A DNA stretch of 34,679 nucleotides from Chloroflexota bacterium (GTDB lineage Bacteria > Chloroflexota > Dormibacteria > CF-121), in the NCBI GenBank assembly GCA_005881235.1, contig VBEQ01000147.1:1-34679 (forward strand). Direction: 5' to 3'. The number at the start of each line of letters is the position of its first letter. Position 1 is the stretch's first letter. The notes under the pieces were generated by a model. The model did no database searches. It was not told the origin of the DNA and was given only the letters and a program-made list of their open reading frames with translations. This document shows positions 1 to 34,679 of the stretch, piece by piece. Position numbers and translations under genes: made by a program.

Positions 1-553
1 GGTTGAGGATCTTCTCCCGAGACAGCACCTTGCCGGCGTTCGACGCGAGGAAGGCGAGGAGATCGAACTCGGTGTGCGTCAGCATCACCTCGCTGGAGTC
101 GTGGAAGACGCGCCGCTCGTTGAGGTCGATTACGAGGTCCTTGAATTCCAGGCGCCCCTGGTTGACCGCTTCCTCCTCCTGGCGTGCCTTGCGCAGGTGG
201 GCGGCGATGCGGGCGAGCAGCTCACGGGTCCGGAAAGGTTTCGTGATGTAGTCGTCGGCGCCGATTTCCAGCCCGACGACCACATCGATCTCTTCCGTCT
301 TGGCGCTGAGGATGATGATCGGCACTCGGAGCCCGGCCTTGCGGATGTCGCGGCAGACGTCGAATCCGGAGACGTCGGGCAGCATGATGTCGAGCAGGAT
401 CAGGTCCGGCTTGCTCAGCTCGATCCGGCGGAGCGCCTCGGCGCCGGTCTCCGCCTCGACCACCTCGTAGCCCTCTTTCTCGAGGGCAAGATGGACCGCC
501 TTGCGGATCATGGCCTCGTCGTCGACGATCAGGATCTTCTTCGCGGGTGGCAT
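1..553 (-). CDS. OmpR/PhoB-type response regulator, 3' end truncated by window edge
   Basis: Minus-strand reading from ATG at 553: MPPAKKILIVDDEAMIRKAVHLALEKEGYEVVEAETGAEALRRIELSKPDLILLDIMLPDVSGFDVC...IIILSAKTEEIDVVVGLEIGADDYITKPF...LTHTEFDLLAFLASNAGKVLSREKIL; receiver plus start of winged-helix domain. Starts 3 nt after the kinase stop codon. Confidence 0.93.
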   Translation of the reverse strand, partial: MPPAKKILIVDDEAMIRKAVHLALEKEGYEVVEAETGAEALRRIELSKPDLILLDIMLPDVSGFDVCRDIRKAGLRVPIIILSAKTEEIDVVVGLEIGADDYITKPFRTRELLARIAAHLRKARQEEEAVNQGRLEFKDLVIDLNERRVFHDSSEVMLTHTEFDLLAFLASNAGKVLSREKILN

Positions 554-556
554 CGC

Positions 557-1669
557 TTAATGTGCGCCGACGGCAACGCGCGGCCGCGTCCGGGTAGTGG
601 CCTCGGCGCGGGGCAAGATGACCGTGAAGACAGTGCCTTTCCCGTGGCGGCTGCGGACGTGAACCTGGCCGCCGAGCATCGTCACCAGGCTGCGCACGAT
701 GTACAACCCTAATCCAGTGCCTGACGTGCGGCGCACGACGGGGTCGTCGGCACGGTAGAACTTCTCGAATAGCCGGGGCATGTGCTCCTTGCGGATTCCG
801 ACCCCCTGGTCTGAAACCTCGAATCTCACCGCCGATTGATCGGCGCGCGCGTTGAAGGTGATCTGGGTTCCGGGCTCGGAGTATTTTATGGCATTGGTCA
901 AAAGGTTCACCAGGATCTGGTGAAGCTTGCGCGCCTCACCCATGATCGGCGGCAGGTCCTCGAGGGCCCGGCACTTGAGGATGCGTCCCTTGAGCATCGG
1001 CCGCACCTCGTCGCAGACATGCTCGACCACCGAGCCGATATCGACGCGCGAGAAATCGACGGAGATGCGACCGGAGTCGATCCGGCTCACCGCGAGAATG
1101 TCACCGATCAGACGTTCCATCCGGTCCGCCTGGCCGTGCAGGTCCTGCAACAGTTCCCGACGCTGGGCTTCTGATAAATCAAAGTCGAGCAAGAGCTCGC
1201 TCAATCCCTTGAGCGTGGTGAGCGGTGTTTTCAACTCGTGCGACGCTGCCAGCATCAGGGCATCGCGAGCCTCGATCGTCTCTAGCTCAGGCGTGACATC
1301 GTGGAGGATGATCACCGCCGCATCGGGCGTCTTCCCCTTGAGGCGGATGGGCGATACCGAGTAGGAGACCCGCACCGGGTCGTCGCTGGTGCGCAGCCGG
1401 AACAGGTAGGCGAAGTGGGTGTTGATGCGGGTGCCGAGCCGCAGCGCCCGCCGCAGCGCCCCGTTGGGCGCGCAGAGATTGACGCCGGTCTCGGTGCGCA
1501 CCTCGAGGATGTCGGCGGCCGGCCGCCCGATCGCGTCCCTCACGGCCCACCCAGTCAGCCGCTCGCCGACGGCGTTCAACGACAGCACGGTCGTCTCGCG
1601 GTCGACGAGGATCAGGGCCTGGGGGAATTGCTCAAAGGCCTGCTCGGAGAGCGTTCGCTCCCTCGCCAT
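557..1669 (-). CDS. PAS-domain sensor histidine kinase (HisKA + HATPase_c), no obvious transmembrane segment
   Basis: H-box ASHELKTPLTTLKG, N-box HQILVNLLTNAIKYS, G-boxes DQGVGI and GTGLGLYIV; PAS-like N-terminus ILVDRETTVLSLNAVGERLTGW. Confidence 0.95.
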   Translation of the reverse strand: MARERTLSEQAFEQFPQALILVDRETTVLSLNAVGERLTGWAVRDAIGRPAADILEVRTETGVNLCAPNGALRRALRLGTRINTHFAYLFRLRTSDDPVRVSYSVSPIRLKGKTPDAAVIILHDVTPELETIEARDALMLAASHELKTPLTTLKGLSELLLDFDLSEAQRRELLQDLHGQADRMERLIGDILAVSRIDSGRISVDFSRVDIGSVVEHVCDEVRPMLKGRILKCRALEDLPPIMGEARKLHQILVNLLTNAIKYSEPGTQITFNARADQSAVRFEVSDQGVGIRKEHMPRLFEKFYRADDPVVRRTSGTGLGLYIVRSLVTMLGGQVHVRSRHGKGTVFTVILPRAEATTRTRPRVAVGAH

Positions 1670-2725
1670 TCACCGCAGTATATGCACTGGGGCGCGGACT
1701 TTCGCCTTCAATTGCTGAAGGCGCCGTTCGAGCTTGAGCGGAACGGGGCGCAGCACCCGCTCGTAGAGGCCGACGTAGCGGACCGTCTCGCCGCCGAAAC
1801 CGGTCTTGAACCGGTAGAGACCGAACCAGGGGTGGTCGGGCGCCGGTTCCTCCGGGATCCCCCACCAGTCGTAGGTATGGCAGCCGAGCGCTTTGAAGTC
1901 GAGCATCGCCTGCCAGTGCAGCAGGTAATTCGGCATCAGCTCGCGCTTGCGGTCGCTCGAGCCGCCGAAGAGGTAGTAGGCCGTGTTACCGAAGCGGAAG
2001 ACCATGATGCCTCCCAGGGTCTCGCCCTCGTGCTCGGCGAGGTAGAGCCGCACCTCGTCGGACGGCCCGAAGAGGTCGACCGCGGCCTGGTAGTAGGCGA
2101 CGCCCGGTAGGTGGATGCGCTGTCGCTTGCCGGTGTCGGCTGCCAGGCGGGCGAAGGTCGCCACGTCGCGCGAGGCGCGCACCGTCACTCCCTTTTTTTC
2201 CGCCAGGTTGAGGTTGTAGCGGGTCTTCGGCTTGAACCCGGCCTTGAGCGACTCCGGGTCGAGGTCGATGCGCAGGAGCCGCGTCGCCTCCGGCTGGACG
2301 GCCTTGCCCTTGCGAAAGCCGCGACCCTCGAAGAAGGCCGGCCACTCATCCCCAACTCGGGCGTTTGGCTCGACCCGGAGAATCAGCCCCCGGCCGGTGG
2401 CGGCACGGTGATCGAGGGCATCCAGCATCAGCAAGCGCTCGCGCTCGGCCACCACCGGCCCGCGCGGTACGTAGTAGACCGCGCCCCCGGGGTAGAGGCT
2501 GGCGCTGCGCAGCAACGAGCACACACCGGCGCGGCCATCGTGGACGAGGAGCCGCTCCACGGTCCACCCGAAGCGCGACTGTAGCTCGCCCCACTTCCAG
2601 CTCTGCAGCAGGTTGGCCTCGGGCTGCGCCAGCAGCAACTGGTCCCAGGCCTGCGCGCCCAGTCGCTCGCCAGGCGTAACGGCGAGGGCGGTCTCAGACA
2701 AACTCGGGCTGACCCGCACGCGCAA
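1670..2725 (-). CDS. FemAB/FemX-like peptidoglycan bridge aminoacyltransferase (GNAT fold), copy 1
   Basis: Motifs YYLFGGSS..ELMPNYLLHWQAMLDFKALGCHTYDWWGIP and LYRFKTGFGGETVRYVGLYE; stop abuts the kinase start (TGAATG). Exact start uncertain (TTG 2725 or a later codon). Confidence 0.85.
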   Translation of the reverse strand: MRVRVSPSLSETALAVTPGERLGAQAWDQLLLAQPEANLLQSWKWGELQSRFGWTVERLLVHDGRAGVCSLLRSASLYPGGAVYYVPRGPVVAERERLLMLDALDHRAATGRGLILRVEPNARVGDEWPAFFEGRGFRKGKAVQPEATRLLRIDLDPESLKAGFKPKTRYNLNLAEKKGVTVRASRDVATFARLAADTGKRQRIHLPGVAYYQAAVDLFGPSDEVRLYLAEHEGETLGGIMVFRFGNTAYYLFGGSSDRKRELMPNYLLHWQAMLDFKALGCHTYDWWGIPEEPAPDHPWFGLYRFKTGFGGETVRYVGLYERVLRPVPLKLERRLQQLKAKVRAPVHILR

Positions 2726-3713
2726 AGCGCTCCGCCAGGCGAATCGTCAGCGTCGCGGCGCGGTTGACCGGGAGATCATACAGCCCGATGAACCGCACCA
2801 TCCGCCCGTTGAAGCGCGACTTGAAGACGTAGTAGCCGTAGCCGCGCTGCCCGGGCTGCGGATCCAGTGGCACGCCCCACATGTCATAGGTGCTGCAGGC
2901 CCGTCGCTGGGCATCCTCGATCGCCCTCCAGTGGAGAAGGTAGCCGGGCTTGAGCTCCTTGGCATCGCCTCGCGTGCCTCCGTACAGGTAAATCAGCTTG
3001 GGCCCGAAGAAGAGCATCACGGCCCCGGCCAGCAGGCGGTCCTCCTGCCGGGCGAGGTAAACGGCCACCTGGCCACGCTCGCGGAAGAGGGCGAGCAGAT
3101 CCTGGTAATAGGCGCGGCTGCGGATGGTGAACTGCTCGCGCGCGGCCGTCTCCTGGAGCAGTTCATAAAAGCTGTCCATCGCCGCCGAGGCCTCCGAGGC
3201 TTCGACCTTGATCCCCTGCTTGATGCCGGCGCGGATGTTGCGCCGGGTGGACTCCTTGAGGCGCGACATCGCTTCGTCTCCGCCGCTGATGTCGACCAGC
3301 CAGCTCGCCTGGTGCTGGATCGGATGGCGGCTCGGCAGCCCGCCAGACTCGGTCAACACCGCCCGCTGCGCATCGGTCGTCCATTCCGGGTCGACCTTGA
3401 GGACGGTGCCGCCGTCCTGGGCGAGCCGGTCTCGGAGCGCCTGCCAGAACGCGGGCCACTGGTCGAGGCGGCCGTCCAGGATGGGCCCGCGCGGCGCATA
3501 GTTCAAGGCCAGTCCCCCCGGAAGGCGGCGCCGCAGCACGGCCGCCGCCCCGATCGCCGTCCCGTGATCGGTCCAGAAGTAGCGCTGAACGCCCCAACCG
3601 TAGCGCGACTTGAGGCTGCCCCAGGCCCAGGCCTGCAATACCGAAGCATCGCCAGCCTGAGAGACGAACGCGTCCCACGCCGACGCGTCGTCGCAAGTCC
3701 TCAATTCGGGCAT
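2694..3713 (-). CDS. FemAB/FemX-like peptidoglycan bridge aminoacyltransferase, copy 2
   Basis: Motifs LIYLYGGTRGDAKELKPGYLLHWRAIEDAQRRACSTYDMWGVP and YVFKSRFNGRMVRFIGLYD; likely start MPELRTCDD at ATG 3713. 3' end overlaps copy 1. Confidence 0.85.
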   Translation of the reverse strand: MPELRTCDDASAWDAFVSQAGDASVLQAWAWGSLKSRYGWGVQRYFWTDHGTAIGAAAVLRRRLPGGLALNYAPRGPILDGRLDQWPAFWQALRDRLAQDGGTVLKVDPEWTTDAQRAVLTESGGLPSRHPIQHQASWLVDISGGDEAMSRLKESTRRNIRAGIKQGIKVEASEASAAMDSFYELLQETAAREQFTIRSRAYYQDLLALFRERGQVAVYLARQEDRLLAGAVMLFFGPKLIYLYGGTRGDAKELKPGYLLHWRAIEDAQRRACSTYDMWGVPLDPQPGQRGYGYYVFKSRFNGRMVRFIGLYDLPVNRAATLTIRLAERFARAGQPEFV

Positions 3714-3834
3714 GCCTTGACAGCTTACCCCGGCTCTGGGAAAGTCGCGCCACAACGCGTCGCTCGCAGTTCGGTTATCGTATTTGGCCTGTGCTAGCAT
3801 TGGTTGGAAATCTCGGGGCGGTGGGAGGCTTTTG

Positions 3835-5325
3835 GTGAGTACCATCGAGCAGGCGCCGGGGCTTCTCGACAACAGGGGGTCGCTCAACCAGACACCGCTG
3901 CTCACCCTGTTGCAGTCGAAGCAAGCCCAGCGCGCTACCGGTACACTTCAGGTCCGAAATGGCGGTGAGGCGTACTCGCTGTTCTTTTTGTTCGGGCACC
4001 TCTTTCACGCCTACGGCAACGGGAGCCAGGGCGAGGAGGCCGTTTTCACACCGCTCTCCTGGCGGCAAGGCGATTACTCCTTCGACCCGAAATCCAAGCT
4101 CCCTACCGAAGAAACGATCACCGCACCGACCGCCGACATCCTCGCCGAGGCCAAGCGGCGGGGCGTCCCGGGTGCCGATAACGGACCGGCACCGGTTCGC
4201 GAATCCGCGCCGGCCCAGGCCGCCGCTCCCGTCCCCTCGGCTCCGCCGCAACGCCAGGTCAGTGAGCGCCCGGTGGTGAGCCAGCCCCCGGCCGCTGCCC
4301 AAGCGGCGCCCGCACCAGAGGAAGGGCCGCCGCCAACCGAGCTCTACCCGCTGCCGGTTGGGAAGCTCGTCTACGAGTCGCTCAAGACCGCCTTCGTCGA
4401 TTTCCCCAAACTGCTGCGCTCGCTGAGCAGCGACCGGCTCACCGGATACCTGCGACTCACCGGGCTCGCCTCGCGAGGCATGATCCTCTTCTACCAGGGC
4501 AGCCTGATCGAAAGCTTCTACGACGGGGGCGCGGTGGTCTCCACCGGACGCACGGCCTTCTCCCTCTTCAAGAACGATGTCGACCGCGGGGAAGGCAGCA
4601 TGGACGTCATCGAATTGTCCTCCGAAGTGGTCACCGCCATCTATCAGCTGCTGACGGCGCCGACCATCCTGCAGGGGTTGCTGGCGCGCTTCGTCGACAT
4701 CCGCGCGCTGCTCCAGTATCTGCAGGAAGAGAAGATCCATGGCAGCCTCCTGGTCCGCGCTCCGGAAGAGATGGGCATCATCCTCCTGCGTGACGGCCAG
4801 TTGCTGGGCGCCTTCACCCGTGGACAGCCCCAGTTGATGCAAGACCCCGAGATCGTGACCCGACTCTGCGCCGACTCGAAGACCCGCATCGAGGTAAAGG
4901 CGGTCGCCGACCTCGAGGAGCCGGCATCGGTGAGCCTCGAAGAGATGCTCGCCATGACGCCCTCGGTCCCCTCGACCGTCTACCGACCTACCCCGGCGCC
5001 GGTGCAAGCCGGCCCCGCCGCCCAGGCCCAGGCACCCCAGCGCGTCCCCAGCTATCAGGCGGCTCAACCCGTCCAGGCCCCGGCCGCCGGCGAGCCGGAC
5101 ATCGACTGGCCAGCCCTGATGAGCCAGCTGAACCAGATGGCCGACACCGCGCTCCAGAACCGGTCGAAGAAGGTCAAAGAGATGCTGAGCTCGACGGAGC
5201 ACAACGTCGATGCGCTCGACCGGACGATCGACCGGATCTCGCAGACCTCGATCATGTTTGTGGACCCGGCGCGCCTGACCAACCTGGCCAACGAGATGCG
5301 CCAGCTGCTCGAAGAGCAAAGGTAG
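3835..5325 (+). CDS. DUF4388/PATAN-like protein with apparently three tandem PATAN-like repeats and a coiled-coil-like C-terminus
   Basis: Start GTG 3835 preceded by GGGAGG (3823-3828); repeated pattern LLxxLxxxxxTGxLxV....Lxxxx.GxLxxAF seen three times in the translation. Confidence 0.75.
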   Translation: MSTIEQAPGLLDNRGSLNQTPLLTLLQSKQAQRATGTLQVRNGGEAYSLFFLFGHLFHAYGNGSQGEEAVFTPLSWRQGDYSFDPKSKLPTEETITAPTADILAEAKRRGVPGADNGPAPVRESAPAQAAAPVPSAPPQRQVSERPVVSQPPAAAQAAPAPEEGPPPTELYPLPVGKLVYESLKTAFVDFPKLLRSLSSDRLTGYLRLTGLASRGMILFYQGSLIESFYDGGAVVSTGRTAFSLFKNDVDRGEGSMDVIELSSEVVTAIYQLLTAPTILQGLLARFVDIRALLQYLQEEKIHGSLLVRAPEEMGIILLRDGQLLGAFTRGQPQLMQDPEIVTRLCADSKTRIEVKAVADLEEPASVSLEEMLAMTPSVPSTVYRPTPAPVQAGPAAQAQAPQRVPSYQAAQPVQAPAAGEPDIDWPALMSQLNQMADTALQNRSKKVKEMLSSTEHNVDALDRTIDRISQTSIMFVDPARLTNLANEMRQLLEEQR

Positions 5326-5380
5326 CGCCGCCGCCGCTGGACCTCGCCAGGCACCCATCTCGCTAACCTTCTAACCGGGT

Positions 5381-7072
5381 ATGCGCCGCGGAATTTTTGT
5401 GATCCTGGCCTTGTTGGCGCCTCTCGCGTCCGCCTGCGCGCTGAACCCTCCACGCATCGTCAGCATCGCGCCCGGCCGTGAGGCAACCGATGTTGCGACC
5501 AACCAGGCGATCACCATCAGCTTCGACCGCGCGATGAACCATGAATCGGTGGAGCAGCGGTTCGGGCTCAGCCCCGCCTTGCCGGGGTGCAGTGGATCGA
5601 AGAACTGCCACTTCGCCTGGAGTGGCAACACCCTGACCTTCATCCACGCCCACGTCAACTTCGACGTTTCCACCGCCTACCAGGTTTCGATGCATGCCGG
5701 CTACGCCGATGCGACCGGCCAGCAGAATGGCCTCGAGCACTCCTGGCGGTTCGTCACCGAAGGACGACCTGCGCTGGTGGCGGTCGATCCGTCCGACAAC
5801 GCGACGGCGGTCGCCCCGGATCGCAACATCGTCCTCAGCTTCAGCCGTCCCATGCTGGCCGACTCCATGCGGGCCGCCGTCCAGCTCAGCCCCGACACCC
5901 CCTTCTTGCTGCGCTCGAAGCCAGGCGGGGACGGCGCCCAGTTCGAGATCATTCCAACCGCGGTGCTCCAACCCAACCAGAGCTACACCCTCTCCGTCGA
6001 CCGGCCGGTCGACACCCACGAGAACGCCATCTATGGACGCGTCCAGACCCGCTTTCGGACGGGATCGCTGGGCCTGTCCCGAAAAATCGGGTACCTTGTC
6101 GCGCAGCCCGGCCAGCCGGCCTTCGCGGTGGGGATCGTGGATCCCCACGCGGATGGCTTCCTGGGCCGCTCGACGCCGAAAATCATCTACCGGCTCAGCG
6201 CGCAGAGCCAGCTCGAGGACGCCATCCTTTCCTTCGACTGGTCACCCGACGCCCAGCGCCTCGTCGTGGTGCAGGCGCCGCGCAACGCGGACAGCGGCCC
6301 CATCCAGATCGTCGACGTGGCGACCGGCACGGTGATCCGACCGGGCATCAGTGGGTCCGCTGTCTACTGGTCGCAGGACGGCACGATCGTGTACCGGCGA
6401 GACGGGACGCTGCGCCGCTTCCGTCCGTCAACGCTCGAGGACATTGCCCTCACCGATTTGTCGGACGGCCGCGTGAACGACCCGGTCGCGCTGAGCCCGG
6501 ACGGCAAATCGATCGCCTACAGCGCCGCGGACGCGCAAGGCGTCAACCATCTGTGGATCCTGAACCTGGACCTGCGCAGCCGTTATCGGCCGGTCGGGCT
6601 CGACGATCCGGCCGACCACCCGGCCTGGTCGCCGAACGGGACCAAGCTGGCCTTCCGGCGGCTGACCGCGGCCGGGCCGGAACTCTGGGTCTACGACCTT
6701 TCGGCCAGCGGGGCCGGTGCCTACCGCCGCGGCGGCCCGCTTGATGTCACGGGGGCCGCGTGGCTCAACGACAACAGCACCGTTTTTGTCGCCACTGGCA
6801 GCGGAGACTCGGCGGCCCTCTACCGCGTCAACATCTTCTCGGCCGGCGAGGCCGGTGGCGTGGTCAAGGTCACCGGAAGCAAGGATGCGCCGAACGGATC
6901 GACCCCCAACACACCCGTCTACGACCGCCGGATCGGGTTCGTCGGCCAGGTCGATCATCTGCCCCAGCTCTACGTCATGAACGGGGACGGCTCCCGCCCG
7001 CAGCAGCTGACCGAATGGGAAGCCGATTACCCGTATACCGGACAGGCGCCGAACTGGGTGCCGGTCGGTTAG
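5381..7072 (+). CDS. Secreted lipoprotein with SbsA-type Ig-like domains and a TolB/WD40-like beta-propeller
   Basis: Lipobox-like LASAC after a hydrophobic N-terminus; PPRIVSIAPGREATDVATNQAITISFDRAMN and VDPSDNATAVAPDRNIVLSFSRPM Ig repeats; FDWSPDAQRL, LSPDGKSIAYSA and PAWSPNGTKLAF propeller motifs. Confidence 0.85.
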   Translation: MRRGIFVILALLAPLASACALNPPRIVSIAPGREATDVATNQAITISFDRAMNHESVEQRFGLSPALPGCSGSKNCHFAWSGNTLTFIHAHVNFDVSTAYQVSMHAGYADATGQQNGLEHSWRFVTEGRPALVAVDPSDNATAVAPDRNIVLSFSRPMLADSMRAAVQLSPDTPFLLRSKPGGDGAQFEIIPTAVLQPNQSYTLSVDRPVDTHENAIYGRVQTRFRTGSLGLSRKIGYLVAQPGQPAFAVGIVDPHADGFLGRSTPKIIYRLSAQSQLEDAILSFDWSPDAQRLVVVQAPRNADSGPIQIVDVATGTVIRPGISGSAVYWSQDGTIVYRRDGTLRRFRPSTLEDIALTDLSDGRVNDPVALSPDGKSIAYSAADAQGVNHLWILNLDLRSRYRPVGLDDPADHPAWSPNGTKLAFRRLTAAGPELWVYDLSASGAGAYRRGGPLDVTGAAWLNDNSTVFVATGSGDSAALYRVNIFSAGEAGGVVKVTGSKDAPNGSTPNTPVYDRRIGFVGQVDHLPQLYVMNGDGSRPQQLTEWEADYPYTGQAPNWVPVG

Positions 7073-8352
7073 GCGGCGCGCGGGAGGACGTCGTCCGGCG
7101 CGATCTCGAGATTGGTGGGCGGCTTGAGGTAGTTGGCGTGGAAGTAGGCGCGCACCCAGACCGTGACGAGCATGGCAATCGCCATCAGCAGCGCCGACGA
7201 CCAGAAGGGCATGCTGACCTGAAGGCCGTACATCCAGCCGGCAATCGGGTAGGCGACGATGACTACCGCGCCGGTGACCAGGGCGAAGAGCCCGTAGCCC
7301 TTGGCCATGGCGTAGTCCGGCAGCACTTCGCCGATCACCGCGGTCATGACCTGACGAAAGGACCAGAAGGCCCCCCGCAGAAAGAAGGCGAGCCCCAGGA
7401 TCGGCAGGGCCATGGAGGAGAGCAGCAGGATCGCGGAGACCACATACGCCGCCTCGAAGCAGAGAACGATGACCACGCTGCCAAGCGTCCGGCGCAGCCG
7501 CCCCAGGCTCAGGCCCATGATGACCGAGCCCAGGTAGAGCACGCTCATCAGGACTCCGATCCAGAAGTTGTCGACATGGGCGGCCTCGCGGGCGTAGAGC
7601 GCGGTGAAGGTCCACGGGATGAAGATGATGGCCGTCACGAGCGTGAACAGCGAGAGCATGACCCGGTAGGCGGGGAAGCGCATCAGGTCTCGATAGCGGA
7701 TCGACGGCACGCTGAACCGCGGCGTCGGTTTGGCCGGCAGGAAGGCGATGCAGACGGTCGCGAGGACGAAGAAGGCGAAGGACACCCAGAAGAGCGCACT
7801 CAGGGGGACGACCTGGGCCAGCCATCCGGAGAGCACGCTGGAGGCGATCAGGCCGAGCGAGTAGGCGGAGAAGACCGTGGTCATGACGGCCGCGATCCGG
7901 TCGCGGGGCACGCCCAGCGAGAGGTAAACGCTGATGGCCGGCGTGTTGAACACCGAGACCTGGAGGAAGAGGATCCCAAGGGCGGTCCAGCCCCAGTGGG
8001 GCGCCACCGCGTAGCAGAACGGCGCCGGCACGGCGAGTGCCCAGCCGGCGATCACTGTCTTGCGCAGGTCGCGGCGCTCGGCCAGCCCGGTGCCGGGCAG
8101 CATCACCAGCGTCGCCACCAGCATGCCGATGGCGGCAAGCACGCCGATCTCGAAGGCGCTCGCGCCCAGCTCGCGCTGGTAGATGACCCCGAAGGCGATG
8201 AAGGGGCCGGCGCCCAGGCCGGAGAGCCCGTGGGCGAAGAAGAGGAGCCAGCCACCCCGGTCGATGCGGACGCGGATCTCCGGGCGATGGCCGCCAACCG
8301 GTTGCGGGAGTGGGCGCGGCGCACGGGCTGGGAGCACACCCGTATATCGCAC
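7069..8352 (-). CDS. Major facilitator superfamily transporter
   Basis: About 12 hydrophobic segments; MFS-like layout. The codon-rich opposite ORFs lack such structure. Confidence 0.85.
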   Translation of the reverse strand: MRYTGVLPARAPRPLPQPVGGHRPEIRVRIDRGGWLLFFAHGLSGLGAGPFIAFGVIYQRELGASAFEIGVLAAIGMLVATLVMLPGTGLAERRDLRKTVIAGWALAVPAPFCYAVAPHWGWTALGILFLQVSVFNTPAISVYLSLGVPRDRIAAVMTTVFSAYSLGLIASSVLSGWLAQVVPLSALFWVSFAFFVLATVCIAFLPAKPTPRFSVPSIRYRDLMRFPAYRVMLSLFTLVTAIIFIPWTFTALYAREAAHVDNFWIGVLMSVLYLGSVIMGLSLGRLRRTLGSVVIVLCFEAAYVVSAILLLSSMALPILGLAFFLRGAFWSFRQVMTAVIGEVLPDYAMAKGYGLFALVTGAVVIVAYPIAGWMYGLQVSMPFWSSALLMAIAMLVTVWVRAYFHANYLKPPTNLEIAPDDVLPRAA

Positions 8353-8412
8353 CGATCGCGGCGACCCATCGAGCGGGCCGGCGACGAACCGGTGAAAGCG
8401 CCGGCCGCGCGA

Positions 8413-10641
8413 CTAAGCGGCGACGGGTTCGTCGGAGCCGATGCGCCGGTGCCACCTGGCGAGGCGTCGGGGCGCCCACCAGTTGGCGCGCCCCAGCAGC
8501 CGCATCACCGCCGGCACGATCAGCGCCCGCACCAGGGTAGCGTCGATGGCGACCGCCAGCGCGAGTCCCAGCCCGATCGACTTGATCAGCACGACGTCGG
8601 CGAGGCCGAACGCGAGAAAGACCGCCGCCATGATGGCAGCGGCGCCCGTGATCAGCCGGCCGCTCTTCTCCAGCCCACTCGCGACCGCCTGGGTCGTGTC
8701 TCCGGTGCGCCGGTACTCCTCCTGGATGCGGCTGATCAGGAGCACCTCGTAGTCCATGGAGAGCCCGAACACGAGGCAGAAGAGCAAGACCGGAACCGAC
8801 GGATCGAGGGGCGCGGGCGTGAAGTTGAGCAGCGAGCTTAGATGACCTTGCTGGAAGACCCAGACGAGGGCTCCGAAGGAGGCCCCGATCGACAGGATGT
8901 TCATGATGACCGCCTTGAACGGCAGCACCACGGATCCGGTCAGCAGGAAGAGGACGAGGTAGGTCACGATCATCACATAGGCCACCGCCAGCGGAATCCG
9001 TTGCAGGATGAAGTCGGTGAAGTCGAGTGAAAAGGCATCGATCAGCACGCTGCTGCCGGGAGGCGGGGTCATGCTGCGTAGGGAATGGACGATGCCGCGC
9101 GAGGCATCGCTTTCCTGCCCAAACTTGGTGACGACCGAGAGTACCGCGATCTGCGAGCCGGTGGTCCCATGGACGATCGTCTGCACCCGCGCCGGCTGCG
9201 CCGCGGCCGGCTGGGTGAGCAACGCCTGGTAGGCGGAACGAGCCAGAGAGGGGTCAAAGCTCACCATGCTCTCGACCCCTTCCACTCCGCGGATCTGTTT
9301 GATCTGCTGAGCCATGTCATAAAGATCGCCAACCCGCTCACTCGTCAGCGGACCGCCGCTCGGATAGCGCACTACCACGTTAAAGAAGGTCGATCCCTGT
9401 CCGGGAAACTTCTGCAGCTGGTCGTAGCCCCGCCGCGTCTCGGCGTTGGGCGGAAGCATGCCGACGTCACCGTTCGCAATCCGGATCTGGAAAATCGGCG
9501 AGGCCATGACCAGCAGTAGCAGGACGATCGGCACCAGCACCACGACCGGCCGTCGCATGACGCGAATAGCGAGGCCGTGCCACAGTCCGCGACCCTCTGT
9601 CCGGCGCGGCAGCGGCAGGCGCACCCAGTTCACCCGATGACCGAGGATGGCGAGCAGGGAAGCGAGGAAGGTCAGCGCGTAGAGCACCGCGATCGCGACC
9701 ACGATGGTACCGGCGAAGCCCATCGACGCCAGGAAGGAGCCCTGGAAGAACAGCATCGCGCTCAGCCCGATCGCGACCGTGATCCCGGAGAAGGTCACGG
9801 CACGCCCGGAGGTCCGCATGGCGGCGATCAGCGCTTGTTCGACGATCTGGCCGGCGGCCAGTTCCTCGCGGAAGCGGTTGACGATGAAGAGCGAGTAGTC
9901 GATCGCCACGCCCAGGCCGATCAGGGTGACGATGTTGGTGGAATAGGTCGAGACATCGGTGACATGGGCGAGCAGGCCGACTCCGGCGAGGCCGCCGATG
10001 ACCGCGAACGTGCCGACGCCGAGGGGCAGCGCCGCGCTCACAAGTGTCGCAAACACAATGAGCAGCAGGGGCAGGATGAGGAGGAACGAGACCAACTCCG
10101 CACGCTGGAGGTCGGACTGCAGGTATTTGTCGAACTCGTTTCCGATGGCGACATTGCCGGTGCCGAGCACCTCCAGCTGATTTGAGTGCACTTCGGTCCG
10201 GAGCTGCTGGTAGAACTGTCGCGCTGACGCGTAGTCGTCCTTGAGGCTCACCTGGGCAAAGATGTGGTGACCGTCGGTTGAGGTCATGGCCCTGGCTTGC
10301 TCAGCTGGTACATCGAAGGGGGTCTCGATGCTCTTCACCCGCGAGTCAGCTTTGAGCGGTTGCAGTGCGTCGAGCACCGCCTGTTTGAATGCCGGGTCCG
10401 CGACGCCCATCGCCTGACTGCCGAAGACGAGGACAAACGATGAACCGGCTCCTTCCCCGCTCTGGGGCAACTGGTCGTGCATGAGGGCGAGCGCCCGTCC
10501 GGACTCGGTGTTCTGCCCACCGCTGTTCTTCAGCGTGCCGCCGTTGCGCAGCGCCAGGATCGAGGCGGCCAGCAAGACCACCGACACGCCGAGCACGGGC
10601 CAGCGGAACCGATAGACGAAGTGACCCCACCACGCAAACAT
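8413..10641 (-). CDS. MMPL/RND family transporter
   Basis: MFAWWGHFVYRFRWPVLGVSVVLL start; two RND-type TM blocks (IGLGVAIDYSLFIVNRFREEL and FGLSMDYEVLLISRIQEEYRRTGDTTQAVASGLEKSGRLITGAAAIMAAVFLAF). Confidence 0.92.
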   Translation of the reverse strand: MFAWWGHFVYRFRWPVLGVSVVLLAASILALRNGGTLKNSGGQNTESGRALALMHDQLPQSGEGAGSSFVLVFGSQAMGVADPAFKQAVLDALQPLKADSRVKSIETPFDVPAEQARAMTSTDGHHIFAQVSLKDDYASARQFYQQLRTEVHSNQLEVLGTGNVAIGNEFDKYLQSDLQRAELVSFLLILPLLLIVFATLVSAALPLGVGTFAVIGGLAGVGLLAHVTDVSTYSTNIVTLIGLGVAIDYSLFIVNRFREELAAGQIVEQALIAAMRTSGRAVTFSGITVAIGLSAMLFFQGSFLASMGFAGTIVVAIAVLYALTFLASLLAILGHRVNWVRLPLPRRTEGRGLWHGLAIRVMRRPVVVLVPIVLLLLVMASPIFQIRIANGDVGMLPPNAETRRGYDQLQKFPGQGSTFFNVVVRYPSGGPLTSERVGDLYDMAQQIKQIRGVEGVESMVSFDPSLARSAYQALLTQPAAAQPARVQTIVHGTTGSQIAVLSVVTKFGQESDASRGIVHSLRSMTPPPGSSVLIDAFSLDFTDFILQRIPLAVAYVMIVTYLVLFLLTGSVVLPFKAVIMNILSIGASFGALVWVFQQGHLSSLLNFTPAPLDPSVPVLLFCLVFGLSMDYEVLLISRIQEEYRRTGDTTQAVASGLEKSGRLITGAAAIMAAVFLAFGLADVVLIKSIGLGLALAVAIDATLVRALIVPAVMRLLGRANWWAPRRLARWHRRIGSDEPVAA

Positions 10642-10642
10642 C

Positions 10643-11266
10643 TCAGCGCACCTCCAGAGAGACTCGCGGTCTTGTTGCAAAGGCGATCGCCATCTCACTC
10701 AAGGCGTCGATGGCGGCCTCGGCGTCGAAGTCGGGGTTCATCACCTTCTGCAGGTAGATGCCGTGCAGGCTGCCCCACAGGGCGGCCGCGATGGCGTCCG
10801 CCGAGGCAATCGGCGCCTCATTCATACCGGCGATGACGCCTTGCGTGATGCGCGCGATGAACGCCCGCCGTTCATCGATGAACGCGCGCACGGCCGCGGC
10901 GATCTTCGGGTTGTGCAGGCCGACACCGAACATGTCGAACGTCAGCAGGAAGAGCCCGCGGTAGGTCCGGAGTTCCTCCTTGGCCAGCTCGAACCCCATG
11001 CGGGCGACCACCATGGGGTCGGCGTCCTCCGGCAGCGGACCGGTGAGGTTCATGCCCGCCTGGCGCCAGGCCTCCATCACGGGCTGGCAGGCGCGTTCGA
11101 TGGTGGCCACCAGCAGGTCTTCCTTGGTCTCGAAGTAGTAGTGCGCCAGGCCCGGCGCCACCCCGGCCTCGGCCGCGATGTCCTTCATCGAGGTCTCGTG
11201 GTAGCCCTGTTTCACCAGCGCCCGGTAAGCCGCGTCGACGATCCGCTCCTTGGTCTGATCGGGCAC
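10643..11266 (-). CDS. TetR/AcrR family transcriptional regulator
   Basis: KERIVDAAYRALVKQGYHETSMKDIAAEAGVAPGLAHYYFETKEDLLVATIE HTH signature; GTG start with AAGGAG upstream; 1-nt gap to the MMPL gene. Confidence 0.95.
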   Translation of the reverse strand: MPDQTKERIVDAAYRALVKQGYHETSMKDIAAEAGVAPGLAHYYFETKEDLLVATIERACQPVMEAWRQAGMNLTGPLPEDADPMVVARMGFELAKEELRTYRGLFLLTFDMFGVGLHNPKIAAAVRAFIDERRAFIARITQGVIAGMNEAPIASADAIAAALWGSLHGIYLQKVMNPDFDAEAAIDALSEMAIAFATRPRVSLEVR

Positions 11267-11287
11267 ACGCGACTCCTTGCCCTTTTA

Positions 11288-11326
11288 TTTGGTCAATCAA
11301 TCAAACGCGGAGCCCATTAAACCAAA
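11288..11326. promoter_or_regulatory. Possible TetR operator region upstream of the TetR-MMPL operon
   Basis: TTTGGTCAATCAATCAAA (11288-11305), imperfect dyad with TTTG/CAAA ends, and an outer TTTGGT...ACCAAA inverted pair (11288-11293 / 11321-11326). Confidence 0.4.
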
Positions 11327-11360
11327 CCTCGGCCCCGACGTCAAGGCCCGACAGAATGCG

Positions 11361-12629
11361 CTAGCCCGCGACAGCGGGGCGGAGGACCGGCTCGGGATGC
11401 GACGTGTACTCGGCCACCAGGCGGTCGACCGTATCCTTCCAGGTGAACTGAGTGGCGACGAGGCGGCTGCGCCGGCTGAAGCAGCGGCGGAGTTCCTCGT
11501 CGGCAAGCAGGCGACCGATCCGCTCGGCGTACTGAGCCGGTTCGTGGGACACGAGCGTGAAACCGGTCAGGCCATCTTTCACGATGGTCGGAAGGCCTCC
11601 AACACGCGCCGCGACCACGGGCGTCCCGCAGGCGGCCGCCTCGAGCGCCACCAGACCGAACGATTCGCTGTAGGAGGGGACCACGCAGACGGCCGCCAGG
11701 CTGAGGTAGCTCGCCAGCGCGGGCTGATCGACCGACCCGAGGAAGCGCACCTGCCCGCCGATGCCGAGCGAATCGGCAAGGGCCACCAGCCGGGCCTGCT
11801 CGCCACCGCTCAGCCGGCTCTCGCTGGCGCCGTTCTGGCTATCGGCGCCGATCACCAGCAGGATGGGCGGTTCGGATTGGACCCGATCTCCGACCAGGTG
11901 TGCCATCGCCCGGATGACGGTTTCGGCCCCCTTGAGTCGCTCGAGGCGCCCGGCGAAGACCACGACTTGGGCGTCGCCCAGACCCAGCCGCTTGCGAAGC
12001 GCCGCGGTCGACCGCTGGGCGAAAACCTGGAGATCCACGCCGGGGGCGACGACGCTGAGGCGGTTTCGCGCGGCGCCGTAGAGCCGGATGAGGTCATCCG
12101 CCTCCTGGGTGCTGGAGGCGATCAGGCGGTCGCAATTTCGGACGATCGCCTGCTCCACGGCGATCCGATGCTCGGGCTCGACGATCGCACCCTCCGCGGC
12201 CCGCTCATTCTTGACGCGTGCCAGCGTGTGGAAGGTGTGGAACCAGGGCACGCCCCACTCGTCGCGTAAGCGCGAGGCGACCCAGCCCGAGAGCCAGTAG
12301 TGACTGTGGATCAGGCTGTAGCCGGTTCGGCGGCGGCGCTGCTCGCTCAGGATTGCCTCGCTGAAGTCGGGTAGCAGATCGAAGAGGCGCGCCTTGTCGA
12401 TGTCCTCGGCGGGCCCCACCGCAAGCCGCGTCACCCAGCTTCGCTCGGCCAGCCGGGTCCGGTCCGGCCCTTGCGCACTCGACCGTCGCGTGAAGACTTC
12501 GGTCGCGATGCCGCGGCCGCTCAACTCCTCGCAGACCGCCCGCACATAGACGTTCATCCCACCGTTTTCGCCGGCCCCGAGGGCGGCGACCGGCGAGGCG
12601 TGCAGGCTGACGATCGCAAGCGGTTTCAA
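11361..12629 (-). CDS. GT4 family glycosyltransferase, MshA/sucrose-phosphate-synthase-like
   Basis: SLHASPVAALGAGENGGMNVYVRAVCEELSGRGIATEVFTRR...IHSHYWLSGWVA...HTFHTLARVKN...VVPSYSESFGLVALEAAACGTPVVAARVGGLPTIVKDGLTG; TTG start with GGAG upstream. Confidence 0.9.
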   Translation of the reverse strand: MKPLAIVSLHASPVAALGAGENGGMNVYVRAVCEELSGRGIATEVFTRRSSAQGPDRTRLAERSWVTRLAVGPAEDIDKARLFDLLPDFSEAILSEQRRRRTGYSLIHSHYWLSGWVASRLRDEWGVPWFHTFHTLARVKNERAAEGAIVEPEHRIAVEQAIVRNCDRLIASSTQEADDLIRLYGAARNRLSVVAPGVDLQVFAQRSTAALRKRLGLGDAQVVVFAGRLERLKGAETVIRAMAHLVGDRVQSEPPILLVIGADSQNGASESRLSGGEQARLVALADSLGIGGQVRFLGSVDQPALASYLSLAAVCVVPSYSESFGLVALEAAACGTPVVAARVGGLPTIVKDGLTGFTLVSHEPAQYAERIGRLLADEELRRCFSRRSRLVATQFTWKDTVDRLVAEYTSHPEPVLRPAVAG

Positions 12630-12812
12630 CTATCCGTCTCCTTCTGGTTCGCGTGTCGCCATCCCATCGTCGCCGTTTGCGTAGCGCGCGGTCAACTTCG
12701 AATCCGTACCAGCTCGCTGCGAACCGGCAGCAAAGCTGTGCGGCCGACGCGACCGTCGTCCGGATTCTTAGCCACCCTGGCCCGAAGCCAAACTTCCCTA
12801 CAATGCGCGGGC

Positions 12813-13937
12813 GTGGCTTCCCCTAAGCGTCTCCTCTTTCTTTTTTCGGACACTGGCGCAGGTCATCGCGCCGCCGCCGAGGCCGTCGCTGCCGCCCTGG
12901 CGCGCCGATACCCTGACGCGTTTCAGGTCGAGCTCTTCGACCCAATGCGCGACCACACGGTGCTGGCCGGCCGCCTCACCGCGCTCTATGGGCCGATCAC
13001 GCGGCGCCTCCCATTTTTGTGGGGCGCGGCCTACCACGCCACCAACCTGCAGCCGACCGTACGCCTCTTCCAGCATGCCATCGGCCGGGGATTGCGTCGC
13101 AAGCTGCGCCAGGCACTGGACCCACGTCCCGCCCTGGTCGCGAGCTTTCATCCACTCCTGAACCATGTTGCGGTGGACGTCATCCCCCATGGCGTCCCGC
13201 GCGTGACGGTGATCACGGATTGGATCAACTTTCACAAGGCATGGACCGACCTGACCGCGGACTGCATCGTCTGCCCGTCCGACGCCGCTGTCGAGCTTTG
13301 CCGGCGGCGCGGGGTGCCCGCCGATCGCCTCGTCAAAGCTGGGCTGCCAATCCATCCACGCTTCCAGGACGCCATCGGGCAGTTCACCGACAAGCGGTCG
13401 ATGCGACTCAAACTCCGCCTGCGGCCGCACGCGCCGACGGTCTTGCTGGCGGGAGGCGGCGATGGAACGGAGCCCTTGCGCAAGTACGCGGCGGCGCTCG
13501 CCCGATCGCCCCTCGACGTCCAGGTGCTCGCCGTGGCGGGCCGCAACCAGGCGCTGGCGGAGCACCTTCGCGAGGATAATCACGCCGGCGTCCACGTGTT
13601 CGGCTTCGTCGACAACATGCCGGAGCTCTTGCTCGCCTCTGACTTGCTCGTCACGCGAGCCGGCCCAGGGATGATCGCGGAAGGCCTGGCGTGCGGCTGC
13701 CCGCTGCTGCTGACCGGCTACTTACCGGGTCAGGAAGAGGGCAATGTGAAAGAGGTGGTGGACCGCGGCTTGGGCCGGTTCGTGCCGCGCCCGAACGACC
13801 TGGTCGCGGCAGTGAGCGCGTGGTTTGCCGCGCCGCAGGCGCAACGGTTCGAGGATGCGCAAAAGGTTCGAGCCGCCGCCAATCCCGACGCGGCTTTTCA
13901 GGTCGCCGAAGTGCTCGTCAGACTGGCGGACGGATAG
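12813..13937 (+). CDS. MGDG synthase/MurG-like glycosyltransferase (GT28; diacylglycerol glucosyl/galactosyltransferase-like)
   Basis: LLFLFSDTGAGHRAAAEAVAAAL...GRLTALYGPITRRLPFLWGAAYHATN...LLLASDLLVTRAGPGMIAEGLACGCPLLLTGYLPGQEEGN; GTG start at 12813. Confidence 0.88.
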   Translation: MASPKRLLFLFSDTGAGHRAAAEAVAAALARRYPDAFQVELFDPMRDHTVLAGRLTALYGPITRRLPFLWGAAYHATNLQPTVRLFQHAIGRGLRRKLRQALDPRPALVASFHPLLNHVAVDVIPHGVPRVTVITDWINFHKAWTDLTADCIVCPSDAAVELCRRRGVPADRLVKAGLPIHPRFQDAIGQFTDKRSMRLKLRLRPHAPTVLLAGGGDGTEPLRKYAAALARSPLDVQVLAVAGRNQALAEHLREDNHAGVHVFGFVDNMPELLLASDLLVTRAGPGMIAEGLACGCPLLLTGYLPGQEEGNVKEVVDRGLGRFVPRPNDLVAAVSAWFAAPQAQRFEDAQKVRAAANPDAAFQVAEVLVRLADG

Positions 13938-13952
13938 GCAGGCGCAGAGGCT

Positions 13953-14513
13953 TCAGGACGCGGCGCCGAAGTCGACCTTGTTGGTTTCGACCGTCCCGGC
14001 GGTCCGCCCGGGCGCCCTCTGGTCGGTCCAGTACAGGTTGGTGTGCGCGATGACCTGGTCCGGCGGGGGCGCTCCCCATGCCGTCAAATCCTCCGTGGTA
14101 TGGGCGTCTTTGACAAGGGTCGCGTCGTAGCCCCTGACGAACGCGCCATGTAGTGTGGAGCGGACGCACATGTCCGTCTGGGCCCCAACCACGACGAGTC
14201 GCCCGACGCCCAGCCCTGACAGCACCGTCTCGAGGGTGGTGTCCTCGAAAGAGTCGCCGTAATTCTTCTCGACGAGCGGCTCAGCCTGGCCCGGACTCAG
14301 CTCGGGGACAATCTGCCACTTGTCGCTCCCCCTGGCGAGCCCCTTGTCGGAGTGCTGAACCCAGACCACGGGGACCCGTTCTCGCCGCGCCTTCTCGACA
14401 AGGCTGGCGACATTGGCGACGACCGCGTCGCGCTGGTGAGCGCCCTCGACAACCCCGTTCTGGACGTCGATGACGAGAAGCGCGGTGTTGGGCCGGTTCT
14501 GCAGCGTGCTCAC
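13953..14513 (-). CDS. Isochorismatase-like cysteine hydrolase
   Basis: ALLVIDVQNGVVEGAHQRDAVVANV...VVWVQHSD...VVGAQTDMCVRSTLHGAFVRGYDATLVKDAHTTED. Confidence 0.92.
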   Translation of the reverse strand: MSTLQNRPNTALLVIDVQNGVVEGAHQRDAVVANVASLVEKARRERVPVVWVQHSDKGLARGSDKWQIVPELSPGQAEPLVEKNYGDSFEDTTLETVLSGLGVGRLVVVGAQTDMCVRSTLHGAFVRGYDATLVKDAHTTEDLTAWGAPPPDQVIAHTNLYWTDQRAPGRTAGTVETNKVDFGAAS

Positions 14514-14522
14514 GGTTTCACC

Positions 14523-17315
14523 TTACACGGCCGCGCTCGGGCAGAGAAGGCGGAAGTCGCAGCCGCTGCATTTCATGCGGTCGGGCTTGGCCACAAACAG
14601 CTCGGCGCGAATCCCTTCCGCCACCTTGACGATCGTTTGCCGGTCCTCGTCGAGCCGCTCCCGTGGCTTGTCGACGGTGACCCGCTCGCTGGTCTCGAGG
14701 TAGTAGTAGGAGAGGCTCAGCGGATCGAATCGGAAGACCTCCCGGGCAGCGAGCGCATACACGCCAAGCTGCAGGTCCCGCTGTAACTCCACGGCCCGCT
14801 TCGCCGAGCCGGTCTTGTAATCGATGACCTCGTAGCTGCCGTCTGGATGACGGTCGACACGGTCGATCCGGCCGGTCAATCGGAGCCCATCTACGCGGAG
14901 GCTGAATGGCTGCTCCAGCAGCAATGGCTTGCTCAGGTCGCCGGCGTCGAACGCCCGGCGCAGGTAGGTCCGGCCCAGGTCTTGCAACGAGGGCGCCTGT
15001 TCCGGCGCGCAGAAGCGTTCTTTTGCCCAGGCCGCCACGTAGGCCGAGTCCAGCATGGCCCAGGTGAGTGGTGTCTCACGGTCGATGCTGCCTAGCGCAT
15101 CTTTGAGGGCTTCGTGCAGGATCCGTCCGAACTGCATCTGCGGCTTGGGCCGCGTCGGCAAACGGAACACGAAGCGGTACTGATACATCTGCGGGCAACG
15201 CAGGTAGGTGTCCACCTGCGTGTAGGAGAGGGCGGCGATCGGCGGTGCGTCGTTGAGCGGCAGCTCCACCTGGCGGGCCACCTCCACCAGGCCGACGGTT
15301 GCCGCGAGCAGCTGCGGACCGGCCAGCTCGCGCGCGCCCTCGCCGCGGATCGGCGTCAGGAACCGCGACGGCCGCCAGTCGCGTACGCCTTCATAGCGGG
15401 AGGCCAGCGTGCAGACGATTTCCTCACGGGCGCGCGTGAGGGCGACGTACGCCAGGCGGCGTTCTTCCGCGAGGTGCAGCTCAGCTGCAGGCAACTCCTC
15501 CTTCAAGAGCTCGTTCGGAAGCGTCAGTCCCTCGCCGCGTCGGCTCGCCGGAAAGCGCCCCTCGACAAGGTGGGGGATGATGACAAGGCCGAACTCCAGC
15601 CCCTTCGCCTGGTGCACCGTCATGAGGTGGACCGCGTTCACCGTCTCATCCAATGGCGCGATCTCCTCGTCGGCTTGCGCCGCCTCGGTCGCATCGAGGT
15701 GCTTGAGGTACGCGGAGAGGTGGTGATCGGGATGCTCGTCGCAGTACGCTGCAATCAGCTCGGCGAGCCTCTGGACATTGGCGCTGACCTGTAAACGCTC
15801 AATCGGTCCGAGAAACCGCTCCAGGTCGAGGTAATGGGTCTGCTCCATCACCTCATAGAAAAGGTCGTCGACGCCAAGCCGAAGCGCAAGGCCGTTGAAG
15901 CGCCGCAGGTCCTCGGTGAGACGGCGCGCCCCATTGTCGTTCGACTCCTGGAGGAGGTCGAAGAATCGCCGCCCATCGTCCCGCGCCTGGCGCGCCCAGC
16001 GGCCCGCTTGCACGGAGTCCGCGGCGTAACGCGGCAAGCTCAGCAAGCGCATCAGGCAGACAACATCGTCCGGGCTGTCGACCGCGCGCAGATAGGCGAG
16101 GCAATCCTTGACCTCGGGTTGTTGATAGAAACCGCGACCGCCGCTGACCTGGTAGGCGACGCCCAGGCGCTGGAGCGCCCGCGCGAAGTTGTGCAGGTGC
16201 GCGTTGGCGCGCAGCAGAATGGCGATCCCGTTCGGGCGGTACCGCCCTTCGTCGATTGCGGTTTTGACCAGGGTGGCGACGGCGTCGGCTTCCTCGGTGA
16301 CGTTGGTCGCCGTCAGCACGCTGACCGCGCGGCCCTCGCCGCGAGTCGCGAGCAGCCGCTTCTCCAGGCGCTCCGGGTCATCGCTGATCAACCGACCGGC
16401 GGCACGGAGGATGGGCCCGCGGCTGCGGTAGTTCTCCTCGAGGCGGATGACGGCGGCATCGGGAAACACGGCGTGGAAGCGCCGCAGGTTGGCCACCGAC
16501 GCGCCACGAAACTTGTAGATGCTCTGGTCGTCGTCCCCGACGACGCACAGATTGCGCTCTGTTCCGGCAAGCAACTCGAGCAGGCGGCTCTGGGCGAAGT
16601 TTGTGTCCTGAAACTCGTCAACCATGAGATGGGTGAAACGCCGGGACTGCCGGGCGGCAACCGATGGTTCCTGCGTCAGGAGCTGCACGCTGAAATAAAT
16701 GGTGTCGTCGAAGTCGAGGCGCTCCTCGGCGAGCAGCCGCGCCTGGTACTCGCCGTAGACGAGCGCGGCTTGCCGTTGGGCGGCCAGCACCGGATCATCG
16801 ACGATCGGGTTGGCCTCGGCCCACCCGCGGAATTCCAGCGGAGAGACTAACTCCTGCTTTGCTCGTTCGACCAGCTTGAGCAGCTCGCCGATGCGCTCGT
16901 AGGGCCGCTGGGGATGGAAGAGGTGGGGCGGCCGCAACTCCAGCAGGACGTCGCGCATGAGCTCCCACTTGCGCACTTCGGACACGATGCGAAATCCCTT
17001 CGGGATGCCGCAGAGCCAGCCCTCTTCCTGGAGAAATCGCTGGGCGAAGGCGTGGTAGGTGAGGACGAATCGCTCGCCGGCGGGAAGGTAGTCTTCCTGC
17101 TCGACCCGGTCAAGCACTTCGCGCGCGGCCTTCTCCGTGAAGGTCAGGAGCAGAATCTGTTCAGCCGGCACGCCGTCCTGCCGCAGTCGGCGGTAGCGCT
17201 CGACCAGCACCCGCGTCTTCCCGGTGCCCGCACCGGCCACGATCAGGAGTGGCCCTCCGGCGTGGTCCACCGCTGCCCGCTGGGCCTGCGTGAGGGCGGC
17301 GGCACTCGCGATCAT
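14523..17315 (-). CDS. UvrD/Rep-like superfamily 1 helicase with C-terminal PD-(D/E)XK (RecB/Cas4-like) nuclease domain and probable Fe-S cysteine motif
   Basis: Walker A AGAGTGKT, LTFTEKAAREV, VDEFQDTNFAQ, VGDDDQSIYKFRGA, MTVHQAKGLEF, VALTRAREE; C-terminal GRIDRVDRHPDGSYEVIDYKTG; cysteines LRCPQMYQYRF and CSGCDFRLLC. Confidence 0.93.
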   Translation of the reverse strand: MIASAAALTQAQRAAVDHAGGPLLIVAGAGTGKTRVLVERYRRLRQDGVPAEQILLLTFTEKAAREVLDRVEQEDYLPAGERFVLTYHAFAQRFLQEEGWLCGIPKGFRIVSEVRKWELMRDVLLELRPPHLFHPQRPYERIGELLKLVERAKQELVSPLEFRGWAEANPIVDDPVLAAQRQAALVYGEYQARLLAEERLDFDDTIYFSVQLLTQEPSVAARQSRRFTHLMVDEFQDTNFAQSRLLELLAGTERNLCVVGDDDQSIYKFRGASVANLRRFHAVFPDAAVIRLEENYRSRGPILRAAGRLISDDPERLEKRLLATRGEGRAVSVLTATNVTEEADAVATLVKTAIDEGRYRPNGIAILLRANAHLHNFARALQRLGVAYQVSGGRGFYQQPEVKDCLAYLRAVDSPDDVVCLMRLLSLPRYAADSVQAGRWARQARDDGRRFFDLLQESNDNGARRLTEDLRRFNGLALRLGVDDLFYEVMEQTHYLDLERFLGPIERLQVSANVQRLAELIAAYCDEHPDHHLSAYLKHLDATEAAQADEEIAPLDETVNAVHLMTVHQAKGLEFGLVIIPHLVEGRFPASRRGEGLTLPNELLKEELPAAELHLAEERRLAYVALTRAREEIVCTLASRYEGVRDWRPSRFLTPIRGEGARELAGPQLLAATVGLVEVARQVELPLNDAPPIAALSYTQVDTYLRCPQMYQYRFVFRLPTRPKPQMQFGRILHEALKDALGSIDRETPLTWAMLDSAYVAAWAKERFCAPEQAPSLQDLGRTYLRRAFDAGDLSKPLLLEQPFSLRVDGLRLTGRIDRVDRHPDGSYEVIDYKTGSAKRAVELQRDLQLGVYALAAREVFRFDPLSLSYYYLETSERVTVDKPRERLDEDRQTIVKVAEGIRAELFVAKPDRMKCSGCDFRLLCPSAAV

Positions 17316-17599
17316 CCGGAGGACTGCCGGAAGCGGATCTCACGCACCGCGGGCGCACCGATCCGTTCGTTGAGCCGGTCGATCAGCATGGTTCGCTCGA
17401 GATGTAGCTGGTGCGCAAGCGCCGGACTGCTGGCCGTCACCAGCAGCGTGCCGCCGGTGAGCTTGAGCGCCTTGGTCTCGCGGGCGAGGTGCTCTCCGAC
17501 CACCTGCGGCCACAACCACAGCGCCTGCGCCTCACGCGTCCGGCGCGTAATGCCGAGCGACGCCAGCGTTTTGGGAAGCGCGGATCCGATGCTACGCAT
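17312..17599 (-). CDS. DUF721/DciA-like protein
   Basis: Small protein between recF and the helicase: ALWLWPQVVGEHLARETKALKLTGGTLLVTASSPALAHQLHLERTMLIDRLNERIGAPAVREIRFR, typical DUF721 layout. Confidence 0.85.
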   Translation of the reverse strand: MRSIGSALPKTLASLGITRRTREAQALWLWPQVVGEHLARETKALKLTGGTLLVTASSPALAHQLHLERTMLIDRLNERIGAPAVREIRFRQSSG

Positions 17600-18722
17600 G
17601 GATTCCCCCCTGCTCGACCCGGAAGATCGCGGCGCGCTCCAGGATGCTCTTTGGCAGGTCGTTGAGGTCGGCCGCGGTGATCAGCGCCTGAGGCCCTGGC
17701 TCGAGCGCGGCGAGGAGGCGCTCGCGGCGAGCCGGGTCGAGCTCGGACATCACATCATCGAGCAGAAGCACTGGTTGCTCGCCGGTCACCTCGGCGAGAT
17801 AGTGCAGTTCCGCCAGCTTCAGGCTGAGCACGGCGCTGCGCTGCTGCCCCTGGCTGGCATAGAGCCTCGCTTCATGGTCGTCGAGCCACACCTCGACATC
17901 GTCGCGCTGCGGTCCGACAGCTGTCTGTCCACGCCCGATCTCCTCGTCGCGCGCCTCGCGCATGGCGGCCTTGAGCTGTTCCACGACGAGCTCTAACGGC
18001 GCCTCGCCGATTCGGGCACCCGCGGGCCGGTAGCGGAGCTCGAGCCGCTCACGGTCGTCGCTGAGCTCGCGGTGAAAGGCGGCCGCGATGGGCTGCAGCT
18101 CGAGGAGGCGGCGCTGCCGTTCCACCATGATGGCCGCGCCGGACTCGGCGACGGCAGCCGTCCAGACATCGAGCCCATCGACCGGCTGGCGGGCCTCCCG
18201 GATCGCCCTCAGCAAGGCGTTGCGCTGCGTCAGCAGGTGCGAGTACCGATTCAACTCCCGCGCGTGGGCACGATCGATCTGGGAAAGCAGGGTGTTGAGA
18301 AAGCGTCGCCGGCCCTCGCCCGGACCCTTGACCAGCTGCAGGTCGTCCGGCCAGAAGAGGACGACCCGAAGCGACCCAATCACGTCGCTCGAGCGGCGCG
18401 GGATCCCATTGAGGGTGAACTTCCGCGACGCTCGCGAGCCGGCAGCGGCGGGGCTGAGGTTGATGCGAACCTCCAGCTCCTTGAGGCCGGTGTCGGTCTG
18501 CACGCCGCAGGTGACGCGGGCGGCGGTCTGGCCGAATCGGACCAGCTCGACCGCTTGCTGCGTGCGTGGGGAGCGCGTCAAGGCCGCGAGCGCCACGGCC
18601 TCGAGCAGATTGGTCTTTCCCTGCGCGTTGCCGCCGAAGAATACCGTGGCGGAGCGCTCGAGCGCCAGGTCCAACTCAACGTAATTCCGAAAGTCGAACA
18701 GTGAGACGTTAGCCAGGAACAC
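17592..18722 (-). CDS. recF: DNA replication and repair protein RecF
   Basis: FRNYVELDLALERSATVFFGGNAQGKTNLLEAVALAAL; VLFWPDDLQLVKGPGEGRRRFLNTLLSQ; ASQGQQRSAVLSLKLAEL; VLLLDDVMSELDPARRERLL. Confidence 0.97.
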   Translation of the reverse strand: MFLANVSLFDFRNYVELDLALERSATVFFGGNAQGKTNLLEAVALAALTRSPRTQQAVELVRFGQTAARVTCGVQTDTGLKELEVRINLSPAAAGSRASRKFTLNGIPRRSSDVIGSLRVVLFWPDDLQLVKGPGEGRRRFLNTLLSQIDRAHARELNRYSHLLTQRNALLRAIREARQPVDGLDVWTAAVAESGAAIMVERQRRLLELQPIAAAFHRELSDDRERLELRYRPAGARIGEAPLELVVEQLKAAMREARDEEIGRGQTAVGPQRDDVEVWLDDHEARLYASQGQQRSAVLSLKLAELHYLAEVTGEQPVLLLDDVMSELDPARRERLLAALEPGPQALITAADLNDLPKSILERAAIFRVEQGGIHA

Positions 18723-18738
18723 GCGGTCTGCGCGCTGA

Positions 18739-19854
18739 CTACATCGCCACTCTGACCGGCATGATGATGTAGAGGTAGTTGTCGTTCCCCACCGGCTTGA
18801 TCAGGCCGGGGTTCAGCGGGCCGGTGAAGCCGAGGGTCACCTCGTCGCTGCCAATGATGGCGAGCACGTCGAGAAGGTACTTGGAGTTGAACGCGACCTG
18901 GAGGTCCTGGCCATCGATCTGCGCCTCAACGCCGGCCACGTTCTGCCCGACTTCGCTGGTATTGGCCGTCAGGGTCAGTTTGCCGCCTTCGGCCTTGAAT
19001 TTCACGACGTTGGCGGCATCCTTGGAAAACAACGAGACCATCTTGGTGGTGAAGAGCAGGTCCTGCGTCTTGCTGGTGATGGTCGTTGTGCTCTGCCCAG
19101 GAATGACCTGCTGGTAGTTGGGATAGGTTCCCTCGATCAGCCGGCTCATCAGTTCCACATCGCGGGTCTTGAAGAAAACCTGATTCTTCTGCGAGCCGAC
19201 GGTGACCTCCACGCCGTTGTCGCCCGTCTTGAGGATCCGGCTGAGCTCGCTCAGGGCGCGCGCCGGGATGACGATCGTCTCGCCTTCACCCGGTTCCGCC
19301 TGGACCGCAAGGGTTTTGACCGCCAGCCGGTGACCGTCGGTGGCGGCAAAGGTTGCCTTCCCCCCATTGAGGTGAACGTAGACGCCGGTCAGCACCGGTC
19401 GGCCCTCATCGCTGGAGGCGGCGATCACGGTCTGCTCGATCGCATCTTTGAGCTCGGCCTGGTCGACCTTGACCTTGCGACCTTCGACGCCGGAGGGAAC
19501 GGGTGGGAAGTCCGCCGGGTCGATCCCACGGATGGTGGCGTCGAACCGATTGCTCTTGACCGCTAGCGACTGCGTCTTCTTGTCCAGTGCCATGGACAGC
19601 GGCTCGTCGGGATGCGAAGTCACGAAGTCCGTCAGCAACCGCGCCGGCACGGTGATCCCACCTTCTTCCTGGACCTCGGCCGGGATGACCTGCCGGATAC
19701 CGATCTCCAGGTTGGTCGCTGTGAGTTGCAGCCCGGTGTCGCCGGTCTGCAGCAGCACGTTGTTGAGGATGGGTAGCGTGGTCCGCGAAGAGACGGCGCG
19801 GGAAACAACCTGCAATCCCTGCCCGAGGTTTCCGGCGGTGACAGTGACCTTCAT
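18739..19854 (-). CDS. dnaN: DNA polymerase III beta sliding clamp
   Basis: TTLPILNNVLLQTGDTGLQLTATNLEIGI; RPVLTGVYVHLNGGKATFAATDGHRLA; C-terminal NDNYLYIIMPVRVAM. Confidence 0.98.
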   Translation of the reverse strand: MKVTVTAGNLGQGLQVVSRAVSSRTTLPILNNVLLQTGDTGLQLTATNLEIGIRQVIPAEVQEEGGITVPARLLTDFVTSHPDEPLSMALDKKTQSLAVKSNRFDATIRGIDPADFPPVPSGVEGRKVKVDQAELKDAIEQTVIAASSDEGRPVLTGVYVHLNGGKATFAATDGHRLAVKTLAVQAEPGEGETIVIPARALSELSRILKTGDNGVEVTVGSQKNQVFFKTRDVELMSRLIEGTYPNYQQVIPGQSTTTITSKTQDLLFTTKMVSLFSKDAANVVKFKAEGGKLTLTANTSEVGQNVAGVEAQIDGQDLQVAFNSKYLLDVLAIIGSDEVTLGFTGPLNPGLIKPVGNDNYLYIIMPVRVAM

Positions 19855-19968
19855 GATGCTCCTGGTCTACACGACCCTCTAATGAAACGGGGTAATTGAA
19901 AGATACGACGTAGTCGTAGTGCGGTGCACAACAGGGAAAAACCCCTTCCCCACGTTCAAAACGGGCCA

Positions 19969-19974
19969 ATTATA
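19969..19974 (-). promoter_or_regulatory. Candidate -10 element (TATAAT) upstream of dnaN
   Basis: Minus-strand TATAAT in the dnaA-dnaN intergenic region, flanked by two CGTTCAAAA copies; no convincing -35. Confidence 0.35.
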
Positions 19975-20066
19975 GCGTTCAAAAACTGTGCGTTCCCGGC
20001 GCGGGTATCCCCACACGAGCCCGATTGCAACAGTGTCCACGTCCCTTGCCGCGCTATTCCACAGGC

Positions 20067-21422
20067 TCAATGCGAATAAAGAATTTCGCGGAGTTTCCGC
20101 AGGTCGGCCTGGAGGCGTTGGTCTTCTTTGGAGTCGGTATTTATTTTCTCGTAGGAATGGAGGACTGTCGTATGATCACGTCCGCCGAATGCCTGCCCGA
20201 TGGCCGGCAACGATGAGGCCGTTTCCTCGCGGATCAAGAACATCGCAACCTGTCGCGGGAAGACGATGTGCTTGTCGCGGCGCTTCCCTTTCATCTCCTC
20301 CAGGCTGATGTGATAGAAGCTTGCGACCGTGCGAGAGATGGTGTCGATCGAGAGGGTGCGGGTCTCCGTCGAGGGGATGACGTCCTGCAGCAGTTTCGCC
20401 GCCATCTCGACGTTGACGGCGCTGCGGTTGAGGGACGCATGGGCGATCACCCGGATGAGCGCACCCTCGAGCTCGCGGATGTTCCTCTGGATCTTGTGCG
20501 CGATGAAGGAGAGCACATCCTCCGGCACCAGCCGCGCATAGGGCCCGACCTTCGATTTGAGGATGGCCACGCGCGTTTCGAAGTCGGCCGCCTGGATGTC
20601 CGCGATCAGGCCCCACTGAAACCGTGAGCGCAGCCTGTCCTCCAGCGTGGGGATCTCTTTGGGGGGCCGGTCGGAGGAGATCACGATCTGCTTGTTGAGC
20701 TCATGGAGGGAGTTGAAGGTATGGAAGAACTCTTCCTGGGTCCGGTCTTTACCGGCGAGAAACTGGATGTCGTCGACCAGCAGGACGTCGACCGTCCGGT
20801 AGCGGGTCCGGAAATCGTTCATCCGTCCTTCCTGGATGGAGGAGATCATCTCGTTCATGAACTTCTCGCTCGTCACATAGGCCACCCGCCGGCGGGCGTG
20901 CTTTTCCAAAACGGCGTGGCCGATGGCGTGCATCAGGTGGGTCTTGCCCAAACCAACGCCGCCATAGAGGAAGAGCGGGTTGTAGGCCTTGGCGGGGGTT
21001 TCTGCCACCGCCCGGCAGGCGGCGTGCGCGAAGCGCGAGTTGTTGCCGACCACGAAATGCTGGAACTGGAATTTCGGATTCAGCTGGGATGCCTCGTGGA
21101 GGACCGGCTCCTCGGCTTCGGGCGGCGGCTCCTCAGCGACGGCCACCGCCGAGCGGCCGGCGGCTGCCTCAGTCTGACCAGGTATCACCTCGAACGCCAC
21201 GCTGACGTCGCCGGAGACGATCGCCGACAACGTCTCTTTGATCATCGCCGAGTAGCGGTCCTCGAGCCAGTCCTTGGCGAGCTTGGTCGGCACGCCGATC
21301 TTGAAAGCATTCTTCTCGCGGCCGACCAATGACGCATTCTTCAGCCAGGTCTCATAGCTTGGCTTACTGAGCTGGAACCGAAGTTCCTCCTGCGCCGCCT
21401 GCCAAATCTGTTCTCCGTTCAT
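20067..21422 (-). CDS. dnaA: Chromosomal replication initiator protein DnaA
   Basis: FVVGNNSRFAHAACRAVAETPAKAYNPLFLYGGVGLGKTHLMHAIGHAV; VDVLLVDDIQFLAGKDRTQEEFFHTFN; GGRDHTTVLHSYEKI. ATG 21422 has an upstream GGAGG, favoured over 21434. Confidence 0.98.
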   Translation of the reverse strand: MNGEQIWQAAQEELRFQLSKPSYETWLKNASLVGREKNAFKIGVPTKLAKDWLEDRYSAMIKETLSAIVSGDVSVAFEVIPGQTEAAAGRSAVAVAEEPPPEAEEPVLHEASQLNPKFQFQHFVVGNNSRFAHAACRAVAETPAKAYNPLFLYGGVGLGKTHLMHAIGHAVLEKHARRRVAYVTSEKFMNEMISSIQEGRMNDFRTRYRTVDVLLVDDIQFLAGKDRTQEEFFHTFNSLHELNKQIVISSDRPPKEIPTLEDRLRSRFQWGLIADIQAADFETRVAILKSKVGPYARLVPEDVLSFIAHKIQRNIRELEGALIRVIAHASLNRSAVNVEMAAKLLQDVIPSTETRTLSIDTISRTVASFYHISLEEMKGKRRDKHIVFPRQVAMFLIREETASSLPAIGQAFGGRDHTTVLHSYEKINTDSKEDQRLQADLRKLREILYSH

Positions 21423-21753
21423 CGGCTCCTCCACGCAACACGACGCAAACTACGACTTCAGTGGAGAGCAGAGCCGGTGCTGCGCGTCAGGCCGCGAAGT
21501 CGGAAACGAGGCCCATGGACGGCGTTTGCAGGACGGAACTTATACACAAGCTTCCCACAACAGTGGAGAAGTCTATCGAGGTCTCCCCAGCCTCATGTGT
21601 ATAAGTTGTTGATGGCTATTTGCCGTAGCTCTCCAGGGCAGCGGAATAATAGCAAACGGTTACCACCCGTGCAATCCGAAATTACGTACGAAGCGCACCG
21701 CCGCGCATGGTCGCGCATGGTATGGTTAGGCCCCGAAAAACGTTGAGGTCTGC
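21423..21753. other. Putative oriC (dnaA-rpmH intergenic region)
   Basis: Two perfect TTATNCACA DnaA boxes: TTATACACA 21540-21548 (+) and TGTGTATAA 21596-21604 (-), in a 12-bp perfect inverted repeat AACTTATACACA/TGTGTATAAGTT between divergent dnaA and rpmH. Confidence 0.8.
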
Positions 21754-21909
21754 ATGAAGCGTACCCACCAGCCAAAGAAGCGCCAGCGGGTCAAGGTCCA
21801 CGGTTTCCGTGCCCGCATGTCGACGACGGGCGGCGTCAAGGTGATCAAGGCACGCCGTTTGAAGGGACGCCGCCGTCTGACACCGACGTCCAGCCGGCGC
21901 TACCGGTAA
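21754..21909 (+). CDS. rpmH: 50S ribosomal protein L34
   Basis: Translation [51 protein letters not shown]; not in the supplied ORF list because it is short. Confidence 0.97.
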
Positions 21910-21928
21910 GCGCCTGCCTCCACCGCCG

Positions 21929-22261
21929 ATGAAACGGCGGTCTCGGCTACTCCGGTCGGCCGACTTCGACCGGACGCTGCGCTCGGGCCGCCGGGCCGCC
22001 TCCGAATACTTCGCCCTATTCGTAAGCGATAATGGGCTTGGCCGGCCTCGGGTCGGCCTGGCCGTCAGTCGGAAACTCGGGAATGCCGTGGTCCGAAATC
22101 GAGTCAAGCGGCGCCTGCGCGAACTGGTGAGGCCGTTGTTGACGCGGGCAGAGGGCGGCCGTGACGTTGTAATCGTGGCACGGGCTCGTGCCGTCGACGC
22201 GGAATTTACGCACTTGCGCCAGGAGATGGAAATGCTGTGGGCGAAGGGGTGGGGGTCGTGA
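21929..22261 (+). CDS. rnpA: Ribonuclease P protein component
   Basis: [27 protein letters not shown]...[26 protein letters not shown] signature. Confidence 0.96.
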
Positions 22262-22473
22262 CGGCGGCGTCGCTGGCGCTGATCCGCGTCTACCGGATCA
22301 CGCTCGGTCCCCTCTTTGGCGTGCTGTCGAGCTGCCGCTACACACCCACCTGCTCGCAGTACGGGTATGAAGCCATCCAGCGCTACGGCTGGTGGCGTGG
22401 CTGGGGCATGGCCGTCCGCCGGGTCGCGCGCTGCCACCCCTTCCATGCCGGCGGCTGGGATCCCGTGCCATGA
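22258..22473 (+). CDS. yidD: Membrane protein insertion efficiency factor YidD
   Basis: [67 protein letters not shown] 22258 overlaps the rnpA stop. Confidence 0.96.
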
Positions 22474-23303
22474 CGTCGCTGCTCGCCCTGCTGGCGACCC
22501 GCCACGAGCCCTGGGACACCCTCGGCGACCTCTGGCACCCGATCTGGGCACTCTGGTGGACACTGATCGGAGTCCCGATCCATGCCGTCCTCAAGACAAT
22601 CCTGGGTGTCCTGAGCGGGAACCCGCTCGCCGAATCGATCGGGCCCTTTGGCATCGCCATCGTCCTCTTGACCATCCTGATCAAGCTGATCATCTCTCCC
22701 ATCTTCCAGTACCAGCTGACCACTTCGCGGCGCGTCCAGGCGGAGCAGCGCCGGATCGCTCCCCAGTTGTCCGCGCTACGAAAGAAGTACAAGAAGGATC
22801 CTCAGCTCCTCAACCAGGAAACCATGAAGCTCTACAAGGAGCACAACATCAACCCACTCGCGCAAATGAGCGGTTGCCTGCCGGCGTTGGTCCAGTCCCC
22901 CATCCTGATCGCGCTCTTCTATGTGATCCGGGACGCTCACAACACGCTACCGATCCACGATTTCCGCTTCCTGGGCATCTCACTGGACCATACGGCCCTG
23001 CAACCGGGGCAGTTCGTCCCGCTCGCCATCCTTCTGCCCATCCTCGCCGGGCTCACCACCTTCGTGCAGACCAAGATGATGACCCAGCCGGGTCAAGTTC
23101 AAGACCCGACCCAGGCGGCGATGACGCAGAACATGACGCTGATCATGCCCGTCTTCATCGGGTTCATCTCACTCAACTTCGCGGCCGCCCTCGCGCTCTA
23201 CTGGGTGGTCAGCAACCTCTTCAGCATCGGCCAGCAATACTTCATCACCGGCTGGGGTTCACTCAACATACCGCCGGGCTTACGCAGGGGGAAAGCCGCA
23301 TGA
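22470..23303 (+). CDS. yidC: Membrane protein insertase YidC/Oxa1
   Basis: [92 protein letters not shown] overlap with yidD. Confidence 0.97.
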
Positions 23304-24091
23304 GCAGCAGCAGCAACAGCGTCGAAATCACCGGAAAGACTGTCGACGAGGCCGTCGAGCAGGCTCTCGAAGACCTCGAAGAGGCACGCGAGAACGTGGA
23401 CATCGAGGTGCTGGAGGAGTCCTCGGGGCAGGCTCGGGTTCGGGTTACGCAGCGGGAAACGTACGCCGTCAAGGCGCGCCAGGTCGTGGCCGAGCTTCTC
23501 TACAAGATGGGAATCACGGCGCAGGTATTCATCAAAAAAGCTGACGACCCGGTGATGATCGACGTTGCCGGCGATAACCTCGGGTTGCTGATCGGCTGGC
23601 GGGGGGAGACGCTTCGCGCCTTCCAGACAGTTGTCAACCTGATCCTCAACGAGGGCCGCGTCGACCGGCGCCGGCTGGTCGTCGACGTCGAGCACTACCG
23701 CAATCGCCGCGAGGAGACCGTCAAGGAGATGGCCCTGCGCCTCGCCGATCGTGTGCGGCGCACCGGCGAGCGGGTGATGATGGATCCGATGCAGTCGTAC
23801 GAGCGGCGCATCGTCCACATCACGCTCGAGAAGGAGCCCGGCATCCGCACCGAGAGCCAGGGTGAGGAACCGAACCGGCGGGTCGCGATCCTCCCCGACG
23901 GTGTCACCGCGGCTCGGCGCCCAGCGGAGCGTCCGGTGCCGGCCCCCTCCCCGCCACTGACTCGCCAGGGTTCGGGCTACGGTGATCGGCCCCGTTACGG
24001 CGATCGGCCGCGCTTCGGCGACCGACCGCGCTTCGGCGAGCGCCGCCCCGGTTACCGCGAGGGCGAGGGCGGGGGAGGCGAGACCCCCTGA
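23300..24091 (+). CDS. khpB: Jag/KhpB-type RNA-binding protein (Jag_N, KH, R3H) with repetitive Arg/Gly/Phe-rich tail
   Basis: EITGKTVDEAVEQALEDL Jag_N; DNLGLLIGWRGETLRAFQTVVNLIL KH; R3H-like VEHYRNRREETVKEMALRLADRVRRTGERVMMDPMQSYERRIVH; ATGA overlap with yidC. Confidence 0.92.
   Translation: MSSSSNSVEITGKTVDEAVEQALEDLEEARENVDIEVLEESSGQARVRVTQRETYAVKARQVVAELLYKMGITAQVFIKKADDPVMIDVAGDNLGLLIGWRGETLRAFQTVVNLILNEGRVDRRRLVVDVEHYRNRREETVKEMALRLADRVRRTGERVMMDPMQSYERRIVHITLEKEPGIRTESQGEEPNRRVAILPDGVTAARRPAERPVPAPSPPLTRQGSGYGDRPRYGDRPRFGDRPRFGERRPGYREGEGGGGETP
23981..24055 (+). repeat. Approximately 18-bp coding tandem repeat (GDRPRY/F) in the khpB tail
   Basis: ggtgatcggccccgttac / ggcgatcggccgcgcttc / ggcgaccgaccgcgcttc / ggcgagcgccgcccc.. 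encodes GDRPRY-GDRPRF-GDRPRF-GERRPGY. Confidence 0.85.
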
Positions 24092-24354
24092 ACGCCGGCG
24101 CTGTCGAGGTCGGCGCGGACCCGATAGAGCGCTGCCGCGACCGCCTCGGCCGATAAACCATCGTCGAGCGCGTCCCGAGCCTGCCGGACGCCCTCTTTGA
24201 GCTTCGGGGAGGCTGCCGCCGCGGCGAGCGCCTTCAGCTCACGGGCCACCTCCACGGGCAAGCGCGCACCCGCATCTGAGTCCGCATAATTCCAGGCCTC
24301 GACGCGTGCGATGAGGCGATTCAGACGGCGGCCGAATTCCAAACGCCCCGTCAC
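24052..24354 (-). CDS. Hypothetical small helical protein, convergent with and overlapping khpB
   Basis: 100-aa ORF MTGRLEFGRRLNRLIARVEAWNYADSDAGARLPVEVARELKALAAAAASPKLKEGVRQARDALDDGLSAEAVAAALYRVRADLDSAG, plausible composition filling an otherwise empty gap. Confidence 0.45.
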   Translation of the reverse strand: MTGRLEFGRRLNRLIARVEAWNYADSDAGARLPVEVARELKALAAAAASPKLKEGVRQARDALDDGLSAEAVAAALYRVRADLDSAGVQGVSPPPPSPSR

Positions 24355-24450
24355 GGTTCAATATTATCCGACACTGGATGACCCATCATGTCTACCAAAA
24401 CGGTATCGAAATGTGAGGATGTGCCGACACCCCTACGATATACTCAGCTC

Positions 24451-25731
24451 GTGCCCCAAGCCCGTCCTCCTTATCGTCTGTCCACTTTGCCGACCGGGGC
24501 CAGAGTCGTCTCGACCGAGCTAGCCGACCGGCCCTCGGTCACCATGGCGATCATGTTCAAGGTCGGTTCCCGGTATGAGTCTGACAAAGAAGCCGGCATC
24601 AGCCACTTTCTCGAACACATGTTCTTCAAAGGCTCCGCCCGCTATGCCGGCGCCAAGGAGATCGCGGAGGCGATCGAGGGGGTGGGCGGCGTCCTGAACG
24701 CCGCGACGGACAAGGAGCTGACCATGTACTGGGCGCGCGTGCCCAAGACCAAGTCGAAGCTGGCCATCGACGTTCTCGGGGACATGCTGTTCCAGCCGTT
24801 GCTCGATCCTGCCGAGCTGGAGAAGGAGCGGCTGGTCGTGCTCGAGGAGCTGCGCATGTACCAGGACTCGCCGCAGGAGTACGTGCACAGCCTGTTCGAG
24901 CAGATCAGCTGGCCGGATCACCCGCTTGGTCGCGACGTGGGAGGGACCGAGGCCTCGGTTCGGGCCCTGTCGCGCGACGACCTGCTCCGCTACCTCGAAG
25001 AGCACTACCTGCTGCGCAATCTGGTCGTGACCATTGCGGGCCCAGTGACACACGACGAGGCGATCGCCCTCGTCCAGCCTTATCTCAAGGTTCGCGGCAA
25101 CGGCGCCCCGCCACCGTCGTTCTTGCCCTCGGTCGGCAACGGGCTCAAGCCCAACGTCCTGTTGAAGTCGAAGAAGACGGAGCAGGCGCACGTGTGCGTC
25201 GGCGTGCACGCACCCTCGTACATGGATCGCGACCGTCACGTGATCGACATCCTCAACTGCGTTCTCGGCGAGGGCATGAGCTCCCGTCTCTTCCTCGAAG
25301 TCCGCGAGAAGCTGGGGCTGGCGTACGACGTCCACTCCTACGTCAACAAGATGTTCGATACGGGGGTGCTCGGCATCTACGCCGGAACCGAGCCGCGCCA
25401 GGCCGCGCGAGCGGTGGGCGCCATCGTCGGCCAGCTGCGGCGGCTCTGCCAGGAACCGGTGCAGAGCGCGGAGTTGACGAAGGCTAAAGAGTTTTACAAG
25501 GGCCGTTTGTTGCTGCAGATGGAGAGCACCAACTCCGTGGCGACCTGGTACGGCGGGCAGGAAGCCCTCACCGGCCGAATTGAGGGGGTCGATGAGAACA
25601 TGGCGGAGATCGATGCGGTCACCGCAGACGACGTTATGCGGATCGCCAACGAGCTCTTCAGCCAGGCGCTGCAGCTCGCGGTGATCGGCCCGTTTCGCAG
25701 CGAGGCGCCCTTCCTCAAGCAGATAGCTTGA
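24451..25731 (+). CDS. M16 family zinc metallopeptidase (mitochondrial processing peptidase-like)
   Basis: HFLEHMFFKGSARYAGAKEIAEAIEGVGGVLNAATDKELTMYWARV (HxxEH) and downstream E; GTG start 24451 gives canonical N-terminus. Confidence 0.94.
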   Translation: MPQARPPYRLSTLPTGARVVSTELADRPSVTMAIMFKVGSRYESDKEAGISHFLEHMFFKGSARYAGAKEIAEAIEGVGGVLNAATDKELTMYWARVPKTKSKLAIDVLGDMLFQPLLDPAELEKERLVVLEELRMYQDSPQEYVHSLFEQISWPDHPLGRDVGGTEASVRALSRDDLLRYLEEHYLLRNLVVTIAGPVTHDEAIALVQPYLKVRGNGAPPPSFLPSVGNGLKPNVLLKSKKTEQAHVCVGVHAPSYMDRDRHVIDILNCVLGEGMSSRLFLEVREKLGLAYDVHSYVNKMFDTGVLGIYAGTEPRQAARAVGAIVGQLRRLCQEPVQSAELTKAKEFYKGRLLLQMESTNSVATWYGGQEALTGRIEGVDENMAEIDAVTADDVMRIANELFSQALQLAVIGPFRSEAPFLKQIA

Positions 25732-25775
25732 GAGATAGAATGAATCGCCCTCGGATGAAGTTAAACAGCTAAAGG

Positions 25776-26375
25776 ATGGCGCAGCCGCACATGGCGCAAC
25801 CGCCGGCGCCCCAGCAACCAGCGCGCCAGAAGTCTTTTCTCAGGGACACGCTCGAGATCGTGTTCCTTGCGCTCGTTCTGTACGTGGTGATCCAGTACGC
25901 CGTGCAGACCGTCCACGTGCTGGGCTCGAGCATGTACGCGACGCTGCACGACAATGACCTCCTCGTGGCGTCGAAGATTTCCTACAAGCTCCACCAACCG
26001 CAACGAGGCGACATCATCGTGTTCAAGCCGCCCGACGAAGCCAGCCGCGACTTCATCAAGCGCATCATCGCCCTGCCGGGCGAGCGGGTGCACATCGCCA
26101 ACAGCGTGGTCTACATCAATGGGCGGGTGCTGCACGAGCCCTACCTCCCGGAGCCGTGGATCGTTAACAGCAACTGGCCCGCCTCGGGTCAGGACCAGCT
26201 CATCCCGCCGAATCAGTACTTCGTGCTGGGCGACAACCGCAACCATTCGAGCGACTCGCGCAGCTTCGGTCCCGTCGACTTGGACGCGATCCTTGGCAAG
26301 GCGGAAATCCGCATCTGGCCGCTGGGCCAGGTCGGCTTTCTCGGTGCCAAGCCGACTCTCGCCGCGGGACGATAG
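25776..26375 (+). CDS. lepB: Signal peptidase I
   Basis: Single N-terminal TM, VLGSSMYATLHDNDLLVASKISY, RGDIIVFKPP..FIKRIIALPGERV, YFVLGDNRNHSSDSRSFGPV. Confidence 0.96.
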   Translation: MAQPHMAQPPAPQQPARQKSFLRDTLEIVFLALVLYVVIQYAVQTVHVLGSSMYATLHDNDLLVASKISYKLHQPQRGDIIVFKPPDEASRDFIKRIIALPGERVHIANSVVYINGRVLHEPYLPEPWIVNSNWPASGQDQLIPPNQYFVLGDNRNHSSDSRSFGPVDLDAILGKAEIRIWPLGQVGFLGAKPTLAAGR

Positions 26376-26378
26376 TCG

Positions 26379-26828
26379 GTGCAGCGCACGCTGGTCCTGG
26401 TCAAGCCCGATGGCGTCCAGCGAGGACTAGTCGGGGCGATCATCGCGCGGCTGGAGGGTCGAGGCCTGAAGCTCATCGGCCTCAAGATGATGCGGATCAC
26501 CAAAGACGTGGCGAGCCGCCATTACGTGGAGCACCAGGGTAAGCCGTTCTACGACGGCTTGATTGCGTTCATCACCTCGGGGCCGGTGGTGGCGATGATC
26601 TGGGAAGGGCGCGAGGCGGTCAGTGTCGTCCGCAGCCTGGTGGGCGCGACGGATCCGCTGAAAGCTGCGCCCGGGACGATTCGCGGCGACCTCGCCCTCG
26701 ACCTCGGCATGAACTTGATCCACGGATCGGACTCGCCCAGCCGCGCCCAAGCCGAAATCACCCTCTTCTTCGAGTCCAACGAGCTGCACGAGTACGAGCG
26801 CACCGCGGACCGCTGGATCCGCGAGTAG
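26379..26828 (+). CDS. ndk: Nucleoside diphosphate kinase
   Basis: RTLVLVKPDGVQRGLVGAIIARLEGRGLKLIGLKM; NLIHGSDSPSRAQAEITLFF active-site motif. Confidence 0.98.
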   Translation: MQRTLVLVKPDGVQRGLVGAIIARLEGRGLKLIGLKMMRITKDVASRHYVEHQGKPFYDGLIAFITSGPVVAMIWEGREAVSVVRSLVGATDPLKAAPGTIRGDLALDLGMNLIHGSDSPSRAQAEITLFFESNELHEYERTADRWIRE

Positions 26829-26843
26829 GTTCCACGTGCAACC
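26828..26843. promoter_or_regulatory. parS: Candidate parS centromere site
   Basis: GGTTCCACGTGCAACC matches the GTTNCACGTGNAAC core of the widespread parS consensus, next to the parB stop codon. Confidence 0.75.
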
Positions 26844-26844
26844 G

Positions 26845-27729
26845 CTACCGGGTCAAGCGGCGCCGGAGCGCCTCGAGCTCCTCGTTGCTGTAGAACTCGA
26901 TCGTCAAGCGCCCGCCCTGCTTGAGTTTGGTCAGGACGACCTTGGTCCCCAGGGCCCGACGAAATTCTTCCTCGACCGCGCGAGTTTCGGGATCGGTCGC
27001 GGCCAACCGTCGGCGTGGCTGCCGGGTCCCCGCCTCGGTCGCGCGGGCGCGAGCCCACTCCTCCGTCTGCCGCACACTCCACCGCTCCTTGATCACCCGC
27101 TCGAGGCCGACAAGTTGCTGGGCCACCGTCGCCAGGCCGAGAAGGGCACTCCCGTGTCCGGCCGTGATCGCGCCGCTTTCGATCGCCTTGATGGCGGTCT
27201 CCGGTAACCCGAGCAAGCGCACACTCTGGGCGATCGTCACCCGGTTCTTGCCGATCCGCTCGGCCAGGGCTTCCTGGGTCAGACCGAAGTCGCGCAACAG
27301 GCGCTGAATGGCGCGCGCCTCTTCGATGGCGTTGAGGTCGGTCCGCTGCAGGTTCTCGACCAGCGCCAGCTCCAAGCGTTCCTCGAGGCGTCCGCCACTG
27401 CCGGGGTGCACGATGACCGGCACCTCCTCGAGGCCGGCGATCTCCGCGGCCCGGAGCCGCCGTTCGCCCGCGATCAGCTCATAGCCGGCAAGTCCCTCGC
27501 GAACCAGCAGCGGCTGCAGGATGCCGTGGATTCGGATCGAGTCGGCGAGTTCCTGCAGGGACGCCGGATCGAACGAGCGGCGCGGCTGCTCAGGGTTCGG
27601 CTTGATCTCGGCGATCGCGATTTGCAGGGCGAAGCGGCGCCGGGCACGGTTGTCGCTCAGCTCCTCGACGTACTCCCCCGAAGGGATCAAGGCCTCGAGG
27701 CCCCGACCCAAACCACGTCGTTTGTTCAT
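26845..27729 (-). CDS. parB: Chromosome partitioning protein ParB
   Basis: KRRGLGRGLEALIP; AIAEIKPNPEQPRRSFDPASLQELADSIRIHGILQPLLVR; ELIAGERRLRAAEIAGL; ALVENLQRTDLNAIEEARA. Confidence 0.97.
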   Translation of the reverse strand: MNKRRGLGRGLEALIPSGEYVEELSDNRARRRFALQIAIAEIKPNPEQPRRSFDPASLQELADSIRIHGILQPLLVREGLAGYELIAGERRLRAAEIAGLEEVPVIVHPGSGGRLEERLELALVENLQRTDLNAIEEARAIQRLLRDFGLTQEALAERIGKNRVTIAQSVRLLGLPETAIKAIESGAITAGHGSALLGLATVAQQLVGLERVIKERWSVRQTEEWARARATEAGTRQPRRRLAATDPETRAVEEEFRRALGTKVVLTKLKQGGRLTIEFYSNEELEALRRRLTR

Positions 27730-28484
27730 CTGGCGATCAACTCCTTGGTGAGTTCCTGGTAGGCGACGGCGCCGCGTGAGGTCGGGTCATATTGCGTGAT
27801 CGGCATCCCATAACTGGGCGCCTCGCTGAGGCGCACGTTGCGCGGGATGACGGTCTGAAACGTCTTCTCCGGATAGCGTGCGCGGACCTGCTCCGCCACC
27901 TGGAGCGCCAGCGTCAAGCGAGGATCGAAAAGCGTCAGCACGATGCCGCCGATCTTCAGCCGCGGGTTGAGCTCGCGTTGGATGAGCTGCGTCGTGTGGG
28001 TCAGCGCGCCCAGGCCTTCGAGCGCGTAATACTCGCACTGGATCGGAATCAGCATGTACTCGGCGGCCACCAGGGAGTTGATGGTGAGCAGGCCGAGCGA
28101 GGGCGGGCAGTCGATGATGATGTAGTCGTAGGCGACGCGCAGCGCGTCGAGCGCGTAGAGCAGGCGCCGTTCGCGCCGGGGTAGGTTGATCAGCTCGATC
28201 TCGGCGCCGGCCAGCGAGACATGTGATGGGAGGATGTCGAGGCCCGGCACCGCGGTCGGACGGATCACTTGATTGATGTCATCGGCATCGACGATGACGT
28301 TATAGACACTACTGTTGAGCTCGCTACGGATGATGCCCAGCCCGCTGGTGGTGTTGCCTTGAGGGTCCATGTCGACGATCAACACGCTGAGGCCGAGCTG
28401 CGGCAGGTTGGCGGCCACGTTGATAGCGGTCGTGGTCTTGCCGACTCCGCCCTTTTGATTGACGACTGCGTAGACTCTTGGCAA
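27726..28484 (-). CDS. parA: Chromosome partitioning ATPase ParA/Soj
   Basis: VYAVVNQKGGVGKTTTAINVAANLPQLGLSVLIVDMDPQGNTTSGLG; DYIIIDCPPSLGLLTINSL. TTG 28484 favoured because a TATAAT (28519-28524, minus) lies upstream; the track start at 28556 is upstream of that element. Confidence 0.93.
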   Translation of the reverse strand: MPRVYAVVNQKGGVGKTTTAINVAANLPQLGLSVLIVDMDPQGNTTSGLGIIRSELNSSVYNVIVDADDINQVIRPTAVPGLDILPSHVSLAGAEIELINLPRRERRLLYALDALRVAYDYIIIDCPPSLGLLTINSLVAAEYMLIPIQCEYYALEGLGALTHTTQLIQRELNPRLKIGGIVLTLFDPRLTLALQVAEQVRARYPEKTFQTVIPRNVRLSEAPSYGMPITQYDPTSRGAVAYQELTKELIAR

Positions 28485-28518
28485 TTTGCTGGCTGGAACG
28501 CGGGACGGTGCTGCCCGG

Positions 28519-28524
28519 ATTATA
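28519..28524 (-). promoter_or_regulatory. Candidate -10 element for the parA-parB operon
   Basis: Minus-strand TATAAT about 35 nt upstream of the preferred parA start. Confidence 0.4.
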
Positions 28525-28566
28525 CGGTCGCCGGGATCAAACGCACGTTTGCACAAGTGGAATGCC

Positions 28567-28575
28567 TGTGCATAA
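28567..28575 (-). promoter_or_regulatory. Perfect DnaA-box-like sequence upstream of parA
   Basis: TGTGCATAA on + strand = TTATGCACA on minus strand, matching TTATNCACA. Confidence 0.45.
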
Positions 28576-29481
28576 CTACCTGAGCAGGTAGGGGATCACG
28601 CCGACGGCGATGTTGTAGCCGGCGTGTGTCACCATGCATGGCAGGGTGCTGCCGGAGCGAACGCGCAATAACCCGAGTCCGATGCCGAGCACGAAGACCT
28701 CGAGGGTCGCGAAGGTGACGGCGTACTGGGTGTGGAGTGCGGCGAAGAGGACGGCCGTGACCAGCACGCCGAGGCGCGGTACCAGGGCGCCACGAAACAG
28801 GGTCTCTTCCACGACCGCCGGCATCAAGCCGAGCAAGATGACGCCAAGTGGGTTGTTGAAGTGGCTGAACAACACGTTCGTCGCATTGGTGACCTGCTGC
28901 TGGCTCGACGGGCTCAGTATGTCCGCGACCCGCTCGATGCCGTAGGCGACCGCCAGGAACGCGAAGATGCCTAGCACCGCCACCAGCCACCATCGGTTTT
29001 GACGTGGCGGCACCAGGCCGAGCCGTTCGATGGCCTCGCGCGGCGATCGTCGCACGAAGATCCCGACTCCGACAAAGGAGAGGAGGAGCAACGGGATGTC
29101 CTGCGCCAGGAGATCGGCCAGCGTCAGGGGTGTGCCGGGCTGCACCTGCGCACCGGCTTGCTGCGCGATCAGCAGCAGGCCGAGCACGATCGTGAGGTAG
29201 ATAACCGGCGACCCAGGGCGTATCGGGATCACGCGCGCCAGCGCACGCTGGACCGGAGGCCACAAGTACAGCAGGCCGAGGACGCCAGCAATCGTCAGCG
29301 GGACGGCGAGAAATTCGGCCGCCCGGAATCTGTCGAGGCTCTCCGCTCCGGTGCGATACAGCACCAGGTGGCCGCCGGCGACCAGGAGGCCGAACAGCAG
29401 CGCGAGCCCGCAGAGTGCGCCACCGGCGATGAGGGATACGATGCGCGCGGTCGCGTTGCGCTCGCCGAAGTTGGCGAGCAC
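28576..29481 (-). CDS. CPBP-family intramembrane metalloprotease (CAAX protease-like)
   Basis: Multiple TM segments; MPAVVEETLFRGALVPRLG (EExxxR) and AALHTQYAV (HxxxB-like) motifs. Confidence 0.9.
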   Translation of the reverse strand: MLANFGERNATARIVSLIAGGALCGLALLFGLLVAGGHLVLYRTGAESLDRFRAAEFLAVPLTIAGVLGLLYLWPPVQRALARVIPIRPGSPVIYLTIVLGLLLIAQQAGAQVQPGTPLTLADLLAQDIPLLLLSFVGVGIFVRRSPREAIERLGLVPPRQNRWWLVAVLGIFAFLAVAYGIERVADILSPSSQQQVTNATNVLFSHFNNPLGVILLGLMPAVVEETLFRGALVPRLGVLVTAVLFAALHTQYAVTFATLEVFVLGIGLGLLRVRSGSTLPCMVTHAGYNIAVGVIPYLLR

Positions 29482-29558
29482 ATAGAGGGCGGCGAGGATA
29501 CCAAGGAGGACAACCGTCCAGAAATCGACCGCGGCGTCGCCGTGAACGAGAAGGCGGA

Positions 29559-30356
29559 TCAGGCTTTTGCCGGTGTCGCCGATCCGCCGCCCTTGCCCTG
29601 GCGGATATCGATGAGCTGCTGGACGAGGTCGATCGGCACCGGAAAGACGATCACGGTGTTCCGTTCGACCCCGATCTCCGTGAGGGTCTGCAGGTAGCGC
29701 AATTGCAGCGCGCTAGGCTGCGTCGCGATCACGCCGGCGGCATCGGTCAGCTTCTGCGCCGCCTCGAACTCACCCTCCGCATGGATGATCTTGGCTCGCT
29801 TCTCTCGCTCGGCCTCTGCCTGCTTGGCCATCGCTCGCTGCATCGTTTGGGGGAGCTCGACATCCTTGATCTCGACGGTCGAGACCTTGATTCCCCAGGG
29901 TTCCGTCTGCTCGTCGATGATTTTTTGCAGGCGGGTGTTGATCTTCTCCCGGTTGGCGAGGAGCTCGTCCAGCGATGACTGCCCGAGCACGCTCCGTAGC
30001 GTGGTTTGCGCTATTTGTGAAGTGGCGTTGATGAAGTTGGCAACCTTGGTGACGGCGTTGCGGGGATCGACCACCAGGAAGTAGATGACGGCGTTGACCT
30101 TGATGGTCACGTTGTCGAGCGTAATGACCTCCTGTGGCGGGACCTCGAGGGTCACCGTCCGCAGATCGATCTTCACCAGGCGGTCGATGCCGAAGGGAAT
30201 GATCAGCCTCAGTCCCGGACCCTTCAGGGCCATCAAGCGGCCCAGCCGGAAGAGGACGCCGCGTTCGTATTCGTTGATGATCCGGATCGCCGAGCTCAGG
30301 CCGATGAGGACGACGAGAACGATGAAGCCGAGGACGATGAGAGCGAAAACGCCCAT
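29559..30356 (-). CDS. SPFH/Band 7 slipin (stomatin-like)
   Basis: [94 protein letters not shown]. Confidence 0.96.
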
Positions 30357-30420
30357 GAGTCCCTCCCTTCGTTAACGCACCGCTGCCGTCGAGTTCATGT
30401 TACGGGTCACATCATCAGCG

Positions 30421-30497
30421 CGCGTGATCATCAGCGCGCTCCGGCGTGGAAAAGCGCGCCTGATCATCAGCGCCCTCCGGCGTGGAAAAGCGCGCGT
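30421..30497. repeat. 36-bp imperfect tandem repeat, about two copies plus degenerate flank
   Basis: CGCGTGATCATCAGCGCGCTCCGGCGTGGAAAAG / CGCGCCTGATCATCAGCGCCCTCCGGCGTGGAAAAG / CGCGCGTGTTCATGAG; TGATCATCAG recurs at 30425 and 30461, with a related TGTTCATGAG at 30497. Confidence 0.85.
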
Positions 30498-30499
30498 GT

Positions 30500-31891
30500 T
30501 CATGAGGATGCCGCCTGCGGCCCTTGCGACCGCCCCGCCTCCGTTTGTTGCACGGCTTCGACTCGCAGACGAAGGCCGTCCACGCCGACCACGCGTACTG
30601 GCGCGCCGGCATCGAGCGGGCCACTGGTTGAGGTGGCTTGCCAGAGCGCGCCGTTGACGAACACCATCCCGCTGGGGTTCAACGGTTCTCGCACCGAACC
30701 GAGGCTGCCGATCATCGACTCCTCGCCCGCCGCGTACGGACGCCGCCGGGCATCGAGCAGCTTGCGCAGGATGAAGAGGAAGACGGCGGCGATGACGAGC
30801 ACCGTGATTACGAGCAGTGGGATGTTGACGCCCTCGGCCAGGAAGCTGGTATTGATCAACAGCAGGCCGCCGAGCGTCATCGCGACGATGCCGCCGGTGG
30901 TCAGCACCCCGTGGGTCACCGCTTTGAGGTCGACAATGAACAGCACCACCGCGATCAGGATGAGGATGATCCCGGCGATGTTGACCGGGAGATCGAACAT
31001 CGACACCGCGGCGAGCACGCCGGCGATGACGCCGATCACCCCGGGCAGGAACATGCCGGGGTGCGTGACCCAGAAGCCGATGCCAATCAGCGCCAGCAGG
31101 AACAGAAGGTACACGAGGTTCGGGTCGGCGACTGCCTGGAGAAACTGATCGAAGCCACTCATGTCGTAGTGCTGGATGCCGGCGTTCGCGGTTTGCAGGG
31201 TGTATGTCTGGCCGCCCTTTGAGACATGGCGGGCGTCGAGGTCCTGGAGCAACGTGTCCAGGTCCCTGCTTTCGAAATCGACCACGCCCAATTTCACGGC
31301 GTCATCCACGGGCGCATTGATGCTCTGCCGGACGGCCTTCTCGGCCCAGTCCGCGTTGCGGTGGTGCAGCGCGGCCAGGGCCCGAATGTAGGCGGCCGCG
31401 TCGTTTTCGATCTTCTGCGATTCGATATCCGGTGCCGTCGACGTGGCGCCGCTCGCGCTCGGGCTTGCCGCCGGGGTGGCGGCCGGGTTGGAGCCGCCAA
31501 GGCTGACGGGATGGGCCGAGCCGATGTTCGTCCCCGGGGCCATCACGGCGATATCGGCCGCCTCCGTGATGTAGAGGCCGGCCGAGGCGGCCCGGGCGCC
31601 TGAGGGCGACACGAAGATCACGACGGGCAGCGGCGCGCCCAGGATCTTCTTGATGATGTGGCGCATCGAGGTGTCGAGCCCACCCGGGGTATCCATCGCG
31701 ATGATCAGCGCGTTGGCCTGCCCAGAGACGGCCTTGTCGACCGCGGTGGAGACGTAGTTGTCAGTGATCGGATTGATGACCCCGTTGAGGGTCGCGACCA
31801 GGACGTGCGGCTCGGCGGCGCGGGCTTGAACCGCGGGCAGCAAAACGGCCAGCATGGTGGCCGCGAGAAAGAGCCGGGCGGCCCTCGTCAC
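30500..31891 (-). CDS. NfeD-family membrane-bound serine protease (ClpP-class)
   Basis: Signal-peptide-like N-terminus from GTG 31891; LIIAMDTPGGLDTSMRHIIKKILGAPLPVVIFVSPSGARAASAGLYITEAADIAVMAPGTNIGSAHPV; C-terminal TMs plus NfeD OB-fold. Confidence 0.93.
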   Translation of the reverse strand: MTRAARLFLAATMLAVLLPAVQARAAEPHVLVATLNGVINPITDNYVSTAVDKAVSGQANALIIAMDTPGGLDTSMRHIIKKILGAPLPVVIFVSPSGARAASAGLYITEAADIAVMAPGTNIGSAHPVSLGGSNPAATPAASPSASGATSTAPDIESQKIENDAAAYIRALAALHHRNADWAEKAVRQSINAPVDDAVKLGVVDFESRDLDTLLQDLDARHVSKGGQTYTLQTANAGIQHYDMSGFDQFLQAVADPNLVYLLFLLALIGIGFWVTHPGMFLPGVIGVIAGVLAAVSMFDLPVNIAGIILILIAVVLFIVDLKAVTHGVLTTGGIVAMTLGGLLLINTSFLAEGVNIPLLVITVLVIAAVFLFILRKLLDARRRPYAAGEESMIGSLGSVREPLNPSGMVFVNGALWQATSTSGPLDAGAPVRVVGVDGLRLRVEAVQQTEAGRSQGPQAASS

Positions 31892-31941
31892 GACTTGATC
31901 ATAGCCCCGGTTTACGGCCTTGTCGTTCGTAGAATGGGAAC

Positions 31942-32544
31942 ATGGCCCAACGCGTGGAACAGCAGCCGCCGAAAGACGAGGAGGAGGAGATCCGGGCGCA
32001 AGTCGCGCGCTATCCACGACTGTCCAACGCGCAGGAACAGCGGCTCCTTGCCACCCAGGGGGTGGAGCGCGATGCGGCGAACCGGACGCTGATCGAGCAT
32101 AACCTCCACCTGGTGGTGGAGGCCGCGCAGGCGCGCAAGAAGCACGGCGTCCCCTTTGGCGACCTCTTCCAGGAAGGGACGGTCGGGTTGATCTCGGCCA
32201 TCGAGCACTACCAGCCCGGAGACGGCGGCTTCCATGCCCGGTTGGTACACGCGATCGACGTCACCATGGATGACGTGCTCGCCCAGACGCAAGAAGCCCA
32301 GCGCAACGACGAAGCCTTCGTCGTCGCCTGCCGCCTGCTGGAATCGGCGCAGCGGCTGCTGTCGGAGCGGCTGGACCGCGAGGCGACGCCCGCCGAGCTG
32401 GCCAAGCTTCTGCAGTGGGAGGAGGCGCGCGTCAATATCATTCTGGAGATGCTGCGAGGGGCCGAGGTGGTCCACGACCAGGAGCTGCTCGACTACCTCG
32501 ACCTCCTCGACGACGCGGACGATCCTGACGACCCCGAGGCGTAA
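31942..32544 (+). CDS. Degenerate sigma-70-like protein retaining region 2.1/2.2-like and region 3-like segments, lacking recognisable region 4
   Basis: LIEHNLHLVVEAAQARKKHGVPFGDLFQEGTVGLISAIEHYQPGDGGF resembles sigma region 2; RLLSERLDREATPAELAKLLQWEEARVNIILEML resembles region 3; acidic tail LDDADDPDDPEA. Confidence 0.75.
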   Translation: MAQRVEQQPPKDEEEEIRAQVARYPRLSNAQEQRLLATQGVERDAANRTLIEHNLHLVVEAAQARKKHGVPFGDLFQEGTVGLISAIEHYQPGDGGFHARLVHAIDVTMDDVLAQTQEAQRNDEAFVVACRLLESAQRLLSERLDREATPAELAKLLQWEEARVNIILEMLRGAEVVHDQELLDYLDLLDDADDPDDPEA

Positions 32545-32547
32545 CGT

Positions 32548-33639
32548 TTGGTCGTGACGGCCGCGCGGACACCGCTGTACGAGGAGCATGTCCGTCTCGG
32601 CGCCCAGATGACGAACTTCGGAGGCTGGGTGATGCCGCTTCAGTACAGCACGATCCGCGAAGAGCACCACGCCGTGCGCGAGGCTGTGGGCCTCTTCGAT
32701 CTTTCGCATATGGGTGAGCTGCGCATCGGGGACGAAACCCTCGTCCAGCGTGTCCTCAGTCGCGACGTGACGCGACTGCGCCCGGGACGGATCCAGTACG
32801 CGGTGCTCTGCAACGACGCGGGCGGCATCATCGATGACGTGCTCGTTTATGCGATGCCGGACCGCGGCTACCTGCTGGTGGTCAATGCCGGCAACCAGGA
32901 CGGCGACTTCGACTGGATCCGAAAACACGCCCAGGCCGCGGACGCGGCCCGCAATGTCGGCCGGGAGTGGGCGCTGATCGGCGTGCAGGGCCCGCGAGCG
33001 GTGGATCTCGTTCAGCGGCTGACGCCGTCTGACCTCGCCAGTGTCAAGTACTATGCCTTCGTCGACGGGACCGTTGCGGATGTGTCGTGCGTGATCTCGC
33101 GGACCGGCTATACGGGTGAGGATGGCTTCGAGCTTTTTTGTGGCAACGCCGACGCCGTGCGGCTGTGGCGCGCGCTGCTGGAGGAGGGGCGGTCCGATGG
33201 CATCCGGCCGGCCGGCCTGGGCGCCCGCGACACCCTTCGCCTCGAAGCGGGCATGCGCCTCTACGGCAATGACATGGACGCGCAGACGAATCCCCTTGAG
33301 GCAGGGCTCGATTGGACGCTCAACCTCGAGAAGGATTTCATCGGCCGCGACGCCATCATGACGTCTCGCCAGCGGGGCCTCGCGCGGCAGCTGGTTGGCT
33401 TCAAGATGCTGGACCGCAGCATTCCACGCCACGGCTACCGCATCGTCAGTGATGGCGAGGGCGTCGGGACGGTGACGTCGGGAAACGTCTCCTTCACGCT
33501 TGGCTACAACATCGGGATGGCCTACGTGCCGCCTGCCATGTCCGAGCCGGGAACCCGTCTCGGCGTGGACATTCGTGGCGCCGCCGCGCCGGCCGAGGTC
33601 GTCCCGCTGCCTTTTTACAAGCGGCCTCATCCGAAGTGA
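32548..33639 (+). CDS. gcvT: Glycine cleavage system T protein (aminomethyltransferase)
   Basis: TPLYEEHVRLGAQMTNFGGWVMPLQYSTIREEHHAVREAVGLFDLSHMGE; RTGYTGEDGFELF. Start codon uncertain (TTG 32548 or GTG 32554). Confidence 0.97.
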   Translation: MVVTAARTPLYEEHVRLGAQMTNFGGWVMPLQYSTIREEHHAVREAVGLFDLSHMGELRIGDETLVQRVLSRDVTRLRPGRIQYAVLCNDAGGIIDDVLVYAMPDRGYLLVVNAGNQDGDFDWIRKHAQAADAARNVGREWALIGVQGPRAVDLVQRLTPSDLASVKYYAFVDGTVADVSCVISRTGYTGEDGFELFCGNADAVRLWRALLEEGRSDGIRPAGLGARDTLRLEAGMRLYGNDMDAQTNPLEAGLDWTLNLEKDFIGRDAIMTSRQRGLARQLVGFKMLDRSIPRHGYRIVSDGEGVGTVTSGNVSFTLGYNIGMAYVPPAMSEPGTRLGVDIRGAAAPAEVVPLPFYKRPHPK

Positions 33640-33655
33640 AGGAAAGGGAGTTAGG

Positions 33656-34042
33656 ATGCCAGACCTGACCGGCATGCGTTTCGCGGAGACCCACGAGTGG
33701 GTCAAGCAGGACGGAGAGACGGCGACGGTGGGGATCAGCGAGTATGCCCAGTCGCAGCTCGGTGACGTGATCTACCTCGAACTGCCGGCGGTTGGTCAGC
33801 AGCTCGACGCTGGCGCGCGGCTGGGGGTCATCGAATCGGTGAAGGCGGCTTCCGACCTGTACAGTCCCGTTGGTGGCGAGGTGACAGAGGCCAACGCGGA
33901 GCTCAAAGATCATCCCGAGTACGTCAACCAGGATCCCTACGGCAAGGGCTGGATCATCAAGCTCCGCGCCGTGAAGGACAATCCCAAGCTCCTCGACCAG
34001 AAAGCCTACGACGCGTTCGTCGAGGGCCAGTCGCACTCGTGA
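33656..34042 (+). CDS. gcvH: Glycine cleavage system H protein
   Basis: RFAETHEWVKQDGETATVGISEYAQSQLGDVIYLELPAVGQQL; LGVIESVKAASDLYSPVGGEVTEAN. Confidence 0.97.
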   Translation: MPDLTGMRFAETHEWVKQDGETATVGISEYAQSQLGDVIYLELPAVGQQLDAGARLGVIESVKAASDLYSPVGGEVTEANAELKDHPEYVNQDPYGKGWIIKLRAVKDNPKLLDQKAYDAFVEGQSHS

Positions 34043-34049
34043 TCTCCTG

Positions 34050-34679
34050 GTGACCTACCTCCCCAACGCCGACGCCGAGCGCGCCGAGATGCTCAAAGCG
34101 CTCGAGCTGGAGAGCATCGACGGCCTGTTCACGCACCTCCCCGAGGCACTCAAATTGGATCGCGTCGACCTCCCCGAGCCGCTCTCCGAGGTGGAATTGG
34201 TGCAGTACGTTCGCGAGCTCGGCCGCCTGAACGCGAGGATTTCGCCGGCGAACAGCTTTCTGGGTGCTGGCGCCTCGCGACGCTTCAGTCCGGCGATCGT
34301 CAATCAGGTCATTTCGCGACCGGACTTCTATACGACCTACACGCCCTACCAGGCGGAGGCCAGCCAGGGCACGCTGCAGGCGACCTACGAGTTTCAGAGC
34401 ATGATCACCCTTCTCACCGGACTGGATGTGGCGAACGCCTCCCTGTACGACGGCGCGACGGCGCTGGCGGAAGCAACGGCGATGGCGGTCGCCCACACGA
34501 ACCGCCAGAACGTGGTTGTGGCCGGCGCGCTTCATCCCGAGTACGCGCAGGTGCTCAAGACCTACTCCGAGGCCCAGCAGTACGAGATCCTGCGGGTCGC
34601 GCCCGGGGCCGATGGCCGGGTCGACCTCGCGAAGCTGGAGCAGGCCGTCACCAGCACCACCGCCGCGCTCATCCTGCAG
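34050..34679 (+). CDS. gcvPA: Glycine dehydrogenase (decarboxylating) subunit 1, truncated by window end
   Basis: From GTG 34050: MTYLPNADAERAEMLKALELESIDGLFTHLPEAL...SFLGAGASRRFSPAIVNQVISRPDFYTTYTPYQAEASQGTLQATYEFQSMITLLTGLDVANASLYDGATALAEA. Confidence 0.94.
   Translation, partial: MTYLPNADAERAEMLKALELESIDGLFTHLPEALKLDRVDLPEPLSEVELVQYVRELGRLNARISPANSFLGAGASRRFSPAIVNQVISRPDFYTTYTPYQAEASQGTLQATYEFQSMITLLTGLDVANASLYDGATALAEATAMAVAHTNRQNVVVAGALHPEYAQVLKTYSEAQQYEILRVAPGADGRVDLAKLEQAVTSTTAALILQ

Follow-up and report, generated by a model that had tools for sequence, protein, structure and literature searches.

A sigma-70-derived protein of one Chloroflexota class that lacks region 4 and the promoter-reading residues and retains the core-binding face

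Introduction

What could a relative of sigma-70 do at the head of a glycine cleavage operon if it has lost the parts with which a sigma factor reads a promoter? The question is raised by a gene in the window, by which we mean the whole stretch of Chloroflexota DNA that was analysed (34,679 nucleotides). The preliminary description had called its product a degenerate sigma-70-like protein and suggested a core RNA polymerase (RNAP)-binding regulator or sigma decoy, possibly tied to one-carbon or glycine metabolism. Region 2.2 is known to dock on the beta' coiled-coil, also called the clamp helices (PMC2988020; PMC4598750). A literature search found no paper on the sigma-derived protein; most subscription journals were outside its coverage, and hence this is a weak negative.

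Results

The gene occupies positions 31942 to 32544 of the forward strand, with an ATG start and a TAA stop at 32542 to 32544, and encodes a protein of 200 amino acids that the open reading frame, Pfam, orthologues and purifying selection identify as a sigma derivative without region 4. Searches with sigma-70 HMMs recovered both of the blocks that had been recognised by eye: a region 2.1/2.2-like block, as a Pfam Sigma70_r2 match at residues 50 to 99 (E = 2.8e-7), and a region 3-like helix block, as a Sigma70_r3 match at residues 133 to 172 (E = 9.8e-7), both above the curated cut-off. The Sigma70_r2 match covers only positions 1 to 51 of the 71 in the model, and thus ends at the start of regions 2.3/2.4. 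Region 4 gave no Pfam match in the 200-residue protein, as had been expected. The best matches in the NCBIfam search were group 1/2 sigmas (about 1e-15), and NCBIfam and PDB searches together grouped the protein with RpoS, RpoD and other sigma factors of group 1/2. With hhalign, alignment to sigma70 and other full sigmas extended from region 1.2 to the start of region 3.2 (probability 99.5, E = 2e-22). By homology, these searches establish that the protein is a member of the sigma-70 family.

The alignments divide the protein, from its N-terminus, into five segments, all encoded on the forward strand. Residues 20 to 49 (31999 to 32088) form a region 1.2-like segment, RYPRLSNAQEQRLL, which was absent from the preliminary description and emerged from profile-profile alignment with sigma70. 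Regions 2.1-2.2, with the core-RNAP-binding face kept, follow at residues 50 to 92 (32089 to 32217; FGDLFQEGTVGLISAIEHY), within the Sigma70_r2 match. Next are the converted regions 2.3-3.0 (residues 96 to 130; 32227 to 32331), in which, by alignment, the promoter-reading residues are lost and the charge is inverted, and then the region 3.1-like helices matched by Sigma70_r3 (residues 131 to 173; 32332 to 32460). The acidic C-terminal tail noticed earlier is indeed present (32461 to 32541), and alignment shows that it carries a family motif, HDxELLxYL-like. It aligns weakly with the sigma finger (region 3.2), the hhalign partner being DDEDSHLGDFIED, and the loop before it is missing. No effector domain that would hint at an input was found in the protein.

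Against the primary sigma of the same genome, the alignment was gapless from F427, at the start of region 2.3, to region 3.1; the converted stretch therefore has the same length as in the sigma and has been rewritten, not deleted. In AlphaFold2 models of two orthologues, for each of which one of five models was confident, one continuous helix of about 48 residues (97 to 144) is predicted to span regions 2.3 to 3.1, which would fit the loss of P453, a proline found there in sigmas. The best Foldseek matches of the AlphaFold model were sigma factors, with a loose superposition (TM 0.46, rmsd about 10 A). Among the 26 region 2 proteins of the genome, 25 have an adjoining region 4 match, the sole exception being the sigma-derived protein. 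The same genome also contains two RpoD-like sigma genes in tandem (G000:C176, L012).

Which residues were kept and which were lost was determined by aligning 23 family members with E. coli sigma70, whose numbering is used here. In regions 2.1-2.2, the equivalents of D403, L404, Q406, E407, G408 and L384 are 96-100% conserved: L384, D403 and G408 are present in all 23 members, and Q406 and E407 in 22. We take D403, Q406 and E407, which correspond to D74, Q77 and E78 of the window protein, to be the residues that contact the clamp helices in core binding. Conservation is not complete around them, as their neighbours N409, L402 and I405 are replaced, QDG replaces QEG at two f4 loci, and Q406 is missing from one f3 member. 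On the DNA side the pattern is the reverse. Not one of the 23 members has W433, W434, R436, Q437, R441 or H455, which bears out the claim that the aromatic -10-reading residues of region 2.3/2.4 are missing; T440 is replaced by D or E in 21 of 23, position Y430 is F or Y in 15, and F427 is retained in 18. W433, W434, Q437 and R441 are taken to be among the residues with which region 2.3/2.4 reads and melts the -10 element. The net charge of positions 420 to 460 (regions 2.3-3.0) is -1 to -7 in the family versus +2 to +4 in sigmas, a change of sign from about +3 to -3.5.

The same division appeared among the 61 positions that are invariant in five full sigmas. Those present in at least 90% of the family were L111, L384, A391, G398, D403, L404, Q406, E407, G408, A415, R476 and E482, whereas those present in no member included W433, W434, R436, Q437, R441, P453, V454 and H455, among others. 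Sigma70_r3 matched 21 of the 23 members and Sigma70_r2 18 (E <= 0.01); a region 4 match was found in 0 of the 23 tested, and no orthologue has an intact region 2.4 or region 4. As judged from its sequence, the protein thus has neither the -10-reading residues of a functional sigma factor nor its region 4, the part for -35 reading and flap binding. Both losses are conserved in homologues, and the suggestion that it is not a promoter-specific sigma is supported.

Of 38 genomes sampled from the class, 36 have an orthologue that was detected with a profile of the C-terminal half (E <= 1.5e-24); the 263 genomes of other Chloroflexota have none. The next matches, at about 1e-8, lay in other Chloroflexota and in the window's own genome and were ordinary sigma region 3 segments. 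BLAST against Chloroflexota genomes likewise identified clear orthologues in almost all genomes of the class, across four families (f1 to f4), with identities from 95% down to about 25-30%; the named relatives are Chloroflexi MAGs. Both sampled genomes without the gene, G004 and G223, belong to family f2, and G004 is 1.5 Mb in size and 98% complete; the gene may have been lost in reduced lineages such as this one. The range searched with the tail profile comprised Chloroflexota genomes, phages and plasmids, and no relatives were found among the viral contigs, phages and plasmids searched, on which ground a phage or plasmid origin was rejected.

Between close orthologues dN/dS is 0.04-0.16, a range that marks the gene as functional and not decaying. 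The pN/pS ratio is equal (0.21-0.22) in the core-binding, converted and region 3 segments and is higher only in the N-terminus and tail. As the converted segment is as constrained as the core-binding segment, it must be maintained for some purpose.

Downstream, the arrangement is as first described: the stop codon of the gene is followed, 3 nt beyond, by the TTG that opens the gcvT reading frame at 32548, and Pfam matches to GCV_T, GCV_H and GDC-P succeed one another on the forward strand. They correspond to gcvT, an aminomethyltransferase (32548 to 33639; PF01571, 9.5e-94, and PF08669), gcvH (33500 to 34042 as listed; PF01597, 4.7e-41), whose true start is probably near 33650, past the gcvT stop, and the N-terminal subunit of gcvP (34050 to 34679; PF02347, 5e-52), which is cut by the window end. 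No RNA element and no glycine riboswitch was detected in an Rfam search of the window.

Upstream of the gene a -10 box, TAGAAT, lies at 31930 to 31935 on the forward strand, 12 nt before the ATG, and is conserved in three families (f1, f3 and f4) while the surrounding DNA diverges. In 20 of 22 loci of these families, the box (TAGAAT, TAAAAT or TATACT) starts 12-16 nt upstream of the start codon, and in 21 of 22 it is no more than 25 nt away, compared with a mean of 0.43 of 22 and a maximum of 4 in shuffles. The exception, L022, has its box at -36 from the chosen start, and an earlier ATG is present there. No such box was found in five f2 loci, where the gene stands closely behind other genes. 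A conserved -10 box so close to the start predicts a leaderless or near-leaderless transcript with the gene at its head, and in its own lineage the gene heads the gcv operon, as had been supposed; the sequence predicts a near-leaderless sig-gcvT-gcvH-gcvP transcript headed by the sigma-derived gene.

On the opposite strand, a divergent gene for an nfeD-type membrane protein (30500 to 31891, minus strand; Pfam NfeD domains) is syntenic in f1 and most f3 loci. It seems near-leaderless as well, with TATGAT at 31903 to 31898, six nt before its GTG start at 31891. Most f3 loci (L028-L032, L035-L037 and L039) share a conserved upstream motif, TGTAAAACGTGGAACAT, that resembles parS. A parA gene is found near the gene in the window, and parA/parB-like genes occur in L069; no close match to parS was found within the window.

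Adjacency to gcvT was counted in genomes with a listed gcvT. It was found in 63 of 66 genomes of f1, f3 and f4, with gcvT downstream and in the same orientation in all 15 f1, all 37 f3 and 11 of 14 f4 genomes; in nearly all of them the matched stretches are 20-53 nt apart. In L005 and L016 gcvT appeared as three separate matching pieces, suggesting frameshifts or assembly errors. In f2 adjacency was 0 of 19: gcvT is on a different contig in 18 and 152 kb off in one, and at loci L062-L068 GNAT-like and SRPBCC-like genes precede the gene, and a convergent dinB-like gene is also present (products named by eye). In the three remaining f4 genomes the gene adjoins a divergent gene that resembles glucose-6-phosphate dehydrogenase (zwf; also named by eye). 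Linkage to glycine cleavage is thus genuine, but it is confined to certain lineages. The proposed one-carbon or glycine tie is only partly supported: gcvT linkage is conserved in three of the four families, and the tie is weakened by f2, with the gene in a GNAT-SRPBCC operon, and by the three f4 genomes in which it lies elsewhere. Only where the gene heads the gcv operon could it have a specific connection with glycine metabolism.

Discussion

The gene is best explained as descending by vertical inheritance from a sigma-70 factor of group 1/2. Region 4 has gone, as have the residues of regions 2.3-3.0 that read promoters, and the region 2.1/2.2 dock for the beta' clamp helices has been retained. 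Because the key promoter-reading residues and the C-terminal DNA-binding domain are lost and the polymerase-gripping surface is kept, the protein is probably a regulator of the polymerase and not a chooser of promoters. For the inference in the preliminary description, a core-binding protein that does not read promoters is the best-supported reading of the sequence comparisons, and we give about an even chance to its fuller form, in which the protein binds core RNAP via the clamp helices, does not select particular promoters, and competes with sigma or modulates it. NusG uses the same RNA polymerase site as sigma2. The protein would grip core polymerase as sigma2 does and be unable to hold promoter DNA; it could then compete with or modulate sigma, and perhaps also NusG, or act after initiation. 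For the acidic replacement helix and the tail we envisage a part in repelling DNA or filling the DNA/RNA channel. More speculatively, and with less confidence than an even chance would imply, we suggest a class-wide 'blank sigma', with its clamp-helix dock kept and an acidic surface in place of DNA recognition, which would occupy the sigma2/NusG site either to keep sigma from binding again or to function in elongation, and which would be autoregulated in some lineages at the head of the gcv operon.

Several other explanations were weighed against a core-binding regulator. That an ordinary sigma gene has been locally truncated or has become a pseudogene might be supposed from the missing region 4 and the partly matched region 2 model; but all relatives share the architecture, even at identities of about 25-30%, dN/dS is low and gcvT lies directly downstream, which leaves this with negligible probability, and the orthologues and dN/dS together refute truncation, frameshift and pseudogene alike. 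It is unlikely that the sigma fold has been repurposed for work away from RNA polymerase, for instance to regulate the glycine cleavage system metabolically or structurally. Such a role would account for the tight spacing and for the gcvT linkage seen in three families (63 of 66 genomes), and the converted helix is under selection for something, but there is no other obvious reason for keeping exactly the core-docking residues, and the gene persists apart from the gcv genes across the whole of f2.

The main counter-model is PhyR, which titrates the anti-sigma factor NepR. We also think it unlikely that the protein mimics a sigma in this manner, drawing off an anti-sigma factor and thereby freeing a true sigma. 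PhyR likewise has a sigma-like domain without promoter-reading residues (PMC8103513), anti-sigmas such as RseA bind region 2.2 (PMC4598750), and the host has about 25 other sigmas; however, the core-RNAP surface reported to be degenerate in PhyR (PMC8103513) is here the best conserved part, there is no receiver domain, and no anti-sigma or kinase gene is linked in the neighbourhoods examined. A subunit of a split sigma, completed by a separate region 4 protein as in RsoA/SigO or T4 gp55/gp33, should, if it served as a working sigma2, still read the -10 element, whereas this protein lacks the residues for doing so and has an acidic surface. Domain-split sigmas do exist (PMC8103513; PMC2988020), and the genome has a few small reading frames with isolated region 4-like HTHs (C212, C184 and C84), but none of the loci examined has a linked region 4 gene, and we consider this arrangement very improbable.

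Throughout a whole bacterial class, the surface for docking on RNA polymerase has been preserved and, under strong selection, the side that faces DNA has been remade. Binding of the core polymerase, if it occurs, would make the protein a sigma antagonist or elongation-phase factor of a new sort, the product of a near-core gene of one class of soil and freshwater Chloroflexota, in uncultured soil bacteria.

Comparison with known systems places the protein beside several others without making it equivalent to any. With the group 1/2 sigma-70 factors (RpoD, RpoS and cyanobacterial group 2) it shares collinear regions 1.2, 2.1-2.2 and 3.1 and the clamp-helix-binding motif DLxQEG; unlike them, it is 200 amino acids long, has an inverted charge and has no region 4 and no residues that read the -10, -12 or extended -10 elements. 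PhyR, of the alphaproteobacterial general stress response, also has a sigma-like domain unable to read promoters, but that domain is of the ECF type and joined to a receiver, with a core-binding surface reported as degenerate (PMC8103513), whereas the protein described here has no receiver and no region 4 and keeps the core-binding residues. RsoA is similarly a separate protein with sigma region 2 and without region 4; it supports promoter-specific transcription with a region 4 partner, whereas here region 3 is present and both a linked partner and the promoter-reading residues are absent. T4 gp55 is likewise a small sigma relative recognised mainly through regions 2.1-2.2, with a conserved acidic C-terminal segment (PMC2988020); gp55, however, is a phage promoter-recognition subunit, whereas the protein described here lacks the DNA-contact residues and has no phage match.
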